Assembly (NCBI GenBank): GCA_020850945.1 | Contig: JADZDR010000050.1 | Span: forward strand, 1 to 64,000 | DNA from: Acidimicrobiia bacterium | Lineage (GTDB): Bacteria; Actinomycetota; Acidimicrobiia; UBA2766 | Reading direction: 5' to 3' | Length of the DNA stretch: 64,000 nucleotides | Shown: positions 1 through 64,000 of the stretch, piece after piece | How the letters are laid out: the number at the start of each line of letters is the position of its first letter | Numbering within the stretch: the stretch's first letter is position 1 | Program-made: the position numbers and the translations under genes | The notes under the pieces: model-generated | What the model saw: only the letters and a program-made list of their open reading frames with translations | Database searches by the model: none | Told to the model about the DNA's origin: nothing

Positions 1-2637
1 GGTACGACCCGTCGACCGGCGGGCCAGCTCCGACGCGAGCTTCACGCGCTGAGCCTCTCCCCCCGAGAGCGTCGGTGCGGACTGGCCGAGCCGGATGTAG
101 CCGAGCCCGACGTCGACGAGTGTCTGGAGGTGGCGGGCGATCGCCGGGATGTTCCCGAAGACCTCGAGCGCATCCTCCACCGGCAGGTCGAGGACGTCGG
201 CGATCGTGTGTCCCTTCCAGAGGATGTCGAGAGTGTCGCGGTTGTACCGCTTGCCCTTGCAGACCTCGCATGGCACGTACACGTCGGGCAGGAAGAACAT
301 CTCGATCTTGATCGTGCCGTCACCGCGGCACGCCTCGCAGCGTCCACCCTGCACGTTGAAGCTGAACCTGCCCGGCTTGTAGCCCCGCACCTTCGACTCC
401 GTCGTCTGCGCGAAGAGCTTGCGGATGTGGTCGAAGACCCCCGTGTAGGTAGCAGCGTTTGACCGCGGCGTACGCCCGATCGGCGACTGGTCGACATCTA
501 TGACCTTGTCGAGATGGTCGAGTCCGTCGATCCGCCGGTGCTTGCCCGGCACGACCTTTGCCCGGTTGAGCCTTTGCGCGAGCGCCTTGGCGAGGATCTC
601 GTTCACGAGTGTCGACTTGCCGGATCCGCTCACGCCGGTCACCACCGTGAGCACGCCGATGGGGAACCTCACGTCGAGGTCGTCGAGGTTGTTCTCACGT
701 GCGCCCCGCACGACGAGCCAGCGGTCATCGGGACTGCGGCGCACGGACGGCGTCTCGATGCGCCGCCGGCCCGTGAGGTACGCGCCTGTGAGCGACCGGT
801 CCGAGGCCTCGATCTCGGCCACCGGACCCGCCGCCACGATCTCGCCCCCGTGCTCACCGGCGCCGGGTCCGATGTCGACCACCCAGTCCGCGGAGCGGAT
901 GGTCTCCTCGTCGTGCTCCACGACGATGAGCGTGTTGCCGAGGTTGCGGAGGCGTTCGAGAGTCTCGATGAGACGCCGGTTGTCGCGCTGGTGGAGCCCG
1001 ATCGAGGGCTCGTCGAGGATGTACAGGACCCCGACGAGTCCGGACCCGATCTGCGTGGCGAGCCGGATGCGCTGTGCCTCCCCTCCTGACAGGGTCCCGG
1101 CCGCGCGGTGGAGCGTGAGGTAGTCGAGCCCGACGTCGACGAGGAACCCGAGCCGGGCCTCGACCTCCTTGAGGATCCCCGTCGCGATGTGGCGATCACG
1201 ATCCGACAGCTCCACGTCCCGCAGGAAGTCACGTGTGCGGCCAACGGAGAGACGACAGAGCTGAGCGATGTTGACGTCCCCCACGGTGACGGCGAGCGAG
1301 ACGGGCTGGAGCCGATCCCCCCCGCAGACGGGGCAGTCGACGAGCCGCATGTACTCCTCGATCTTCTCACGGGCATGGTCGCTCTCGCTCTCGCCGTGGC
1401 GGCGTGTGAGCCAGCCGATCACGCCTTCGTAGTTCGCGTTGTACGTGCGGACGCGTCCGTAGCGGTTGCGGAACTGGACCTTGACCGTCTTGTCGACCCC
1501 GTGGAGGATGACCTTCTGTTGAGCCTTCGTGAGCGCCTCGAACGGCGTGTCGATGTCGAAGCCCCTGGCTTGGCCGACCGCGGTGAGGACCCGCGCGAAC
1601 CACTCCCCGCGTCGCCCGTACCAGGGGGAGATGGCCCCCTCTGCGAGCGTGAGGGATGGATCGGGTATGACGAGCTCGGGATCGACCTCATGCTTCGTGC
1701 CGAGGCCGTCACACGCCTCGCATGCACCGTAGGGCGAGTTGAAGGAGAAGTTGCGCGGGACGAGCTCGTCGAAGCTGAGGCCGCAATGGGAGCAGGCGAG
1801 GTGCTGGCTGAACACGAGTGTCTCGGGCACATCCGAGGTGTCGTCACGCGGCACGACCTCGATCTCGGCCACACCCTCGGCGAGGCCGAGGGCAGTCTCG
1901 AGCGAATCCGTGAGACGGCGCCGTATTCCCTGCCTGATGACGAGGCGGTCGACGATGACCTCGATCGTGTGCGTGTGGTAGCGATCGAGGCGGTGTGACT
2001 CGGACAGGTCGACGACGTCACCGTCGACACGGGCCCTACTGAAACCGAGCTTGGCGAGGTCCTCGAGCAGGGTCTCGTATTCGCCCTTGCGGCCCCTCAC
2101 GATCGGCGCCAGAACCTGGAAGCGGGTTCCCTCGGCCAGTTCGAGGACCCGGTCCACGATCTGCTCCGGTGTCTGGCGGGAGATCGGTCGGGCGCAGTTC
2201 GGGCAGTGCGGCTTGCCGACACGGGCGTAGAGGAGGCGCAGGTAGTCGTAGATCTCCGTGATCGTCCCGACCGTGGATCGCGGGTTGCGACTCGTCGACT
2301 TCTGGTCGATCGAGATCGCCGGCGAGAGGCCCTCTATGAAGTCGACGTCCGGCTTGTCCATCTGGCCGAGGAACTGGCGGGCGTAGGCGGACAGCGACTC
2401 GACGTAGCGGCGCTGCCCTTCGGCGTAGATCGTGTCGAACGCGAGGCTCGACTTCCCCGACCCGGAGAGGCCGCAGAAGACGATGAGACGGTCGCGGGGC
2501 AGTTCGAGGTCGATGTCACGCAGGTTGTGCTCGCGTGCCCCCTTGACGTGGATCACGTCCGACCCGAGACGCGTGGGCATGCCGTTGCGCGGGGCTGCGG
2601 TCGCGTCTTTGCGGGTTGTGGTCTGCCTCTTCCCCAT
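1..2637 (-). CDS. uvrA: UvrABC excinuclease subunit A (3' end outside window)
   Basis: This is the damage-recognition ATPase of nucleotide excision repair, which loads UvrB onto lesions. The frame runs open from an ATG at 2637 to the window edge. It gives 879 residues of a family usually near 950, so only the C-terminal end is missing. Visible are a first Walker A motif (GLSGSGKSS, about residues 56-64), paired CxxC zinc motifs (for example CPVCGG near 437), the ABC signature LSGGEAQRI near 517, a second Walker A (GVSGSGKST, about 663-671) and a second LSGGEAQRV near 858. There is no clear Shine-Dalgarno sequence. A TAGGCT box (2647-2652 on the reverse strand) lies 9 nt before the ATG and fits a leaderless start. 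uvrB lies 3.6 kb upstream on the same strand, separated by three unrelated genes. Confidence 0.97.
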
Positions 2638-2745
2638 CGGGATCCGAGCCTATCCGTGCTGGATCATGCGGCTCCGGAAGTATGCCAGACGCAGACACTG
2701 ATCGAACGCCTGTTCGGGTACGCGGACGCTGGTAGGCGCCCATCG

Positions 2746-3345
2746 TCACCCGGATTCGGACACACCGGAACCGGCGAGCATCGCCTGGCGTTCCTCGGTC
2801 GTGCACACCGAGGGGCTCATCGCGGCCTGCATGACCGACTGCTCGAGCTGGGTCGTGTCGCCGTTCGCGACGATCTCCGCTGCCAGGGCACGCACGTCCG
2901 GATACCGGCTCGCCGCGGCCGCGAACGCCTTCTGTAGACACGCCGCGGCTGCCCCGTCGAGGCCGAGACCGTTCGCGCTGCACGCGCCGACGGCTCCGAT
3001 GAGGACCTGGATCTGCGCGTCCGTGAGGGACGCGACATCGCCTTCATCCAGCGCCGCCCGTACGGCAGGGTCCTCGATCCCGTCGAGGACACACGCCGAT
3101 ATGTCCTCTTTCACATCCTCGTCCACAGCCGCGGCTGATCCGTCCGCGGGTTCGTCGGTCTCTGTCGCCTGTGCCTTGCCGGAGTCACCGGTGTCACCTG
3201 TATCACCGGACCCGCCGCAGGCACCAGCAACGAGTACGAGCGCGAGGAGGACGACCAGGGCCGTGCTCCGTGCCCGGAGGACCCGCGTCCGCATCCACCC
3301 CTCGCCTGCAGTCCGCTGCTGGATACTGATTCGCGGGTTCGTCAT
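2746..3345 (-). CDS. Putative lipoprotein, function unknown
   Basis: This is a predicted secreted lipoprotein of 199 residues. A basic stretch (MRTRVLRAR) is followed by a hydrophobic segment ending in LVLVAGAC, where the Cys fits a lipobox. A Gly/Ser/Asp/Glu-rich linker follows, and then an Ala-rich helical domain with four spaced Cys residues (SACVL, GACSA, AACLQ, SVCTT). The four Cys probably form two disulfides after export. Two starts are possible. ATG 3345 has GAGG five bases upstream. ATG 3294 also has GAGG at good spacing and gives a more typical short signal peptide. I recognise no family. It sits alone between uvrA and a DUF4139 gene. Confidence 0.75.
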   Translation of the reverse strand: MTNPRISIQQRTAGEGWMRTRVLRARSTALVVLLALVLVAGACGGSGDTGDTGDSGKAQATETDEPADGSAAAVDEDVKEDISACVLDGIEDPAVRAALDEGDVASLTDAQIQVLIGAVGACSANGLGLDGAAAACLQKAFAAAASRYPDVRALAAEIVANGDTTQLEQSVMQAAMSPSVCTTEERQAMLAGSGVSESG

Positions 3346-3440
3346 CGAGACCTCGTTCGTGCCTGCTCGCGCGGCCGGTGCCGTTTGTTGCGTATCGGCC
3401 CCGGCGGAGCGGACTTTGAGGGTTTCGATGCGGGGATCGC

Positions 3441-5018
3441 CTACAGACCCAAGACCCTGCTGCCGGCCGGATGCTCGACCGTGAACTCCGCAGACAGAGT
3501 GGCCGTGGCCCCGGCCGGAAGGTCGACACGCCATTCGATGCGACCCCGCTCGTCGAGCTCGTGCGGTTCCGGCCTCAGGTCACCCCGGCTCACCTTCACC
3601 TTCGGATCGTCAGTCGTCGGGATCACGTCGAGCACCGTGACGCTGGTGTCGAAGTCGAGTGTGCTGCGCACCTCTATCTCGTGGCGACGTTCCACGCGTG
3701 TCGTGTTGCCGAGGATCTTCTTGTCCGCACCGCTCCGCGTGAGCTCCCACTCGACCTTCACGCGGGGGTCGACGCCGAGCTGCAACTCGAGCTCGTCGCC
3801 CGGAGGTACCGTCGTGTCGATCCACGTCGAGCCCACGTACGCATCCCCCTGGTGCACGGAGACCTTCCCGGGGAGGAGGAACAGATCCGCGGGTGCACGG
3901 CACCGCCCCCGCAGGTACGCCTCGGCGGCAAGCTTCGGTGCCGTCACGTAGTCGAACTCGCACTCGGGCTCGAACGATGCGATCGTGGTCTCGTGCGGCT
4001 GTCCGTCTCCGGGCACCCCCGCCGAACCCGCGACCTCGTACCGTGCTGTCGCGCCGGAGGTCGCGACCGTGGCCTCGAGAACCTCCGCCAACGCGGTCGT
4101 CTCCATTTGACGGGACTCCGCCACCGCCGGGGGCGGTGCCGCCGCCGGCGCCATCGGCTGCGCGGCTGCGCCTGGAAGTCCGTCCCGCAAGACCGTCGGT
4201 GCCTGCGTCGTGACGTACCACGGCTCGAGCTCGGGCACGGACACCAGGGCCGCCGGGCGTGCCGTGGAGAGGTCGAGGGGCACGGGGGGCCATTCCTCGC
4301 CCGTCGTCTGCGTCACGTGCGCCCGCATCGTGACATGCAGTGTCTCCCCCTCGACACGCACGTCGTACGAGGGATTCCAGTCGGCGCCGCCCACGAGGTA
4401 GGAGACCTCGATCCCCACCCTCCCCCCGGCGCCGGCGTCGAGGCGCACGCCCACGGCGCGACGCACGGTCGTCCCGGGATGCGCGAAGTGGCCCAGCCGG
4501 TCCTCGGCGACCGTTAGATCGCGTGCGACGGTCCGGATCGCGATCCCCAACTCACGCATCCCGGCCATGACGTCGTCCAGCTCGGCACCGAGGGATGCCT
4601 CGAGGTGGCGCACGTCGTCGAAGGTCGCCGCCCCGCCTGCCACGGCCCGGGCGAGACGCGCGCCGCTCGCCGCCCCGAACGACTCGAGGAGTGACCGGCG
4701 GGTGTCCGCAGACGACCACCGGTCCTCGAGGGCGGCGCGGGCGTCACGCAGACCCTCGCACTCCGCCTCCAGGGCCGCGACCTCCTCGTAGTTCGTGGTC
4801 GATTCATGCGTGGTCGAGACATCGACCCCGTACAGGCGGGCTCCGTCACCCCAGGCCCGGGCCCGCACCGAGTCGGGACGGATCCGCTCGGGCAGGTCAC
4901 GCACGACGAGGATGTGTTCCCCGGCTTCGAGCACGGCCTCTCCCACCCGTACGACCTTCGCCTCCCCCTCGTACACGGCGACGTGCGTGATCTCCGTTGC
5001 GACGTCTGTCTCATGCAT
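3441..5018 (-). CDS. DUF4140/DUF4139 family protein (MuiA-like)
   Basis: The 525-residue protein begins with ITHVAVYEGEAKVVR near residue 9. This matches the N-terminal DUF4140 module of mucoidy-inhibitor (MuiA) type proteins. A helical, probably coiled-coil stretch follows (about residues 75-150). A C-terminal beta-rich DUF4139 region begins near GIEVSYLVGGADWNPSYDVRV, and its YLV..A.W.P.YD pattern is typical. A Pro/Ala-rich insert lies about two thirds along. No signal peptide is seen. The biochemical role of the family is unknown. ATG 5018 was chosen because the family domain starts directly after it; upstream in-frame sequence is low complexity. It is divergent from the lipoprotein gene at 5088. 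Confidence 0.85.
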   Translation of the reverse strand: MHETDVATEITHVAVYEGEAKVVRVGEAVLEAGEHILVVRDLPERIRPDSVRARAWGDGARLYGVDVSTTHESTTNYEEVAALEAECEGLRDARAALEDRWSSADTRRSLLESFGAASGARLARAVAGGAATFDDVRHLEASLGAELDDVMAGMRELGIAIRTVARDLTVAEDRLGHFAHPGTTVRRAVGVRLDAGAGGRVGIEVSYLVGGADWNPSYDVRVEGETLHVTMRAHVTQTTGEEWPPVPLDLSTARPAALVSVPELEPWYVTTQAPTVLRDGLPGAAAQPMAPAAAPPPAVAESRQMETTALAEVLEATVATSGATARYEVAGSAGVPGDGQPHETTIASFEPECEFDYVTAPKLAAEAYLRGRCRAPADLFLLPGKVSVHQGDAYVGSTWIDTTVPPGDELELQLGVDPRVKVEWELTRSGADKKILGNTTRVERRHEIEVRSTLDFDTSVTVLDVIPTTDDPKVKVSRGDLRPEPHELDERGRIEWRVDLPAGATATLSAEFTVEHPAGSRVLGL

Positions 5019-5087
5019 ACCGGCAATCGTAGAAGCCCGCGTGGACACGCGCTTGCGCACCTCCCGCCTGGCCGGGAGAATGCGGGC

Positions 5088-6182
5088 ATGCGTGGGTTCG
5101 GGTGGGGACACCGGGTCGCGGCGGGGTTGCTGTGCGCTCTGATCGTGACGGCCTGCTCCGGCTCACGTCCCCCCACCCCACGAACCGATGTCCGCACCGG
5201 CGTGCGCGCCGAAACCCCGTTCAGGCGCTGGGACGTCGTACGCCGCGCAATTGCCGGCCTCGGGGGTGTGGTCGCCGTCGGCACAGGAGACGACGGTGCC
5301 GTCGCGTGGGTGTCGAGCTCCGGCGGCCGCTGGGAGCGCTTCCTGATCGAGGCGGGAAGGGCGCATGCCGACACGCTCGCCACGGACGGCACGACCTACG
5401 TGGCCACCGGCCTCACCGCCGATACCGCGCGTGTTTGGACATCGGTCGACGGCCGCGCCTGGAAGTCCCTTCCGGCTCCCCCGCTCCCGGCCGGCACCGG
5501 TTTCACGGGATCCGCGATCCGAGATGGATCGATCCTCGTCGTAGGCGAGCGGCCCGTGGGTGATGCCCAAACAGTTCCCTTTGCGTGGCGCCTCGCGGGC
5601 GGGGTCTGGGAGGAGCAGCTCCTGCCGCTCCTCCCAGGTGCCGAATCGCTCGGGGTCGTGAACGATGTCATCGCGGCCCAGGACACGTTCGTCGCCGTCG
5701 GCGCCGTGCTCGGTCTCGACCTGCCCGTGTGCGGCGCCGTGTGGACGTGGACGGGTCACGGGTGGGAGCGCAGCCGTACGATCGAGGATCCGGGTGGAAG
5801 CGACTTCGAGCTCCTCGCCGTCCAGGTCGGCACCGGTGGTTTGACTGCCTCGGCCGGCGTCTACGACAACTGGGACGAACCGGGCGCGGGCGGTGAGTCG
5901 GTGATCGTAGGTGACCTCCTGGGCGAGGTGCGCGTCGAATCCGTGGAAGCCGAACCGGGCGCCGAGATCCGCCCCTACGTGGCTGCCGGGGTGGAGTGGC
6001 TCCTCGTGAAAGAAGGAAGGGCGGGACGCAGCCGTGTCCTCTCTCGCTCCGCGCCCGGCTCGGTCCGCTCCTGGACGGAGATCGGGATGCCCGGCCTCGC
6101 GACCGAGCTCGTCGTCAGCGGTGGATCGGCACTTGCGTTCGTGGTGGACACGAGCGGGGTCACGCAGGTCGTGCCCCTCTGA
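5088..6182 (+). CDS. Putative lipoprotein with beta-propeller-like repeats
   Basis: This is a 364-residue predicted lipoprotein. The N-terminus MRGFGWGHRVAAGLLCALIV runs into TACSG, whose Cys fits a lipobox, so lipidation and surface anchoring are likely. The mature part contains recurring segments such as VWTSVDGRAWKSLP and VWTWTGHGWERS. Their T-x-DG-x-x-W spacing resembles sialidase/BNR-type blades, so a beta-propeller fold is inferred. No catalytic residues can be assigned. It is divergent from the DUF4139 gene, with a 69-nt shared upstream region, and converges on uvrB. Confidence 0.75.
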   Translation: MRGFGWGHRVAAGLLCALIVTACSGSRPPTPRTDVRTGVRAETPFRRWDVVRRAIAGLGGVVAVGTGDDGAVAWVSSSGGRWERFLIEAGRAHADTLATDGTTYVATGLTADTARVWTSVDGRAWKSLPAPPLPAGTGFTGSAIRDGSILVVGERPVGDAQTVPFAWRLAGGVWEEQLLPLLPGAESLGVVNDVIAAQDTFVAVGAVLGLDLPVCGAVWTWTGHGWERSRTIEDPGGSDFELLAVQVGTGGLTASAGVYDNWDEPGAGGESVIVGDLLGEVRVESVEAEPGAEIRPYVAAGVEWLLVKEGRAGRSRVLSRSAPGSVRSWTEIGMPGLATELVVSGGSALAFVVDTSGVTQVVPL

Positions 6183-6235
6183 CCGGACCGCGTCGATGCC
6201 TGCGCCGCCGTGGCCTCCATGCGCCGGGGCAACCC

Positions 6236-8311
6236 TCAACTGATCGCGTCGGTCAGCTCACGTAGTTCCGTCCGCAGGGCCCTGATCTCGTCTCGCAGGC
6301 GGGCGGCATATTCGAACTCGAGCTTCTTGGCCGCGGCATGCATCTCGGCCTCGAGCGTGTCGATGAGGCGGCGGATGTCGTCGGTCGGCATGAGGTCGGC
6401 ACCCGGCGCGACACGCCCGCCGCTGCCCCGATCCACCCGCGGATCACCCGTCGCAACGCGGGCATCACGGGGCCGGCGCCGCTCTTCCGCCGTGGGCAGG
6501 GGTGCGAGCCCGTCATCTCGCACGATCGAGAGGATGTCGCTGATCCGCTTGCGGATCGTCTGCGGATCGATGCCGTGCTCGGTGTTGTATGCGCTCTGCA
6601 AGGCACGGCGCCGATTCGTCTCGCTCAGCGCCGAGCGCATCGAGTCCGTCACGTTGTCGGCGTACATGACGACCGAGCCGTCCACGTTCCGGGCCGCGCG
6701 GCCGATCGTCTGGATGAGCGACGTCTGCGAGCGCAGGAAGCCCTCCTTGTCGGCATCGAGGATCGCGACGAGGGAGACCTCGGGCAGGTCGAGCCCCTCC
6801 CGCAGGAGGTTGATCCCCACGAGGACGTCGAACTCGCCGAGCCTGAGATCCCGCAGGATCTCCACGCGCTGCAGGGTGTCGACCTCGCTGTGGAGGTACC
6901 GGACGCGGATCCCCATCTCGAGCAGGTAGTCGGTGAGATCCTCGGCCATCTTCTTCGTCAGCGTCGTCACGAGGACACGGTCGTTCCGAGAGGCCCGTGC
7001 CTTGATGAGGCCGATGAGGTCGTCGATCTGTCCCTCGGTCGGCTTCACCACCACTTCGGGATCGAGCAGACCCGTCGGGCGCACGATCTGCTCGACGACC
7101 TGGTCGCTCTCGGCCAGCTCGTAGGCACTGGGCGTCGCGGAGAGGAACAGGCACTGACCGATACGGGACATGATCTCGTCGAAGCGGAGGGGGCGGTTGT
7201 CGAGGGCGCACGGGAGCCGGAAGCCGTGCTCGACGAGGATCTCCTTGCGGGATCTGTCCCCCTCGTACTGCCCGTGCAACTGGGGCACCGTGACGTGGCT
7301 CTCGTCGATCACGACAAGGAAGTCGTCGGGGAAGTAGTCGAGGAGACAGTAAGGCGTCTCGCCCGGCTCGCGCCCGTCGAGGTGGCGCGAGTAGTTCTCG
7401 ATGCCGTTGCAGTATCCGACCTCACGGAGCATCTCCAGGTCGTAGTTGGTGCGCATGCGAAGGCGCTGCGCCTCCAACAGCTTCCCCTCCCTGTCGAGGA
7501 CTGCGAGGCGCTCGGCGAGCTCTGTCTCGATGGCGCCGATCGCCCGCTCGAGCGTCTCGCGTGTCGTGGTGTAGTGCGTCGCCGGATAGATGGCGATCTC
7601 GTCGAGCTCCCCCACGATCTCGCCCGTGAGCGGATTGACCCGGGTGATGCGGTCCACCTCGTCGCCGAACATCTCGACGCGGATACCGAGCTCGTCGTAT
7701 GCGGGGAACACCTCGAGCGTGTCGCCGCGGACACGGAACTTGCCGCGGGTGAAGTTGAGGTCGTTCCGTTCGTACTGGATGCCCACGAGGCGGGCGAGCA
7801 TCTCGTCGCGGTCGTGTACGTCACCCGCACGCAGGTACACGAGGTTCGATTCGTATTCCTCGGGGGAGCCCAGTCCGTAGATGGCGGACACCGAGGCGAC
7901 GCAGATGACGTCGCGGCGATGCAGGACGGCAGAGGTCGCGGCGTGCCGGAGGCGGTCGATCTCGTCGTTGATCGAGGCGTCCTTCTCGATGTAGGTGTCC
8001 GTCTGCGGGACGTATGCCTCGGGCTGGTAGTAGTCGTAGTAGCTCACGAAGTACTCGACGCGGTTCTCCGGGAACAGCTCGCGGAACTCGTTCGCGAGCT
8101 GCGCGGCAAGCGCCTTGTTCGGCGCGAGGACGAGGGCAGGCCGGTTCAACGCCGCGATCACGTGTGCCGCCGTGTACGTCTTGCCCGTTCCCGTGACACC
8201 GAGCAGGGTCTGGAACCTGAGGCCGTCCTCGAAACCCTGCGTGAGGGCGGCGATCGCCTTCGGTTGGTCACCCGCCGGCTTGAACTCCGAGGTGAGAGCG
8301 AACTCCTTCAC
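6236..8311 (-). CDS. uvrB: UvrABC excinuclease subunit B
   Basis: UvrB is the central helicase-like subunit that verifies damage and recruits UvrC. The 691-residue frame has Walker A GVTGTGKT (about residues 38-45), the damage-probing beta-hairpin region [12 protein letters not shown] (about 90-101), helicase motif QTIGRAARN and a C-terminal UVR domain ([16 protein letters not shown]) that contacts UvrC. The GTG start at 8311 aligns with the family N-terminus ([17 protein letters not shown]). No Shine-Dalgarno is present. A TACACT box ends 7 nt before the GTG, so the transcript is probably leaderless. A perfect 30-bp palindrome covers the -35 region. Confidence 0.97.
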
Positions 8312-8318
8312 GCGTTCG

Positions 8319-8324
8319 AGTGTA
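8319..8324 (-). promoter_or_regulatory. -10 box of uvrB, leaderless arrangement
   Basis: TACACT on the reverse strand is followed by 7 nt and the GTG start of uvrB. The spacing places transcription start at or next to the start codon. The position upstream where a -35 box would sit is occupied by the 8332-8361 palindrome, so this promoter is probably controlled by whatever binds there. Confidence 0.5.
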
Positions 8325-8325
8325 T

Positions 8326-8367
8326 CTGGGTACCTGAGCGGCGATATATCGCCGCTCAGGTCCCCAG
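8326..8367. repeat. 42-bp near-perfect palindrome, possible uvrB operator or terminator
   Basis: Positions 8332-8361 form a perfect 30-bp palindrome with the centre CGATATATCG. With one mismatched pair (8331/8362) it extends by five more pairs on each side, to 8326-8367. It lies entirely between the stop codon of the HAD hydrolase gene (8368) and the uvrB start (8311). It spans about -15 to -56 relative to the predicted leaderless start. Either a dimeric repressor operator or a hairpin terminator for the upstream gene is possible. There is no U-run after it on the transcribed strand, which weakens the terminator reading. Confidence 0.85.
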
Positions 8368-9072
8368 TTACAGGTCGAGGAGGGGGGTGAGGTCCCGCAG
8401 GGACCTGATCCGGAGCCCCTCGAAGTCCGGGTGACGGTCGTAGCGGTCGAGGAGGACACCGCGGATGCCGACCGCCGCCGGTCCGTTCACGTCCGACTCG
8501 AGCGAATCCCCCACCATGACCGCCTCGTGCGGCTCGATGCCCGCCTCCTCCAACGCGATCCGGTAGATGCGGGGATCGGGCTTCTCGATTCCGACGCGAC
8601 CCGAGACCGTGACCGGTGACATGACGGGGGCGAGGCCGAGGTGACCGAGGAGCTCGGGCAGCCATGCCTCCCAGTTGGAGACCACCCCTGCACGGCAGCC
8701 CGCCTCGACGACCTCGTGCACCGCCTCCTCGGCGCCGTCGAGGAGGCCGTACGTGTCGAGCTGCGTGAACCTGTCGTAGACGAGGGCAGGCAACCCCGGC
8801 GGAGCGTCGAGACCGAGCTCGACGAGGAGCTCACGATACAGCCCGTGCCAGAACCGGCGTGAGAGTGACTCGTCGAGAGAGAACGCCCGCGCGTCGGAGG
8901 CGGCCACGCGCCGCCCGAAACGAGCCATCTCGCGCGCGAAGAGTGCGCTCGCCTCGTCGGCACTCACGACCAAGCCGGCGGAGGAGCAGACGTCGGCGAA
9001 GTGGTGGCCCCAGGAGGGACACGGCGCGATCAACGTCTCCCCGGCATCGAAGAGGACGAGCCTGACGGTCAC
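8368..9072 (-). CDS. HAD-superfamily hydrolase
   Basis: A 234-residue haloacid-dehalogenase-type phosphatase. Motif I is LFDAGETL, where the first Asp is the expected nucleophile and the second acidic residue is replaced by Gly, as in HDHD3-like members. Motif II is VVSN, motif III is the Lys of GIEKPDP, and motif IV is VGDSLESD. A helical cap lies between motifs I and II (about residues 20-110). The substrate cannot be told from sequence. The GTG start overlaps the coaE stop in a GTGA quartet, so translation is probably coupled to coaE. Confidence 0.9.
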
Positions 9073-9737
9073 GGATCAGACTCGGCCGGATCCGCCGCAC
9101 GGTCGGCATTCCGCAGGGCGACGAGCTCGTCCCACACCTCGTCCACCCGCCTCGTGAGGTCCAGCCTGCTCCCGTTGTTCCAGATGACGATATCGGCCTT
9201 CGCGATCTTCTCCTCGACGGGGGCCTGTGCCGCCATACGGGCCAATGCATCCTCCTCTGACATGCCCCTGTCCCCCACCATGCGTTCGACTTGGCGCTCT
9301 GCGTCCGCCGCGACGACGATGAGCGTGCCGAGGCCCTCCCATCCGGACTCGACGAGCAGGGCGGCATCGACGACGACGATGTTGTCGGTGTCCCGCTGCG
9401 CCTCGATGCGCTCGACGATCGTGCGTCCGATGTCGGGGTAGAGGATCGCGCGCAGCCGCGCGTTCGCGTCCGCGTCCTCGAAGACGATGCGGCCGAGGGC
9501 CTCACGATCGAGCTCACCCGCGGGCGTGAGGACCCCCTCGCCGAAGTCGGCGACGATGGCGGCGAGCCCGGGTGTTCCCGGCTCGACCACCTCACGGGCG
9601 ATCTTGTCGGCATCGATGAGGACGGCGCCCTTGGCAGCGAGAAGCTGTGACACCGTGCTCTTGCCCGAGGCGATACCCCCGGTGAGTCCCACTTGGTACA
9701 AGACGGACCAGACCTCCGCGTCGATGGAACCGCCCAT
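9069..9737 (-). CDS. coaE: Dephospho-CoA kinase
   Basis: CoaE phosphorylates dephospho-CoA in the last step of coenzyme A synthesis. The 222-residue protein has the P-loop GLTGGIASGKST near its N-terminus, the LIDADKIAREVV segment and the VVVDAALLVESGWE nucleotide-kinase motif. The family normally starts close to the VGLTGG segment. ATG 9737 adds about 15 residues, and a TTG codon just before YQVGLTGG (GGAGG upstream) is an alternative start. It is coupled to the HAD hydrolase downstream and divergent from the sensor kinase at 9825. Placement near rpsA and uvrB is typical of actinobacteria. Confidence 0.95.
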   Translation of the reverse strand: MGGSIDAEVWSVLYQVGLTGGIASGKSTVSQLLAAKGAVLIDADKIAREVVEPGTPGLAAIVADFGEGVLTPAGELDREALGRIVFEDADANARLRAILYPDIGRTIVERIEAQRDTDNIVVVDAALLVESGWEGLGTLIVVAADAERQVERMVGDRGMSEEDALARMAAQAPVEEKIAKADIVIWNNGSRLDLTRRVDEVWDELVALRNADRAADPAESDP

Positions 9738-9824
9738 CTCCCTGAATCCCGGGGGATGGGAAGCCGATGGAGATGTTGGCAGCGAACCCGTACGAGATCG
9801 AAGTGGAGAGGGGGGTTGGACCGC

Positions 9825-11663
9825 ATGCCCGACGGCAGCATCGCCACCGCGGATCCGGAGAGACCGGTGCCGGCGCGTGCCCCGAACGGCGGAGACGCAG
9901 CCTCTCCCCGCAGGTCCGGCGGTATGAGACCCCTCCCCCCCGCCGCGGCCCTCTTCAGATGGGGGTCCCTCGCTCTCGCTGTCCTCCTGGCCGTGTTCGA
10001 CCCCGATGTCTCCCCCCTCGCAACGGCCGGGGCCGCCGTGTGCGGTCTCGCCCTCGTCGCCGCGCAGCCGCTGATGGAACGGCGGGTCATGCAGCGCCGC
10101 GGGATCGCCGCCGGCGTCGTCCTCGCCGAGGTCGTGGTCGTGTCGGCCGTCGTCGTCATGACCGGAACCTGGTCGAGCCCGTTCCTGCTCTTCGCCTTCG
10201 TACCGGTCCTCGACGCCGGGTTCCTCCTCGGCCTGCGGACTGCCATCGCGACCGCTGCCCTCGCCGGAGCCATCCCGGCCCTCACCGTCGCCACGACCCC
10301 TCCGGTCTCCACCTCGGACTGGCAGGCGGCGGCCGTGTGGACCTTCTGCTGGCTCGTCGCCGGCGCTGTCGCCTCGTACGCCCGCAGTCAGGCCTCCGCT
10401 CTTGCCACATGGCAGCGGCTCCTCGACACGGAACGTCGCGAGTCGGCGCTGCGCCTCGCGAGCATCGAGGACGCCAACCTCCTCCTCGCGGAGCTGCACG
10501 AGCTCGCCATGACGCTGCCGGCGACTCTCGACTCGGAAGGACTCGTCGAGGCGACCCTCGACCGCGTGCAGGAGATCTTCCCCTCGAAGACCGCGGCCGT
10601 GATCGCCGTCGACGACACGCGCTTTCGGATCCTGGGTGCGCGAGGTGCGGCCCTGCCGATCGTGCCCATACCACGATCGGAAGCACCGCCACCCCTCCGC
10701 ATCGCAACCGAGCGCCCCGTCACTGCCGTGCACGTGGAGGCAGGCGCGACCTTGGATCCCGCAGCCGGATCCCTCCTCTACGTGCCGCTGCGGAGTGAGG
10801 GCACGACGATCGGGGTTCTCGCGCTCGAGGACGACGACCCCGAGCGATTCGGCACGGACGACATCGCGCTCCTGTCAGGCTTTGCCGGGCCCGTCGCCGT
10901 GTCACTCGAGAATGCCCGCCTCTTCTCGCGCCTGCGCGCCCTGGCCACGTCCGAGGAGCGATCTCGGATCGCGAGGGAGCTCCACGACCGTACGGCACAG
11001 CACCTCGCCGCGATCGCATTCGAGCTCGACGTCCTCGCCCGCCGTGCGTCGAAGGCAGCGACCCGCACGGCCTCGCGGCTGGAGGCTGGCTCGCTCGACT
11101 CTGATGCCGCCGCAGCCGAGCTTGCCGCGACGACGCAGGCACCCTCACCGCCGGAATCCGGAACCGACACCGACCTCGTGTCCGAGATCGACACCCTCTC
11201 GAAGGAGATCCGGAGGGCCATCGAGGACCTGCGGATCACGATCGGCGACCTCCGTACCGACGTAACGGAACAGCGGGGTCTCATAGAGCTCCTGCGTGAG
11301 CACGCCCCCGCCGTGGCGGCGAAGGCCCGTATGCAGGTCGAGCTCGCGCTTCCCCCGGACGGAGTCCGCCTGCCCCTGCCGCAGGAACGGGAGCTGTGGC
11401 GCATCTGCCAGGAGGCCATCGGCAACATCGTCAAGCACTCCGACACCGAGACGTTCAAAGTCGCGTTTCATGTGACCCGCGAAACAGCCGATCTCCGTAT
11501 CGAAGACACCGGCTGTGGATTCGACCCCCGCATCTCCAAGCCCGGGCATTTCGGTCTCACGGGAATGTCGGAGCGGGCGGAGGCGATAGGGGCCGAGTTC
11601 AGCCTGGAGAGCGTGCAGGGACAAGGGACAGAGGTCTACGTCACTCTCCGGAGAAGGACATGA
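9825..11663 (+). CDS. NarL-family sensor histidine kinase with GAF domain
   Basis: A 612-residue membrane sensor kinase. After a polar N-terminal tail it has several hydrophobic segments (about residues 40-150), then a GAF-type domain (about 190-360, containing SLLYVPLRSEGTTIGVLALED). The HisKA_3 dimerisation helix follows, with the phospho-acceptor in RELHDRTAQHL. It ends with a HATPase domain (QEAIGNIVKHS, IEDTGCGFD, GLTGMSERAEAIGA). An Ala/Thr/Ser-rich insert sits between the two HisKA_3 helices. ATG 9825 is preceded by a purine-rich GGAGAGG stretch at a long distance; an ATG at 9924 is an alternative. The response regulator starts 10 nt downstream. The signal is unknown. Confidence 0.9.
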   Translation: MPDGSIATADPERPVPARAPNGGDAASPRRSGGMRPLPPAAALFRWGSLALAVLLAVFDPDVSPLATAGAAVCGLALVAAQPLMERRVMQRRGIAAGVVLAEVVVVSAVVVMTGTWSSPFLLFAFVPVLDAGFLLGLRTAIATAALAGAIPALTVATTPPVSTSDWQAAAVWTFCWLVAGAVASYARSQASALATWQRLLDTERRESALRLASIEDANLLLAELHELAMTLPATLDSEGLVEATLDRVQEIFPSKTAAVIAVDDTRFRILGARGAALPIVPIPRSEAPPPLRIATERPVTAVHVEAGATLDPAAGSLLYVPLRSEGTTIGVLALEDDDPERFGTDDIALLSGFAGPVAVSLENARLFSRLRALATSEERSRIARELHDRTAQHLAAIAFELDVLARRASKAATRTASRLEAGSLDSDAAAAELAATTQAPSPPESGTDTDLVSEIDTLSKEIRRAIEDLRITIGDLRTDVTEQRGLIELLREHAPAVAAKARMQVELALPPDGVRLPLPQERELWRICQEAIGNIVKHSDTETFKVAFHVTRETADLRIEDTGCGFDPRISKPGHFGLTGMSERAEAIGAEFSLESVQGQGTEVYVTLRRRT

Positions 11664-11673
11664 CGGAGGAGAC

Positions 11674-12321
11674 ATGATACGAGTACTGCTCGTGGACGAT
11701 CATGCCCTGGTGCGGGACGGCCTTCGCCGTGGGCTCTCCACCGAGGACGATCTCGAGATAGTCGGCGAAGCCGGGGACGGCGAGGCCGCGATCGCGGCCG
11801 TGGACACGTGCGCTCCCGATGTCGTCCTCATGGACGTCTCGATGCCGGTGTGCGACGGCGTAGAGGCAACGAAGCGCCTGCGTCGCAATCGGCCCGATCT
11901 GCCGGTGGTGATGCTCACGATGCACGGCGACTCGGCAACGCTCACATCGGCGATCCGGGCGGGTGCGAACGGCTATCTCCTCAAGGACGCCCGTATCGAG
12001 GAGGTCGCCGACGCGATCCGCACAGCCGCACGCGGAGACACGGCCCTCACACCCGAGCTCGCGACATCCATGCTCCACGAGTTCCGCCGCCTCGCCAGTG
12101 GCGACCAGCGGGAGGCAGGCCCGGTACTCACCAAACGCGAGGAGGAGGTCCTCCAGCTCGTCGCCGACGGCCTCTCCACGCAGGAGGTGGCCGAACGCCT
12201 CTACATCTCGATCAAGACGGTGAAGAACCACCTCGCCAGCATCTACGACAAACTCGACGCGTCCGACCGCACGCAGGCGGTCGTGCAGGGCGTGAAGCTC
12301 GGCATCATCCGCATCGACTGA
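11674..12321 (+). CDS. NarL/LuxR-family response regulator
   Basis: A 215-residue two-component regulator. The receiver domain has the acidic pair VDDH near residues 8-9, the phospho-accepting Asp54 in LMDVSMP, and Lys in LLKDA. The C-terminal LuxR-type helix-turn-helix (about 150-195) includes LTKREEEVLQLVADGLS and VKNHLASIYDKL. The ATG follows GGAGGA at short spacing, 10 nt after the kinase gene, so the two form one operon. It converges on rpsA with a 10-nt gap. Confidence 0.95.
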   Translation: MIRVLLVDDHALVRDGLRRGLSTEDDLEIVGEAGDGEAAIAAVDTCAPDVVLMDVSMPVCDGVEATKRLRRNRPDLPVVMLTMHGDSATLTSAIRAGANGYLLKDARIEEVADAIRTAARGDTALTPELATSMLHEFRRLASGDQREAGPVLTKREEEVLQLVADGLSTQEVAERLYISIKTVKNHLASIYDKLDASDRTQAVVQGVKLGIIRID

Positions 12322-12331
12322 GTGGGTTGCC

Positions 12332-13663
12332 TCAGTCGTCGCCGTTCTGCTGTTCGACGAGTTGGTCGCGCAGCTCACCGAGGGTCTCGGAGTGCTCCTC
12401 GCCGATGCGGTAACCGGTGTCCCCCGTGTACGTGGGCCGGCGCTCGGGCCGCTGCTCCTTCTCGCGGGGCTCGGCCGACTTGTAGACGCTCTCGTCGAAA
12501 CCGCCGGACGTCTTGCCGCCGGCCTGCTTGATCGAGAGCGAGATGCGGCGCCGGGCGAGGTCGACGTCGATGATCTTCACGTCGACCTCCTCGCCGACGT
12601 GGACGACCTGGTCGGGCAACTCGACATGCTCCTCGCTCATCTCCGAGATGTGGACGAGGCCCTCGATGCCCTCTGAGACCGAGACGAAAGCGCCGAACGG
12701 AACGAGCTTCGTGACCTTGCCCTTCACGACGTCGTTGACGGCGTGCTCGCGGGCGAAGGCCTCCCACGGATCCTCCTGGCATGCCTTGAGGGAGAGGCTG
12801 ATGCGCTCGCGTTCGAGGTCGACGTCGAGGACCCGGACGCGGACCTGGTCGCCGACACTCACGACGGAGCCGGGGTGGTCGACGTGCTTCCACGACAGCT
12901 CGGACACGTGAACGAGGCCGTCCATGCCGCCGAGATCGACGAACGCCCCGAAGTTCACGACACTCGACACAACGCCGTCGCGATCTTCACCTACGGCGAG
13001 GTTGTCGAGGAACTCGTGGCGCTGCTCGGCCTGCGTCTCCTCGAGGAAGGCGCGACGCGAGAGCACGACGTTGTTGCGGTTCTTGTCGAGCTCGATGATC
13101 TTGCACTCGAGCTCCTGGCCGACGAAGGGTTGGAGGTCGCGTACGCGACGCAGGTCGACGAGAGATGCGGGGAGGAAGCCACGCAGGCCGACGTCGAGGA
13201 TGAGGCCGCCCTTCACGACCTCGATCACCGGTCCGGAGACGATCCCGTCGCCTTCCTTGACCTCCTCGATCCTGCCCCACGCTCGCTCGTACTGTGCCCG
13301 CTTCTTGGAGAGGCGGAGGCGGCCGTCCTTGTCCTCCTTCTCCTGGACGAGGGCCTCGATCCACTCGCCGAGCTCCACCTCTTCCTCGGGGTTCACGTCG
13401 TTGCGGATCGAGAGCTCGCTCGCCGGGATGTATCCCTCGGACTTGTAACCGATGTCGAGGAGGATCTCGTCCTTGTCGATCCGCACGACCTGGCCCTCGA
13501 CGAGGGTGCCGTCCTCGACAGCGACCAGCGACTCCTCGACTGCGGCATCGAGCAGCTCGAGGGGGATGTCGTACTCGATGATCGGACGGGTTGCCCGTTC
13601 GGACGGCTCGATCGTCGCCTGTGCCGTCTGGCCGGTGGTCTCTTCGGTTGTCTCGTCTGTCAT
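12332..13663 (-). CDS. rpsA: 30S ribosomal protein S1
   Basis: S1 binds single-stranded mRNA on the 30S subunit. The 443-residue protein has an acidic Thr/Glu-rich N-terminus and four S1 (OB-fold) repeats. They begin near LVEGQVVRIDKDEILLDIGY, GPVIEVVKGGLILDVGLRG, DGVVSSVVNFGAFVDLGG and GKVTKLVPFGAFVSVSE. Four repeats is the usual number in actinobacteria, against six in E. coli. The C-terminal tail is charged. ATG 13663 was chosen because repeats begin shortly after it. A candidate promoter lies about 130 nt upstream. Confidence 0.97.
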   Translation of the reverse strand: MTDETTEETTGQTAQATIEPSERATRPIIEYDIPLELLDAAVEESLVAVEDGTLVEGQVVRIDKDEILLDIGYKSEGYIPASELSIRNDVNPEEEVELGEWIEALVQEKEDKDGRLRLSKKRAQYERAWGRIEEVKEGDGIVSGPVIEVVKGGLILDVGLRGFLPASLVDLRRVRDLQPFVGQELECKIIELDKNRNNVVLSRRAFLEETQAEQRHEFLDNLAVGEDRDGVVSSVVNFGAFVDLGGMDGLVHVSELSWKHVDHPGSVVSVGDQVRVRVLDVDLERERISLSLKACQEDPWEAFAREHAVNDVVKGKVTKLVPFGAFVSVSEGIEGLVHISEMSEEHVELPDQVVHVGEEVDVKIIDVDLARRRISLSIKQAGGKTSGGFDESVYKSAEPREKEQRPERRPTYTGDTGYRIGEEHSETLGELRDQLVEQQNGDD

Positions 13664-14053
13664 ATGTCTTCTCGGTCGGCTCTCGGTCGCAAGTCGGGGC
13701 TCACCTCCCGCTTGGGTCTGGTGTGCGACCTTCGACTCGAGAGCCAAGAGGCAGTTCACAGCGGGTACGCGAGCAGTCGGGCCCGGTTCGGGCCGAACCG
13801 CGAGCGTAGCACCACGCCGCTTCGAGGGCAGCCTCCGGTGTGGCCCGCAGGGCAGGATCGCAGCCGCGGCGCACAGAACCTCACGGAGACACGAGACCTG
13901 CGGGTGTGTCCGACATCGCCTGCCCTACCGAGTGTGACAGTGCCGGCACCGACATCTCCCAAACCCCCCACGAACGAGAAGCACGAACCCGTACCCGAGA
14001 CGGACGGCGACGGTGCAGACGCGCCGGCCCACTCCCCCGCCGAGGAGGCGATC
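13664..14053. other. Shared 390-bp upstream region of rpsA and flippase gene
   Basis: No gene is seen here. On the reverse strand it carries a candidate rpsA promoter (13803-13831) and an 8-bp-arm palindrome (13784-13800) at the predicted transcription start. This gives an rpsA leader of about 130 nt. The forward strand is open from well upstream, so the flippase start could lie further left (GTG 13934 or 13940) than annotated. Confidence 0.5.
13803..13831 (-). promoter_or_regulatory. Candidate rpsA promoter
   Basis: On the reverse strand a CTGCCC -35-like hexamer (13826-13831) is followed by 17 nt and a TACGCT -10 hexamer (13803-13808). The 17-nt spacer is ideal for the housekeeping sigma factor, and TACGCT recurs before other genes in the window. 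The palindrome 13784-13800 straddles the expected start point. Confidence 0.45.
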
Positions 14054-15616
14054 GTGATCGGCGCGGGCATCGATGCCATGGGGGCGGAGGACGTCGCTGA
14101 GCGCATCGTCGCCGAGGACCTCCGGCTCGAGGACAAGGGGGACCTGGCCAAACGCACCTCACGTGGTGCGGGCTGGTCACTCATGTCGAGCATCGTCGTG
14201 CAGAGCTCCTTTGTCGTACAGGCATTCGTCCTCCCCTTCTTCCTGTCCCCCGCGGACTACGCCCTGTGGGCCCTGGCGTATGTCGTCGCGTTCATCGGAA
14301 TCCAGATGCGGGACCTCTCGCTCGGCATGAAGGTCGTGCAGGACAAGGACCGTTCGCGTGAGGATGCGTTCCGTGTCGCGTTCACGCTCGAGAGCATGCT
14401 CGGCGCGGGTGGTGCCCTGGTCATCGCCGCTTTCGCCCCGATCCTCGGCCTCGTGCACGGGAGCACCACGCTGACCGTCCTCGTCCTCGCGCTCGCGCCC
14501 TCCGCCTTCGGCGGCACGATCGCCCTTCCGCAGTGGATGTTGATGCGCGACATGCGCTTCGCTGCGAGGGGGATCGCCCTCGCCCTCTCGACCATGATCT
14601 CGATCGCATGCACGCTCTGGGCGGCCATCTCCGGCTGGGGTGTGTGGTCGATCGTCGTGAGCATCTACGTGAGCCAGGTCATGCTCCTCGTCCTCCTCTG
14701 GCCCATCGCCCGCATCCGGCCCGGATTCAAGTGGGACAGGCAGGCGTTCCGGCAGTACCTGGACTTCGGTTGGCCCCTCTGGGCGGCGAGCCTCACACTC
14801 GGGTTCTTCAACTTCGTCGTCGTGAACGCGCTCGCCATGCTCTTCGACGCCCAGGTGGTCGGCTACTACCAGCGTGTGTGGACCCTCATCGGCGCGTCGT
14901 GGCTCGTCACGATGCAGATGGCATCCGCCCTCTACCCCGCCGTGGTGAGAGTCGGCCTCCAGGCCGAGACGCTGCGCCGCGTGTACGTCGTGGTCAACAG
15001 GCTCATCATGACGATGATGACCCCGATCGCGTTCACGCTCGCCTTCTTCGGCGCCGCCCTCGCGACCGTGTGGGGCCCGGAGTGGGCCGACTTCGGACCG
15101 TACGTACAGGTCACAGCGACCTTCTTCGTGTTCGGCTCGCTCGCCATCGACTGGGAGAACTACTACAGGGCGAAGGGGAACACGCGACCGATGTTCATCG
15201 TCTACCTCCTCCTCGTCGCGTTCCTGCCCGTCTTCCTCGGCGCCGTCCTCCTCCTCGGCGAGGCCGGGATCTGGGTGGCGATCGCCCTCGTGAGCATCTA
15301 CCTCTACATCGCACGCTCGCACTTCGCCCAGAAGCTCCTCGGCCGCGTCTCGGTGCTCATCGCGGTCTGGCAGCAACTCGTCACAGCCGGGCTCGTCTTC
15401 GGGGCAGCGTGGCTCGTCGCCTCTGCCCTCGACATGTCGTCCTGGTCACTCTTCGGCCTGGGCGGGGAGGTCACGTTCGGAATCCTCGGAGCCGTCATCG
15501 GGTGGACGATCTACGTGCCGTTCGTCCTCCTCACGCAGCGCAGGCTGGCCCGCTTCGTGTTCAACGCCGTGCGGGGGAAGCCGACAGGCGGGTTGAGGTC
15601 CCTCCTCGCCTCCTGA
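14054..15616 (+). CDS. Oligosaccharide flippase / polysaccharide biosynthesis membrane protein
   Basis: A polytopic membrane protein of the MOP flippase superfamily (Wzx/MurJ-like fold), about 520 residues. A charged N-terminal tail of about 45 residues precedes roughly 12-14 hydrophobic segments, beginning at SSIVVQSSFVVQAFVLPFFL. The pattern LSPADYALWALAYVVAFIG and the repeated short loops fit lipid-linked sugar exporters. GTG 14054 was chosen because GAGGAG lies 6 nt upstream; ATG 14078 and GTG 13934 are alternatives. A sugar nucleotidyltransferase follows at 16478 on the same strand, which suggests a role in surface glycan assembly. The substrate is unknown. Confidence 0.8.
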   Translation: MIGAGIDAMGAEDVAERIVAEDLRLEDKGDLAKRTSRGAGWSLMSSIVVQSSFVVQAFVLPFFLSPADYALWALAYVVAFIGIQMRDLSLGMKVVQDKDRSREDAFRVAFTLESMLGAGGALVIAAFAPILGLVHGSTTLTVLVLALAPSAFGGTIALPQWMLMRDMRFAARGIALALSTMISIACTLWAAISGWGVWSIVVSIYVSQVMLLVLLWPIARIRPGFKWDRQAFRQYLDFGWPLWAASLTLGFFNFVVVNALAMLFDAQVVGYYQRVWTLIGASWLVTMQMASALYPAVVRVGLQAETLRRVYVVVNRLIMTMMTPIAFTLAFFGAALATVWGPEWADFGPYVQVTATFFVFGSLAIDWENYYRAKGNTRPMFIVYLLLVAFLPVFLGAVLLLGEAGIWVAIALVSIYLYIARSHFAQKLLGRVSVLIAVWQQLVTAGLVFGAAWLVASALDMSSWSLFGLGGEVTFGILGAVIGWTIYVPFVLLTQRRLARFVFNAVRGKPTGGLRSLLAS

Positions 15617-15633
15617 CCGCATCGAGGCCCCAC

Positions 15634-16398
15634 TCACCTCCCGTCCTGGTGGTCTCGCGCACGTCGGGCGAGGAGGAGGAACTCCGCTGCGCGCGTGGTC
15701 GGCCCCGCGTCCGTGAAGGACCCCGGATCCACACCGTAGATGCCTTCGGCCTCGAGGCCGGCGATCCGCGCCATGAGCTCGAGCTCCTGGGGTGTGTAAC
15801 AGCGTGTGTGCATCTCGACGCGCTGCGTCTCCCCTGCCTCGTTGCGGAGCTCGGCGACCTCGTGGAAGAGACCGGATGCCGGATCGAACCCATGGTCCCC
15901 CTCCTCGAGACGGAGCACGGCGAAGAAGGCGGAGAACGCCGACAGGGCGAGGTGACCGCCGGGGCGCAGGGCCGCGGTCAGCCGTGTGAGGATGCCGAGG
16001 TCGGCGTCCACGCCACCACCGGCGAGCCCGAAACCTCCCTCGCACAGGCAGACGACGGCGTCGTAGCTACCGTCGGTCTCGAGGCTGCGCAGGTCGCCGA
16101 CGCGCAGGTCGACATCCAGACCGGCTGCGGCGGCATCGGCGCGGGCGATCTCGATGAACGCGGGCGCGATGTCGATTCCCGTCACCGACACCCCGCGCCG
16201 CGCGAACTCCAACGTATGGCGGCCCGGTCCGCAGCCGGCGTCGAGGAGACGCGGCGCCGGGGAGGACGTTGGATCGAGGCGGAGGCGAGGCAGGAGCCAG
16301 TCCACCTCCTGCACGGTCCCGAGCGTGAACGCGTTGCGCAGGTAGGCGCGACCGAGGAAAGCCGCGACGGGTTCGTACCAGTGGGCCTGCTCAGTCAC
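15634..16398 (-). CDS. Class I SAM-dependent methyltransferase
   Basis: A 254-residue predicted methyltransferase. The AdoMet-binding motif I is LLDAGCGPGRHTLEFARRG, followed by the acidic post-I GIDIAPAF and DLRSLETDGSYDAVVCL at motif II. The C-terminal part after LRPGGHLALSAFS is variable and probably sets the substrate, which is not predictable. GTG 16398 was chosen because AGGAGG lies 5 nt upstream. It is convergent with the flippase gene and divergent from the nucleotidyltransferase. Confidence 0.88.
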   Translation of the reverse strand: MTEQAHWYEPVAAFLGRAYLRNAFTLGTVQEVDWLLPRLRLDPTSSPAPRLLDAGCGPGRHTLEFARRGVSVTGIDIAPAFIEIARADAAAAGLDVDLRVGDLRSLETDGSYDAVVCLCEGGFGLAGGGVDADLGILTRLTAALRPGGHLALSAFSAFFAVLRLEEGDHGFDPASGLFHEVAELRNEAGETQRVEMHTRCYTPQELELMARIAGLEAEGIYGVDPGSFTDAGPTTRAAEFLLLARRARDHQDGR

Positions 16399-16477
16399 CA
16401 CCGCCTCCTGACGAGGGCTCGCAGCCCTGCGCCTGGACTCGGATACGGGCGTGCGCGACACGTTACACTGCGGCCCT

Positions 16478-17200
16478 ATGCGGCCCACGACCGCCGTCGT
16501 CCTTGCCGCGGGCAGGGGCACGCGCATGCGGCGCACCGATCTCCCCAAGCCCCTCGTGCCTGTCGCCGGCCGCCCCATGCTCGACCATGTGCTCGACGGC
16601 CTCGCCGCTGCCGGCTTCGCACGAGTCGCGCTCGTGATCGGGCATCTCGGCGGGATGATCAGGGATCACGTCGGCACGACTCATGCGGGTTCGGAGATCA
16701 CCTACGTCGTGCAGGAGAGCCTCGACGGCACAGCCGCGGCTCTCGCGTGCGCGTCCGCGACGATCGATCGCACGGCGGACGTGCTCCTCACGTGGTGCGA
16801 CATCTTCGTCGCCCCCGCGTGGTACACCATGCTGGCCACGGCGTGGGGTGCGCGCAGCGGTCTCGACATGCTCACCACCGTCATCGAGGGTGACCCTTCC
16901 CGCGGGGCAGGCGTCACGTTCGACGCCGACCTCGCGATGACGGCGTTCGTCGAGAAGCCGCCGGGAATCACGCGTGGCTGGGCGGACGGGGGCGTGAGCA
17001 TCCTCTCGCCCTACGCGCGGGATGTCATGGCGCAAGTCGAGCCGTCCGCCCGCGGTGAACGCGAGATCGCCACAGGCATCACCCGTCTCCTCGGCGAGGG
17101 ACGAAAGGTCGGCGTGGAGCGGTACACGGGACCCTGGGCGGATCTCGGTACACCCGAGGCGGTGAGCCGTGCCGAGAAGGAGTTCGCCGAGCTCCTGTGA
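16478..17200 (+). CDS. Sugar-phosphate nucleotidyltransferase
   Basis: A 240-residue NTP-transferase-fold enzyme that would join a sugar-1-phosphate to an NTP. The signature VVLAAGRGTRMRRTDLPKPL followed by VPVAGRPML marks the nucleotide-binding loop and catalytic Lys. TWCDIF fits the metal-binding Asp region, and EKP(P) and WADLGTPEA fit the sugar-binding side. It lacks the C-terminal left-handed helix of GlmU. TACACT (16464-16469) lies 8 nt before the ATG and there is no Shine-Dalgarno, so the gene is probably leaderless. It may supply the flippase-linked glycan pathway. Confidence 0.88.
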   Translation: MRPTTAVVLAAGRGTRMRRTDLPKPLVPVAGRPMLDHVLDGLAAAGFARVALVIGHLGGMIRDHVGTTHAGSEITYVVQESLDGTAAALACASATIDRTADVLLTWCDIFVAPAWYTMLATAWGARSGLDMLTTVIEGDPSRGAGVTFDADLAMTAFVEKPPGITRGWADGGVSILSPYARDVMAQVEPSARGEREIATGITRLLGEGRKVGVERYTGPWADLGTPEAVSRAEKEFAELL

Positions 17201-17236
17201 CGGGGGCCCGCTCGCGGCTCCTACGCTGGGAGTCAC

Positions 17237-18283
17237 ATGGACCCGAGCCCCGGCACCGTGACGCTCGAACCGGACGGCGCCCTCGACCTCATCGCCGATC
17301 TGCTCGAGCGCGACCTCTCACCGGGCCATCGCGTGCGGGCGTTCCGCAACGCGGCCCAGGTCGCCCGCGAGGTGGGCGTGGAGGAGTTGCGGCAGCGGGC
17401 AGCCCGCCACTCCCTCACGGATCTGCCGGGGATCGGCGAGAAGACCGCACGGGTCATCGAGCAGGCGCTCGCCTCCGAGGTGCCCGATTACCTCGCGAAG
17501 CTCGCCCAGCCCGCCCTGAAGCCCAGGTCCGCGGAGTCGGCTGCGATCCTTGCCGCCCTGCAGGGTGACTGTCACTGCCACACGGGCGCCTCCGACGGGT
17601 CCGGCAGCGTGGAGGACATGGCGCGGGCCGCGGCACGGCGCGGCCAGACCTGGCTCGCGATCACCGACCACTCGGGCGGGCTCGAGATCGCGAACGGCCT
17701 CGGCGTGGAGCGGCTCGAGACGCAGATCGAGGAGGTCCGGGACGTGACCGCACGCCTCGCCCCCTTCCGCGTGCTCACGGGGTGCGAGGTCGACATCCTC
17801 GAGGATGGCAGCCTCGACCACCCCGACGAGGTCCTCGCCCGCCTCGACGTCGTCGTGGCCAGTGTGCATTCACGCTTCCGCCAGGATCGTGCCACGATGA
17901 CGCGGCGCCTCGTCAGTGCCCTCATGAACCCGCACGTGGACGTGCTCGGCCATCCGACGGGGCGCATGACCCGTGGCTCCTACGAGCGGCCTCCCTACGA
18001 CTTCGACCACGACGTCGTGTTCGCGGCCGCCGCACATCTCGACAAGGCGGTGGAGATCAACGCCCGGCCCGAGCGCCTCGACCCGCCCGTGGACCTCCTC
18101 CGTCTCGTGCGCGACGCGGGCGCGAAGGTCGCGATCGATGCCGATGCGCACGCCTGGTTCCAGCTCGACTGGCAGGTGCTGGGTTGTGACCTCGCCGCGG
18201 ATGCGGGCCTGCCCCTCGACCGCATCGTCAACACGTGGGACACCGACTCCCTTCTCGCCTGGGCGGCATCGCATGCCGCCTGA
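17237..18283 (+). CDS. PHP-domain phosphoesterase with helix-hairpin-helix module (PolX-like C-terminus)
   Basis: A 348-residue protein. The N-terminal about 95 residues hold a helix-hairpin-helix (LTDLPGIGEKTARVIEQAL) like the DNA-binding modules of family X polymerases. The remainder is a PHP domain with metal ligands visible in GDCHCHTGASDGS, AITDHS, GCEVDIL, ASVHSRF, LGHPTGRM and DADAH. It looks like the C-terminal half of a bacterial PolX without the polymerase domain, so a nuclease or phosphatase acting on DNA ends is plausible. GGGAG precedes the ATG, and TACGCT lies 9 nt upstream. It stands just upstream of Ku and LigD. Confidence 0.85.
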   Translation: MDPSPGTVTLEPDGALDLIADLLERDLSPGHRVRAFRNAAQVAREVGVEELRQRAARHSLTDLPGIGEKTARVIEQALASEVPDYLAKLAQPALKPRSAESAAILAALQGDCHCHTGASDGSGSVEDMARAAARRGQTWLAITDHSGGLEIANGLGVERLETQIEEVRDVTARLAPFRVLTGCEVDILEDGSLDHPDEVLARLDVVVASVHSRFRQDRATMTRRLVSALMNPHVDVLGHPTGRMTRGSYERPPYDFDHDVVFAAAAHLDKAVEINARPERLDPPVDLLRLVRDAGAKVAIDADAHAWFQLDWQVLGCDLAADAGLPLDRIVNTWDTDSLLAWAASHAA

Positions 18284-18328
18284 TGCCCACCCGGCCCACG
18301 CCCGGAAACGACCTGGTATCGTCCCGGC

Positions 18329-18646
18329 ATGTTGACCAAGTGGTTCAAACGAGCGTTCGTCCTCACCCTCCTCTCGCTGTCGTTCGCAGCCGGATACAAG
18401 GTCGGCCGCATCCCCCGCGAGCAACGTCTGCGGTGGGCAGCGGCACTTGTACGCCGGTGGGCGCGGCGGATGCTCAGGCACTTCTCGAATCTCCCCGTGC
18501 TCGAGGAGCTGCGCGTGATCCGCACGCAGAACAACCGGATCCTCGGCCAGAACGAGACCATCTACCGCCAGAACGACAGGATCCTCGGGATCCTCGTGCG
18601 TGAGTTCGAGGCGCGCCCCGCCGTGCGCCTCCCCGAACACACCTGA
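18329..18646 (+). CDS. Small membrane-anchored protein, unknown function
   Basis: A 105-residue protein with one N-terminal hydrophobic segment (FVLTLLSLSFAAGYKVG) and an Arg-rich juxtamembrane stretch. The helical C-terminus repeats an N-x-RILGQN / QNDRILG pattern, which suggests a short coiled coil. No family is recognised. TATCGT lies 6 nt before the ATG, fitting a leaderless start. It is 23 nt upstream of ku and in the same direction, so it could be co-transcribed with it. Confidence 0.65.
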   Translation: MLTKWFKRAFVLTLLSLSFAAGYKVGRIPREQRLRWAAALVRRWARRMLRHFSNLPVLEELRVIRTQNNRILGQNETIYRQNDRILGILVREFEARPAVRLPEHT

Positions 18647-18669
18647 CGCGTCCACAAGGGGGGTAGCCC

Positions 18670-19500
18670 ATGGCACCGAGGGGCCGAGCGATCTGGTCCG
18701 GGTCGGTGAGCTTCGGCTTGGTCAATGTGCCGATCCGGGTGTACACCGCCACGAAGTCCCACGGCATCCGTTTCAACCAGATCGACCGCGAGTCGGGATC
18801 TCGCATCCGCTACCGCAAGGTGGCCGAGGCCACCGGCGAGGAGGTCCCCACCGAGCAGATCGTGAAGGGCTTCGAGCTCTCACCCGGTCAGTACGTGACG
18901 ATCGACTCCGACGAGCTCGCCGCCCTCAACCCGAAGGCGTCGCGCATGATCGACATCGAGGAGTTCGTGGACCTCGCCGACATCGACCCCCTCTTCTTCG
19001 ACCAGCCCTACTACCTGGTGCCCGACAAGGGGGCGGGGAAGGCGTACAGGCTCCTCGTCGAGACCATGGAGCAGGAGGGCAGAGCCGCGATCGGACGCGT
19101 CATCATGCGCTCGAAGGAGTACCTCGTGGCGATCAGACCGCTCGACGGTGTGCTCTGCATGGAGACGCTGCGTTTCGACGACGAGGTCGTCAAGCCCGAG
19201 GAGATGCTCGACGACGTCGAGGCAGCCGGCGCCGAGGTGTCCGCCCGCGAGGTCGCGATGGCAGCCCAGCTCGTGGAGGGCCTGACCGCGAAGTGGGACC
19301 CCACCAAGTTCGCGGACACCTATCACGACGAGGTGGCGGACCTCATCGAGCGCAAGGCGGCCGGCCTCGAGGTGGTCGCGTCGCCCGCTCCCGCATCTGC
19401 GGAGAAGGTCGTGGACCTGATGGCCGCGCTCGAGGCGAGCATCGAGGCGTCCCGGAAGATGCGGGACGCCAAGGAGGAGCCGACCGCGACGGGGAGCTGA
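18670..19500 (+). CDS. ku: Ku protein, bacterial non-homologous end joining
   Basis: Ku binds double-strand DNA ends as a homodimer and recruits LigD. The 276-residue length and the Ku-core features fit the bacterial family: IWSGSVSFGLVNVPIRVY at the N-terminus, YRKV with ESG upstream, GFELSPGQYV, and DIDPLFFDQPYYLVPD. The C-terminal tail after about residue 240 is short and Glu/Lys-containing, as expected for the minimal C-terminal region. A G-rich GGGGGG stretch precedes the ATG. LigD phosphoesterase-ligase follows 181 nt later. Confidence 0.97.
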   Translation: MAPRGRAIWSGSVSFGLVNVPIRVYTATKSHGIRFNQIDRESGSRIRYRKVAEATGEEVPTEQIVKGFELSPGQYVTIDSDELAALNPKASRMIDIEEFVDLADIDPLFFDQPYYLVPDKGAGKAYRLLVETMEQEGRAAIGRVIMRSKEYLVAIRPLDGVLCMETLRFDDEVVKPEEMLDDVEAAGAEVSAREVAMAAQLVEGLTAKWDPTKFADTYHDEVADLIERKAAGLEVVASPAPASAEKVVDLMAALEASIEASRKMRDAKEEPTATGS

Positions 19501-19648
19501 ACACCGGGATCGACCCGCTCGTCTGCTCTGAGGTCGACGGCGCCGTGCTCCGCCTCGAGCCAGCCGCATGCACAGACCGCGTCGTCGCCGCTGCTCGGCA
19601 CGAAGTGGAGGCACGGTTCGAGCGTGGATGCGATCATCACCCCGACAA

Positions 19649-19660
19649 ATTACACGTATG
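19649..19660 (+). promoter_or_regulatory. ATTACACRYATG motif, copy 1 (upstream of ligD)
   Basis: ATTACACGTATG lies in the ku-ligD gap, about 20 nt before the probable ligD -10 box. The same 12-base pattern recurs at 32641-32652 and, reversed, at 63689-63700, always between genes. The function is unknown. Confidence 0.4.
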
Positions 19661-19681
19661 TGATCCCGGTACCGTGGATGC

Positions 19682-21163
19682 GTGACGCCGCCACAGGACC
19701 TGCCGGGGAAGGGGCTCGAGGCCTACCGGGCGAAGCGGGACTTCGCGTCCTCGCCCGAACCCGCCGGAGCTGACGCACCCCGCACGCCCTCTCGCCCGGG
19801 CCGCCACTTCGTCGTGCAGGAGCACCACGCCCGCAGCCTGCATTGGGACCTGCGCCTCGAGCACGACGGCACGCTCGCGAGCTGGGCGATCCCGAAGGGC
19901 GTACCGATGCACCCCGGAGAAGACCGCCTCGCCGTGCGCACCGAAGACCATCCGCTCGAGTACCTCGAGTTCGAGGGCGACATCCCCCGCGGGCAGTACG
20001 GCGCAGGTCGCATGTCGATCTGGGACACCGGGACGTACGAGGCGGAGAAGTGGCGCGACGACGAGGTGATCGTCGTCCTCGAAGGCAGGCGTGTGACAGG
20101 CAGGTACGCGATCTTCCGCACGGCGTCCGCGGACAGCGGCAGGAACTGGATGATCCACCGCATCGACCCGCCTGCCGACCCGACGCGGGAGCCGATACCG
20201 GACTGGATCCCCCCCATGCTCGCCACTCCAGCCGCCTCGCCTCCCCCCGACGACGGCTGGGCGTTCGAGGTGAAGTGGGACGGCATCCGCGCCGTCACCT
20301 TCGTCGAAGGAGGTCGCGTGCATCTCCGGTCGCGCCGCGGGCGCGATGTCACGGACACCTACCCGGAGCTGCGGGAGTTGGGGCCGGTGCTCGGCTCCCT
20401 GCCCGTCGTGCTCGACGGTGAGGTCATCACCTTCGTCGACGGCAAGCCGAGCTTCGAGCGCCTCCAACGCCGCATGAACCTCGACGGGAGGCACACCGGC
20501 CCGCAGCTCGTGCATGACGTGCCGGTCGTACTCGTCCTCTTCGACATCCTCTGGCTGGACGGGCACGACACGACACCGCTCCCCTTTCGCGAGCGGCGCA
20601 GGCTCCTCGAGCAGCTCGACCTGAACGGGCCGGCGTGGCAGACACCCCCGAACTACGAGGAGGCGGGTCCGATCCTCGAGGCAACCCGCGGTCAGGGACT
20701 GGAAGGCGTCGTCGCCAAGAAGCTCGACTCGCCATACGAGCCCGGCGTGCGCTCACCCAACTGGGTGAAGCTCAAGCACTTCGAGACGGGGGACTTCGTC
20801 GTGGCGGGATGGGTGGAGGGTGAAGGCGGGCGGGCGGGACGGATCGGCGCCCTCGTCCTCGCCGCCCACGACTCGGAGGGCCGGCTCCGGTACGCGGGCA
20901 AGGTGGGATCCGGCTTGACCGATGCCGAGCTCGCCGACCTCGGCCGTATGCTCGGCCCCGCCGCGAGTCCCGCGTCACCCCTCGCCGAGGACGTCGACTC
21001 CGCCGTCCACTGGGTCGAGCCCCACCTCGTCGCGTCGGTCTGCTTCGCCGAGCTCACACGCGCAGGTGTCGTCCGCGCTGCGTCGTGGCGAGGGCTGCGT
21101 CCCGACGTGGACGCCGCCAACGTGACACTCGCTTCGCTTGGCGCAGAGCGGCGAAACGACTAG
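19682..21163 (+). CDS. ligD: LigD phosphoesterase plus ATP-dependent DNA ligase (no polymerase domain)
   Basis: An end-joining DNA ligase of 493 residues. The N-terminal 3'-phosphoesterase domain (about residues 35-165) shows FVVQEHHARSLHWDLRLE and FEGDIPRGQYGAG. The ATP-dependent ligase follows, with motif I KWDGIR (catalytic Lys near residue 200), LDGEVI, and motifs GVVAKKLDSPYEPG and WVKLK. The polymerase module found in one-piece LigD is absent; it is encoded separately at 21632-22549. The GTG start has no Shine-Dalgarno, but TACCGT ends 6 nt before it. Function with the Ku at 18670 is inferred from position and family. Confidence 0.95.
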   Translation: MTPPQDLPGKGLEAYRAKRDFASSPEPAGADAPRTPSRPGRHFVVQEHHARSLHWDLRLEHDGTLASWAIPKGVPMHPGEDRLAVRTEDHPLEYLEFEGDIPRGQYGAGRMSIWDTGTYEAEKWRDDEVIVVLEGRRVTGRYAIFRTASADSGRNWMIHRIDPPADPTREPIPDWIPPMLATPAASPPPDDGWAFEVKWDGIRAVTFVEGGRVHLRSRRGRDVTDTYPELRELGPVLGSLPVVLDGEVITFVDGKPSFERLQRRMNLDGRHTGPQLVHDVPVVLVLFDILWLDGHDTTPLPFRERRRLLEQLDLNGPAWQTPPNYEEAGPILEATRGQGLEGVVAKKLDSPYEPGVRSPNWVKLKHFETGDFVVAGWVEGEGGRAGRIGALVLAAHDSEGRLRYAGKVGSGLTDAELADLGRMLGPAASPASPLAEDVDSAVHWVEPHLVASVCFAELTRAGVVRAASWRGLRPDVDAANVTLASLGAERRND

Positions 21164-21195
21164 AACTTGCCTGCCCCGCACACAAGGAGATGCTC

Positions 21196-21600
21196 ATGTT
21201 GCTAGGAGAGGTCGACTACTCACTCGGAGATGCCCTTCTCACGGTCCTCTGGATCTTCGGCTTCGTGATCTTCTTCTGGCTCCTCATCACGATCTTCTCG
21301 GATCTCTTCCGCGACCACGAGGAGTCGGGGTGGGCGAAGGCGGCGTGGGTGATCTTCATCATCATCCTCCCGTTCCTCGGCATCCTCGTCTACGTCATCG
21401 CGCGTGGCAAGGGCATGGCGGAACGCAACATGAAGGCCGCCGCCGAGGCGCAGCAGCAGTTCGACCAGTACGTACGCCAGGCAGCCGGCACCCCGGGCGA
21501 GTCCACGGCCGACCAGCTCCAGAAGCTCTCCGACCTCCACGACGCCGGCAAGCTCACCGACGACGAGTTCGCCACACAGAAGGCGAGACTGCTCGGCTGA
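21196..21600 (+). CDS. Membrane protein with PLDc_N-like segment and SHOCT domain
   Basis: A 134-residue protein with two hydrophobic segments (VLWIFGFVIFFWLLITIF and AAWVIFIIILPFLGILVYVI) separated by a short charged loop, as in PLD-nuclease N-terminal-like proteins. A linker leads to a C-terminal SHOCT motif (QLQKLSDLHDAGKLTDDEFA). SHOCT domains are short helical modules often linked to oligomerisation. The ATG at 21196 is 6 nt after AAGGAG; an ATG at 21190 abuts the same site. It lies between the two LigD parts, but a role in end joining is not implied by its sequence. Confidence 0.8.
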   Translation: MLLGEVDYSLGDALLTVLWIFGFVIFFWLLITIFSDLFRDHEESGWAKAAWVIFIIILPFLGILVYVIARGKGMAERNMKAAAEAQQQFDQYVRQAAGTPGESTADQLQKLSDLHDAGKLTDDEFATQKARLLG

Positions 21601-21631
21601 GCCGCATCCGCCCACACGGGACGGGAAGCCG

Positions 21632-22549
21632 TCACGTGAAGACCGGCAGCTCCTGACTTACATCGAGCCAGGCGTGGAAGTGGTCGCCTGCGTCCACGCG
21701 TTCGAGGACGGTCGGGTACTCGAAGTCGAGACCGGCAACGTCTCCGGAGTCGGCCGCATCCGAGACCTCGTCCCATGTCACCGGGGTCGACACTGTCGGA
21801 CGTGGCCGCCCCCGGAGTGAGTAGGCGCACACGGTCGTCTTGTGGCCGGTGTTCTGGGACCAGTCGACGAACACGCGACCCGTGCGCAGCTCCTTGCGCA
21901 TGTTCGCTGTAACCGTGTCAGGCTCCCGCGATTCGAGGAAGCCGGCGAGGGCGAGCGCGAAATCGCGGGTGTCGTCACTCGTCGCGATAGCGGAGTTGAG
22001 CGGTACGAACACGTGCAGGCCCTTCGAGCCCGACGTCTTGGCGACAGCCGTGAGATCGAGGCGGGCGAGGAGGTCCCGGATGCGCAGGGCCACGCGGGCG
22101 CAGTCGGCGATCCCGGCCGGCGCGCCGGGATCGAGGTCGAACACGACGCCGGTCGGGTGCAGCCAGTCGTCCACGGTCGCCATGGGGACGTGCAGCTCGA
22201 GCGCGGCGAGGTTCGCGGCCCAGGCGAGAGCTGCCGGCTCCTCGATCAGGCAGAAGGGGATCGGGGCGTCCTGTGACCCGGTGGGGATCCGCGCCACCTC
22301 CACCCAGTCGGGCCGGTGGCCGGGACAGTTCTTCTCGAAGAAGGAATGGGACTCGACGCCGTCCGGCCAGCGCACGAAGGTGACCGGACGGCGTCGCAGA
22401 TAGGGGAGCATGACCGGCGCGATGCGCACGGCATAGTCGATGACCGCGGCCTTCGTGGTGCCCCGCGCCGGGTAGAGGACCTTGTCGAGGTTGGAGACGG
22501 ACAGGTGGCGGCCGGCGACTTCGACGCGTGTGCGGGGCGGGGGCGACAC
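21632..22549 (-). CDS. LigD-type polymerase domain protein (archaeo-eukaryotic primase fold)
   Basis: A 305-residue stand-alone version of the LigD polymerase, which fills gaps at DNA ends, often with ribonucleotides. Recognisable are VSNLDKVLYP at the N-terminus, the catalytic acidic pair in GVVFDLDPG, KTSGSKGLHVFVPL and RVFVDWSQN. GTG 22549 was chosen because TACGCT ends 6 nt before it (leaderless pattern); a TTG at 22564 is the longer alternative. It is encoded opposite to ku and ligD and divergent from the MFS gene. Confidence 0.93.
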   Translation of the reverse strand: MSPPPRTRVEVAGRHLSVSNLDKVLYPARGTTKAAVIDYAVRIAPVMLPYLRRRPVTFVRWPDGVESHSFFEKNCPGHRPDWVEVARIPTGSQDAPIPFCLIEEPAALAWAANLAALELHVPMATVDDWLHPTGVVFDLDPGAPAGIADCARVALRIRDLLARLDLTAVAKTSGSKGLHVFVPLNSAIATSDDTRDFALALAGFLESREPDTVTANMRKELRTGRVFVDWSQNTGHKTTVCAYSLRGRPRPTVSTPVTWDEVSDAADSGDVAGLDFEYPTVLERVDAGDHFHAWLDVSQELPVFT

Positions 22550-22686
22550 CCCTGCAGCGTACAAGGGTGGACCCGCCTGTCGTCATGCACCTCCAGCCGG
22601 CTTGTGAGAGGCCGATATCTCATGGAGGAGACGAGTTGGGCCTCGCACACCGTCGCAGGGGGCGGGGCGACGACAGGAGTGCAGCG

Positions 22687-24279
22687 ATGGTGACCTCGGA
22701 TGCAGGCGACACCCCCGCCGAGGGGACGGACGACAGGGATCTCGACTCCGCAACGGAAGCAGCCGCCACCGCCCTCGTGGCGGATCCCACCCCTGCCACA
22801 CCTCCGCCCGACGGCGGTCCTGAGAACGGCGAGGAGGCGACGCCGGCACGCTCTGCGAAGCCCGCCCTCCTCGTGGGAATCGCCGGTCTCGCCGGCCTCG
22901 GCGGCATGATCTTCGGCTACGACCAGGGATCGGTGGGTGACTCGCAGGCAGGCTTCACCGCCGCGTTCCGGCTCGATTCGTTCGAGGTCGGTGTCGTCAC
23001 GGGAATGGTCGCGCTCCTCGCGATCGGCGGTTCCCTCGCCGCCTCACCCCTCAGCGATGCCAAGGGGAGGCGGGCGGCGAGCCTTCTCGCCGCCGCGCTC
23101 AGCGTCGTAGGTGGGCTCGGCATGGCTCTCGCCCCGAACGCAGGTGTCCTGATCGTCGCCCGTGCCCTCATCGGCTTCAGCGTCGGCCTCGTCGCCGCCG
23201 CCGTCCCGCAGTACATCAGTGAGATGGCGCCCGCCCGGTTCAGGGGGCGGATGGTGGCGATGTACCAGCTCGCGATCACGATGGGCATCTTCACTTCCGG
23301 CCTCATCGGCATCTTCGAGCTCGGCGACCCCGAGAACGGGTGGCGCGTGATCCTCGGCGTCATCGTCGTGCCGGCCGTCATCTTCGGCCTCGCCATGCTC
23401 TTCATGCCGAACACACCCCGCTGGCTCGTCGCCCAGGGTCGCCCGCAGGAGGCACGGCAGATCCTCCGGCGCACGGAAGGCGAGCCGCAGGCAGGAGAGA
23501 CGCTGCAGGCCATCAACGCCGAGCTCGCGGACGTCGACGACGTGAAGTGGGGAGACCTGCTCCGTCCCCTGCTTCGCCCCGCCCTCGGAGTCGGGATCGC
23601 GCTCGCTGCTCTGCAGCAGCTCACCCTCATCAACGGGATCATCTACTACGGGACCGCGATCTTCCACGACCTCGGGTTCGACACGGCCCGCGGATCCGAG
23701 GTGGCGAGCCTCATCGCCATCTATCTCGTGAACATGCTCGCCACTTTCATCGCACTCCCCCTCGTCGACCGCGTCGGACGGCGCCCCCTGCTCCTCGCCG
23801 GCACGGCCGGGATCTGCATCGCGTTCGTCGGTGCGGTCGTGGCTAGCGCCGAGATCTCTTCCCGCAAGGCGGCAGGCATCGAGGTCGGATCCGCCGGCTG
23901 GATGCTCGTCCTGAGCGTGTCGTTCTTCATCGTCTGCGTCGCGGCGTCGTGGGGTCCCGTCACGTGGGTCATGATCAGCGAGATCTTCCCCACCCGCGAG
24001 CGCTCGAAGGGAATCGGCCTCTGCACCTCGGTCAACTGGTTCTTCGCATGGCTCGTCGCGCTCGTGACCCCGGCCCTGATCGGGTGGCACCCCGCTGTCT
24101 ACTTCCTCGCCGGCCTCGTGCTCATGGGAGTCGCCTTCGTGTACGTCCTCTTCCGCGTACCCGAGACGAAGGGTCGACCCCTCGAGGAGATCAAGGGCAT
24201 CTGGGCAGAGCGGGCGGGAATCGACCTTGCCGCGGGCAGCGAATCGCGCGAAGTGGGCCAGACCGCGGCCGGTGGGTGA
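22687..24279 (+). CDS. Sugar-porter family MFS transporter
   Basis: A 530-residue, 12-segment secondary transporter. A long acidic, Ala/Pro-rich cytoplasmic N-terminus of about 60 residues precedes the first membrane segment (GLGGMIFGYDQGSVGD). Sugar-porter signatures are DAKGRRAA after TM2, PQYISEMAPARFRGRM after TM4, LQQLTLINGIIYYG in TM7, DRVGRRPLLL after TM8, and FRVPETKGRPLEEI at the C-terminus. A proton- or facilitated-type hexose carrier is likely; the substrate is not predictable. The ATG is 7 nt after AGGAG. It converges on polA. Confidence 0.93.
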   Translation: MVTSDAGDTPAEGTDDRDLDSATEAAATALVADPTPATPPPDGGPENGEEATPARSAKPALLVGIAGLAGLGGMIFGYDQGSVGDSQAGFTAAFRLDSFEVGVVTGMVALLAIGGSLAASPLSDAKGRRAASLLAAALSVVGGLGMALAPNAGVLIVARALIGFSVGLVAAAVPQYISEMAPARFRGRMVAMYQLAITMGIFTSGLIGIFELGDPENGWRVILGVIVVPAVIFGLAMLFMPNTPRWLVAQGRPQEARQILRRTEGEPQAGETLQAINAELADVDDVKWGDLLRPLLRPALGVGIALAALQQLTLINGIIYYGTAIFHDLGFDTARGSEVASLIAIYLVNMLATFIALPLVDRVGRRPLLLAGTAGICIAFVGAVVASAEISSRKAAGIEVGSAGWMLVLSVSFFIVCVAASWGPVTWVMISEIFPTRERSKGIGLCTSVNWFFAWLVALVTPALIGWHPAVYFLAGLVLMGVAFVYVLFRVPETKGRPLEEIKGIWAERAGIDLAAGSESREVGQTAAGG

Positions 24280-24292
24280 GGGCCGCGTCGGG

Positions 24293-26956
24293 TCAGCCCT
24301 TGCACTCGTCCCACGTCGCGCCGAGATGGATCTCGGCAACGAGCGGGACGGCGAGCGGAACGGCGTTCTCCATGACGTCCCGAACCACGGCTGCCGTCTC
24401 CTCCTCCTCCCCTGCCGGCACTTCGAGGACGAGCTCGTCGTGCACCTGGAGGAGCAGGCGTGACCGCATGCCCCGCTCGGCCAGGGCCGTGTCGAGGTCG
24501 ATCATCGCAACCTTCATGATGTCGGCGGCCGATCCCTGGATCGGGGCGTTCAACGCCTGCCGCTCCCCCATCTGGCGGAAGCGCGGGTTGCGCGAGCGGA
24601 GCTCGTCGAACCAGCGGCGCCGGCCGAGGATCGTCGTCGTGAACCCGTCTGCCTTCGCCTGTTCGACGGTGCGGTCCATGAAGGCCTTGAGGGTCGGGAA
24701 CTGCTCGAAGTAGGCGTCGATGAACTCCTGCGCCTCGGCCTTGTCGATCCCCATGCGTGTGGCCATCCCCCATGCCTGCATGCCGTAGAGGAGGCCGTAG
24801 TTGACGACCTTGGCGCGGTTGCGGTGCGCGCCCGTGACGGCGTCGATTCCGACCCCGAATACACGGGCGGCGGTCGCGGCGTGGATGTCCTGGCCGGCGC
24901 GGAAAGCGTCGATGAGGTGCTCGTCCCCCGACAGGTGTGCCATCACCCGCAGCTCGATCTGCGAGTAGTCGGCGGAGCAGAGGACAGATCCGGCTTCGGG
25001 CACGAAGGCACGGCGGATGCGGCGGCCTTCTTCTGTGCGGATCGGGATGTTCATGAGGTTCGGATTCTCCGAGGAGAGCCGTCCGGTCGCCGCTCCCGTC
25101 TGCTTGAAGCGGGTGTGGATGCGACCGTCGGCACGGTCGACGAGGGGGGGCAGGGCGTCGGTGTAGGTGCTGCGCAGCTTCTCGAGGTTCCGGTATTCGA
25201 GCAGGCACTCAACGATCGGGTGGTCGTGGCGCAGCGATTCGAGGGTGGCGGCATCGGTGGAGAAGCCCGTCTTGGTCTTCTTCTGGGGTGTGAGGCCGAG
25301 CTCCTCGAAGAGCACCTCGCGCAGCTGCTTCGTCGAGTTGATCGTGAACTCGCGTCCGGCGTGATCCCAGATCTGGCGGGCGAGGGCGTCGATGCGCTGC
25401 GTGAGGTCGGCTGACAGCGTCTCGAGGTAGTCGACGTCGACTTTGATCCCGGCTGCCTCCATCTTGGCGAGGATGCGCGTGACGGGACGCTCGACGTCCT
25501 CGTACAGGCTCCACATCTCGTTCGTCTCGAGGCGGCGCCTGAAGTTCTCGGCGAGGGCGACCGCGGCCCAGGCCCGTGTCGCGAGGCGGGCGTCGGCTTC
25601 GGCGGTCCCGCCGAGCGCGAGCGTGCCCTGCCCGCCTGCGTCCGGACTCTCGATCTCGGTCCCGAGGTACCGGGCGGCGAGACCTTCGAGCGGGTAGTTG
25701 CCGGGTGCGGGATCGAGCATCCAGGCGGCGATCTCGGTGTCGACGTCGAGACCGCGCACGTCGACCCCTTCACGCGCGAGCGCGGCGATGAGGTCCTTCG
25801 TGGCGTACCCGTCGAAGCTCGGCCCCGGCCCCGCCATGATCTCGGCAAGGACGTCGGGATCGGCGACGTCGGCTGAGGCAACGACCGCATGTCCCGTCCC
25901 GTCCGCCACCGCCCACGCCGTGGGCCGATCCCCGGCGCGGGCCGGGATCTCGGCTGACACTCCGAGCGGGCGGGCGAGAGCGGCCACGGCACCGCGAAGC
26001 TCCTCGGCTGAGCGGACCGTCTCGTGCGTCACCTCGACACCGACCGGTTCGGCCGCCGTGACGTGACCTGCCGGCGCATATCTCTCCGCGAGCTCGAGCG
26101 TCCGGTTGAGGATCGTGCCGAACTCGAGCGTCTTGTACACCTTCACGATCGCGTCGACATCCCACTCCCCGATACGCAGGTCCTCGATCCCGACGCCGAG
26201 GTCGACGTCCTCCACGAGTCGGATCACCTGCACGTTCTTCTCGACCTGGCCCCAGTGGGCGGCGACGTTCTCGGACTGCTTCGGTGTGAGCTCCCCGACG
26301 TGGGCGATGATCCCGTCGAGACCCCCGTACCGCTCGAGCAGCTTCGCCGCCGTCTTGTCACCGATCCCGGGCACCCCGGGGAGGTTGTCGCTCGTGTCGC
26401 CACGGAGGGCGGCGAGCTCGACGTAGTGGTCGGGGCCGACACCGAAGCGGGCGCGTACGGCGGCCTCGTCCATCTCGTCGACCTCGCTGATCCCACGCCG
26501 CGTGTAGAGGACGGTCACACGGGCAGCGTCGTCCACGACCTGGAAGGCGTCGCGGTCACCGGTGACGATCTCGACGTCGATGCCCGCCCCCTTCGCCTCG
26601 CGGGCCAGGGTGGCGAGGACGTCGTCCGCCTCCGCTCCCTCGACCCGCAGGATCGGGACACGCAGCACCTCGAGAAGCTCACTGAGGATCGCCATCTGAC
26701 TCGAGAGGCTGGGCGGTCTCGCCTCGCGCTGCGCCTTGTACTGTGGTTCGATGTCGAGCCGGAACTGCGGTGTGGGGGCGTCGAAGGTCACGACGACGTA
26801 GTCGGGTTCGCGTTCACGCAGCATGCGCAGGAGCATGTTCGTGAAGCCGTAGACGGCGTTCGTGGGCTGTCCGTCGGACGTCGTGAGGGATTCCTCCGGC
26901 AACGCGAAGAACGCGCGGTAGGCGAGCGAGTTCCCGTCGAGGGCGAGACGCTTCAT
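24293..26956 (-). CDS. polA: DNA polymerase I
   Basis: PolA fills gaps in repair and removes RNA primers. The 887 residues comprise an N-terminal 5'-nuclease (about 1-290: LALDGNSLAYRAFFALP, VEGAEADDVLA, GVPGIGDKTA), a degenerate 3'-5' exonuclease-like domain (about 300-480) and the polymerase. Polymerase motif A is SADYSQIELRVMAHLSGD, motif B is RNRAKVVNYGLLYG, and motif C is LQVHDELVLE. The exonuclease DxE motif reads SAE, so proofreading is probably lost. Motif B has Tyr where E. coli has Phe762. No Shine-Dalgarno; TACCTT ends 6 nt before the ATG. Confidence 0.97.
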   Translation of the reverse strand: MKRLALDGNSLAYRAFFALPEESLTTSDGQPTNAVYGFTNMLLRMLREREPDYVVVTFDAPTPQFRLDIEPQYKAQREARPPSLSSQMAILSELLEVLRVPILRVEGAEADDVLATLAREAKGAGIDVEIVTGDRDAFQVVDDAARVTVLYTRRGISEVDEMDEAAVRARFGVGPDHYVELAALRGDTSDNLPGVPGIGDKTAAKLLERYGGLDGIIAHVGELTPKQSENVAAHWGQVEKNVQVIRLVEDVDLGVGIEDLRIGEWDVDAIVKVYKTLEFGTILNRTLELAERYAPAGHVTAAEPVGVEVTHETVRSAEELRGAVAALARPLGVSAEIPARAGDRPTAWAVADGTGHAVVASADVADPDVLAEIMAGPGPSFDGYATKDLIAALAREGVDVRGLDVDTEIAAWMLDPAPGNYPLEGLAARYLGTEIESPDAGGQGTLALGGTAEADARLATRAWAAVALAENFRRRLETNEMWSLYEDVERPVTRILAKMEAAGIKVDVDYLETLSADLTQRIDALARQIWDHAGREFTINSTKQLREVLFEELGLTPQKKTKTGFSTDAATLESLRHDHPIVECLLEYRNLEKLRSTYTDALPPLVDRADGRIHTRFKQTGAATGRLSSENPNLMNIPIRTEEGRRIRRAFVPEAGSVLCSADYSQIELRVMAHLSGDEHLIDAFRAGQDIHAATAARVFGVGIDAVTGAHRNRAKVVNYGLLYGMQAWGMATRMGIDKAEAQEFIDAYFEQFPTLKAFMDRTVEQAKADGFTTTILGRRRWFDELRSRNPRFRQMGERQALNAPIQGSAADIMKVAMIDLDTALAERGMRSRLLLQVHDELVLEVPAGEEEETAAVVRDVMENAVPLAVPLVAEIHLGATWDECKG

Positions 26957-27000
26957 GCGGCGAAGGTACCTCCCGCCCGGCGCGCGCAGGCGGTCGGTCC

Positions 27001-28518
27001 TCAGATGGTGAACGTGTTGCCCATACCGTTCTTCGCCACGGCGACCTGCGCGGCAGCCCCGTAGTGCTCCTCGGTCACGAGCGCCGAGACCACAGCCTCT
27101 TCGCGCGAGATGGCCACGGCCCGTCTGCCCGGGTCGAGGCGCACGAGGGCTAGAGCGGCGTCGGGGTCGCCGTCCTTGCCGTAGGAGACGGAGTAGGCGT
27201 CGATCGTCCCCTCACCGCCCGGCTGCGTCTCGATCAGCGGATGGTCCAGGGCGTCGACATCTGCCTGCAGGCGCGTGGCGTCGACGGGTGTGAACGGGAC
27301 GGCAGGTGGCCGTGAGCCGTAGACACCGGCCGAGTGCTTGGTCACGAACCAGCCGTTCCCCGTCACGAGCCCGACCCCGTCGTCCTCCTCGCGGAGGCGG
27401 CGGGTCATCTCGGCGACGGCGTGCGTCACGTAGTTGTTGCCGGGACCGCCGAAGTAGGGCAGGCCACCAGTGACCGTGCGCGGCCGCGAGTCGTCCTCAC
27501 CCAGACCGAGCGCCCCCATGCCGAGCTGCACGGCCGACGGGAAGCACGAATAGAGGTCGAACGCGGAGATCTCGTCGCAGCCGACGCCCGCCGTTTCGAG
27601 CGCCGCGGCGTAGCAGCGCTCCATACCGGGAGACGCGTCGTACGACACGCGCTCGGTCACGTACCAGATGTCGTTGCAGTCCGCGCCTCCCCAGAACCAC
27701 ACCCAGCGGTCCTCGGGGACGCCGAGCTCGCGGGCACGACGTGCTGTGGTCATGATCAATGCGGCACCTTGGTTCACCTCGAGAACCGAGTTGAGGTACT
27801 TCGTGTACGGCGTCGAGACCATGCGGTTCTCGGCCGTGACGGCCACGAGCTCCGCCGGGGAGCGCTGCGTCGGGAACCAGGCGAGTGGGTTCTTCGCCGC
27901 CACGTCCGTGAACGGTGACATGAGGCGGCCGAGGAACGCCACATGCTCGTCCGGTCCTCGCCCGGCCGCGACCCGCAGCGCCGGCTCGAAGAGCGGGTAG
28001 ACGAGGATCGGCAGCATCATGCGGTGCGTCATCTCCGACGCATGACAGGGATCACGCGAGTCCTCGGCAGGGATGCGGTGGGCTTCGTCCACCTCCCAGT
28101 CCACGCGATGCCCGGCCTTCTTCGCTTCACGCTTCCCTGCCAGGGCCTCGGCTCCGGCGACGAGGGCACACTCGATCTCGCCCGTGACGAGACGGCGGGC
28201 GGCGTCGTTGACAGCCATCTGGGGTGTGTTCCCGCCCGTCGGCATGTACGTGAGATCGTGAGCCCCGGATCCGAGCCGGGCGGCGAGCATTCGCGGCGCG
28301 TTGCCGTGGTCCCAACTGAAGACGCGCACAACCGTGATCGAGTCGAGAGCGGCTGCGATTCCTCCGCCCGCGTCGGCGAGAGCCTCCTGTGCCGCCTCGG
28401 CCATGAGGTCGAGAGGGCTGCGTATGTCCGGCCACGCGTCGTGCGGCGCCGAGACCTGGCCGGTTCCGATGATGACCGGCTGCGTGTCGAGCTGCGCCTG
28501 TGTCAGTGCCACGGTCAT
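27001..28518 (-). CDS. Thiolase-like protein, SCP2/TLP type, with C-terminal extension
   Basis: A 505-residue thiolase-superfamily protein. The N-terminus VIIGTGQVSAPHDAWP and the core AVNDAARRLVTGEIECALVAGAEA fit the superfamily. Where thiolases have the nucleophilic Cys, this protein reads TGGNTPQ, so it is probably not a classical thiolase. The GNGWFVTKHSAGVYG segment keeps a His. The extra C-terminal domain (about 400-505) resembles the OB-like module of mycobacterial thiolase-like proteins. Mycobacteria carry a comparable lipid-transfer/thiolase-like gene near polA. Its ATG overlaps the enoyl-CoA hydratase stop by 4 nt (ATGA), so the two are coupled. Confidence 0.85.
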   Translation of the reverse strand: MTVALTQAQLDTQPVIIGTGQVSAPHDAWPDIRSPLDLMAEAAQEALADAGGGIAAALDSITVVRVFSWDHGNAPRMLAARLGSGAHDLTYMPTGGNTPQMAVNDAARRLVTGEIECALVAGAEALAGKREAKKAGHRVDWEVDEAHRIPAEDSRDPCHASEMTHRMMLPILVYPLFEPALRVAAGRGPDEHVAFLGRLMSPFTDVAAKNPLAWFPTQRSPAELVAVTAENRMVSTPYTKYLNSVLEVNQGAALIMTTARRARELGVPEDRWVWFWGGADCNDIWYVTERVSYDASPGMERCYAAALETAGVGCDEISAFDLYSCFPSAVQLGMGALGLGEDDSRPRTVTGGLPYFGGPGNNYVTHAVAEMTRRLREEDDGVGLVTGNGWFVTKHSAGVYGSRPPAVPFTPVDATRLQADVDALDHPLIETQPGGEGTIDAYSVSYGKDGDPDAALALVRLDPGRRAVAISREEAVVSALVTEEHYGAAAQVAVAKNGMGNTFTI

Positions 28519-29303
28519 CGTCCCTTCCAGTTCGGGGCCCGCTTCTCGACGAACGCGAGGGGGCCTTCCCTGAAGTCGTCTGTCTGGGCGAGGCGGGCCA
28601 TCTCGGCATAGCCGAGGTTCCACCGCTCGTCCTCCGTCATGGCGCGTCCCTCGAGGATGATCTTGCGTGAGGCCCGCACGGCGAGCGGGGCATGTCGGCA
28701 GATCACTTCTGCGAGGGCGACGGCCTCGGTGACGGCCTGACCCGTGGGGACGATCCGGTTCACGAGCCCTATCTCGTAGAGGCGCCGGGCGGGGAGCTTC
28801 TCTCCCGTCAGGGCCATCTCGAGGGCGACCTTCTCACCGGCGAGGCGGGGAAGGTTGGCTAGGGCCCCGGCAACTGCGAGGAGCGAGCGCTTCACCTCGG
28901 GGATGCCGAGGTGAACGTGCTCTTCGGCGACGATGAGGTCGCTCGCGATGGCGATCTCGCATCCGCCGGCGAGGGCGTCGCCCTGGAGAGCGGCGATCAC
29001 GGGTTTCGTGCGCTGCCGTCTCACGAAGCCGGCGAAGTTCCCCCGCTGTGTCGTGAGGGCAGCAGCACCGCCGGCGGAGATCGCCTTGAGATCGGCACCC
29101 GCGCAGAAGACCGGGCCTGTGCCGGTGAGCACGCCCGCCCAGAGGTCGTCGGTGTCCTCGAGCAAGTCGACGGCAGCCTCGAGGCCCTGGGCGACCTCGG
29201 CGTTGACCGCGTTGCGTGCTTCGGGGCGGTCGAGGGTGATCAGGAGGACGTTGCCACGTTGCTCGGTGCGTACCGGGTGTGCAGCCGCTGTCGGATCGGT
29301 CAT
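28515..29303 (-). CDS. Enoyl-CoA hydratase/isomerase family protein
   Basis: A 262-residue crotonase-fold enzyme acting on acyl-CoA thioesters. Oxyanion-hole and CoA segments are FCAGADLKA and LQGDALAGGCEIAIA. The Glu of GIPEVK and the Glu of ALEMALTG correspond to the two hydratase glutamates, so hydratase chemistry is plausible. ATG 29303 follows a GGGGGAGAG stretch. It is the first gene of a two-gene unit with the thiolase-like gene. A perfect 11-bp-arm inverted repeat lies 24 nt upstream and probably controls both. Confidence 0.92.
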   Translation of the reverse strand: MTDPTAAAHPVRTEQRGNVLLITLDRPEARNAVNAEVAQGLEAAVDLLEDTDDLWAGVLTGTGPVFCAGADLKAISAGGAAALTTQRGNFAGFVRRQRTKPVIAALQGDALAGGCEIAIASDLIVAEEHVHLGIPEVKRSLLAVAGALANLPRLAGEKVALEMALTGEKLPARRLYEIGLVNRIVPTGQAVTEAVALAEVICRHAPLAVRASRKIILEGRAMTEDERWNLGYAEMARLAQTDDFREGPLAFVEKRAPNWKGR

Positions 29304-29326
29304 CTCTCCCCCGGGTCTCGGCTCGG

Positions 29327-29354
29327 ATCTTGTTGACTCTGGTGTCAACAAGAT
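29327..29354. promoter_or_regulatory. Inverted-repeat operator upstream of enoyl-CoA hydratase gene
   Basis: Arms ATCTTGTTGAC (29327-29337) and GTCAACAAGAT (29344-29354) are perfect reverse complements around a 6-nt centre. On the reverse strand the repeat contains TTGACA, a consensus -35 hexamer, so a bound dimer would block the promoter of the fatty-acid genes. The size and symmetry suit a TetR-family repressor. No regulator gene is adjacent. Confidence 0.75.
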
Positions 29355-29464
29355 ACCCGCGGCGGGGCCGGTCGCGGAAAGCCGCCGGCCCCACCGCAGA
29401 TACCGCTTCGGGTGCCCGGGCTCAATAGAGTGTGGCCGAGTGCACCACCTGCCGAGAGAACACC

Positions 29465-30637
29465 GTGAACTGGGTTGACCTCGTCATACTCGTCGGCCTC
29501 ATCGGCGCGGCGGTTTGGGGGGCGTCGACGGGCCTCCTCGCCCAGGCCGTCATCCTCGTCGGTATCGTGTGCGGACTCCTGGCGGGCACGGCCCTCGCCG
29601 TCTGGCTCGCGGGATTCTTCGACGCACCCGACACGCGGGCCGTGGTCTCGCTGACCGCGCTCATAGTCGTACTCGGCGCCTGCTACGTGGGTGGCGCAGC
29701 CATCGGCACGCACCTGCGCCGCCAGGTGAAGAGCGGCTGGGCGCGTGCCCTCGACACGGGTGCGGGAACGGCAGCGGCGATGGTCGGTGTCGTCCTCGCG
29801 GCTTGGCTCTTCGCGATCCCTCTCGCCGAATCCCCCTTCACGCGACTCGCCGACGGCCTCCGGGAATCCATGCTCATGCGGATCGTGCGGTCGTCACCGC
29901 CGCCTCCCGGTGTGCTCGCGAGCTTCCGCCAGGCCCTCCGCGAGACGGGTTTCCCCGTGGTGTTCGAGTCGCTTCCGGAGACGATCGGGGGAACTTCGTC
30001 GCCGCCTGACCCTGCCGTCGCCCAGAACCCCGGCGTGGCCGCGGCAGGCGAGTCCACCGTGAAGCTCCTCGCCGAGGCCTGCGGTAGCGGGTCGGAGGGA
30101 AGCGGCTGGGTCTACGCGCCCGGCCGCATCGCCACCAACGCACATGTCGTCGCCGGATCGAACCGGCCCATCGAAGTCCAGACACGCGACGGAGACACCT
30201 TCAGAGGGCGGGTGGTCGCGTTCGACTCCGAGAGCGACATCGCTGTCATCGCCGTGTCCGGCCTCCCCTTGACCCCCCTTGCCTGGACGACGGAGACGGC
30301 CGTAGAGGACCTGTCCGTCGCGGCTCTCGGCTATCCGGAGAACGGGCCCTTCACGGTCACACCCGGTCGGATCCGGGGTGAGCTCACGGCACGGGGCAGG
30401 GACATCTACGACGAGCAGATCATCGAGCGGTCGATCTACGAGGTCTCGACCCGCATCCGGCCCGGGAACAGCGGGGGACCGCTCGTGTCTCCTGCCGGCA
30501 CCGTCTACGGCGTCGTGTTCGCGGCGTCGAGCACGAACCCGGACATCGGCTACGCCCTCTCGGGTGCAGAAGTCGCCGACGTCCTCTCCTCTGCCACGAC
30601 CACGACGGACAGCGTCGACACGGGCGCGTGCCTCTGA
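29465..30637 (+). CDS. MarP-like membrane serine protease (CvpA plus trypsin-like domain)
   Basis: A 390-residue protein. The N-terminal about 150 residues form four hydrophobic segments of CvpA/colicin V production type (VDLVILVGLIGAAVWG onward). A periplasmic chymotrypsin-like protease follows, with catalytic His in TNAHVVAG, Asp in SESDIAVI and Ser in RPGNSGGPL. This layout matches mycobacterial MarP, which supports survival in acid and cleaves cell-wall-associated substrates; the same role here is inferred. GTG 29465 places the first membrane segment at the N-terminus. It converges on the PEBP gene with a 2-nt gap. Confidence 0.92.
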   Translation: MNWVDLVILVGLIGAAVWGASTGLLAQAVILVGIVCGLLAGTALAVWLAGFFDAPDTRAVVSLTALIVVLGACYVGGAAIGTHLRRQVKSGWARALDTGAGTAAAMVGVVLAAWLFAIPLAESPFTRLADGLRESMLMRIVRSSPPPPGVLASFRQALRETGFPVVFESLPETIGGTSSPPDPAVAQNPGVAAAGESTVKLLAEACGSGSEGSGWVYAPGRIATNAHVVAGSNRPIEVQTRDGDTFRGRVVAFDSESDIAVIAVSGLPLTPLAWTTETAVEDLSVAALGYPENGPFTVTPGRIRGELTARGRDIYDEQIIERSIYEVSTRIRPGNSGGPLVSPAGTVYGVVFAASSTNPDIGYALSGAEVADVLSSATTTTDSVDTGACL

Positions 30638-30639
30638 CG

Positions 30640-31113
30640 TCACGCCTTCTCGTAGGTCCCGACGAGCTCGGTGCGATCGAGGAGGTGGCCGTCCATCTCG
30701 CGCAGGACCGCATCCTTCGTCGTGGGACCGAGGTCCCCGAGCACCGTGTCGAGGGCATACAGCTTGAAGAAGTACCTGTGCCTGCCGATCGGGGGGCACG
30801 GCCCTCGGTAACCCGTGCTCCCCCAGCCGTTCAGGCCCTCCCGCACCCCTGCCGGCAGGCCGGCCGGCGTGACCGCCTCCGGCAAGGCGGTGACGTCGGG
30901 CGGGATGTCGTACAGCACCCAGTGCACCCATGTCACCTTCGGTGCCCGGGGGTCGGGCGCATCGGGGTCGTCCACCAGGAGTACGAGGCTGCGCGTGCCG
31001 TCGGGTACCCCTGCCCATGCGAGGGGTGGCGCCGTGTCCGCGCCCTCACACGAGTGCCGGGCTGGGATCTCCGCCCCGTTCTCGAATGCGGCTGAGGTCA
31101 GCTCCATCGCCAT
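30640..31113 (-). CDS. YbhB/YbcL family PEBP (Raf kinase inhibitor-like) protein
   Basis: A 157-residue phosphatidylethanolamine-binding-protein fold. Typical motifs are LVLLVDDPDAPDPRAPKVTWVHW (ligand-pocket DPDAP and HW) and GYRGPCPPIGRHRYFFKLYALD. Bacterial members are cytosolic or periplasmic and of unclear function; no signal peptide is seen here. The ATG at 31113 is 6 nt after GGGAGG; a second in-frame ATG lies two codons later. It is divergent from the SDR gene. Confidence 0.93.
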   Translation of the reverse strand: MAMELTSAAFENGAEIPARHSCEGADTAPPLAWAGVPDGTRSLVLLVDDPDAPDPRAPKVTWVHWVLYDIPPDVTALPEAVTPAGLPAGVREGLNGWGSTGYRGPCPPIGRHRYFFKLYALDTVLGDLGPTTKDAVLREMDGHLLDRTELVGTYEKA

Positions 31114-31178
31114 CGGAACCCTCCCGGGCGTACGTGCGTCGGCCCCAGCATGGCACACCCGCACTAGCTTGCGAGCGC

Positions 31179-31925
31179 ATGGATCTCGGGCTGACAGGCA
31201 AGCGGGCGGCTGTGGCGGCAGCGTCACGCGGGCTCGGCTACGCCACCGCCTCCGCGCTCGCAGCCGAGGGCGCGACTGTCGCGCTCTGCAGCAGGGACCG
31301 AGAGCGGATCGAGCATGCCGCCCGGAGCATCGGCCACGATGCCGTCCCCCTCGTGCACGACGTCTCACACGTGGACGGAGCCGCGGCCTTCGTACTCGAG
31401 GCAGAGACCGCGCTGGGTGGCGTCGACATCCTCGTCACGAACTCGGGCGGACCACCGCCGGGCGGTTTCGTCGACGTCGAGATCGACGCCTATGCGGGTG
31501 CGTTCGAGGCCAACGCCCGCGCGGCGATCGCAATGACACAGGTCGCCGTGCCGGCCATGCGGAGTCGGGGCTGGGGTCGCATCGTCGCGATCACGACGCT
31601 CGGAGTGCGCCAACCGGCCCCCCACCTCATCCTGTCCAACGTCGCCCGGGCCGGCCTCACCGCCTATCTCAAGACCCTCGCCACGACGCTCGCCCCGGAC
31701 GGGATCACGGTCAACTCCGTGCAGCCCGGACTGCACGACACGGAACGCCTCCGTGAGATCTTCGGCGACAACACGGCACAGGCGGCCGCGGCGCTGCCGC
31801 CACGCCGCCTCGGCGACCCGTCCGACTTCGGCGCGATCGTCGCGTTTCTCTGTTCGACCCGAGCCGATTTCGTGAACGGGGCGGCATTGCAGGTCGACGG
31901 CGGCTCGTACCCGGGGTTGATCTGA
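31179..31925 (+). CDS. Short-chain dehydrogenase/reductase with atypical active site
   Basis: A 248-residue Rossmann-fold SDR. The cofactor loop is AAASRGLGYATA, NSGG stands for the NAG segment, and the C-terminus ends with FVNGAALQVDGG as in classical SDRs. The usual catalytic YxxxK is not present: the corresponding stretch reads LILSNVARAG. This pattern occurs in a known SDR subgroup whose activity is uncertain. TAGCTT lies 8 nt before the ATG with no Shine-Dalgarno, so it is probably leaderless. A role in fatty-acyl metabolism is possible given nearby genes but not shown. Confidence 0.87.
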   Translation: MDLGLTGKRAAVAAASRGLGYATASALAAEGATVALCSRDRERIEHAARSIGHDAVPLVHDVSHVDGAAAFVLEAETALGGVDILVTNSGGPPPGGFVDVEIDAYAGAFEANARAAIAMTQVAVPAMRSRGWGRIVAITTLGVRQPAPHLILSNVARAGLTAYLKTLATTLAPDGITVNSVQPGLHDTERLREIFGDNTAQAAAALPPRRLGDPSDFGAIVAFLCSTRADFVNGAALQVDGGSYPGLI

Positions 31926-31976
31926 GAACCCGCCCGAATTGACTCGCCCGGGATACCGGGACTGCAGTTGGACCTC

Positions 31977-32300
31977 ATGTTCAGACACGTCGCGCTGTTC
32001 CGCTGGGCCGAGGGCACGACCGCTGACGAGGTGCGCGCTGTCGAGGAACGCCTCGCCGCTCTCCCAGACGTGATCCCGGACCTCCTCGTCTACACCTTCG
32101 GCCGCGACGCCGGCCTCAGTGACACCAACCACGACTTCGCCGTCATCGCAGAGTTCGCCTCGGTCGACGGTTTCCTCTCGTATCGGGATCACCCGAGCCA
32201 CCGTGCTGTCCTCGAGGACGTGATCAAACCCATCCTCGAACAGCGGGCGGCTCTCCAGTTCGAGACCCCAGAGCCCAGACAAGGAGAGGGAGACGAATGA
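31977..32300 (+). CDS. Dabb (stress-responsive A/B barrel) domain protein
   Basis: A 107-residue dimeric ferredoxin-like barrel protein. It opens with MFRHVALFRW, has the helix TADEVRAVEERLAALP, and carries DHPSHRAVLEDVIKPIL near the C-terminus, as in Dabb proteins. Family members range from stress proteins to small cyclases, so no reaction is assigned. The ATG at 31977 starts the domain. Its stop overlaps the next start as ATGA, giving a two-gene unit with another ferredoxin-fold protein. Confidence 0.88.
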   Translation: MFRHVALFRWAEGTTADEVRAVEERLAALPDVIPDLLVYTFGRDAGLSDTNHDFAVIAEFASVDGFLSYRDHPSHRAVLEDVIKPILEQRAALQFETPEPRQGEGDE

Positions 32301-32614
32301 GCAAGATCGCAGTCATCGCGAAGCTGACCGCACAGCCGGGCAAGCGTGACGAGCTCCTCGCAGCCGCGGCGGACCTCGTCACGTACGCCAACACGAGCGA
32401 GCCGGGCACCGAGGTGTACACGGCCCATGCGGGACTCGACGACGAGAACGCCGTCTGGTTCTACGAGCTCTACACCGACGACGCGGCCTTCATGGCACAC
32501 AGCACGAGTGAGGCCATGCAGGCGTTCCTCGGCGCGATCGGCGGCCTCCTCGGCGCCGCCCCGGATCTCTACCGTCTCGAACCCCGCTTCGGATCCGGCC
32601 TCGACGGCGGCTGA
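32297..32614 (+). CDS. Antibiotic biosynthesis monooxygenase (ABM) domain protein
   Basis: A 105-residue ABM-type ferredoxin-fold protein. The start MSKIAVIAKLTAQPGKRDELL, the EPGTEVYTAH strand and WFYELYTDDAAFMAH are characteristic. Such proteins act as cofactor-free monooxygenases or as stress proteins; the substrate is not predictable. The ATG overlaps the preceding Dabb gene by 4 nt and follows a purine-rich AAGGAGAGGGAG, so translation is both coupled and independently primed. Confidence 0.9.
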   Translation: MSKIAVIAKLTAQPGKRDELLAAAADLVTYANTSEPGTEVYTAHAGLDDENAVWFYELYTDDAAFMAHSTSEAMQAFLGAIGGLLGAAPDLYRLEPRFGSGLDGG

Positions 32615-32640
32615 GGGGGAGTCCATCCGCACGGCCTCGA

Positions 32641-32652
32641 ATTACACATATG
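32641..32652 (+). promoter_or_regulatory. ATTACACRYATG motif, copy 2
   Basis: ATTACACATATG lies just upstream of the -35 box of the candidate small RNA. It matches copies at 19649-19660 and 63689-63700 (reverse). An activator or repressor site is possible; reversed, it contains TGTAAT, which could also be a -10 box for the other strand. Confidence 0.4.
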
Positions 32653-32658
32653 TTCTTC

Positions 32659-32687
32659 TTGCCAAGCCGCGCACCCCGCGATAGAGT
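32659..32687 (+). promoter_or_regulatory. Strong candidate promoter of small RNA
   Basis: TTGCCA (32659-32664), exactly 17 nt, then TAGAGT (32682-32687). The expected start, 7 nt after the -10 box, is G32694, which is the first base of an 11-bp closing stem. This is the clearest sigma-70-type promoter in the window. Confidence 0.7.
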
Positions 32688-32693
32688 GGATAA

Positions 32694-32790
32694 GTACCCC
32701 GAACGGGCATGAAGCAGTTCGTCGAGGTCCGGGCGAGCAGTCGGACGGATCTCCGAACAGCGGAAGGTCAGTTCGGGGTACGTCTTTTCT
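32694..32790 (+). ncRNA. Candidate structured small RNA (about 95 nt)
   Basis: The 5' end GTACCCCGAAC (32694-32704) pairs perfectly with GTTCGGGGTAC (32771-32781). Three hairpins lie inside: GGGC/GTTC (32705-32708 with 32717-32720), GTCCG/CGGAC around GGCGAGCAGT, and GATCTCCG/CGGAAGGTC around AACAG with one bulged A. This makes a four-way junction. The U-rich TCTTTTCT follows the closing stem, as in an intrinsic terminator. It has its own promoter and no open frame with a ribosome site. The next gene (E2 subunit) starts 228 nt later. I recognise no known RNA family. Confidence 0.6.
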
Positions 32791-32888
32791 CCAGGTATCT
32801 GCGCAGGCAGAGACGGCTCTCCATCTCGCGGCGCAACCGGAGTCCCACCTCCACCCGCATCGATCGGGCGGCCTCAAACACCTCGAGT

Positions 32889-32912
32889 TCTTACCCACGC
32901 CATCTTACCCAC
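32889..32912. repeat. Tandem 10-bp direct repeat upstream of E2 gene
   Basis: TCTTACCCAC occurs at 32889-32898 and again at 32903-32912, a 14-bp period, about 105 nt before the E2 start and upstream of a TACCTT box at 32964-32969. It may be a binding site for a regulator of the E2 gene. The TACCTT box is followed by a 6-bp hairpin (32971-32976 with 32985-32990). Confidence 0.35.
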
Positions 32913-33017
32913 AGGCAGGGGGTGGTGGGCGATGGCCTGGGCGCAGAGCCCGAACTGATCCGATACCTTTGCGGCACACCGACATGCCGCCCGTGGGGGG
33001 CGCACGAAAGGAGAGCA

Positions 33018-34385
33018 GTGGCTCGACACGAGATCACCATGCCCCAGTTGGGCGAGTCGGTCACCGAGGGCACGGTGACGCGCTGGCTCAAGCAGATCGG
33101 CGACCCCGTGGCCGAGGACGAGCTCCTATTCGAAGTGTCCACCGACAAAGTCGACTCGGAAGTACCGTCGCCCGCCTCGGGGTACCTCGTCGAGATCCTC
33201 GTGCCTGAAGGTGAGACAGTCGACGTCGGTAGACCCTTGTGCGTCGTTGGCGACAGCCCCGCCGAACCCGTCGCCGCAACTCCCGCCACCGAGCCCGGCG
33301 ACGCAGCCCCACCGGAGCCACCTCCGCCGGCAGCGCCACCCCCTCCGGCAGCGCCACCCCCTCCGGTGCCGGAGGTCCCTCCCCCCGCCGTGGTGACCCA
33401 ACCCCCACCGCAGCCTCAACCCGTCGCCTCACCTGTGTCGTCTCCCGCCCGACCCGCGATGCAAGGCCAAGTCCTCTCTCCCGTCGTGCGCCGCCTCATA
33501 AGTGAGCACGGGCTCGACGCCGACGCGATACCGGGAACCGGCGAGGGGGGACGCATCACACGAAACGACGTCCTCGCTTTCATCGGGCACGAGCCCGCCG
33601 CCACCGCCCCTCCCGGCCCGGCACCAGCCCCCGCACCCGCACCCGCCCCGCCACCGGCCGCCGCTCCGAGCCCGGGGGACCAGGTCATCCCGTTCTCCAA
33701 CATCCGGCGACGCACGGCCGAGCACATGGTGCGGTCGAAGGCGACGAGTGCGCATGCCCTCATGGCCTTCGAGATCGACTTCGAGGGGGTGGAGACGGCA
33801 CGGGCGGCCGCACGTGAGGAGTGGCGCCGCACGGAGGGCTTCGGCCTCACCTACCTGCCGTTCATAGCGCGGGCTGTGTGTGACGCGACGCGGGACTTTC
33901 CAATCGTGAACGCATCGGTCGACGGCGACAACCTCGTCGTCCACGGCGCGTGCAACCTCGGGATCGCCGTCGATCTCGACTTCCAAGGCCTCGTCGTCCC
34001 GGTCGTGCGCGACGCCGGGACGAAGCGCCTCCGCCAGATAGCGCGTGAGATCCGTGACCTCGCCGAGCGGGCACGCTCGAAGCGGCTCTCCCCCGACGAT
34101 CTGATCGGAGGAACGTTCACCCTCACGAACGCCGGTCCCTACGGAACCTTCCTCACCGGCCCCATCATCAACCAGCCGCAGGTGGCCATCCTCTCGACCG
34201 ACGGGGTGAAGAAGCGGCCTGTCGTGATCGAAGCCCCCCACGGGGACTCGATCGGCATCCACCACATGGCGAACCTCTGCCTCGTCTGGGACCACCGGGC
34301 CTTCGACGGGGCCTACGCCGCCGCATTCCTCCGGCACGTCAAGGAGACCGTCGAAACCCGCGACTGGCAGGCCGAGCTCGCCTGA
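33018..34385 (+). CDS. 2-oxoacid dehydrogenase E2 (dihydrolipoamide acyltransferase)
   Basis: The acyl-transfer core of a pyruvate or 2-oxoglutarate dehydrogenase-type complex, 455 residues. A lipoyl domain (about 1-80) carries the lipoylated Lys in STDKVDSE. A long Pro/Ala linker follows, then a peripheral-subunit-binding domain (LSPVVRRLISEHGLDADAI, about 155-190), a second Pro/Ala linker, and the catalytic domain ending with the HRAFDG active-site motif. Substrate preference (acetyl or succinyl) cannot be fixed from sequence. The GTG start follows AAAGGAGA. No E1 or E3 gene is adjacent. Confidence 0.94.
   Translation: MARHEITMPQLGESVTEGTVTRWLKQIGDPVAEDELLFEVSTDKVDSEVPSPASGYLVEILVPEGETVDVGRPLCVVGDSPAEPVAATPATEPGDAAPPEPPPPAAPPPPAAPPPPVPEVPPPAVVTQPPPQPQPVASPVSSPARPAMQGQVLSPVVRRLISEHGLDADAIPGTGEGGRITRNDVLAFIGHEPAATAPPGPAPAPAPAPAPPPAAAPSPGDQVIPFSNIRRRTAEHMVRSKATSAHALMAFEIDFEGVETARAAAREEWRRTEGFGLTYLPFIARAVCDATRDFPIVNASVDGDNLVVHGACNLGIAVDLDFQGLVVPVVRDAGTKRLRQIAREIRDLAERARSKRLSPDDLIGGTFTLTNAGPYGTFLTGPIINQPQVAILSTDGVKKRPVVIEAPHGDSIGIHHMANLCLVWDHRAFDGAYAAAFLRHVKETVETRDWQAELA
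33329..33364 (+). repeat. Perfect 18-bp tandem duplication in E2 linker
   Basis: GGCAGCGCCACCCCCTCC at 33329-33346 is repeated exactly at 33347-33364. It codes for a repeated PAAPPP-type unit in the first flexible linker of the E2 protein. It probably arose by replication slippage and may vary in copy number between strains. Confidence 0.9.
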
Positions 34386-34406
34386 GACGTCCGGCGCAAC
34401 GGCGTG

Positions 34407-34985
34407 TCACTCCGAGATGATGCGCTCCGCGACCTTGCGCATGGTGAGCCGGGACCGCATCGCCTCCCGCTGGATACGACTGAACGCCTCCGTCTCGGAG
34501 ACACCCTCGGTGTCCATGATCTTGCCCTTCGCGCGGTCGATGACCTTGCGGGACTCGAGGCGTTCGTTGAGGTCTTGGATCTCCGACTCGAGGGACTGCA
34601 CTTCGGTGAAACGACCCAGCGCCACCTCGATCGCGGGCACGAGGTCTCCCTTCTGGAAGGGTTTGACAACGTATGCGTACGCTCCGGCTTCCCGCGCGGT
34701 CTTGACGAGCTCGCGCTGGCTGAACGCCGTGAGAATGAGGACCGCCGACCAGCGGTGCGAGACGATCTCGCGGGCAGCGGTGAGTCCGTCCGTCCCCGGC
34801 ATCTTGATGTCGAGGATCGTGAGGTCAGGCCGGAGCTCGTCGGCGAGACGCACGGCATCGTCCCCGTTGTCTGCCTCGGCGACGACGAGGTAGCCCTCCT
34901 CTTCGAGCATCTCACGCAGATCGAGGCGGATGATCGCCTCGTCCTCGGCGATGAGCACGCGGGTGTCTTGTGGTTCAGCGGTCAT
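34407..34985 (-). CDS. ANTAR-domain response regulator (PdtaR-like)
   Basis: A 192-residue regulator. The receiver domain has acidic EDE near residue 14-16, phospho-accepting Asp in TILDIKMPGTDG, and Lys in VVKPF. A coiled linker (about 130-145) precedes an ANTAR RNA-binding domain (about 140-192: LESRKVIDRAKGKIMDTEGVSETEAF). ANTAR proteins bind paired hairpins in nascent RNA and prevent termination when phosphorylated. Mycobacterial PdtaR is encoded close to polA, as here. Its kinase is not in the window. Confidence 0.93.
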   Translation of the reverse strand: MTAEPQDTRVLIAEDEAIIRLDLREMLEEEGYLVVAEADNGDDAVRLADELRPDLTILDIKMPGTDGLTAAREIVSHRWSAVLILTAFSQRELVKTAREAGAYAYVVKPFQKGDLVPAIEVALGRFTEVQSLESEIQDLNERLESRKVIDRAKGKIMDTEGVSETEAFSRIQREAMRSRLTMRKVAERIISE

Positions 34986-34995
34986 TGGGCAGCCG

Positions 34996-35274
34996 TTATG
35001 TCAAGTCGTCCAGGTAGGCGTCACGTTGTGCACGCAAGGTGTCGAGCCGGCGGGTGACGCGGTCACGCTCTCGCACCATCGCCTCGTACATGCGTACTGC
35101 ATCGTCGTGCTCGACGCGAGCCAGAGGCGACTCGGTCACGAGGCTGTCGATGCGGGCAGCATCGACCTCGTGATCGAGTGCTCCGAGTTGGGCCTGCAGG
35201 GTGGCAAGCTCGTCCTCGGTGCGCCTGATCTTATCCGAGACGGACCTGAGGCGGCGCTCTGCGCGTCGTTTCAC
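34996..35274 (-). CDS. Small coiled-coil protein, unknown function
   Basis: A 92-residue, highly charged helical protein. RRTEDELATLQAQLGALDHEV and REVRDRVTRRLDTLRAQRDAY-like heptads suggest an antiparallel coiled coil. There are no Cys and no signal peptide. It starts at a GTG (35274) and ends 10 nt before the ANTAR regulator, in the same direction, so the two may be co-transcribed. No family is recognised. Confidence 0.6.
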   Translation of the reverse strand: MKRRAERRLRSVSDKIRRTEDELATLQAQLGALDHEVDAARIDSLVTESPLARVEHDDAVRMYEAMVRERDRVTRRLDTLRAQRDAYLDDLT

Positions 35275-35352
35275 GACCGTCGAGTGTAGGGAGCGAGCGG
35301 GGACTCCGAGAACGCGGCCGGAGTCGCGGCGGGTACGCTCTCACGGCAACAG

Positions 35353-35436
<84 letters not shown>

Positions 35437-35522
35437 CTCTCGCTGTCGCGTCATCTCGTCGGTTCGTGACCGTGGACGAGAACGGCCCGTCCTCGATGCC
35501 GACCACGACGACTCGGTCGGCG

Positions 35523-35738
35523 TCAGGATCGTAGACGTAGAGGTTTGGCATGCATCTCTAGCTCTAGCGCCACGCGTCTGCGGTCCTTCACGGCTGCGCG
35601 CAACCGCAGTGGCGGCACCAGCCCTGATCCTGGCGGGACTCGACATGGACACGGATCGGCGCTCCTGCCACGTCGTCGACACCGGTCACAGCCACATCGG
35701 CCGTCACCGACACGGGCGTGGATCCCCATTGGGGTCAC
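35523..35738 (-). pseudogene. Remnant of ISL3-family-like transposase N-terminus
   Basis: Reading leftward, one frame gives PIRVHVESRQDQGWCRHCG and then hits a stop. A neighbouring frame continues AAVKDRRRVALELE up to a stop at 35523. Joined, these resemble the N-terminal region of ISL3-family transposases: a short beta region, a C..C zinc pair, then VKDRRRV. There is no start codon, the frame is broken near the CxxC, and the catalytic domain is missing. No terminal inverted repeats are seen. The assignment rests on pattern recognition and is moderate. Confidence 0.45.
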
Positions 35739-35839
35739 ACTCCACAGGGGCTCCGCAGGATCGACGGCATAGACACCACCGATTCTGTTGAGCCCCTGAA
35801 CCGCGCCCGCGGACCCCCTACCCGCCTACCGCGCCCCGC

Positions 35840-36022
35840 TCAGATCCGAAGCGCCGCTTTGAGCCGTGCCGCGTTGCCACCCGACGCGCGATACACCACG
35901 TAGTAGACCTCACCGGCGCTGTTCATCACCGGCCCAGCCTGTGGTTCATAACCGGCGGCCGCCGTAAGGATCTTGTCGACACGAGAGGCAGCAGGCTCGG
36001 TGCCTTCCAGCCGGGCACACAA
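35840..36022 (-). CDS. Short open frame, possible gene fragment
   Basis: Sixty codons encoding a soluble peptide with EVYYVVYRASGGN and an Ala/Lys-rich C-terminus. It begins 37 nt after the stop of the exported Cys-rich protein on the same strand. The ATG lacks a convincing ribosome site, and the frame stays open upstream, so it could be the C-terminal piece of a decayed gene. No family is recognised. Confidence 0.3.
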   Translation of the reverse strand: MCARLEGTEPAASRVDKILTAAAGYEPQAGPVMNSAGEVYYVVYRASGGNAARLKAALRI

Positions 36023-36058
36023 CCGGCAGATGCCGTCGGACGGGCTGGCGCCGGTCCG

Positions 36059-36421
36059 TCAGTACTGCCAGCTGCACGAGATGCCGTAGGGGTCGTTCGG
36101 GGTGATCGGTGTCGGACCCGTGGGGCGGCAGGGGATCGACTTGAGCTTGTTGGCCACGCACTTGAAGAAGTACTTGATCCCGTGCCCGAAGCAGTCGCCA
36201 CGCTTCTTACCCTGCTGCACGGCCTCGGTGATCTCGAGCATCGTGTCGAAAGGCACCTCGCCGTCAACGGTGACAAACAGATCGTGGCCTTCGGCGAAGA
36301 CGTTCACCTCGACATCGCGAACTTCGACATCGCGAGCTTCCTCGGCATACGCCCCGACCGGCGGCATGAACACCGTACAGGTGAGGACGGCAGCGGCCAG
36401 TGTGAGCAGTCTCGTACGCAT
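36059..36421 (-). CDS. Exported cysteine-containing small protein
   Basis: A 120-residue predicted secreted protein. The N-terminus MRTRLLTLAAAVLTCTVF and the AYA-EE site form a typical signal peptide. The mature part starts with a direct repeat (RDVEV RDVEV, from a 15-nt duplication) and has a compact beta segment (DLFVTVDGEV). Its C-terminal half has four Cys (DCFG, KCVA, PCRP, SCSW), probably two disulfides. The ATG is 6 nt after AGGAGG, a strong ribosome site. No family is recognised. It sits in the accessory pocket next to tRNA-Leu. Confidence 0.7.
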   Translation of the reverse strand: MRTRLLTLAAAVLTCTVFMPPVGAYAEEARDVEVRDVEVNVFAEGHDLFVTVDGEVPFDTMLEITEAVQQGKKRGDCFGHGIKYFFKCVANKLKSIPCRPTGPTPITPNDPYGISCSWQY

Positions 36422-36585
36422 GAGGATCCTCCTGTTGTCGCGAATTCGGAGCACTCACTCCGTGAATGTCTAGGGAGCCCCGGTATCCGCAAACTGTCCC
36501 GAGGATTACCGGATCGGGAGCGCTGGAGACCTTGAACCCGGACAGTCCGCGGCGGCAAGGACATCGCCCGGACAGGGCGAGGACA

Positions 36586-36614
36586 TTGACACATGTGATG
36601 ATCAGCACCACAGT
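36586..36614 (+). promoter_or_regulatory. Candidate promoter of 48-residue peptide
   Basis: A consensus -35 TTGACA (36586-36591) is followed by 17 nt and CACAGT (36609-36614), a weak -10. This would give a leader of about 20 nt ending in the GGGGAGAGGG ribosome site of the peptide at 36641. Confidence 0.35.
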
Positions 36615-36640
36615 GATCGGAACAGGGGAGAGGGCCTTCC

Positions 36641-36787
36641 ATGAAACGGTGCCGGACCGTCGCGCTCGCAGTGCTTCTGCTTGTCGCCACTGCCTCTGTT
36701 GCGACGTGGTTCACGTTCTTCGTACCTGCAGGTGGCGAAGGTCTCGACTTCGCGTGCAAGTCCAACGACGAGGTGTGGTTGCGGTAG
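36641..36787 (+). CDS. 48-residue exported or membrane peptide
   Basis: ATG 36641 to TAG 36787 encodes 48 residues: a basic start (MKRCR), a hydrophobic segment (VALAVLLLVATASVATWF) and a short polar tail with one Cys (LDFACKSNDE). It is preceded by GGGGAGAGGG at suitable spacing and a TTGACA box. It could be a small membrane peptide, a toxin-like peptide or a cleaved signal plus a 20-residue product. It is divergent from the exported Cys-rich protein. No family is recognised. Confidence 0.5.
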   Translation: MKRCRTVALAVLLLVATASVATWFTFFVPAGGEGLDFACKSNDEVWLR

Positions 36788-36857
36788 CCTGCGCCTCCCT
36801 ACCGGCCCGCCGTGCCACGACTCGACAGGTCATGGCGCACAGAACAGGGAGACGGGG

Positions 36858-37388
36858 TTGCCCGGCATCGACGAGACCATTGCGTTCCGGCCCGTTCGCA
36901 TCGCCGTGCTCACGGTGTCGGACACCCGGACGTTCGAGGACGACACGAGCGGCGCGACACTCGTCGAGCTCGCGGCGTCGGCCGGACACGAGATCGTCGA
37001 CCGCAAGCTCGTGCGGGACGACAGATCCGAGATCAGAGCCGCCCTCGAAGGCTGGCTCGCGCGGCGTGACGTGGAGGTCGTCCTCACCACGGGCGGGACA
37101 GGCGTGACAGGACGCGACGTCACCCCCGAGGCCGTCCTCGACGTCGCCGACAAGCAACTGCCCGGCTTCGGTGAGATGTTCCGGTGGGTGAGCATGCAGA
37201 ACATCGGCACTGCCACCATCCAGTCCCGCGCCCTCGGTGTCACCGCCCGCGGCAAGTACATCTTCGCTCTGCCCGGATCGACGGGGGCGTGCCGCGACGC
37301 CTGGACCGAGATCCTCGTCCACCAGCTCGACATCCGCACACGTCCCTGCAACTTCGCCGAGCTCCTCCCCCGCCTCGACGAGATCTGA
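36858..37388 (+). CDS. moaB: Molybdenum cofactor biosynthesis protein B (MoaB/Mog family)
   Basis: A 176-residue MoCF-domain protein that adenylylates molybdopterin. Core motifs are AVLTVSDTRTFEDDTSG and VVLTTGGTGVTGRDVTPEA, plus FALPGSTGACRDAW near the C-terminus. The frame has no good ATG. TTG 36858 is preceded by GGGAG and starts directly before the domain. No other molybdenum cofactor gene is nearby. The chaperone operon begins 61 nt downstream on the same strand. Confidence 0.93.
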   Translation: MPGIDETIAFRPVRIAVLTVSDTRTFEDDTSGATLVELAASAGHEIVDRKLVRDDRSEIRAALEGWLARRDVEVVLTTGGTGVTGRDVTPEAVLDVADKQLPGFGEMFRWVSMQNIGTATIQSRALGVTARGKYIFALPGSTGACRDAWTEILVHQLDIRTRPCNFAELLPRLDEI

Positions 37389-37449
37389 CGCTATCGTCAC
37401 GCCGACCGCCCGCGTGGCCGTGAGGGGAGACCGGAGGCAGTCCGTCAAG

Positions 37450-38658
37450 ATGTCCCGACCTGTCGCCGTCGATCTCGGGGCCGCGTCGGTCCGCTCTGCG
37501 GTCCAGTTCGGCACGAGGACGGTCTTCCTCGCGATCGAACCACGGGGGACGGACGTACGTGCCCACCTCACGCGGGCGCTGCGTGCGGCCCGGGACCTCG
37601 GCCCAAAGGCCGAGAGCGGCCCCGAGGTCGTCGTCACGGTGCCGGGCTCGCTCGACCCCGCCGCCCGTGCTGCCCTCCGCTCCGAGATCGAGGCGGCCGG
37701 AGCCGTCATGCGGCGCGCTCTCGGACATGCGGCGGCGAGCGTCATCGCCCATGCGGTCACCCGCACCGAACCGCAACGTCTCCTCGTCGTCGACATCGGC
37801 AGCGGCTCGACCGATGTCGCCGTCGTCGACGCCGATCGCGACACCGTCGAGGTGCGGGCGAGCACGGGTGACCCCGATCTCGGTGGTACCGGGGTCGACG
37901 CGGCGCTGGCAACGCATGTCGCCGCGCAGGCCGCAGCCGCGACCGGTGTCGACCTCGGCGCGTCCGAGGCGGGTGCGTCCCTCGCAAGACGCCTCGCTGC
38001 CGTGGCCAAGGTCGATCTCTCACACATGACCGAGACCCGGATCCACCTCCCGGTCGTGCAGGACAGGCAGGTGGATCTGCTGGACATCGACGTCTCCCGG
38101 TCGGAGATCGAGGCGCTGGCAGGCGACCTGCTCGACCGGTGGGACCGGCTCGTCACACAGGTCATGCTCGAAGCCGGGACCGGACCCGCCGAGATCGACG
38201 AGGTGCTCGTCGTCGGCGCCGCGGGTCGCATGCCCGGAATCAGGGCGATGCTCCGACGCCACGTGGACCGCCACGATGCCCTCACGCTCGCCGGTCCAGA
38301 ACTGCCTGCCGCCGGCGCCGCCGTGCTCGCCGAAGCCCTCGCCGGTCACCGGCCCGAACCCACCGTGTTCGAGACCCTGGGCATGGCCATCTGCCTCGTC
38401 CACGCCGGGTCCACGCAACCGGTCCTTCCCTACGGCTCTCCCCTCCCCGCCCGGCGTGTCGTGAAGGTGGCGCTCGGGCCGGCAGAGGGGCGGGCGACGC
38501 TCCAGGCCGTACGTCCGGTCCGGGGCGAGAAGCCGCAGGTGCGCCGTCTCGTCGAGGTCGTGCTGCCGACGGGGCCGGGTCGCGGCCACGTACGTGTCGA
38601 CGTCGATACGGACGGGTTCGTGGACGTGCAGGTATCGAGGGAGGACAGCGACCGATGA
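37450..38658 (+). CDS. Divergent, truncated DnaK-like (Hsp70) protein
   Basis: A 402-residue Hsp70-superfamily protein, against about 620 for DnaK. Actin-fold ATPase motifs are present: AVDLGAASVRSAV (phosphate 1), VVDIGSGSTDVAVVD (phosphate 2, near residue 115), GDPDLGGTGVDAAL and LVVGAAGRMPGIRAML (adenosine). After about residue 300 only a partial beta-sandwich-like substrate region follows (ETLGMAICLVHAG, VLPYGSPLPARR). The helical lid and any EEVD-like tail are absent. It is followed with a 4-nt overlap by a GrpE-like gene, then CbpA- and CbpM-like genes, so it is part of an alternative chaperone set. Confidence 0.88.
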   Translation: MSRPVAVDLGAASVRSAVQFGTRTVFLAIEPRGTDVRAHLTRALRAARDLGPKAESGPEVVVTVPGSLDPAARAALRSEIEAAGAVMRRALGHAAASVIAHAVTRTEPQRLLVVDIGSGSTDVAVVDADRDTVEVRASTGDPDLGGTGVDAALATHVAAQAAAATGVDLGASEAGASLARRLAAVAKVDLSHMTETRIHLPVVQDRQVDLLDIDVSRSEIEALAGDLLDRWDRLVTQVMLEAGTGPAEIDEVLVVGAAGRMPGIRAMLRRHVDRHDALTLAGPELPAAGAAVLAEALAGHRPEPTVFETLGMAICLVHAGSTQPVLPYGSPLPARRVVKVALGPAEGRATLQAVRPVRGEKPQVRRLVEVVLPTGPGRGHVRVDVDTDGFVDVQVSREDSDR

Positions 38659-39170
38659 CAGGGGTTCCCGAGCCGATTGCCCGCACCGAGGAAGTGGACG
38701 GGGCGGTTGGCTGTGAACAGCAACTCGAAGAGATGGAACGACGCTGGCGCCACACGGCGGCCGATCTCCAGAACGTGAAACGGCGCTACAGACAGGACTT
38801 CGAGCGGGAACGCGAGATGGAGAGGAGACGGGCGGCGGAGCTCTGGCTTCCCGTCGTGGACAGCCTCGAGCTCGCTCTCCGCCAGGTCCCCGGCCACTCG
38901 CAGCGCGATCCCGAGTCCGTGATCAGTGGTGTGGAAGCCACGCACCGCCAGGCTCTCGACGTCCTCGAGAACCTCGGTTATCCGCGGGACGCGGCGACGG
39001 GCATACCGTTCGACCCGACCCGACACGACGTCGTCGCGGTCGTACCCGACCCTGATCTTCCCGGCGGCACCGTCGTCGACGTGATCCGGCCCGGCTACGG
39101 CACTCCTGACCATCCGCTACGACCCGCCAGCGTCACCGTGGCCCAGGAGGCGACCCATGGCAGCGCCTGA
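38655..39170 (+). CDS. GrpE-like nucleotide exchange factor
   Basis: A 171-residue GrpE-family protein, expected to release ADP from its Hsp70 partner. The long N-terminal helix ([23 protein letters not shown], then [14 protein letters not shown]) and [13 protein letters not shown] match the family. The beta-head is [22 protein letters not shown] followed by [10 protein letters not shown]. The ATG overlaps the DnaK-like stop (ATGA), and the 3' end overlaps the next gene by 14 nt. Confidence 0.92.
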
Positions 39171-40116
39171 CTACTACGAGACCCTGGGGGTTCCACGCGA
39201 CGCGGACGCGAAGGCGATCCAGAAGGCCTACCGGAAGCTCGCCCGCAAACTCCATCCCGACATGAACAAGGAGCCGGACGCCGAGGCACGCTTCAAGCAG
39301 GTGAACGAGGCGAACGAGGTCCTCTCCGACCCGGACCGCCGCGCCAAGTACGACCGCCTCTTCCCCACCCTCGGCGAGGACTGGGACAAGGTCCCCGACG
39401 ACTTCGATCCCTCGTCCTTCACCTACGCGGGGACACCGGGGGGCGATCCGTTCTCGGGAGGCGCGTACGTGAACGTCGGGGACGCCGAGGGCTTCCGCGA
39501 CATGTTCGGCGACGCCGATCTCGACGATCTCCTCGGCGGCATGTTCGGCCGGCGGGGCCGTGCACGGGGGCCGGTGCGAGGCGCCGACCAACGCGCCGAG
39601 ATCGAGATCGGTCTCGGCGAGGCCTACGAGGGGACGTCACGCCAGATCAGCCTGGCCGGCCCTGGCGGAGAGCGCACGTTCACGGCGAAGATCCCGAAAG
39701 GGGTGACCGACGGCCAGACGATCCGCCTCGCCGGGAAGGGCGGGGGCGGCCTCGCGGGTGGCCCCCCCGGCGACCTCCTCCTCCGAGTCCACGTGGAACC
39801 GGGGAAGGGATTCCGCGTGCACGGCCGCGATGTCGAGACGTCCGTGCGCATCTCACCCTGGGAAGCGGCTCTCGGGGCCACGATCACGGTTCCCACACCC
39901 ACGGGAAGCACCAAGGTCAAGGTGCCGCCCGGATCCAGCACCGGCAGACGCCTCAAACTCGCCGGGCGGGGGATTCCACGAACGGGCGGGAAGGCGGGCG
40001 ACCTCTACGCCGCCCTCGAGATCACGGTCCCGGTGGAGCTCGACGACGCGCAGCGCAGCCTCTTCGAACAGCTCGCCGAGGCCTCACAGGACTTCGACCC
40101 GAGGAGTGCCGCATGA
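39157..40116 (+). CDS. CbpA-like DnaJ co-chaperone
   Basis: A 319-residue J-protein. The J-domain (about residues 4-70) contains [19 protein letters not shown] with the HPD motif, and [12 protein letters not shown] Gly/Asp/Phe-rich linker (about 75-135) leads straight into two C-terminal substrate-binding domains ([42 protein letters not shown]). The Cys4 zinc finger of DnaJ is missing, as in CbpA/type II proteins. It overlaps the GrpE-like gene by 14 nt and the CbpM-like gene by 4 nt. Confidence 0.94.
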
Positions 40117-40439
40117 CACAGGAGGATGCCCGACTCGCCGCCCCCGGCCTGGTTCTGGCCGAACGCCTCTCGCTGTCCGTGTTCTCTTCGCAGTGCGACC
40201 TCCATCCGGATCTCCTGCGACGGCTCGTGGACCTCGGGCTCGTCGACCCCGCCGCCGAGGAGGGGGACGAGCTCTGGTTCACCCGCGAACAGCTCTCCGT
40301 CGTCGCCCGCGCGCAGCGCCTGCACGACGGCCTCTCCCTGAACTGGGTTGCCGTGGGCGTCGTGATGGAGCTCCTCGACCGCATCGAAGACCTCGAGGAG
40401 GAGGTGGACCGCCTCCGGCGGTCTACCGAGAGGGATTAG
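40113..40439 (+). CDS. CbpM/MerR-like chaperone modulator
   Basis: A 108-residue protein with a MerR-type winged-helix start ([32 protein letters not shown]) and a C-terminal coiled segment ([17 protein letters not shown]). In other bacteria CbpM binds the J-domain of CbpA and inhibits it; HspR-type relatives repress chaperone operons. Either role is possible here, and the coupling to the CbpA-like gene (ATGA) favours CbpM. It converges on the TlpA-like gene. Confidence 0.87.
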
Positions 40440-40482
40440 GCGAGGCACGGGTGCTGTCGGCTGACCGCGTAGCGGCCCGGGC

Positions 40483-41304
40483 TCATCCCGTCGGGGAGCT
40501 CTCTTCCTGGTTGTCACCGACGGTCGAGGACTCGCCGCTCTTGGCCATCTCGAAGAGCTTCACGAGCTGATCCTCGGCGAGCTCGCCGTTGCCGCGGTAG
40601 AGGACCTTGTTCTCACCGTCGAGGACGACGAAACCGGGAAAGCCGTTGATGCCGAACGCGCCGAGGATGCCGCTCTCCTCGTTGTCGACGATGATCGGCT
40701 CCTCCCACCCTTCGGCGGCAAGCCACTTCTCCGGCGGCCAGTTGTCCCTGTCCGGGCTCGAGCTCGTCGCGATCGCGTACATCTCGATATCCGTGCCCAC
40801 ACCCAACTCCTCGCCGCGGCTGTCGACGAGTTGCTGGATGACGGGGACCTCCTTCTGGCAGTGCGGACACCAGTGCGCGAGGAAGAAGAGCACCTTCCCC
40901 TTGCCGTCGGGCTCGATCGAAACGGCATCCCCCTGGAAGTTCGCGCCCTGCACGGACGGGGCGGTCTCACCGAGGGCGGGATCGGCTCCACCCTGCGCGG
41001 GCTGGGGGGGGAGGGATTCACCGCTGATCTCCGGTGTGCCGAACTGCCCCTCCGACTCGGCGGCATGCCGCTCGTCCTTGCCCTGGAACGCGACGACAAG
41101 GAGGACGAGGGCGCCGATCCCGACGACGACGTAGAGGGCGATCCAGCCGAGCCGGGAACCGCCCTTCGCCTTGGCCGCCGAGACCTTGCCCGACTGGGGC
41201 TTCTTCTGACCCTTGCGGGCCTGCTGCGCGATGCGCTTGGCCTGCGCCGACGTCGCCTCGGAGGACGTGGAGGACTTGGAGGACTTGTTCGCGTTGCTCG
41301 CCAT
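40483..41304 (-). CDS. TlpA-like membrane-anchored thioredoxin-fold protein
   Basis: A 273-residue protein. A Ser/Lys/Ala-rich cytoplasmic N-terminus of about 50 residues precedes one membrane segment (IALYVVVGIGALVLLVVAF). The extracellular thioredoxin domain has the active-site motif HWCPHC, then IQQLVDSRG and NGFPGFVVLD with the cis-Pro. A reductase or disulfide-handling role outside the membrane is likely. TAGAGT lies 8 nt before the ATG. It is in the same direction as, and 39 nt after, a Bcp-type peroxiredoxin gene. Confidence 0.9.
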   Translation of the reverse strand: MASNANKSSKSSTSSEATSAQAKRIAQQARKGQKKPQSGKVSAAKAKGGSRLGWIALYVVVGIGALVLLVVAFQGKDERHAAESEGQFGTPEISGESLPPQPAQGGADPALGETAPSVQGANFQGDAVSIEPDGKGKVLFFLAHWCPHCQKEVPVIQQLVDSRGEELGVGTDIEMYAIATSSSPDRDNWPPEKWLAAEGWEEPIIVDNEESGILGAFGINGFPGFVVLDGENKVLYRGNGELAEDQLVKLFEMAKSGESSTVGDNQEESSPTG

Positions 41305-41343
41305 GACCCTCGACTCTAGTAACCCACATCCACGTGGGAGACG

Positions 41344-41811
41344 TCAGACGCCGAGCGCCTTGCGGGCGTTCGGCACGGTGTTCTTGGGGGAGACCTTGTA
41401 CCAGGCCTGCTCGATACGCCCCTTCTCGTCGACGAGGAAGGCGGAGCGGATGATCCCCATGTACGCCTTCCCGTAAAGCTTCTTCTCCCCCCACACGCCG
41501 TACTTCTCGGCGACGGCGTGGTCTTCGTCGGACAGGAGCGGGAACCCCAGGCCGTGTTTGGCGTCGAACTTCTCGTTCGCCGCCGGCGCGTCCGGGCTGA
41601 TGCCGACCACGTCGACACCGAGGCTCGAGAGGTCCTCGCGGGCGTCGCGCACTTCGCAGGACTGCGTGGTGCAGCCAGGCGTCAGCGCCTTCGGGTACCA
41701 GTAGACGAGCAGCTTGCGTCCCTTGAAGTCGGTGAGCCGCACCTTCTCGCCGTTCTGGTCCGCGAGCGTGAATGCGGGCGCCTTGTCCCCCGGTTCGAGC
41801 CTCTCGCTCAC
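41344..41811 (-). CDS. bcp: Peroxiredoxin, Bcp/PrxQ type
   Basis: A 155-residue thiol peroxidase that reduces peroxides. The motif TPGCTTQSCEVRD contains the peroxidatic Cys and the resolving Cys five residues later, as in PrxQ. GDKAPAFTLADQ at the start and YGVWGEKKLYGK are family features. The GTG start at 41811 follows GAGGAGGGG. Mycobacteria also carry a bcp-type gene between his and trp genes. Confidence 0.95.
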   Translation of the reverse strand: MSERLEPGDKAPAFTLADQNGEKVRLTDFKGRKLLVYWYPKALTPGCTTQSCEVRDAREDLSSLGVDVVGISPDAPAANEKFDAKHGLGFPLLSDEDHAVAEKYGVWGEKKLYGKAYMGIIRSAFLVDEKGRIEQAWYKVSPKNTVPNARKALGV

Positions 41812-41852
41812 GTTCCCCTCCTCTGTGTGCTCCTGCCCTGTCCCCCCACGTT

Positions 41853-42164
41853 CTACCCGCGCGGGCGGGGTGAGCCGAAGAAGCCGCCCTTCGGTCGGGC
41901 GTGCGTGTGCCAGTGGTCCGGGATGTTGCGCATGTGCCCGTCGAAGTAGTGCTCACCGATCTGCTCTGCCGCGACCCGGCCGAGCTGTGTGTGCATGTGC
42001 TCGACGTGTTCGGCGGGCGGGTCGGTCCCGTGCCAACGCCACACCGCCATCGGGACCGCGCAGATCTCGCACTCTGCGATCCAGCAGACATCGTCCTCGT
42101 GGTACCAGGCCGTGAGTCGTGCCGCCTCGCACAGATCGCACGTGCTGTCCTTGCTGAACTCCAT
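41853..42164 (-). CDS. Small Cys/His-rich protein, unknown function
   Basis: A 103-residue soluble protein with a probable metal site: CDLCEAA, ECEIC, then several His/Trp segments (WRWHG, EHVEHMH, HWHTHARP). The CxxC...CxxC spacing suggests a zinc ribbon. The layout faintly recalls HIT-family N-termini, but the HxHxH triad is not present in the right form. The ATG follows GGAGGG. It lies directly downstream of trpA in the same direction and may be co-transcribed with the trp genes. Confidence 0.75.
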   Translation of the reverse strand: MEFSKDSTCDLCEAARLTAWYHEDDVCWIAECEICAVPMAVWRWHGTDPPAEHVEHMHTQLGRVAAEQIGEHYFDGHMRNIPDHWHTHARPKGGFFGSPRPRG

Positions 42165-42186
42165 CTGCCCTCCGCTCAGGCTTCGA

Positions 42187-42983
42187 TCATGCCGGTTCGT
42201 CCATGGCTGCACGCACGGCACGCACGAAGCCCGCAACGGACTCGACGGCGGCGTCCGGTGTCTCTGCATCGAGGACTCGCCGCACGACCGCCGAGCCGAT
42301 CACCACACCGTCGGCGACACGACACACCTCGGCAGCCTGCTCGGGTGTCCCGACACCGACGCCGACGAGCACAGGAACCTCCGTCAGCTCACACGCGCGC
42401 GCGGCGAGCTCGACGGCGGTCCGGGCGAGTTGCTCTCTGACGCCCGTGACACCGAGCACGCCCACTGCGTAGAGGAAGCCGCTCGTCTCGGCGGCGATGC
42501 GCCTGATCCGCTCCGGTGGTGTCGTCGGCGCGACGAGGAGGACCGTGTCGAGACCCGCCGTACGTGCGGCATCGAGCCATGGTGTCGCCTCCTCGAGGGG
42601 GAGGTCGGGGACGATCGCCGCGCAGAGGCCGGCGGCTGCGGCCTCGTGGGCGAACCGCTCCCATCCTGCGTGGTGGACGAGGTTCGCGTACGTCATGAAA
42701 CCGACCGGCAGGACGTCCGACACCGGCATCACCGCCTGCAGGACTCCGGCCGGTGTCACCCCCGCGTCCAGAGCACGCTGTGAGGCCGCCTGGATGACCG
42801 GCCCGTCCATGATGGGATCGCTGAAGGGGATGCCGAGCTCGACCGCATCGGCGCCTGCGGCCGCGACTGCCTCGATGAGCCGCGTGGTCGTGGGGACGTC
42901 GGGCAGGCCGCCCGTCAGGTAGACGACGAGGGACTTCTCCCCCGCTGCCTTGCGGGCACCGAGCACCTCGTGCAGCCTGCCCA

Positions 42984-42984
<1 letters not shown>
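42187..42984 (-). CDS. trpA: Tryptophan synthase alpha subunit
   Basis: TrpA cleaves indole-3-glycerol phosphate to indole and channels it to TrpB. The 265-residue TIM barrel has VELGIPFSDPIMDGPVIQ (containing the catalytic Asp region), the catalytic Glu earlier in the same strand, and GVGVGTPEQAAEV as phosphate loop. Its ATG overlaps the trpB stop (TGATG). Confidence 0.97.
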
Positions 42985-44191
<1,207 letters not shown>

Positions 44192-44195
<4 letters not shown>

Positions 44196-44848
44196 GCTTG
44201 CGTCCTCGCTGTGCGGTGCACTGCTTCGACGAAGGCCTCCATCAAGACCGGGTCCTTCTCGCCGGGGCTCGATTCCACACCGGACGAGACGTCCACTGCC
44301 TGCGGGCGTACGGCCTCGATCGCTCCGCCCACGTTGGCGGGGGTGAGGCCACCGGCGAGGATCACCGGCACATCGGACCTGGCACGTTGCCAGGCGAGAT
44401 GCACACCCGTTCCTCCCATGCTGCCCTCGACAGCCGTGTCGACGAGGACCGCGTGTGCCCCGGCCGGGTCGAGACGAGGCCAGCGTGCCTGCGGCGCGAA
44501 GCGGAGCGCCCTCACGAATACGGTTTCCGGATGCGCCCGGCGCCATCGTGCGAAGCTTGGAGTGGCCACGGACCCGTGCACCTGTACGACGTCCACACCC
44601 ACGTCGGTTACGAGAACCTCGACGTCTCCGTCCTCGGGCGACACGGTGACGGCGACGGCGCACACGTCGGGGCCTCGCACGCGCGTCAGCTCGCGTGCCG
44701 TGCCGAGATCGACGTGACGTGGGCTGGCCGGGTGGCGTACGAAGCCGATCGCGTCGACACCGAGGCGGGTGGCGAGCCGCGCGTGGTCCGGGTCGCGCAG
44801 GCCGCAGATCTTGACCTGGACGCGTCCCGGAACAGATGCGGGAAACAC
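44192..44848 (-). CDS. trpF: Phosphoribosylanthranilate isomerase
   Basis: TrpF isomerises phosphoribosylanthranilate in tryptophan synthesis. The 218-residue TIM barrel has [12 protein letters not shown] with the catalytic Cys, VQVHGS, the catalytic Asp in VLVDTAV, and phosphate-binding [14 protein letters not shown] 44848 begins one base after the trpC stop and places the KICG strand near the start. It lies between trpC and trpB. Confidence 0.95.
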
Positions 44849-44849
44849 G

Positions 44850-45626
44850 TCACACCCCGGCCGCGGCCAGCATCTCGGTGAGCAGGACGCCGGGATCGGA
44901 CGCGCGCATGAGGGTTTCGCCGCAGAGCACACCGGCGTAACCGGCCGCCGCGGCACGGGCTACGTCGGCAGGCTTCTTGACACCGCTTTCGGCGACGGCC
45001 GTCACGTCGGCCGGGATCTCGCACGCGACCGATTCCCATACGGAGAGGTCGATGTCGAGGCTGCTCAGGTCACGGGCATTCACGCCGAGGATCCCGCCCG
45101 CCGCCACCGCTTCGAGGGCGGCGCTCACCTCGTCTCGCCCGTGCACTTCGACGAGGGGTGTCATCCCGAGGCGGCGGACCTCGGCGGCGAGTTCGACTGC
45201 CTCTCCCGCCGAGAGGGCCGCGACGACGACGAGGACGAGATCCGCGCCGGCGCGGCGAGACTCGGCGACCTGCCACGGATCGAGCACGAAGTCCTTGCGC
45301 AGGACGGGGACGTCGACTGCGGTCCGCACGGCCGTGAGGTCGGCCAGGTCACCGCCGAACCAGTTGCGTTCGGTCAGGACAGAGACGGCAGCAGCACCGG
45401 CCGCGGCATATCTGCCTGCCTGCACAGCCGGGTCGACCTCGCCCGCGATCGCACCCGCCGACGGTGACGATCGTTTGACCTCGGCGATGATCCCGAAGCT
45501 GTCGAGGTTCAGGTGGCGAACGGGGGGTGCGCCCGAGATGTCGATCTCGGGGTTCTCCTCCTTGCGCACCGAGACCTCCCGGCGCGTCGCCGCGCAGATC
45601 TCGGCCAAGACGTCGCGTCGGGACAT
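44850..45626 (-). CDS. trpC: Indole-3-glycerol phosphate synthase
   Basis: TrpC closes the indole ring. The 258-residue TIM barrel has IIAEVKRSSPSAGAI (substrate-binding Lys), VLRKDFVLDPWQV (catalytic Lys), GVNARDLSSL and ESGVKKPADV. It is the first gene of trpC-F-B-A. No Shine-Dalgarno is visible; TACCAT ends 6 nt before the ATG, so the operon transcript may be leaderless. trpD and trpG are not in the window, and trpE is 6 kb away. Confidence 0.97.
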   Translation of the reverse strand: MSRRDVLAEICAATRREVSVRKEENPEIDISGAPPVRHLNLDSFGIIAEVKRSSPSAGAIAGEVDPAVQAGRYAAAGAAAVSVLTERNWFGGDLADLTAVRTAVDVPVLRKDFVLDPWQVAESRRAGADLVLVVVAALSAGEAVELAAEVRRLGMTPLVEVHGRDEVSAALEAVAAGGILGVNARDLSSLDIDLSVWESVACEIPADVTAVAESGVKKPADVARAAAAGYAGVLCGETLMRASDPGVLLTEMLAAAGV

Positions 45627-45706
45627 GGGCCGATGGTACGCGGCCCCTCCGTCGCGGCCCCTGTCGGTTTCCACCATCGATCTTCCAACCTGTACCTCCC
45701 GCTGCG

Positions 45707-47185
45707 TCAGATCGGGAGCCAGACGCTGAACGTCGTGCCCGCACCGGGTGTGCTGTCGACCGTGGCCCGGCCGCCGAGGGCCAGCGTCAACTCCGCCACG
45801 ATCGCCAGACCGAGGCCTGTCCCGACCTGACGTGCGCCCGGCAGGTGCCCGGCGACGTAGAGCCGCTCGAACACGTGGGGAAGGTGCTCGGGTGGGATCC
45901 CGTCCCCCGTGTCGGACACGTCGATCCGTACCGCTCCTCGCGGCCACGCGTCGGGTTGGGGTGATGCTGCCGTCCATGTGAGGGATATCGCCCGGCCCTC
46001 CTGCGTGTAGCGCAGGGAGTTCTCGAGGAGGTTCGCGACCACCTGGGCAACACGGTCCGGATCCGTGCGGATCTCGGGCAGCGGGCTCCCCGCCACGGAG
46101 AACTCGAGGCCCGCCTCGTCGGCCCGCCGCGCGAATGACGCGGCGAGCTCGCGCAGGTCCGCGTCGAGGTCGACAGACTGCACGTGGAGGCGGAACTCGC
46201 TCGCGTCGAGGCGGGCCAAGTCGAGCAGGTCGTGCACGAGGCGTTCGAGGCGGCCTGCCTCGGCCTCGATGACCTGGCCCGCCGCCACGGCCGCGTCCCC
46301 CGTGACAGCTCCGTCGGCGATCGCCTCCGCATATCCCTTGATGGACGTCAAGGGTGTGCGCAGATCGTGTGACACGGACATGACGAAGGAACGTTCGGTC
46401 TGGCGCGCGCGACCGAGCTCGTCGGCCATCGTGTTGAAGGTCTCACCGAGCACTCCGACCTCGTCCCCACTCGTGGGTTCGACACGGGCCGTGAGGTCAC
46501 CGTTGGCGATGGCTCCGGCCGCGGCCTGAAGCCGGCGAAGGGGACGTGTGAGCCTGTTCGCGAACCAGACGGACATGCCGACCGCGAGCGCAAGCGCGCT
46601 CAGACCGGCGGCGAGCATGGGTGACCGCCAAATGGAACGGTCCGTCTCCGGCGCGGCGGAGAGGACGAACACGAGTCTCTCCGCCCGCGTCCCCGCCCCT
46701 GCCGCCACCCAGACGACCGCACCCTCCCGTGAACGGATCACCCCCGTCTGCGTCTCGCCGGCAAGGAGAGCTTCCACGTCGAGGCCGGCCTGGTCGAAGT
46801 CAGCGAGAAGGTCCGTCTCGACGTTGATCCGCTCCGGTTGCCGCAGGGTCCCCTCCGGCGTGACCCGGAAGATCTCCGCCGACTCGACCTGGCTCACGAG
46901 ACGGAGAACTGCCGTGAACGCCCCGAACGTGGCCGCCCGCGCCACCTGTCGCTCCTCTGGAGTCTGTCCGTCCCGAGACGGGGGCAGCCCGAGCTCCGGG
47001 TCGGCGATGAAGTCGACCAGGGCATCGGCCTGCCGTACGAGCTCGTCGCGCGTCGACTCGACGACCGATCGGCGGACGAGCCAGACGGACACGAACCCGG
47101 CGAGGACGAGTGCGGCACCCGTCACACCCGTCATGACGAGGAGGAGCTTGTCCCGGAGGGAGAACCGCGAGCGGACCTCTGTCAC
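45707..47185 (-). CDS. OmpR-class sensor histidine kinase with HAMP domain
   Basis: A 492-residue two-TM sensor kinase. TM1 (LLLVMTGVTGAALVLAGFVSVW) is followed by an extracytoplasmic sensor of about 130 residues, TM2 (AAGLSALALAVGMSVWFAN), a HAMP domain (RPLRRLQAAAGAIANGDL), and HisKA with the phospho-His in SVSHDLRTPL. The ATPase domain has N box LLENSLRYT, DTGDGIPPE and GTGLGLAI. The GTG start overlaps the regulator stop (GTGA), so the pair is coupled. The stimulus is unknown. Confidence 0.95.
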   Translation of the reverse strand: MTEVRSRFSLRDKLLLVMTGVTGAALVLAGFVSVWLVRRSVVESTRDELVRQADALVDFIADPELGLPPSRDGQTPEERQVARAATFGAFTAVLRLVSQVESAEIFRVTPEGTLRQPERINVETDLLADFDQAGLDVEALLAGETQTGVIRSREGAVVWVAAGAGTRAERLVFVLSAAPETDRSIWRSPMLAAGLSALALAVGMSVWFANRLTRPLRRLQAAAGAIANGDLTARVEPTSGDEVGVLGETFNTMADELGRARQTERSFVMSVSHDLRTPLTSIKGYAEAIADGAVTGDAAVAAGQVIEAEAGRLERLVHDLLDLARLDASEFRLHVQSVDLDADLRELAASFARRADEAGLEFSVAGSPLPEIRTDPDRVAQVVANLLENSLRYTQEGRAISLTWTAASPQPDAWPRGAVRIDVSDTGDGIPPEHLPHVFERLYVAGHLPGARQVGTGLGLAIVAELTLALGGRATVDSTPGAGTTFSVWLPI

Positions 47186-47865
47186 TGCTCGTCGAGCAAC
47201 TGGTAGCCGACCCCCCAGACAGTGCGGATCTCGAGGGTGGAGCCGAGCTTCTTGCGGAGCTGGCGGATGTGGACATCGACCGTGCGGGTCTCCCCAACCC
47301 ACTCGTATCCCCAGACCTGGTGCAGGATCTGATCCCGGCTCATGACAAGCCCCCTGTTCTCGGCCAGGAACCAGAGGAGGTCGAACTCCTTGGCGGTGAA
47401 CGACGGTACGGCCTGGGAGACACACCTCACCTCGCGCCGCCCTGAATCGATGACGGTACCTCCGATCTCGATCGCCTCAGGCCGTGGTCCTGGGTCCTGG
47501 CGTCTCAACACGGCCTTCACACGGGCGACGAGCTCGCGGGGAGAGAACGGCTTCGTCACGTAGTCGTCCCCGCCCATCTCGAGGCCCAGCACCTTGTCGA
47601 TCTCGGAGTCCCGCGCCGTGAGGAAGACGAGGGGGAGGCTGCGGCCCCTCGAACGCAGCTCACGGCAGACTTCGAAGCCGTCGATGCCCGGCAGGTTCAC
47701 GTCGACGACAGCGAGACGGGGAGCGGCCCGGTCTGCTTCGACGAGGGCCTCCTCCCCTGTGATCGTGCGCACGACCCGGAAGCCCTCCTCGGACAGGTAC
47801 ATGGAGATGAGATCTGCGATGTGGTCCTCGTCCTCGCACACGAGGATCGTTCCCTTGCTCGTCAC
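47182..47865 (-). CDS. OmpR/PhoB-family response regulator
   Basis: A 227-residue regulator. The receiver has CEDEDH (acidic site), phospho-accepting Asp in AVVDVNLPGIDG, and Lys in VTKPFSPREL. The C-terminal winged helix (about 130-225) shows FTAKEFDLLWFLAENRG, WGYEWVGETRTVDVHIRQLRKKL and IRTVWGVGYQL. The GTG at 47865 gives a family-typical N-terminus. It is first in a two-gene operon with the kinase. Confidence 0.96.
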   Translation of the reverse strand: MTSKGTILVCEDEDHIADLISMYLSEEGFRVVRTITGEEALVEADRAAPRLAVVDVNLPGIDGFEVCRELRSRGRSLPLVFLTARDSEIDKVLGLEMGGDDYVTKPFSPRELVARVKAVLRRQDPGPRPEAIEIGGTVIDSGRREVRCVSQAVPSFTAKEFDLLWFLAENRGLVMSRDQILHQVWGYEWVGETRTVDVHIRQLRKKLGSTLEIRTVWGVGYQLLDEQ

Positions 47866-47993
47866 GGCTCTGCCCTCTGAGATGGCTCGGGGTCGCTTCG
47901 TCCGCGCATCATGATGATCGGCACGTGTTCTCCGCCAGGCAAACATCTGTTTGAAGAGTGTGAAGCCGTGATGACCTCGGGGCAGCCTCGACT

Positions 47994-49001
47994 TCAGGCA
48001 ATGTCGGCCTCTGTCCCGGCGGCATGCCTGATCAGCCCCCGGTAGGCGGCCATCGCCGACGAACCCTCGTACACGACCTTGTAGACCTCGCGCGCGATGG
48101 GCATCTCGACACCGTGACGTGTGGCGAGCTCCATGACCACCTTGCACGTCTTCACCCCCTCGGCGACCATGTTCATCTCCGCCGTGATCTCACCGATGGC
48201 ACGCCCACGGCCGAGCTCCTCGCCCACGTGGCGGTTGCGGCTCTGCGGGCTGATGCACGTCGCCATCAGGTCCCCCATACCGGCGAGGCCGGCGAACGTC
48301 TCCGGCCTCCCCCCCATCGCCGTGCCGAGACGGCTGAGCTCGGCGAGGCCGCGTGTGATCACGAGGGCACGCGTGTTGTCTCCCACACCCACCCCGTCCG
48401 CCATACCGGACGCGATCGCGATGACGTTCTTGAGGGCCCCCGCCACCTCGGCCCCGCAGACGTCGGACCCGGTGTAAACGCGGAAGAGGCCCGAGTTGAA
48501 GACCTTCTGCAGCTCACCGGCGATGCGCTCGTCCGCGGCTGCGACCAGGGCACCCGCCGCGTAGCCGGCGATGATCTCGCGGGCGAGGTTGGGACCGGTG
48601 AGAACAGCGACGGGGTGGCCGGGCAGGACCTCCGCTATGACCTCTGACATGCGGTCGAGGCTCCCCTGCTCGAACCCCTTCGTGAGGCTGACGACGGGCA
48701 CCGAGGGACGGATGTGGGGGGCGGCGGCCGTGAGCACCTCACGGAAACCGTGTGACGGGACCCCCATCACGACTGCGTCGGCGTCGCGGCATGCCTCCTC
48801 CAGGTCCGCCGTCGCCTCGAGCTTCGGGGACAGGCGGAAACCGGGCAGGTACCGGCTGTTGGTGCGCTCCACCCGGATCTCCTCCGCGAGATCCGGGCGG
48901 CGTGCCCAGACGATCGTCGACGGGACGTTGCGCGATGCGAGGCTCGCCACCGTCGTTCCCCAGGAACCGGCACCGACCACTGCTACCCGAAGTCCTGGCA
49001 T
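47994..49001 (-). CDS. gpsA: Glycerol-3-phosphate dehydrogenase [NAD(P)+]
   Basis: GpsA makes sn-glycerol-3-phosphate for phospholipids from dihydroxyacetone phosphate. The 335-residue protein has the nucleotide-binding AVVGAGSWGTTVA, SLTKGFE, GPNLAREI, the catalytic Lys region GALKNVIAIASG and GLAGMGDLMATC. GAGGAGAGCGC precedes the ATG. The 488 nt upstream are non-coding and full of hairpins. Confidence 0.97.
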   Translation of the reverse strand: MPGLRVAVVGAGSWGTTVASLASRNVPSTIVWARRPDLAEEIRVERTNSRYLPGFRLSPKLEATADLEEACRDADAVVMGVPSHGFREVLTAAAPHIRPSVPVVSLTKGFEQGSLDRMSEVIAEVLPGHPVAVLTGPNLAREIIAGYAAGALVAAADERIAGELQKVFNSGLFRVYTGSDVCGAEVAGALKNVIAIASGMADGVGVGDNTRALVITRGLAELSRLGTAMGGRPETFAGLAGMGDLMATCISPQSRNRHVGEELGRGRAIGEITAEMNMVAEGVKTCKVVMELATRHGVEMPIAREVYKVVYEGSSAMAAYRGLIRHAAGTEADIA

Positions 49002-49144
49002 GCGCTCTCCTCGTCATCCCCGCGATCGGTTCGCGTGTGTCCCGATTCTCGCGCAGCATCTGTGCCCGCAGACGGACCTGACCTCGTGGGCAGCGGATTT
49101 GCATTGAACCGGCAGGAGGCCTCTCACAAGGTTGTCTCAGAAAA

Positions 49145-49465
49145 CGGGACACTTCGCGAAGGCCGCAGGGAACGAAATGCCCGCCGCGGAAGTGTGCTCC
49201 CGTCGAGAACAGACTGCGCCAAGAGGATGGTGCCCCTCGGCGCAGGCGCCGGAACCGGCGAGATCGTCACCTTCGGGTGGGCGGTCCAGCCATCGCCGGT
49301 TCCGGAAGTCCCTTGGCCTGAATGGGGACGACCACAGGGGCCTGGGAGCGGTTCCCCAGTCGGGGCAGCGAATCGGGGAACCGCCCGCCCCTCCGGGGCG
49401 AGGCCTGTGGTAGGGCCAACGGACGCCGCACGCACCTCCGGTTCCCGAGGGTGCGTGCGGCGTCC
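49145..49465. ncRNA. Candidate structured RNA or multi-hairpin element between ygfZ and gpsA
   Basis: No plausible gene covers 49002-49489. Perfect or near-perfect stems follow one another. CGGGA-CACTTC (49145-49155) pairs with GAAGTG-tgc-TCCCG (49189-49202). A 13-bp stem (49249-49261 with 49293-49305) encloses a CACC-TTCG-GGTG tetraloop hairpin (49268-49279). CCACAGG (49332-49338) pairs with CCTGTGG (49404-49410) around two inner hairpins (49348-49357/49375-49384 and 49386-49391/49395-49400). A 16-bp hairpin at 49421-49465 closes the series. The strand cannot be decided. Conserved signatures of RNase P RNA, tmRNA and SRP RNA were not found. Confidence 0.5.
49421..49465 (-). terminator. 16-bp hairpin, probable terminator of ygfZ unit
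   Basis: GGACGCCGCACGCACC (49421-49436) and its exact reverse complement (49450-49465) flank a 13-nt loop. It begins 24 nt after the ygfZ stop in the direction of transcription. There is no U-tract on either side, so termination strength is uncertain; it may instead belong to the structured element. Confidence 0.55.
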
Positions 49466-49489
49466 CATTCACGTCAGGACATGACGGCT

Positions 49490-50443
49490 TCAGGACATGA
49501 CGGTGCCGCTGACACCGGCCACCTGCACCGTCGCTCCCGGTTCGACCTCGACTCGCACGAGTCCGAGACCGGCGGCGGATTCCCAGGCGGGACACCGAGC
49601 AGTCGTGGTCAGGACACCGACCGTCTTGTCGTCGACCACCACTTCTGCTCCCGGTTCGGGAACCTTGTCCGTCTCGAGGCGGATGCTGCGGGGGCAGTGG
49701 TTCGCGTGCCCCCGCGAGTGGATGCGCTCGATCAGTTCCTGACCTGTGTAGCAACCCTTGTCGAGGCTCACCGCCCTCGGCACGAGGCCGGCATCGTGCG
49801 GGATCGTGCCGGTGTCGTAGTCGACGCCGAACACGGGGATGCAGAGCTCCACGCGGCGTGAGTCGACCGCAAGCCGACCGGCCGGCGTCGCCCCGCCGAT
49901 CGTGAGCTCGCCGGCATCGGACACGACCACGTACGCGCCGAGGGCAGGGCCCCCCGTACGGAGTACGAGTTGCTCGCCGTGGACGACAAAGGCACAGCCC
50001 TCGTCGGGGATGTGCGTCTCCGCCACGAGCGGGGTGGCCGCCGCACCCGGCCCGGCGAGCTGCCACACTCCCCCACCCTCCCGCCTCGTGATCTCGACCT
50101 GCACGCGGATCCGAAAACGGTTCAACGCCTCGACGACGGCGTCGACCTCGTCGCGGCCGAGGACGAGCCGGAAATCGTCGGGGGCGAAGCACAGGAGGTG
50201 CCCTACCCCCACGAGGCGACCCCGCGGAGAGAGAACGAGGGTCTCGACAGCGTGTCCCGCCTGCAAGGCGGCTACGTCCGCCGAGAGCTGCCCGTGCAGG
50301 AATGCAGCCGCGTCCTCGCCGACGATGTCGACCATGCCGCCTGCGAGGTCGACCTGGGCACAGCCCTGCGTGAGTGCCGTGTACTCGGCGTCGAAGTCCC
50401 CGTAGGTGTCGGGGATCTCCTTCCGAGCGGCCGCCGCCCTCAC
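49490..50443 (-). CDS. ygfZ: YgfZ/GcvT-like folate-binding protein
   Basis: A 317-residue tetrahydrofolate-binding protein that assists Fe-S cluster enzyme assembly or repair. The diagnostic motif KGCYTGQE lies in the C-terminal half, and DIVGEDAAAFLHGQLSADV in the N-terminal GcvT-like part. GTG 50443 overlaps the trpE stop (GTGA), so it is translated as the last gene of hisI-trpE-ygfZ. Confidence 0.92.
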   Translation of the reverse strand: MRAAAARKEIPDTYGDFDAEYTALTQGCAQVDLAGGMVDIVGEDAAAFLHGQLSADVAALQAGHAVETLVLSPRGRLVGVGHLLCFAPDDFRLVLGRDEVDAVVEALNRFRIRVQVEITRREGGGVWQLAGPGAAATPLVAETHIPDEGCAFVVHGEQLVLRTGGPALGAYVVVSDAGELTIGGATPAGRLAVDSRRVELCIPVFGVDYDTGTIPHDAGLVPRAVSLDKGCYTGQELIERIHSRGHANHCPRSIRLETDKVPEPGAEVVVDDKTVGVLTTTARCPAWESAAGLGLVRVEVEPGATVQVAGVSGTVMS

Positions 50444-51993
50444 CTCGCCTCGCTCGTCCGCAGCAGATCGGCGGCTTCGATGGCGACGAGGACGCCCCGT
50501 GCCTTGTTGCGGCACTCTCGGTCCTCGTACGCCGGATCGCTGTCGGCCACGATGCCCGAACCCGCCTGTACGTAGGCGTTCCCACCTACGAGAACCGCCG
50601 TGCGCAGGGCGAGCGCTGTGTCGAGGTTTCCCGAGAAGTCGACGTAGCCGACCACACCCGCATAGGGTCCGCGTTGGGTCGATTCGAGCTCGTCGATGAT
50701 CTCCATCGCCCGCACCTTCGGGGCGCCGGACACCGTACCTGCCGGGAACGTCGCCCGCAACACGTCCATGGGGCCGGTCGCCGGGCGTGTGCGGGCCGTC
50801 ACGGTGGAGACGATGTGCATCACGTGGCTGTACCGCTCCACTGCCATGAACTCGGGCACTCGTACTGTCCCGTACTCGCCGAATCGACCGAGGTCGTTGC
50901 GGGCGAGGTCGACGAGCATGACGTGTTCGGCTCGTTCCTTGGGGTCGGCGAGGAGCCCTGCGGCGAGCTGCTCGTCCTCGTCCTCGTCGGCTCCTCGCCA
51001 GCGTGTCCCCGCGATCGGACGCGTGAGGGCAGCGGCGCCGTTGAGCCGGACCAGTTCCTCCGGCGATGCGCACACGATCGTGACCTCGGGGTGTTCGAGG
51101 AACGTCATGTAGGGCGAGGGATTCACGATACGCAACGCCCGATGCACGTCGAAGGGGTCGCCGCTGAAAGGCCGGTGGAACCGCTGGCTCAGGACGACCT
51201 GGAAGATGTCTCCCGCGAGGATGTACTCGCGGGCACGTTCGACCATCGACATGTAGTCGGCCGCAGGCGTGCTCGACTCGACGTCGCCGGGCTCTTCGGG
51301 GATCTGCGGGGTGTGGGCGGGTACGGACAGGGGGGACGCGAGGTCGGCGGCCACGGCGTGGAGGACGTCGACCGCCGCCCGGTAGCGGTGGTCGAGGGCC
51401 GTGGCGTCGGGGCCGTCCCCGACCCACACGTTGCGCACTGCGACGAGCCGCTGCCGGAAGTGGTCGAAGGCCACGAGTGTGCCGGTCGCGAACAGGAGGA
51501 GCTCTGGTACGCCGAGCTCGTCGGGGTTCGAGATCGGTACGCGTTCCATGAACCGCACCGTCTCGTACCCCCAGTATCCGACAAGACCCGCATGCAGGGG
51601 GGGCAGGCCGGGCAGGGTGGGCGTGCTGTGCGTGCGCAGGATCTCCTCGACGGCGGCCAGCGGATCGGTCAGTGCGGCCAGGGCGGCCGGCGCGTCGCCT
51701 TCGACCTCGATCCGGGACAGGCCGCCCCCGGGTCCACCCGCACGTGACTTGAGGACGAAGAGGGGATCACGCCCGATGAAGGAGAACCGCCCCCAGCGCT
51801 CCCCGTGCACGACGGACTCCAGGAGGAAGCTGCGCGGGTCCCGCAGCTTCATGAATGCGGACACGGGTGTCTCGAGGTCGCCGAGCAACTCGCTGAACAC
51901 GGGGACGACCGAGTACTCACGCGCAAGGGCGTGGAAGGTGTCCGGATCGGGGGCGACGACCAGTCCCGAGTCGGACAGGGTGGGCGCAGGCAC
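50440..51993 (-). CDS. trpE: Anthranilate synthase component I
   Basis: TrpE converts chorismate to anthranilate, using ammonia from a TrpG partner not present here. The 517-residue protein has the feedback-inhibition motif LLES(V), GLVGYWGYE, the catalytic core RIVNPSPYMTF, RPIAGTRWRG, LVDLARNDLGR, TFPAGTVSGAPK and QAGSGIVADSDP. It starts with GTG two bases after hisI. It is separated from trpC-F-B-A by about 5 kb. Confidence 0.97.
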   Translation of the reverse strand: MPAPTLSDSGLVVAPDPDTFHALAREYSVVPVFSELLGDLETPVSAFMKLRDPRSFLLESVVHGERWGRFSFIGRDPLFVLKSRAGGPGGGLSRIEVEGDAPAALAALTDPLAAVEEILRTHSTPTLPGLPPLHAGLVGYWGYETVRFMERVPISNPDELGVPELLLFATGTLVAFDHFRQRLVAVRNVWVGDGPDATALDHRYRAAVDVLHAVAADLASPLSVPAHTPQIPEEPGDVESSTPAADYMSMVERAREYILAGDIFQVVLSQRFHRPFSGDPFDVHRALRIVNPSPYMTFLEHPEVTIVCASPEELVRLNGAAALTRPIAGTRWRGADEDEDEQLAAGLLADPKERAEHVMLVDLARNDLGRFGEYGTVRVPEFMAVERYSHVMHIVSTVTARTRPATGPMDVLRATFPAGTVSGAPKVRAMEIIDELESTQRGPYAGVVGYVDFSGNLDTALALRTAVLVGGNAYVQAGSGIVADSDPAYEDRECRNKARGVLVAIEAADLLRTSEAR

Positions 51994-51995
51994 GT

Positions 51996-52382
51996 TCAGA
52001 TCCCGCTGCGTGCAGGCGGATCGGAGGGCGCCTGGGCCGTCCCCCGCCCGAAACTCCGGTAGAAGCAGGAACGCTCACCCGTGTGGCAGGCGACGCCTTC
52101 CTGGCGCACGAGGACGAGCAGGCAGTCCCCGTCGCAGTCGTAGCGGACGTCCACGACCGCCTGCGTGTTGCCCGACGTCGCGCCCTTCACCCAGTACTCG
52201 CCGCGGCTGCGGCTCCAGAAGCAGGTTGCACCGCTCGTCAGCGTGCGCCGCAACGCCTCCTCATCCATGTACGCGACCATGAGCACGTCGAGGCTGTCGG
52301 CATCCTGGACCACCGCCGCCACGAGTCCGTCCGCTCCGAAGCGGACCGCGGCGAGCTCTTCGGGGAGCAGTTGTGTCGTCAT
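51996..52382 (-). CDS. hisI: Phosphoribosyl-AMP cyclohydrolase
   Basis: HisI opens the purine ring of PR-AMP in histidine synthesis and needs zinc and magnesium. The 128-residue single-domain form has [33 protein letters not shown] (metal-binding) and [11 protein letters not shown]. The HisE domain is absent. TACCAT lies 9 nt before the ATG. A 68-nt gap separates it from hisF, so it may start its own hisI-trpE-ygfZ transcript. Confidence 0.96.
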
Positions 52383-52450
52383 GCAGACGTCATGGTAGGA
52401 CGACGAGTCGGGACAGCCACCACGATTCACGGCGACACACGGTGCATACC

Positions 52451-53224
52451 TCAGCGGGGACGGCGCACGGTCACACCCGCGTCGGCGAGGGCGGCCTTCG
52501 CCTGTGCGATCGTGTACTCACCGAAGTGGAAGACCGATGCCGCGAGCACGGCATCGGCATGACCCTCGACGACACCCTCCACGATGTGGCGCAGCGTGCC
52601 CACACCCCCGGATGCGACGATCGGAATGTCGACGGCGTCACGCACCCGCCGCAGGAGCTCGAGGTCGTAACCCTCCTTCGTGCCGTCTCTGTCCATCGAC
52701 GTGAGAAGGATCTCGCCCGCCCCCAGCTCCTGGCAGTTCTCCGCCCAGACGAGCACGTCGAGCCCCGTGGGTGTGCGGCCGCCGTGCGTCCAGACCATCC
52801 ACGCGTCACCGGTGCGTCTCGCGTCGATCGCGACGACCATGCACTGTGCGCCGTAGCGGTCCGAGGACTCGGCGACGAGACCGGGGTTCTCGACCGCGGC
52901 CGTGTTCAGGGAGACCTTGTCGGCACCGGCATGGAGAAGACGTCTAACGTCTTCGACGCTGCGCACTCCTCCGCCGACCGTGAGGGGCATGAACACCTCG
53001 TCTGCGGTGCGCTCGACGACGTCGTAGATCGTGTCCCGCGACTCGGCCGAGGCCGTGATGTCGAGGAAGACGAGCTCGTCCGCGTGCTCGGCGTCGTAGC
53101 GGGCGGCGAGCGCGACCGGATCCCCGGCATCGCGGATGTCGACGAACCTGGTCCCCTTCACGACTCGCCCACAGTCGACGTCGAGGCACGGGATCACTCG
53201 CACGGCGAGCGTGTTGTGCTTCAT
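52451..53224 (-). CDS. hisF: Imidazole glycerol phosphate synthase, cyclase subunit
   Basis: HisF closes the imidazole ring with ammonia from HisH. The 257-residue TIM barrel has [18 protein letters not shown] (catalytic Asp), [10 protein letters not shown], the catalytic Asp in [13 protein letters not shown] and [11 protein letters not shown]. The ATG overlaps the hisA stop by 4 nt. Confidence 0.98.
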
Positions 53225-53961
53225 TCCGCCCCGCTTCGGAGGGCGACAATCGCCTCACCCACGTCCACGTGCCCCTCGTAGATGGCCTTTCCCACGACGG
53301 CCCCGGCAAGACGCCGCCCGCCTCTCTCGAGCCCGGAGAGCACGATGAGATCGCTGATCTCGCGAACACCGCCCGACGCGAGCACGGGTACCCCCACAGC
53401 GACGAGGAGTCGCACGAGGCCGTCGACGTCGGGCCCGGTGAGCATCCCGTCCCGCGAAACCTCCGTGGCCAGGATCGCGGCGACACCGCTCTCCTCCAGC
53501 CGGCGGGCGAGGGTCTCGGCCCGGATGCCGCCGCCTTCCTGCCAACCCCGCACGGCAACCTCTCCGTCGAGGGCGTCGACTGCTGCCGCGATCCGTCCCG
53601 GATGGCGCCCTGAGAGGCGAGTGACGAGATCCGGGTCTTCGATCGCGGCGGTCCCGAGGACGATACGTGCCGCCCCGGAATCGAGCATGGCCTCGCACGC
53701 GTCTGCGGAGCGCAGACCCCCACCCACCTGCACGGCCAAACCCGTCGCGTCGCACAGCGCCTCGACCGTCTCCACATTGTCGTGACCGGTGTCCAGGGCG
53801 CGATCGAGATCAACGACGTGCAGCCAACGCGATCCGGCGGACTCGAACGCGCTCGCCCGTGCGACCGGATCGTCGTCGTAGACGGTCACGTCGTCCAGAC
53901 GGCCCTGTCGCAGCCGTACACAGCGTCCCCCGAGCAGGTCGATCGCGGGATAGAGGTCCAT
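53221..53961 (-). CDS. hisA: ProFAR isomerase
   Basis: HisA isomerises ProFAR in histidine synthesis. The 246-residue TIM barrel has [15 protein letters not shown] (catalytic Asp), [32 protein letters not shown] (catalytic Asp) and LASGGVRE. Actinobacteria often use HisA as the bifunctional PriA that also serves in tryptophan synthesis. A separate trpF is present here, so plain HisA is more likely. Its ATG overlaps the hisH stop (TGATG). Confidence 0.96.
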
Positions 53962-54608
53962 CAGGCGGATCCGCCGGCGGCCGGACGGGCACAGGACCGC
54001 ACGAAGTTGCCCCAGATCGCGAGCCCGTCCTGTGACGACTTCTCGGGGTGGAACTGCACCGCCCACAGGTTGTCCCGCTCCAACGCGGCAACGAACTCCA
54101 CGCCGTACTCGGCAACGGTCTCCGTCGCCCCCGTTCCCGGATGCACTCCGAAGGAATGGCAGTAGTAGAAGCGGGTCGCGGGGTGGATTCCCGCGAAGAG
54201 CAGGCTCGTGGACGGCCACGTCTGCAGGTCCCAGCCCATGTGGGGAACGGAAAGGCCTTCGCTGCCGACCTTCACGCAGTGGCCGGGCAGGATGCCGAGA
54301 CCGATCGAACCGCCTTCGTCGGAACCCTCGACGAGGATCTGCATGCCCACACATATCCCGAGGAACGGCCTCCCGCGCTGGCACCAGTCGTTGACCACAC
54401 GGTCGAGGCCGGTTGCCCGCAGGTTGTCGACGCAGCGGCCGAAGTGCCCCTGGCCGGGGAGGACGATCCCGTCCCAGGCACTCGCCTCGAATGCCGCCGG
54501 GGACTCCACCACATCCACAGCCGCGCCAGCACGTTCTGCCGCACGAGAGACCGAGCGGATGTTGCCCATCCCGTAGTCGAGGACTGCAAGCCGCGGGCGT
54601 GCGCTCAC
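53961..54608 (-). CDS. hisH: Imidazole glycerol phosphate synthase, glutaminase subunit
   Basis: HisH releases ammonia from glutamine for HisF. The 215-residue class I amidotransferase has VLDYGMGNIRSV, the nucleophile Cys in GICVGMQIL, and the His-Glu pair in VQFHPEKSS. The GTG start overlaps the hisB stop (GTGA). Confidence 0.97.
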   Translation of the reverse strand: MSARPRLAVLDYGMGNIRSVSRAAERAGAAVDVVESPAAFEASAWDGIVLPGQGHFGRCVDNLRATGLDRVVNDWCQRGRPFLGICVGMQILVEGSDEGGSIGLGILPGHCVKVGSEGLSVPHMGWDLQTWPSTSLLFAGIHPATRFYYCHSFGVHPGTGATETVAEYGVEFVAALERDNLWAVQFHPEKSSQDGLAIWGNFVRSCARPAAGGSA

Positions 54609-55222
54609 GCGAGCATGCCCTTCGTGGACGGCACGTCGCCGCCACGTCGCGGATCTCGCGTCAATGCGTCGGAGAGGGCACGCCCCATGCCCTTGAAGGC
54701 AGCCTCGGTCACATGGTGGACGTTGCGGCCCGCAACGCACACGACGTGCAGAGTGAGGCCCGCGTCGACGACGAACGCGCGTGTGAACTCCTCGAGGAGT
54801 TGCGTGTCGAAGTCGCCGATGCGTCCCTCACCTGCTTCCATCTCCCAGACCAGGAAGGGCCGGCCGGAGAGATCGAGCGCAACCTCGACGCGGGCCTCGT
54901 CGAGCACCGCTGTCGCCCAGCCGAAGCGGCGCAGTCCCGCGCGGTCCCCGACCGCCTCACGGAAGGCCCCACCGAGGGTTATGCCGACGTCTTCGACCGT
55001 GTGGTGGGCATCGATCTCGAGGTCGCCCTCGGCGTCGAGCACGAGGCCGAGGCAGCCGTGACGGGCAAGCTGATCAAGCATGTGGTCGAGGAAGGGCACA
55101 CGCGTGTTGATGTCGACACGCCCCCCGTCGAGGTCGAGGTCGACCTCGACACGGGTCTCGGCCGTCTTGCGACTGCGCTGGGCCGTGCGCCGCCCCGCCC
55201 GGTTCTGGGTTTCGTCCATCAT
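54605..55222 (-). CDS. hisB: Imidazoleglycerol-phosphate dehydratase
   Basis: HisB dehydrates imidazole glycerol phosphate using two manganese ions. The 205-residue protein has TRVPFLDHMLDQLARHG, DAHHTVEDVGI and GRNVHHVTEAAFK, which supply the His ligands. There is no fused phosphatase domain. ATG 55222 overlaps the hisC stop; a second ATG follows directly. Confidence 0.97.
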   Translation of the reverse strand: MMDETQNRAGRRTAQRSRKTAETRVEVDLDLDGGRVDINTRVPFLDHMLDQLARHGCLGLVLDAEGDLEIDAHHTVEDVGITLGGAFREAVGDRAGLRRFGWATAVLDEARVEVALDLSGRPFLVWEMEAGEGRIGDFDTQLLEEFTRAFVVDAGLTLHVVCVAGRNVHHVTEAAFKGMGRALSDALTRDPRRGGDVPSTKGMLA

Positions 55223-56337
55223 GACCTCGGTGGACCTGAGGGTACCTGCCCCGGACCGGAGGCGGGCGCCTCGCCTCCACTCGCGAGGGCGGCGCCGAGT
55301 GCGGCGAGGAACGCGTTGTTCTCCTCTTCGTTTCCCACCGTCACGCGCAGGCAACCGGGCAGATCTGCGCGCGCGGCGAAGTTGCGCACGAGCACACCGC
55401 GTTCGAGAAGGCCCTGCCACACACTCTCGGTGTCGCCGTGGGGGCGGATGAGGAGGAAGTTCGCCACCGACGGCCACACGTCCACGCCGGCAAGGGCGCT
55501 GACGGCGGCGAGGACCCGTTCACGTTCCCGGACCACAGCGGAAACGCGTTCCCGCATGTCCGGCTCGTAGGCGAGGGCGAGCCGGCCCGCTTCCTGCGTG
55601 AGGGCACTCACGTGATAGGGCAGCTCGGCGGCTTCGAGCGACATGACGAGCTCGGAGGAGGCGATCAGGTAGCCGACTCGGCAGGCGGGGATCGCCCACG
55701 CCTTCGACAGGGTCCGCACGATCACCACGTTGTCTCTCTGCCCGGCCAGATCGAGCATCGACGTGGGCGCGAACTCCGCGTAGGCCTCGTCGACGACGAC
55801 GAGGCGGTCAGGATCGTCCGCCGCGACCTCCACCGCAGCGGTGTCCTCGGGCAGGCCTGTCGGATTGTTCGGGTTGCAGAAGAAGACGAGGTGCGGTTCG
55901 TGTTCGGCGACAGCAGTGGCGACAGTCTCGGCCGTGACGGCGAAATCCGGCGTGCGCGCCACGGTGACGAGCGGTGTTCCCGTCACCCTCGCGATCTGGC
56001 CATGGAGGGTGTAGGTCGGGGTGAAGGCCAGGGCGCTACGGGTGGGGCCACCGTACGCGAGGAGCAGCGTCTGCAGGACTTCGTTGGACCCGTTGGCCGC
56101 GAATACGTGCCCCTCGTCCACTCCCGCGAAGTCGGCCACGGCGCGGCGCAGAGCCCTGTTGCGGCGGTCCGGGTAGCGGTTGAAGGGAATCCTCGAGACC
56201 ACGCGGGTGAGCTCCTCCACGAAGGATGGCGGAGGTGGATAGGGGCTCTCGTTGTTGTTGAGGCGGACCCGGACGTCCACCTGGGGTGAGTGGTACCCCT
56301 CGAGGGCGTCTAGGCCCGGGCGCAGTGAGGGGGTCAT
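55219..56337 (-). CDS. hisC: Histidinol-phosphate aminotransferase
   Basis: HisC is a PLP-dependent aminotransferase of 372 residues. Key segments are LNNNESPYPPP, NGSNEVLQTLL, FFCNPNNPTG, VVDEAYAEF, the PLP Lys in RTLSKAWAI, and CRVGY. The usual SKAFGLAG reads SKAWAIPA here. It overlaps hisD and hisB by 4 nt each. Confidence 0.96.
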   Translation of the reverse strand: MTPSLRPGLDALEGYHSPQVDVRVRLNNNESPYPPPPSFVEELTRVVSRIPFNRYPDRRNRALRRAVADFAGVDEGHVFAANGSNEVLQTLLLAYGGPTRSALAFTPTYTLHGQIARVTGTPLVTVARTPDFAVTAETVATAVAEHEPHLVFFCNPNNPTGLPEDTAAVEVAADDPDRLVVVDEAYAEFAPTSMLDLAGQRDNVVIVRTLSKAWAIPACRVGYLIASSELVMSLEAAELPYHVSALTQEAGRLALAYEPDMRERVSAVVRERERVLAAVSALAGVDVWPSVANFLLIRPHGDTESVWQGLLERGVLVRNFAARADLPGCLRVTVGNEEENNAFLAALGAALASGGEAPASGPGQVPSGPPRS

Positions 56338-57638
56338 GTTCCCTTCCCCTCGTCGTCATCGCCGAGCCTCACGGCCACCGACCGCGCGTGCATCGACAGG
56401 CCCTCGGCCGCGGCGAGGGTCACGGCCACACGCCCCACCGTCTCGAGGGCACGGCGCGACGCCGTCACGACGTGCACGGACTTGCGGAAGTCCGCCGGAC
56501 GGAGGGCGGACGCGAACCGGGCGGTCCCACCGGTGGGAAGGACGTGCGACGGCCCGGCTACGTAGTCGCCGAGTGCGACGGGTGTGTCGACCCCCACGAA
56601 CACGGCACCTGCGTTCCTCACATCCACGAGGAGCGGTTCGGGCTCCGCCACGACGAGCTGCAGGTGCTCGGGTGCCGCCCGGTTGGCAACCTCGATGGCA
56701 GCCGCGGCATCGGCGCAGAGCACGATGCGTCCGCCGTCTGCCAAGGTCGCGCGGATCTCGGCCGCCCGGTCCGACTCGGCCACGAGGCGTTCGACCGCGG
56801 CGACGACCCGGGTGGCGAGGTCATCCACCCATGTGACGAGGACAGTGAACCCTCCCGGTCCGTGCTCCGCCTGCGTGAGGAGATCCACGGCAACGATGAC
56901 GGGGTCTGCGGTCTCGTCCGCGATGACGACGCACTCACTCGGTCCCGCGAGCGACTCGACGCCGACGACGCCTGCAACCTCGCGTTTTGCCATGGCCACG
57001 AACGCATTGCCCGGACCGACCACGACGTCGACGGGTGGGATCGTCTCCGTCCCGAAGGCGAGGGCGGCAATCGCCTGCGCGCCACCCACGCGGTAGACCT
57101 CGTCGAGGCCGAGCATGTGGGCAGCAGCGGCGGTGGGCACGGGAAGCCTGCCGTCCGACCCCGGCGGCACACAGAGCGCGATCTCGGGCACTCCGGCGCA
57201 CTGCGCCGGGATCACGGTCATGAGCACCGTCGACGGATAGGCAGCGCGGCCCCCCGGCACGTACACCCCGGCCCTCCGCACCGCGACGGTTCGCTCGACG
57301 ACCTCGAGTCCGTCCTCGGACCACCTGTGATCCGGCACGGGCACGTCGTTCCAGCGACGGATCCGCTCACCCGCCGCCCTCAAGGCATCCTGTACGTCCG
57401 CTCCCGCTTCCTCCCACGCCGAGGCGAGATCCTCACCCGGCACTCGCAGGGCGCCGGGGGGGACGTCGGCGTGGTCGTAGCGTCGTGTGAGCTCACAGAG
57501 GGCCGTGTCGCCCCCCTCTCGCACCTCGGCGATGATGCGAAGGGCTGCAGCACGGGCATCGGCGAGAACCGCGGCGGGGCGCGACACCGCCTCGTCGAGG
57601 CGATCCGGTTCGAGGCGCAGATCGATGGTTGCGAGCAC
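56334..57638 (-). CDS. hisD: Histidinol dehydrogenase
   Basis: HisD performs the last two oxidations to histidine, with zinc and NAD. The 434-residue protein has GVYVPGGRAAYPSTVLM, VGGAQAIAALAFGT, the signature around VGPGNAFVAMAKREVAG, LAGPSECVVIADE and the metal site LLTQAEHGPGG. GTG 57638 was chosen for the family N-terminus and the AGGA upstream. It is the first gene of the his operon; a hairpin and promoter lie directly upstream. Confidence 0.97.
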   Translation of the reverse strand: MLATIDLRLEPDRLDEAVSRPAAVLADARAAALRIIAEVREGGDTALCELTRRYDHADVPPGALRVPGEDLASAWEEAGADVQDALRAAGERIRRWNDVPVPDHRWSEDGLEVVERTVAVRRAGVYVPGGRAAYPSTVLMTVIPAQCAGVPEIALCVPPGSDGRLPVPTAAAAHMLGLDEVYRVGGAQAIAALAFGTETIPPVDVVVGPGNAFVAMAKREVAGVVGVESLAGPSECVVIADETADPVIVAVDLLTQAEHGPGGFTVLVTWVDDLATRVVAAVERLVAESDRAAEIRATLADGGRIVLCADAAAAIEVANRAAPEHLQLVVAEPEPLLVDVRNAGAVFVGVDTPVALGDYVAGPSHVLPTGGTARFASALRPADFRKSVHVVTASRRALETVGRVAVTLAAAEGLSMHARSVAVRLGDDDEGKGT

Positions 57639-57660
57639 TGGGGTCCTGTCAGCCGGCGCC

Positions 57661-57690
57661 CGGGTGCGCAGGTGTGCCTGCCCGCACCCG
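57661..57690 (-). other. Hairpin at 5' end of his operon transcript
   Basis: CGGGTGCG (57661-57668) pairs with CGCACCCG (57683-57690), and CAGG (57669-57672) with CCTG (57677-57680), leaving a 4-nt loop and a 2-nt bulge. The predicted transcription start is near 57690, so the RNA would begin with this hairpin. No His-rich leader peptide is present. It may protect the 5' end or act in control of hisD. Confidence 0.45.
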
Positions 57691-57696
57691 TGACGG

Positions 57697-57725
57697 CGTG
57701 TAGGGCAGCAGGTAGCGTAGGGCAA
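57697..57725 (-). promoter_or_regulatory. Candidate his operon promoter
   Basis: On the reverse strand TTGCCC (57720-57725), 17 nt, then TACACG (57697-57702). Both hexamers are close to the TTGCCA and TACACT forms seen elsewhere in the window, and the spacer is ideal. It would drive hisD-C-B-H-A-F with a leader of about 50 nt. Confidence 0.5.
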
Positions 57726-57768
57726 CCCGTATACAGGTGCCGGATCCTTTCCGGCCACCCCCACGTCG

Positions 57769-58686
57769 ATGCACGGAGCCATGGGTCTTTCGGGAACCTT
57801 CCACGAAACCGAGTCCTTCGACGGCACCAGGATCGCCTGGGCATCCTGGGGTCACGGCCCCACCGTGATCCTCGCGAACGGAATTGCCTGCAGCGACACG
57901 TACTGGACATACCTCGTGCCCGACCTCGTGCGCTCCGGTTTCGAGGTCCTGGTCTTCGACTACAGGGGCCACGGGCGATCCGGCCCCCCCGCCAACCCGA
58001 ACGAGATCCTCGTGACGGCGCACGCGCGGGACCTGTGGGCGGTTGCCGATGCCGCGGGCGTGAAGAACGGACTCGTGGTCGGTCATTCGATGGGCGTGGA
58101 GACGGCACTCGAGGCCTACCGGCACGCCCCCGACCGCGTCTCCGGCATCGTGGCGATCGCGGGCACGTACCAGCATCCCCTCAACACCCTGTATTCGACT
58201 GCTGCCGGCACGTGGCTCCTCGCCGCACTCGAGCTCGCCGCTGAACCGATCCCGTGGTTGACACGGATCGCGTGGCGGGTGGTCGGAGCGAACACGACGG
58301 CTCCACTCGTGGCGGGTCGCCTCGCCCGCATGATCGGACCTGACGCCGACAGCGATCTCATGCGCGAGTACTTCCGCAACGTGGCGGCGATCGACCCCCT
58401 GCTCCTCCTGCGCATGTTCCGCGGTCTCCAGCTCCACACCGCACGTGACCTCCTGCCCGATATCGAGGTCCCCGTCCTGATCCTCGCGGGCGCGCGTGAC
58501 GTCCTCACACCACCTCGCCTCGCCCGGGCGATGGCCATGCAGCTTGCCGATGTGCGCCTCGAGGTCCTCCCCACCGGAACCCATACGCTGCCCATAGACA
58601 GCCCGGGGGACGTGAACGGGCTCGTCGCGGACTTCGCCCACTCCACCCTCGTCCCCGGCACGGCTCCGCACCGGGTTCCGACCTGA
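57769..58686 (+). CDS. Alpha/beta hydrolase
   Basis: A 305-residue alpha/beta-hydrolase-fold protein. The oxyanion segment is ILANGIACSDTYW, the nucleophile elbow is VVGHSMGVE, the catalytic acid is probably Asp in LAGARDVLTPP, and His is in GTHTLPID. A helical cap (about residues 145-215) is present. The substrate cannot be inferred; esterase or lipase-like activity is likely. ATG 57769 and 57781 are both possible starts. It is divergent from the his operon and converges on nth. Confidence 0.9.
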   Translation: MHGAMGLSGTFHETESFDGTRIAWASWGHGPTVILANGIACSDTYWTYLVPDLVRSGFEVLVFDYRGHGRSGPPANPNEILVTAHARDLWAVADAAGVKNGLVVGHSMGVETALEAYRHAPDRVSGIVAIAGTYQHPLNTLYSTAAGTWLLAALELAAEPIPWLTRIAWRVVGANTTAPLVAGRLARMIGPDADSDLMREYFRNVAAIDPLLLLRMFRGLQLHTARDLLPDIEVPVLILAGARDVLTPPRLARAMAMQLADVRLEVLPTGTHTLPIDSPGDVNGLVADFAHSTLVPGTAPHRVPT

Positions 58687-58689
58687 GTC

Positions 58690-59334
58690 TCAGACCACGA
58701 AGGCCGCAGGGCAGAAGTCGTTGAGGACACAGTCCTCACAACGGGGACGGCGCGCTGTGCAGATTCGCCGCCCGTGGAGGATGAGTCGCATCCCGAACGA
58801 ACCGACATCGCGTCTGGGGAGCAGCGCATAGATGTCGAACTCGATCTTCACCGGATCCGTGTTCTCGGTGAGTCCGAGGCGCCGCGTGAGGCGCATCACG
58901 TGCGTGTCGACCGCGATGCCCGGCTCTCCGAACGCCACCCAGAGGATCACGTTCGCGGTCTTGCGGCCGACGCCGGGCACGGCCACGAGGTCCTGCATGC
59001 GCCGCGGCACGGCGCCGCCGAACTCCTCGACGACGGTGTGCGCCGCGCCGAGGATCGACTTCGTCTTGTTCTTGTAGAAGCCGGTCGGGTAGACGATCTT
59101 CTCCACGGCCTCCGGGTCCGCATCGAGGAATGCCTCGACGTCCGGGTAGCGGGCGAAGAGGTCCGGGGTGACCTGGTTCACGCGCTCGTCCGTGCACTGG
59201 GCGGAGAGGATCGTGGCGACGAGCAGCTCCCATGCGTCCTCGAAGTGCAGCGCGCACTCGGCCTCGGGATACTCGACAGTGAGGCGCGCGGCCGCCTCAC
59301 GCGCGCGGCCCTTGGGAGTTCGGGGACGGCCCAT
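58690..59334 (-). CDS. nth: Endonuclease III
   Basis: Nth removes oxidised pyrimidines and nicks abasic sites in base excision repair. The 214-residue protein has ILSAQCTDERVN, the helix-hairpin-helix VPGVGRKTANVIL with catalytic Lys, catalytic Asp in AVDTHVMRL, and four Cys of the 4Fe-4S cluster near the C-terminus (CTARRPRCEDCVLNDFC). TAACCT ends 7 nt before the ATG with no Shine-Dalgarno, so it is probably leaderless. Confidence 0.96.
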   Translation of the reverse strand: MGRPRTPKGRAREAAARLTVEYPEAECALHFEDAWELLVATILSAQCTDERVNQVTPDLFARYPDVEAFLDADPEAVEKIVYPTGFYKNKTKSILGAAHTVVEEFGGAVPRRMQDLVAVPGVGRKTANVILWVAFGEPGIAVDTHVMRLTRRLGLTENTDPVKIEFDIYALLPRRDVGSFGMRLILHGRRICTARRPRCEDCVLNDFCPAAFVV

Positions 59335-59454
59335 GCGCCGCAGGTTATCCGGTGCAGGGCGCGCCGCCCGATCCGGCGAATACAGCACGGGGCTCGAAGG
59401 TGCACCGCCGGCCCAGCCCGTGTGCCACACCGCTCGACCTATCTTTGGAGCCAC

Positions 59455-60066
59455 ATGCCGGACAACCTTCTCGACCGCGTGGAACGGCTCGTCGCGTCCC
59501 TCCTCACGTGGCTCATCGACCACGTCCCGATGCCCTCCCGCCTCCGGCGCGGGCTGCAGAGCCGGCGCCGCGTGATCAACGAGATGGTGAAGTTCACGTT
59601 CGCCGGAGTCGGCGCCACCGTCGTCTTCTACACGACGTACAACCTCCTCCGGATCGGTCTGGGCATGTCGAACACGCGGTCGTTCCTCGTCGCGAACGTG
59701 CCTGCCATCCTCGCCGCCTACGTCATCTCTGCCCACTTCGTGTTCAGCAACCACAGCGGCAAGACCCGCCGAACCGAGGTCGTCATGTTCTTCGCCTTGA
59801 ACGCGTGCGGCGTCGCGATCGGCTACTTCGCCCTCGGCCTCGTCGAGTTGGCGATCGGCCGGCCCCTCGAGAACCTCGGCGCCAACGTCGTCCCGGCCTT
59901 GGCCGTCCTCGCGTCCTGGGCCCTGCGCTTCTTCATCGCCCGCCGCTTCATCTTCAAGTCGCACCTCGAGCGACCCCCGGTCGACGTCGCGACCGAGGTC
60001 GCACACGTCGCCGAGGAGCTCGACGAGAACGTCGAGCTCGAGGTCGGTCTCGACTCACCCAAGTAG
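59455..60066 (+). CDS. GtrA-like membrane protein
   Basis: A 203-residue protein with four hydrophobic segments of GtrA type (KFTFAGVGATVVFYTTYNLL, ANVPAILAAYVISAHFVFSN, EVVMFFALNACGVAIGYFAL, LAVLASWALRFFIARRFIF). GtrA proteins help move lipid-linked sugars across the membrane for surface glycosylation. An acidic C-terminal tail is extra. GGAG precedes the ATG. rlmN starts 2 nt downstream. Confidence 0.88.
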   Translation: MPDNLLDRVERLVASLLTWLIDHVPMPSRLRRGLQSRRRVINEMVKFTFAGVGATVVFYTTYNLLRIGLGMSNTRSFLVANVPAILAAYVISAHFVFSNHSGKTRRTEVVMFFALNACGVAIGYFALGLVELAIGRPLENLGANVVPALAVLASWALRFFIARRFIFKSHLERPPVDVATEVAHVAEELDENVELEVGLDSPK

Positions 60067-60068
60067 GG

Positions 60069-61133
60069 ATGTCCACCCCCCTTCTGCTTCTCGACGACAC
60101 GGAGCTCGCAGGTGTCGTCGGCCCCCCCGCCTTCCGCGTGCGGCAGGTGAAGCGGTGGCTCTATGAGGTTGCAGAGACGGACCCGCGGGCCATGACAGAT
60201 CTGCCCACGACCTTGCGCGAGCATCTCTCCACGATCGGCGTGTCCGCCTTGGAGACGGCCGAGAAACGCCTCGGTGACGGTGGCATGACCGTGAAGTGGC
60301 TGCACACCTCGGCCGGAGCCGAGATAGAGACCGTCCTCATGCGCTATCCGAGACGGACCACGGTGTGCGTCTCGTCACAGGCCGGCTGTGCGATGCGTTG
60401 CCCGTTCTGCGCGACGGGGCAGGGGGGCTTCGCGCGTCAGCTCGCCGCGGGCGAGATCATCGAGCAGGTGCTCGTCGCCGCCCGCTGGCTCCGTGACGAA
60501 GCGGGAGGTGAGGACGGGGACGCTCCCCGCTCCCCGACCCGCATCGGCAACGTCGTCTTCATGGGCATGGGCGAGCCGCTCGCCAACTACACGGCGGTGG
60601 TCGGGGCGGTGCAGAGGCTGAGATCGGACTGCGGTATCGGCGCCCGTCACATCACGGTCTCCACCATCGGGATCCCGGATCGGATTCGCACCCTCGCAAA
60701 CGATGCCCCGCCCGTCACACTCGCGTGGAGTCTGCATGCTCCCCACGACGACCTGCGGGACAGGCTCGTGCCACCGAATCGCCGCTGGCCCGTCGCCGAC
60801 GTGCGCAGTGCCCTGCACGACTGGCGGAGTGCAGGCGGTCGTCGCATCACGATCGAATACGCGCTCATCGACGGGATCAACGACATGCCCGAGCTTGCGC
60901 TCCGTGTCGCCTCGATCGCACGCGACCTCGAAGCCCACGTGAACTGCATCCCGCTCAATCCGACGGGCGGGACCGCATACCGGCCTTCCCCACACGGCCG
61001 GATCAGGGCGTTCGTGTCCGCGCTCCGCGAGGCGGGAGCGAACGCGACGCTGCGCCAGAACCGCGGTGCCGGCATCGACGCGGCCTGCGGCCAGCTCCGC
61101 GCGCGGCATGGACTCGAGCATCGCACCCGGTAG
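60069..61133 (+). CDS. rlmN: 23S rRNA (adenine-2503-C2)-methyltransferase
   Basis: RlmN is a radical-SAM enzyme that methylates A2503 of 23S rRNA, and also tRNA in some bacteria. The 354-residue protein has the cluster motif CAMRCPFC (CxxxCxxC) in QAGCAMRCPFCATG, GNVVFMGMGEPLANY, TVSTIGI, and the second catalytic Cys in GIDAACGQL. It is tightly linked to the GtrA-like gene. Confidence 0.97.
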   Translation: MSTPLLLLDDTELAGVVGPPAFRVRQVKRWLYEVAETDPRAMTDLPTTLREHLSTIGVSALETAEKRLGDGGMTVKWLHTSAGAEIETVLMRYPRRTTVCVSSQAGCAMRCPFCATGQGGFARQLAAGEIIEQVLVAARWLRDEAGGEDGDAPRSPTRIGNVVFMGMGEPLANYTAVVGAVQRLRSDCGIGARHITVSTIGIPDRIRTLANDAPPVTLAWSLHAPHDDLRDRLVPPNRRWPVADVRSALHDWRSAGGRRITIEYALIDGINDMPELALRVASIARDLEAHVNCIPLNPTGGTAYRPSPHGRIRAFVSALREAGANATLRQNRGAGIDAACGQLRARHGLEHRTR

Positions 61134-61177
61134 GGTGGCTTGCTCCGGGACTGGTCGGCTCGACCCGGTGGAGGATC

Positions 61178-61633
61178 GTGGAAGGAAGAATCCGGCTCTG
61201 GAACCCGAGCCACCCCCAGACGGTGAAGATCGCTGTCGGACTCGGCTACTGGCTCGGCATCCTTTCCCTCCTCGGCCTCGGTGGCGGTGGTTTCGCCGTC
61301 GCCACTCCCGTCATCTTCGTCCTCAACAAGCTGGGGCTGGCATCCGAAGGGATCGTGATGCTCCTCAACGTCGCAGCCGCGGCGGGCATGGCCGGCGTCG
61401 CGCTCGGCATGGCCAACGACAAGAAGATCGCGTGGCAGGGGGGAGCGGTCCTCGGGATCCTCGCGGCCGCCGGTCTCGTGATCCTCTTCCTCAACTCGCT
61501 CGGGGTTGTGGAGCTGTTCTTCCCGCGGCCGTCGCTGTTCAACGTCGTCTTCCAGGCGATCTTCGTCGGCGCCTGGGTCGCGGGGATGCTGCACCCGATG
61601 ACACGGGACTACGTGAAGGTCTGGTTCGAGTAG
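61178..61633 (+). CDS. Four-TM membrane protein, unknown function
   Basis: A 151-residue hydrophobic protein with about four membrane segments (YWLGILSLLGLGGGGFAVATP, VMLLNVAAAAGMAGVALGMA, GGAVLGILAAAGLVILFLN, NVVFQAIFVGAWVAGML). GTG 61178 is preceded by GGAGG at short distance. No family is recognised. It follows rlmN by 44 nt in the same direction. Confidence 0.72.
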   Translation: MEGRIRLWNPSHPQTVKIAVGLGYWLGILSLLGLGGGGFAVATPVIFVLNKLGLASEGIVMLLNVAAAAGMAGVALGMANDKKIAWQGGAVLGILAAAGLVILFLNSLGVVELFFPRPSLFNVVFQAIFVGAWVAGMLHPMTRDYVKVWFE

Positions 61634-61645
61634 GGGGCGGCCGGG

Positions 61646-62443
61646 CTACACGACCCGGATCGTGTCCAACACGTGGGTGGCGAGAGCCGTGTCCCCCTCC
61701 ACCTTCACGCTCGCATCCCGCCATGGGGTCCTCTGCGTCGCCCAGCTCGGGAACCCCGCGACGGCTGCCCGCACGACCGCGGCACAGCCGGGCGGGATCT
61801 CGGGACGGCGTCGCGCCTTCGCGCGGCGCATCTCGGGGTCGACGGCGAGGACCCAGACGCCACCCCCGGGACCCTCGAGATCGAACGCGACCGGCCCTGG
61901 CAGCCAGCCGAGCTCGTCGCCCTGTGCGGCCCCCACACCGGCGAACATCCAGACGAGCATCGCCGCGATCTCGTCTCCGTCCACGGGACCGACCTCGGCC
62001 TCGATCGGGCCGGACGGGGCGAGGATGTCGAGATGGAGATGGACCCACCAGTCGAACACGACGGCGTTGGCAAGCATCGCAAGCGGGTACCGGCCGAGCT
62101 CCCCGAGGGGGGCCCGCATCCGGCCGAGTGGGGACCCGAGAAGGAGTGGGAGGGCTCCGAGGGCGACACCGCTCAGGCGCTCGTAAGCCTGCAGGACCTG
62201 CGGCCCGCTGCGTCCACGCCAGCGTTCCACCGCTCTGTCGTTGTGTGCCTCGATACTGTCGGCTCGGAGCGATTCGGCCATCCAGCGAGGCGTGAGCTCG
62301 GTTGCGACGTGCGCGTAGACGTCTTTCACGGTCCAGCCGGGGCACGCGCTCGGCTTCTCCCAGTCCCCCGCCGTGAGACTGTGGCCGACCGTGATCAGAT
62401 CAGCGCGGATCTTGCGTAGGACTGCACTCGGGATCTCGGTCAT
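61646..62443 (-). CDS. Mycothiol-dependent maleylpyruvate isomerase-type (DinB-fold) protein
   Basis: A 265-residue member of the actinobacterial TIGR03083-type family. The N-terminal DinB-like helical bundle includes DWEKPSACPGWTVKDVYAHVA, which carries the PGWxVxDxxAH pattern. The C-terminal part is a separate alpha/beta domain. Family members use mycothiol or act as uncharacterised metal-dependent transferases; the substrate is unknown. The ATG overlaps the acyl-CoA dehydrogenase stop (ATGA), so the genes are coupled. Confidence 0.88.
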   Translation of the reverse strand: MTEIPSAVLRKIRADLITVGHSLTAGDWEKPSACPGWTVKDVYAHVATELTPRWMAESLRADSIEAHNDRAVERWRGRSGPQVLQAYERLSGVALGALPLLLGSPLGRMRAPLGELGRYPLAMLANAVVFDWWVHLHLDILAPSGPIEAEVGPVDGDEIAAMLVWMFAGVGAAQGDELGWLPGPVAFDLEGPGGGVWVLAVDPEMRRAKARRRPEIPPGCAAVVRAAVAGFPSWATQRTPWRDASVKVEGDTALATHVLDTIRVV

Positions 62444-63660
62444 CGCGGCACCTCCTCGAAGGGGATCTCCTTGTCCACACGCGGCTCGCCGGGCAGCCCG
62501 AGGACTCGCTCGCCGATGATGTTGCGCTGGATCTCGTCCGTGCCCCCACCGATCCTTATGCCGGGCATGCCCAGGAAGTACGCCTGCCAGCCGCCCTCGA
62601 GGGGGGCGTCGCCTCCGTCGAGCACACCGGCAGGGCCCTGCAGGGTGAGGGCGAGGTCGTTCATGTCAGTCGACATCCGCGTGAAGGCGAGCTTCGCCGT
62701 CGAGCTCTCGGGACCGGGCATACCGCCTTGAAGGAGCTTGGTGAGCATGCGGTAACCGCTGAACTCCAGAACGCGTGCCTGGCTGTAGATCCGGGCCACA
62801 CGCTGCCTCACGACGGGATCGGTGCCGTGGCCGGACCCGCGGGCGAGGTCGACGAGCTGGCTGACACCGAGCTCCGCCCCGGATCCGCTCGTGCGCTCGT
62901 GCATGAACGTGACCATCGCCGCCCGCCAGCCGTCTCCGACCTCTCCGATGCGATCCTCGTCGCGGGCCACCGCGCCGTCGAGGAAGACCTCGTTGAAGTT
63001 GGCCGAACCCGTCATCTGGCGGAGTGGTCGACACTCGACCGCACTCTGATGCATGTCGAGCACGAAGGCCGTGATCCCCCGGTGTTTGGGGACCGTGGGG
63101 TCCGTGCGGGCAAGACAGACAGCCCAGTCCGACATGTGCGCAAACGTCGTCCACACCTTCTGGCCCGTGATCCGCCATTCCGAACCGTCGCGTTCGGCCG
63201 CCGTCGCGAGCGCGGCAAGATCGGAGCCCGCTCCCGGTTCCGAGAAGAGCTGGCACCACACCTCGTCCCCCCGCAGCAGAGGAGGCAGGAGCCGCGCGCG
63301 CTGCTCATCCGTGCCGAGTGCGTCGATCATGGGCCCGAGCCAACCGAGGCCCACGGCGAGCTCACCGCGGGGCACTTCGCGCTTGGACTCCTCCTGGGAG
63401 AAGACGATCCCTTCCGTCCGCGTACCGCCCCGCCCACCGATGTCCCGGGGCCAGGTGATCCCGGCCCAACCGGCATCGAACTTCGCGGCCTGCCAGCGTC
63501 GCGCGGCCTCGATCTTCTCGCGCTCCTCGTCCGGGCCCCATTCGGCAACGATCGCATTCGTGGGGACGGCCCGTGGCTGCCTCGGCTCCGATACGGTCGC
63601 GAGCCACGCCCTCACTTCGGCCCGGAACGCGGCTTCGTGCTCTGACTCCGTGAAGTCCAT
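62440..63660 (-). CDS. Acyl-CoA dehydrogenase
   Basis: A 406-residue flavin acyl-CoA dehydrogenase. Signatures are CQLFSEPGAGSDLAAL, ITGQKVWTTFAHMSDWAVCLAR, and GGTDEIQRNIIGERVLGLP near the C-terminus. Chain-length preference cannot be told. TAGCAT ends 7 nt before the ATG, with no Shine-Dalgarno, so it is probably leaderless. A copy of the ATTACACRYATG motif lies about 30-40 nt upstream. Confidence 0.94.
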   Translation of the reverse strand: MDFTESEHEAAFRAEVRAWLATVSEPRQPRAVPTNAIVAEWGPDEEREKIEAARRWQAAKFDAGWAGITWPRDIGGRGGTRTEGIVFSQEESKREVPRGELAVGLGWLGPMIDALGTDEQRARLLPPLLRGDEVWCQLFSEPGAGSDLAALATAAERDGSEWRITGQKVWTTFAHMSDWAVCLARTDPTVPKHRGITAFVLDMHQSAVECRPLRQMTGSANFNEVFLDGAVARDEDRIGEVGDGWRAAMVTFMHERTSGSGAELGVSQLVDLARGSGHGTDPVVRQRVARIYSQARVLEFSGYRMLTKLLQGGMPGPESSTAKLAFTRMSTDMNDLALTLQGPAGVLDGGDAPLEGGWQAYFLGMPGIRIGGGTDEIQRNIIGERVLGLPGEPRVDKEIPFEEVPR

Positions 63661-63688
63661 GCGCTGGATGCTACGGCCCGACCGTCAG

Positions 63689-63700
63689 CATGCGTGTAAT
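63689..63700 (-). promoter_or_regulatory. ATTACACRYATG motif, copy 3 (upstream of acyl-CoA dehydrogenase)
   Basis: ATTACACGCATG on the reverse strand, in the 115-nt divergent region between the acyl-CoA dehydrogenase and the last gene. It matches the copies at 19649 and 32641. Confidence 0.4.
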
Positions 63701-63775
63701 CCGGCTCCTCCTCCTCGTAACATGAGACGTCGGTCCAGGCCGTGCCGGACGCGACGACCGTTCCGAGTTCAGTCT

Positions 63776-64000
63776 GTGACGTCCACCGCTCCCTCCCGTC
63801 CTCGCACTCCGACGCCGCCCGCGAAACGCCGCAATCGCCGCAACCCGCGGGTGCGAATCCCCCTGTTCGCGGCCGGCGTGGCCCTGGTCGTCGTCGGCCT
63901 CCTGTGGCTCGTCGACAGCACCGTGCACAACGGTGAGATCCTCACCGGCGTGAGTGCCGGAGACGTCGAGATCTCCGGCGACTCACCCGGTGACGCCCGC
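63776..64000 (+). CDS. Membrane-anchored protein, N-terminus only (possibly VanW-like)
   Basis: Seventy-five codons are visible before the window ends. A Pro/Arg/Lys-rich cytoplasmic start is followed by one membrane segment (IPLFAAGVALVVVGLLWLV). The extracellular beginning ILTGVSAGDVEISGDSP resembles the G-V-x-V-x-G-x-S repeat at the start of VanW-type peptidoglycan-binding proteins. The family call is tentative because the rest is outside. GTG 63776 is the start; a TAACAT box lies at 63718-63723. Confidence 0.55.
   Translation, partial: MTSTAPSRPRTPTPPAKRRNRRNPRVRIPLFAAGVALVVVGLLWLVDSTVHNGEILTGVSAGDVEISGDSPGDAR

Follow-up and report, generated by a model that had tools for sequence, protein, structure and literature searches.

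A palindrome at the uvrB promoter of an Acidimicrobiia bacterium as a probable copy of a dispersed, REPIN-like hairpin

The palindrome at the uvrB promoter of an Acidimicrobiia bacterium is probably one copy of a non-autonomous and most likely mobile hairpin of the REPIN/RPE-like type, which belongs to a wider family in the Acidimicrobiia and may have secondary effects at the 3' ends of genes. The direct evidence consists of the number and identity of the copies, their bias towards the 3' ends of genes, the covariation of the two arms, the skeleton shared among genomes and the occurrence of the element in one genome but not in another, seen for one intergenic position and one gene. Four genomes are referred to throughout, namely the genome of the window (G000; 3.9 Mb in 97 contigs), the window being the whole stretch of 64,000 nucleotides analyzed, one genome of the same genus (G001) and two of the same family (G002 and G003). 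A further family of the Acidimicrobiia is denoted f7. The class assignment is supported by the named uvrB records closest to the gene of the window, several of which belong to Acidimicrobiales or Acidimicrobiaceae.

The palindrome occupies positions 8326-8367 of the window, where it is the longest inverted repeat. As the preliminary description had stated, it is perfect over 30 bp (8332-8361, by sequence inspection and an inverted-repeat scan) and near-perfect over 42 bp, with a single mismatched pair (8331/8362). Position 37 of this copy differs from the consensus of the 54 copies described below. Alignment of the wider family together with covariation delimits an 18-nt stem arm (8327-8344) and an 18-nt partner arm (8349-8366), and the alignment places a TATA tetraloop (8345-8348; YATR in the family) between them. 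A covariance model that already included the G000 consensus matches the palindrome at 8327-8366. Weak pairing extends to 8321-8372, giving 26-nt arms that are 92% paired, and folding of the strand yields a z-score of -7.0 with none of 200 shuffles being equally stable. A half-site with fewer than three mismatches was found in the window at the uvrB palindrome alone.

The order of elements on the minus strand is coaE (presumably, as the gene upstream of the HAD gene was named from its sequence), a HAD-family hydrolase gene (8368-9072), the palindrome, TACACT (8319-8324) and uvrB (6236-8311, with a GTG start called), both the hydrolase and uvrB being assigned by gene calling and annotation. The stop codon TAA of the HAD gene (8370-8368) directly precedes the palindrome, and one base separates the end of the palindrome from TACACT, which is likely the -10 box of a leaderless uvrB promoter, so that the -35 region is covered by the palindrome; the span from the upstream stop to the promoter had thus been described correctly. 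No GAACNNNNGTTC site with zero or one mismatch was found at 6140-10077 around uvrB. We take GAACNNNNGTTC to be the consensus used for the actinobacterial LexA box, and the earlier statement that the palindrome holds no LexA box stands for that consensus. An exact GAACNNNNGTTC occurs in the window at a single site, 2704-2715.

A total of 57 copies of a 26-bp core were found in G000 when up to three mismatches were allowed, with none in the control, so that the motif, whose uniqueness in the genome the preliminary description had considered, is a repeat family. No copy of this core was found in 59 other genomes including the same-genus and two same-family genomes, and the exact 20-bp arm matched no contig among about 85,000 species genomes of the GTDB species collection, from which records of the genome itself were possibly excluded. 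Among the matches listed, 54 of the 57 copies were read with their flanks, leaving a few imperfect ones outside, and a half copy located where contig C54 ends (L075) is not among them. The G000 unit is CTGGGTACCTGAGCGGCGATATATCGCCGCTCAGGTACCCAG, 42 bp in length. Forty-three of the 54 copies are identical over all 42 bp, nine including the window copy carry one change, one carries two changes that restore pairing and one is truncated by a contig end. Lone arms were not found in G000 apart from contig edges. The near-identity of the copies says that their spread, or their homogenization, was recent, since the aligned part of the ffh region shows about 76-77% identity to the nearest relative compared. 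The unit CTGGGTACCTGAGCGGCGATATATCGCCGCTCAGGTACCCAG would have spread by mobility, recently and within one species, to about 57 sites. Six pairs of G000 copies lie less than 2.4 kb apart (L059, L064, L065, L068, L076, L081) compared to 1.9 expected at random (P = 0.009), each pair enclosing one to a few genes.

The flanks of the G000 copies, 105 in number, share a short pattern. In 98% of them an A or T adjoins the core, G predominates at positions 6 and 8 (63% and 72%), and there is scant compositional signal past about position 11, which gives the pattern W-N4-G-N-G with no GTAG or CGTC tag. Left and right flanks are complementary above the permuted level at positions 1-3 (z of 5.3, 3.8 and 3.4), and the stems are often lengthened by complementary flanks specific to the copy. 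Direct repeats show no excess at short lags and a deficit at lags 1-4 and 6, and target duplication was rejected for lack of any such excess at the element ends. Flank composition also indicates that a U-tract is absent on both sides of the hairpin.

Comparison with relatives provided filled and empty sites. Between ffh and rpsP, the unit lies 11 nt past the ffh stop codon in G000 and is absent in G001, where the remaining spacer up to the common TGATAGAGTT is 46 nt compared to about 50 nt in G000 (counted by eye). In G003, a unit inside a Methyltransf_28 gene encodes a 13-residue in-frame insertion that is absent from the syntenic gene of G000, while in G000 a unit is found in frame in an epimerase gene, within a stretch that is 24 residues longer than PDB 3oh8. 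These three cases argue for movement, and the copies look inserted as judged from the aligned sequences. The alignable filled and empty pairs number one intergenic and one coding, other intergenic DNA of the same genus being mostly unalignable or non-syntenic in the stretches compared.

At uvrB itself the palindrome is absent in G001 (92% uvrB identity), G003 (81%) and G002 (76%), and TACACT is retained near the uvrB start without the palindrome in G001 and G003. A 276-kb scan of G003 revealed two perfect palindromes with a common core, and this core was found in 51 copies with up to two mismatches, with none in the control and none in G000-G002. Forty-nine family copies were listed, one further row being a chance match, and 46 had gene context. 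The G003 unit is also 42 bp long, TTGGAGCA-NNNN-GCGGCCACATGTGGCCGC-NNNN-TGCTCCAA, and the two halves of its variable block are complementary at positions 2-4 in 96-98% of the 45 copies with full flanks compared to 39-53% when permuted. No GTAG or CGTC tag was found in its flanks. Many G003 copies have an extra degenerate right arm, TGGCCGC..TGCTCC, on the side opposite to the nearest stop codon (L282, L283, L290, L293, L297-L299, L303, L305, L307, L310, L317, L319, L156), and the unit can therefore be longer and oriented. A second palindromic repeat of G003, CCCAAACGCGGG...CCCGCGTTTGG, is present in two tandem copies upstream of uvrB (L088), and its words recur in several other stretches (L145-L164).

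An ungapped overlay of the G000 and G003 units shows a common TGG near the outer end, GCGGC further inward and an A-N-A centre. With up to two mismatches, this skeleton was matched in ten of 395 genomes of the class: G000 (58 matches), G003 (48), seven f7 genomes with 1-10 each, of which the single match is chance-like, and one genome elsewhere with a chance-like single match; the controls gave one match in each of four genomes. A skeleton specific to f7 was found in 13 of the 395 genomes, all belonging to f7, with none in the controls. A relaxed skeleton was found in 27 of the 395, with 56 copies in G000, 44 in G003 and 2-29 in each of sixteen f7 genomes, and outside f7 with two in one genome of family f27 and single matches in eight others, singles being noise as the controls also give them in seven genomes by our count. 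The f27 genome (G332, 72% complete) has its two f7-type copies at C1:42241 and C18:4654, through either transfer or contamination. The family skeleton consists of a TGG outer end, an 18-bp stem with G-C at pair 15 and a YATR tetraloop; the arm sequences built on it change from species to species. The family is present in two families of the Acidimicrobiia, with at least 16 genomes in the second.

G001 and G002 gave no match in the core search or in any skeleton search. A search with covariance model R1 over 44 loci of these two genomes (534 kb) and 41 uvrB or ffh loci of other genomes gave no match, and a long-hairpin scan of the uvrB loci of 80 named genomes found no family member. Several perfect or near-perfect loopless palindromes of 36-46 bp, each with its own sequence, were observed in 369 kb of G002 (L105, L110, L112, L114, L116, L120) and are possibly bidirectional terminators.

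Pairing of the arms is maintained across the variants. In an alignment of 50 distinct sequences (two from G000, nine from G003 and 39 from f7) that were chosen by hand rather than at random, 92.2% of cells in the 18-bp stem with its 4-nt loop pair compared to 66.8% when shuffled, two-sided changes occur at 13 of the 18 stem pairs, and the covariation score is 0.588 compared to 0.149 for shuffled and 0.07-0.11 for slid structures. These variants were found by patterns that fix positions, so that only the free positions are informative about pairing, and the relatedness of the variants raises the values of the shuffled controls. Among 85 distinct f7 variants, likewise hand-chosen, all the free stem positions 7-12 pair above chance, while the first loop position does not (0.36 compared to 0.44 by chance). 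This unpaired loop position within a pairing stem favours a hairpin strand closed by a YATR loop over duplex symmetry. Many f7 copies have differing middle blocks in their two arms, the bases outside the f7 unit are copy-specific and yet often complementary, and some f7 copies have CGTC beside the stem. The G-U share of the non-Watson-Crick cells is 0.15 in f7 compared to 0.12 when permuted, and in G003 it is zero of six.

The copies are strongly biased towards the ends of genes. Gene calls were made by a custom caller based on codon usage, and tRNA genes are not among them. Fifty-three of the 54 G000 copies lie outside called genes and one lies inside a gene; 15 are found between convergent genes, 26 between tandem genes, seven between divergent genes and five at a contig end beside a gene end. 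Two of the copies scored as tandem (L051, L064) actually adjoin the 3' ends of tRNAs. Forty-one of the 54 have a stop codon no more than 50 nt away compared to 21% of random intergenic points, the stop is nearer than the start for 44 of them compared to 34% at random, and the excess of convergent over divergent copies is highly significant after correction for the intergenic base share (p = 1.5e-6). In G003, a stop codon lies no more than 15 nt from the start of 28 of 46 copies compared to 10% at random, and the 27 f7 copies with context, tallied by hand with one non-family row excluded, comprise 16 convergent, six tandem, four divergent and one at a contig end. A TGA inside the unit serves as the stop codon of 11 G000 genes (e.g., in L046, L047, L053 and L084), whose proteins end in Leu-Gly-Thr, and only a single G000 gene continues through the unit, which it does in a different frame.

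No carrier or mobilizing gene was found in the searches carried out. PF01797, the RAYT/Y1 domain, is absent from all four genomes G000-G003 and present in five of 14 control genomes, and RAYT or IS200-type mobilization was rejected for these four genomes. Transposases were found neither among the 99 neighbour genes of the G000 copies nor among ten genes at an f7 locus in G330, where three copies occur within 4 kb. Viral contigs gave no match for the 20-bp arm, the f7 skeleton or the G003 pattern, phage records gave none, and plasmids gave one weak match, to a Streptomyces plasmid (E = 0.1); carriage by phages or plasmids was rejected on these grounds. The absence of lone arms led us to reject IS ends or a MITE with a parent element, as well as the idea of uptake sequences in the form of inverted pairs of a frequent word. 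The four Rfam matches listed all fall below the gathering score and are chance-like.

From this evidence we infer mobility as the cause of the dispersal, the hairpin as its substrate and any effect on uvrB. The element would be copied as a unit and would insert with no duplication of its target, in most cases shortly past the end of a gene and seldom in frame within one. Its paired arms would be kept either because a mobilizing enzyme recognizes the single-stranded hairpin or because one arm serves as the template for the other. The uvrB copy would have inserted into the space that separates the HAD stop codon from the -10 box, where any effect, such as a 3'-end hairpin for the HAD transcript or replacement of the -35 region, would be secondary. 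Placement at gene ends can be explained for a mobile unit by selection against damage together with a target preference, or by use as a 3'-end hairpin. More tentatively, and with some doubt, we suggest a class-wide hairpin family mobilized by an enzyme other than RAYT/Y1 that would recognize a fixed frame (the TGG end, the inner G pair and the YATR loop), with both arms rewritten together and a spelling of the species' own at dozens of gene ends, the mixed arms being crossovers or repair through the loop.

The mobile reading has against it that no mobilizing gene came to light in the four genomes and the gene neighbourhoods searched and that the same-genus G001 showed no member in the stretches read or by pattern search. 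A function under selection would likewise be compatible with the strong 3'-end placement and the preserved pairing. The copies could be functional 3'-end hairpins, i.e., terminators or mRNA stabilizers acting in both directions between convergent genes, which were selected and homogenized and which at uvrB end the coaE-HAD transcript and insulate the promoter. The closeness to stop codons in G000 and G003, the convergent excess, the maintained pairing and the stems prolonged by copy-specific flanks agree with this explanation, which we nevertheless regard as unlikely, because a terminator needs no fixed 42-bp sequence while a copied unit does; the hairpins also lack a U-tract on either side, lie between divergent genes in seven of 54 cases and in frame in two genes, and show little G-U excess. 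The hairpin that was earlier proposed to terminate the coaE unit and insulate uvrB may keep its part as a strong 3'-end structure with maintained pairing, while the missing U-tract and the divergent copies speak against a terminator.

Sites for a recombinase or a chromosome-organizing protein, consisting of two inverted boxes with a short centre, would account for the conserved outer and inner boxes of f7, its variable middle block and its copies with unlike arms, the latter as crossovers through the centre. We consider such sites improbable, as an unpaired loop with a covarying stem is more easily reconciled with a hairpin than with a duplex site, the copies showed no regular spacing and the near-invariance of 42 of 42 bases in G000 goes beyond the usual need of binding. 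An operator for a regulator of DNA damage or another response acting on uvrB, as the preliminary description had suggested from the covered -35 region and the lack of a LexA-type box nearby, is very improbable in view of the roughly 57 copies placed mostly at gene ends and the absence of the palindrome at uvrB in G001-G003. The 99 neighbours, identified with Pfam, belong to core metabolism, transport and housekeeping and form no repair regulon; the preliminary description had proposed a search for the motif near other repair genes, and uvrB and one 5'-3' exonuclease are the only repair-like genes among them. A LexA-like or other damage operator was consequently rejected.

A copied hairpin of probable mobility removes the supposed regulatory puzzle at uvrB. 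It also offers a clean actinobacterial set, with about 57 near-identical copies in one genome, 51 of another spelling in a relative and a second family represented by at least 16 genomes. The natural filled and empty sites and the covariation record make it testable what copies REPIN-like hairpins without a RAYT and why they are found at gene ends.

Several known systems resemble these elements. An intrinsic terminator is a stable hairpin just behind a stop codon followed by a U-tract; our hairpins share the position behind stop codons and differ in the absent U-tract, the fixed sequence and the copies found between divergent genes and inside genes. MITEs are defined by a target-site duplication and a parent element with the same ends, a definition taken partly from PMC10969869. 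The elements studied here are likewise small, non-coding and dispersed with inverted arms, as that paper describes for MITEs, but neither a target duplication nor a parent element with matching ends was found in an assembly that may miss repeats. The same paper describes Rickettsia palindromic elements as palindromic units in frame within unrelated genes, about 150 bp long and mostly intragenic (PMC10969869), whereas our units are 42 bp long, mostly intergenic and in frame in one G003 and one G000 gene.

The best-known examples of short mobile palindromes come from proteobacteria, where RAYT transposases frequently accompany them (PMC3733652, PMC3116915). Tagged REPs resemble our family in being palindromes of extragenic space close to the ends of genes, in occasionally providing the stop codon and in forming subfamilies with alternative complementary stem residues, but they have stems of 5-13 bp and GTAG/CGTC tags (PMC3733652) where the stem here is 18 bp and untagged in G000 and G003. 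Work cited in the RepRanger paper (PMC12306157) finds that translation is lowered by REPs located up to 15 nt from a stop codon, and by analogy the same is possible for hairpins near the stop here. A stem-loop survey is given in PMC2267715. Titles and abstracts listed by our literature search, which covered few subscription papers, describe no such palindromes in Acidimicrobiia. REPINs are inverted REP doublets that form hairpins and are thought to move as single-stranded DNA hairpins (PMC3116915). They are built from 16-mers separated by a spacer (in GI, the invariant 16-mers stand 71 bp apart; PMC3116915), whereas our units have 18-bp arms and a 4-nt loop, no lone arms and no RAYT (PF01797) in the four genomes. 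Short inverted arms, extragenic dispersal, copying as a unit, compensatory changes and a species-specific sequence are common to both (PMC3116915), and the dispersed inverted arms of our family form a hairpin by fold and covariation. We do not file the family under REP, RPE or MITE, since it has no GTAG/CGTC tag and no Y1 transposase, has the wrong length, and shows neither target duplication nor a parent. The best reading is an undescribed, REPIN-like hairpin family, which as far as seen works like a REPIN.

Follow-up and report, generated by a model that had tools for sequence, protein, structure and literature searches.

The locus is a gene-free gap of about 330 bases in the genome of an uncultivated actinobacterium, and it lies within a stretch of 64,000 nucleotides that was analysed as a whole (the window). 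The preliminary description had placed a structured element in this gap between ygfZ and gpsA, and both flanking genes proved to be as named (the names are putative) and to lie on the minus strand. The features of the locus, in window coordinates, are these:

47994-49001, minus strand: gpsA (putative name)
49085-49125, minus strand: conserved block TTGTGAGAG-N17-TGCAAATC from the congener alignment, separating gpsA from the element
49125-49466, plus strand: proposed non-coding RNA gene, ends approximate and predicted; own fold z -6.2, shared fold z -8.3, 78% identity
49120-49244, plus strand: 5' part with conserved blocks CTCTCACAA, GTCTCAGAAA, GTCGAGAACAG and GAGGATGGTGCCCCTCG; fold z -0.7 and -1.3
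within 49144-49205: bulged stem of 11 pairs, from sequence and fold
49249-49305, plus strand: 13-bp hairpin domain (stem 49249-49261/49293-49305) with an inner stem of 5-6 bp; a CACC-UUCG-GGTG hairpin is nested in the 13-bp stem
49307-49419, either strand: most conserved domain; z -5.3 and -4.9
part of 49307-49419: GUCCC/GGGAC hairpin
49331-49338/49404-49411: outer stem of that domain, 8 bp (ACCACAGG/CCTGTGGT), enclosing two hairpins; alternative outer stem 49338-49343/49401-49406
49348-49357/49375-49384: 10-bp hairpin of that domain, its loop AGTCGGGGCAGCGAAT kept in the congener
part of 49307-49419: small GCCCC/GGGGC hairpin
49421-49465, either strand: terminal GC-rich hairpin, 16 perfect pairs (49421-49436/49450-49465), 25 nt past the ygfZ stop codon
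49490-50443, minus strand: ygfZ-like gene (putative name)

The perfect stems of 13, 10 and 16 bp that had been described are all present at their places in the sequence, and the only congener with a sequenced genome keeps each of them in some form. The stem given as 7 bp around two hairpins was found as 8 bp, and its domain is likewise kept. The UUCG tetraloop hairpin within the 13-bp stem and the 11-pair bulged stem are both present in the window, but the first is absent from the congener and the second is not kept there. Folding of positions 49125-49475 gave a minimum free energy of -197.7 kcal/mol on the plus strand (z -6.2, with 0 of 100 shuffles as stable) and -197.5 kcal/mol on the minus strand (z -6.1, again with no shuffle as stable). 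A coarse and noisy scan of the whole window, in 160-nt tiles every 200 nt with 12 shuffles per tile, placed the tile at 49421 second among 319. The strongest single hairpin in the same scan is a nearly perfect long one at 8326-8372 (CTGGGTACCTGAGCGGCGATATATCGCCGCTCAGGTCCCCAG), where a HAD-like hydrolase gene (8368-9072, minus strand) and a uvrB-like gene are separated by a short gap.

Among the 100 nearest genomes the sole sequence relative of the element is found in this congener, G001 (the MAG 'Actinobacteria bacterium ATB1'), so that the comparison is one of two clear sequences. The element there has 78% nucleotide identity over 327 bp and the same gene order, while the neighbouring YgfZ and GpsA proteins are 53% and 86% identical; judged by sequence identity, the element is better kept than the adjoining YgfZ protein gene. 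Identity peaks at 95% over 49334-49372 (40-column windows). Mismatches show no preference for any codon phase (24/23/28) and several indels are frame-breaking, so that a protein cannot be what is constrained, and a protein-coding gene is ruled out. Of the outcomes that the preliminary description had set against its proposal, neither an absence of conservation among close relatives nor an absence of covariation occurred: both element and fold are retained in the congener, where consistent changes and a few compensatory ones are seen in this comparison of two sequences. The proposal of a folded RNA, and not just one terminator, is thereby supported.

The shared fold was assessed by shuffling alignment columns within conservation classes. 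The consensus fold of the pair gave z -8.3 on the plus strand and -5.7 on the minus strand, and in the same test two coding stretches used as controls gave z from +1.5 to -1.9 and the pair's RNase P RNA and tmRNA, each on its own strand, -4.5 and -3.0. Conserved secondary structure beyond chance is therefore present in the element, as seen in two species with few double compensations. By segment, the plus-strand z was -0.7 for 49125-49210, -1.3 for 49210-49248, -5.3 for 49245-49308, -5.3 for 49307-49420 and -8.8 for 49420-49466. The 5' third, including the bulged stem, thus shows no significant conserved fold between the two species despite its conserved sequence blocks; the best-supported part of the element is 49245-49466, and the coordinates first given for it are good. 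Within the 3' domain a pseudoknot is possible in the model, pairing UUGGCC (49313-49318) with GGCCAA (49414-49419); both arms are invariant in the two species, so covariation is uninformative on it.

The domains differ in what they say about strand. For the 13-bp domain the fold is conserved on the plus strand (z -5.3 vs -0.3 on the minus strand), and all five changes keep pairs on the plus strand only (C-G to U-G, G-C to G-U twice, U-G to U-A and U-G to C-G). The 49307-49420 domain is supported on either strand (z -5.3 and -4.9), as is the terminal hairpin (z -8.8 and -8.7); these two parts do not discriminate between strands, and a few of their changes fit the minus strand only. The element of G001 folds about 15 kcal/mol better on the plus strand than on the minus strand. 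Taken over the whole element, the alignment favours the plus strand, short of proof.

With genes on both sides reading on the minus strand, and the fold significant there too, the element could instead act in cis on that strand, as the 3' end of a trpE-ygfZ transcript and the leader of gpsA, with the terminal hairpin and alternative stems controlling read-through into gpsA. Changes in the outer stem (49331-49337/49405-49411) and at the base of the terminal hairpin, which fit the minus strand only, speak for such a role. We nevertheless regard it as unlikely, given the lack of conservation of the 13-bp domain on that strand, the better plus-strand fold in G001, the finding that no Rfam riboswitch or T-box model matches the element, and the promoter-like conserved block that separates it from gpsA. 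In this block (49085-49125) the spacing of TTGTGAGAG and TGCAAATC is nearly fixed between the two species. It is perhaps gpsA's own promoter or operator, a resemblance that makes a gpsA leader less likely; no site resembling a sigma-70 promoter came out of a simple promoter scan. Two similar words, TCTCACAA and TCTCAGAA, lie 14 nt apart at 49117-49143 and are kept in both species, and they might serve gpsA or the RNA as an operator.

The terminal hairpin, for which the congener shows two double compensations, is the likely end of the RNA. It could also be a two-way terminator that ends both the RNA and the ygfZ operon, although no U-run follows it on either strand. Its position next to the ygfZ stop codon, about as close in G001 as in the window genome, would suit another explanation, in which the hairpin cluster serves only to end and protect transcripts as a two-way terminator by ygfZ and the extra stems have no further role. 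At the same place in G002, a genome of the same family, a hairpin followed by TTTT is found on the strand opposite ygfZ, read away from it. Conservation, however, peaks not in the terminal hairpin but 100 nt away, in loops as well as stems at 49334-49372, and a terminator would leave 330 nt of conserved sequence unexplained; we consider this explanation distinctly unlikely.

The gap of G002 (L170, 3323-4136) deserves mention in its own right. The space after ygfZ is enlarged there and contains a folded stretch (z about -3), and it aligns colinearly with the element on the right strand, with 2 of 200 shuffles as good; a 300-nt test, the covariance model and a three-way consensus fold gave it no support. 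It is perhaps a diverged counterpart of the element. Elsewhere, the gpsA and ygfZ neighbourhoods of relatives held no convincing element. Searched with a covariance model of the core, 395 genomes of the class yielded the two species only and 397 genomes of the phylum the window's own element only; the first look of this search scores few candidates per genome and could miss remote relatives. A match of 28.7 bits in G258 was attributed to chance, since long open frames overlap it and the model scores the congener's reverse strand at least as highly.

The gene order trpE-ygfZ-response regulator-kinase (window 47182-51993) is common to many relatives. In several of them the response regulator follows trpE-ygfZ directly, with a short gap only, and gpsA is located elsewhere in the other genomes compared. 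In this genus gpsA and the element lie between ygfZ and the response regulator, and, unlike the relatives' order, this block is thus a derived arrangement. It might then be supposed that the element arrived with gpsA as an insertion remnant, a decayed mobile element, or that its palindromes act as DNA. This is the least probable of the readings, and we think it very unlikely: the element is found in the same place in two well-diverged species, and changes that preserve folding on just one of the strands point to a single-stranded function. A repeat or mobile copy was likewise rejected, since the element is single copy in the genome (a second match is its own palindrome) and no copies were found in plasmids, phages or viral contigs at the sensitivities used.

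The covariance-model check against Rfam 15 that had been suggested found no family at or above its gathering score in the element of either species, and permissive thresholds gave nothing either; SRP RNA, included in that search, gave no match, as the preliminary description had held. RNase P RNA and tmRNA are both found elsewhere, above cut-offs, in the window genome and in the congener, which bears out their earlier dismissal and excludes a divergent copy of either. The element matches no RNA family on file and is probably a small non-coding RNA gene.

We favour, as somewhat better than an even chance, a free-standing non-coding RNA gene on the plus strand, divergent from gpsA and convergent with ygfZ, whose product acts in trans. 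The gene would run for about 300-340 nt, from near 49125 to the hairpin at 49421-49465, and its transcript would consist of a loose 5' part, the 13-bp hairpin domain, the compact two-hairpin domain and the terminal hairpin, which would protect the RNA and probably terminate transcription. The RNA would most likely work as a stable protein-binding or regulatory RNA rather than as the leader of a neighbouring gene. Counting against this plus-strand gene are the changes in the 3' half that fit the minus strand only, the confinement of the element to the genus in our searches, and the simple promoter scan, which gave no recognisable plus-strand promoter. Little has been described of the non-coding RNAs in this actinobacterial class, and no study dedicated to them came up in a literature search; the element is a concrete candidate RNA gene, with a shared fold and better kept than the adjoining protein gene.

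Among known RNAs, RNase P RNA and tmRNA resemble the element in length and amount of structure. The best weak plus-strand match is to 6C RNA (RF01066), an actinobacterial two-hairpin RNA; it falls on the terminal hairpin with 22.4 bits (E 1.2), where the gathering score is 47, and has no match in the congener. Weak matches to scr5239 (RF02605), at 18.7 and 19.5 bits against 64 in the two species, are at chance level and fall on the minus strand, opposite the favoured one. 6S RNA, a single long hairpin of 180-200 nt with a central bubble, is like the element by analogy only, as a stable intergenic regulatory RNA; the predicted and consensus folds here are consecutive local hairpins, with no Rfam match. 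The actinobacterial Ms1 RNA, known as MTS2823 in M. tuberculosis and scr3559 in Streptomyces, resembles 6S in being a rod with a central bubble and is encoded between genes for a HAD hydrolase and an oxidoreductase (PMC9130861). The element shares with Ms1 a length of about 300 nt, a high degree of folding, an intergenic position next to an oxidoreductase gene (gpsA) and weak sequence conservation between genera, but it is predicted to fold into local hairpins in a row, not into a rod with a large central bubble, its neighbours are gpsA and ygfZ with no HAD hydrolase, and it has no Rfam match. It is possible, though we hold this only tentatively and as well short of an even chance, that the element represents a new family, a multi-domain trans-acting RNA of about 330 nt that may take the place of a global regulator, such as 6S or Ms1, in this lineage. 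Such a family would have escaped notice by being limited to a single uncultivated actinobacterial genus or recognisable nowhere outside it; should the RNA bind a global factor, it would be added to the small number of large regulatory RNAs known in actinobacteria.
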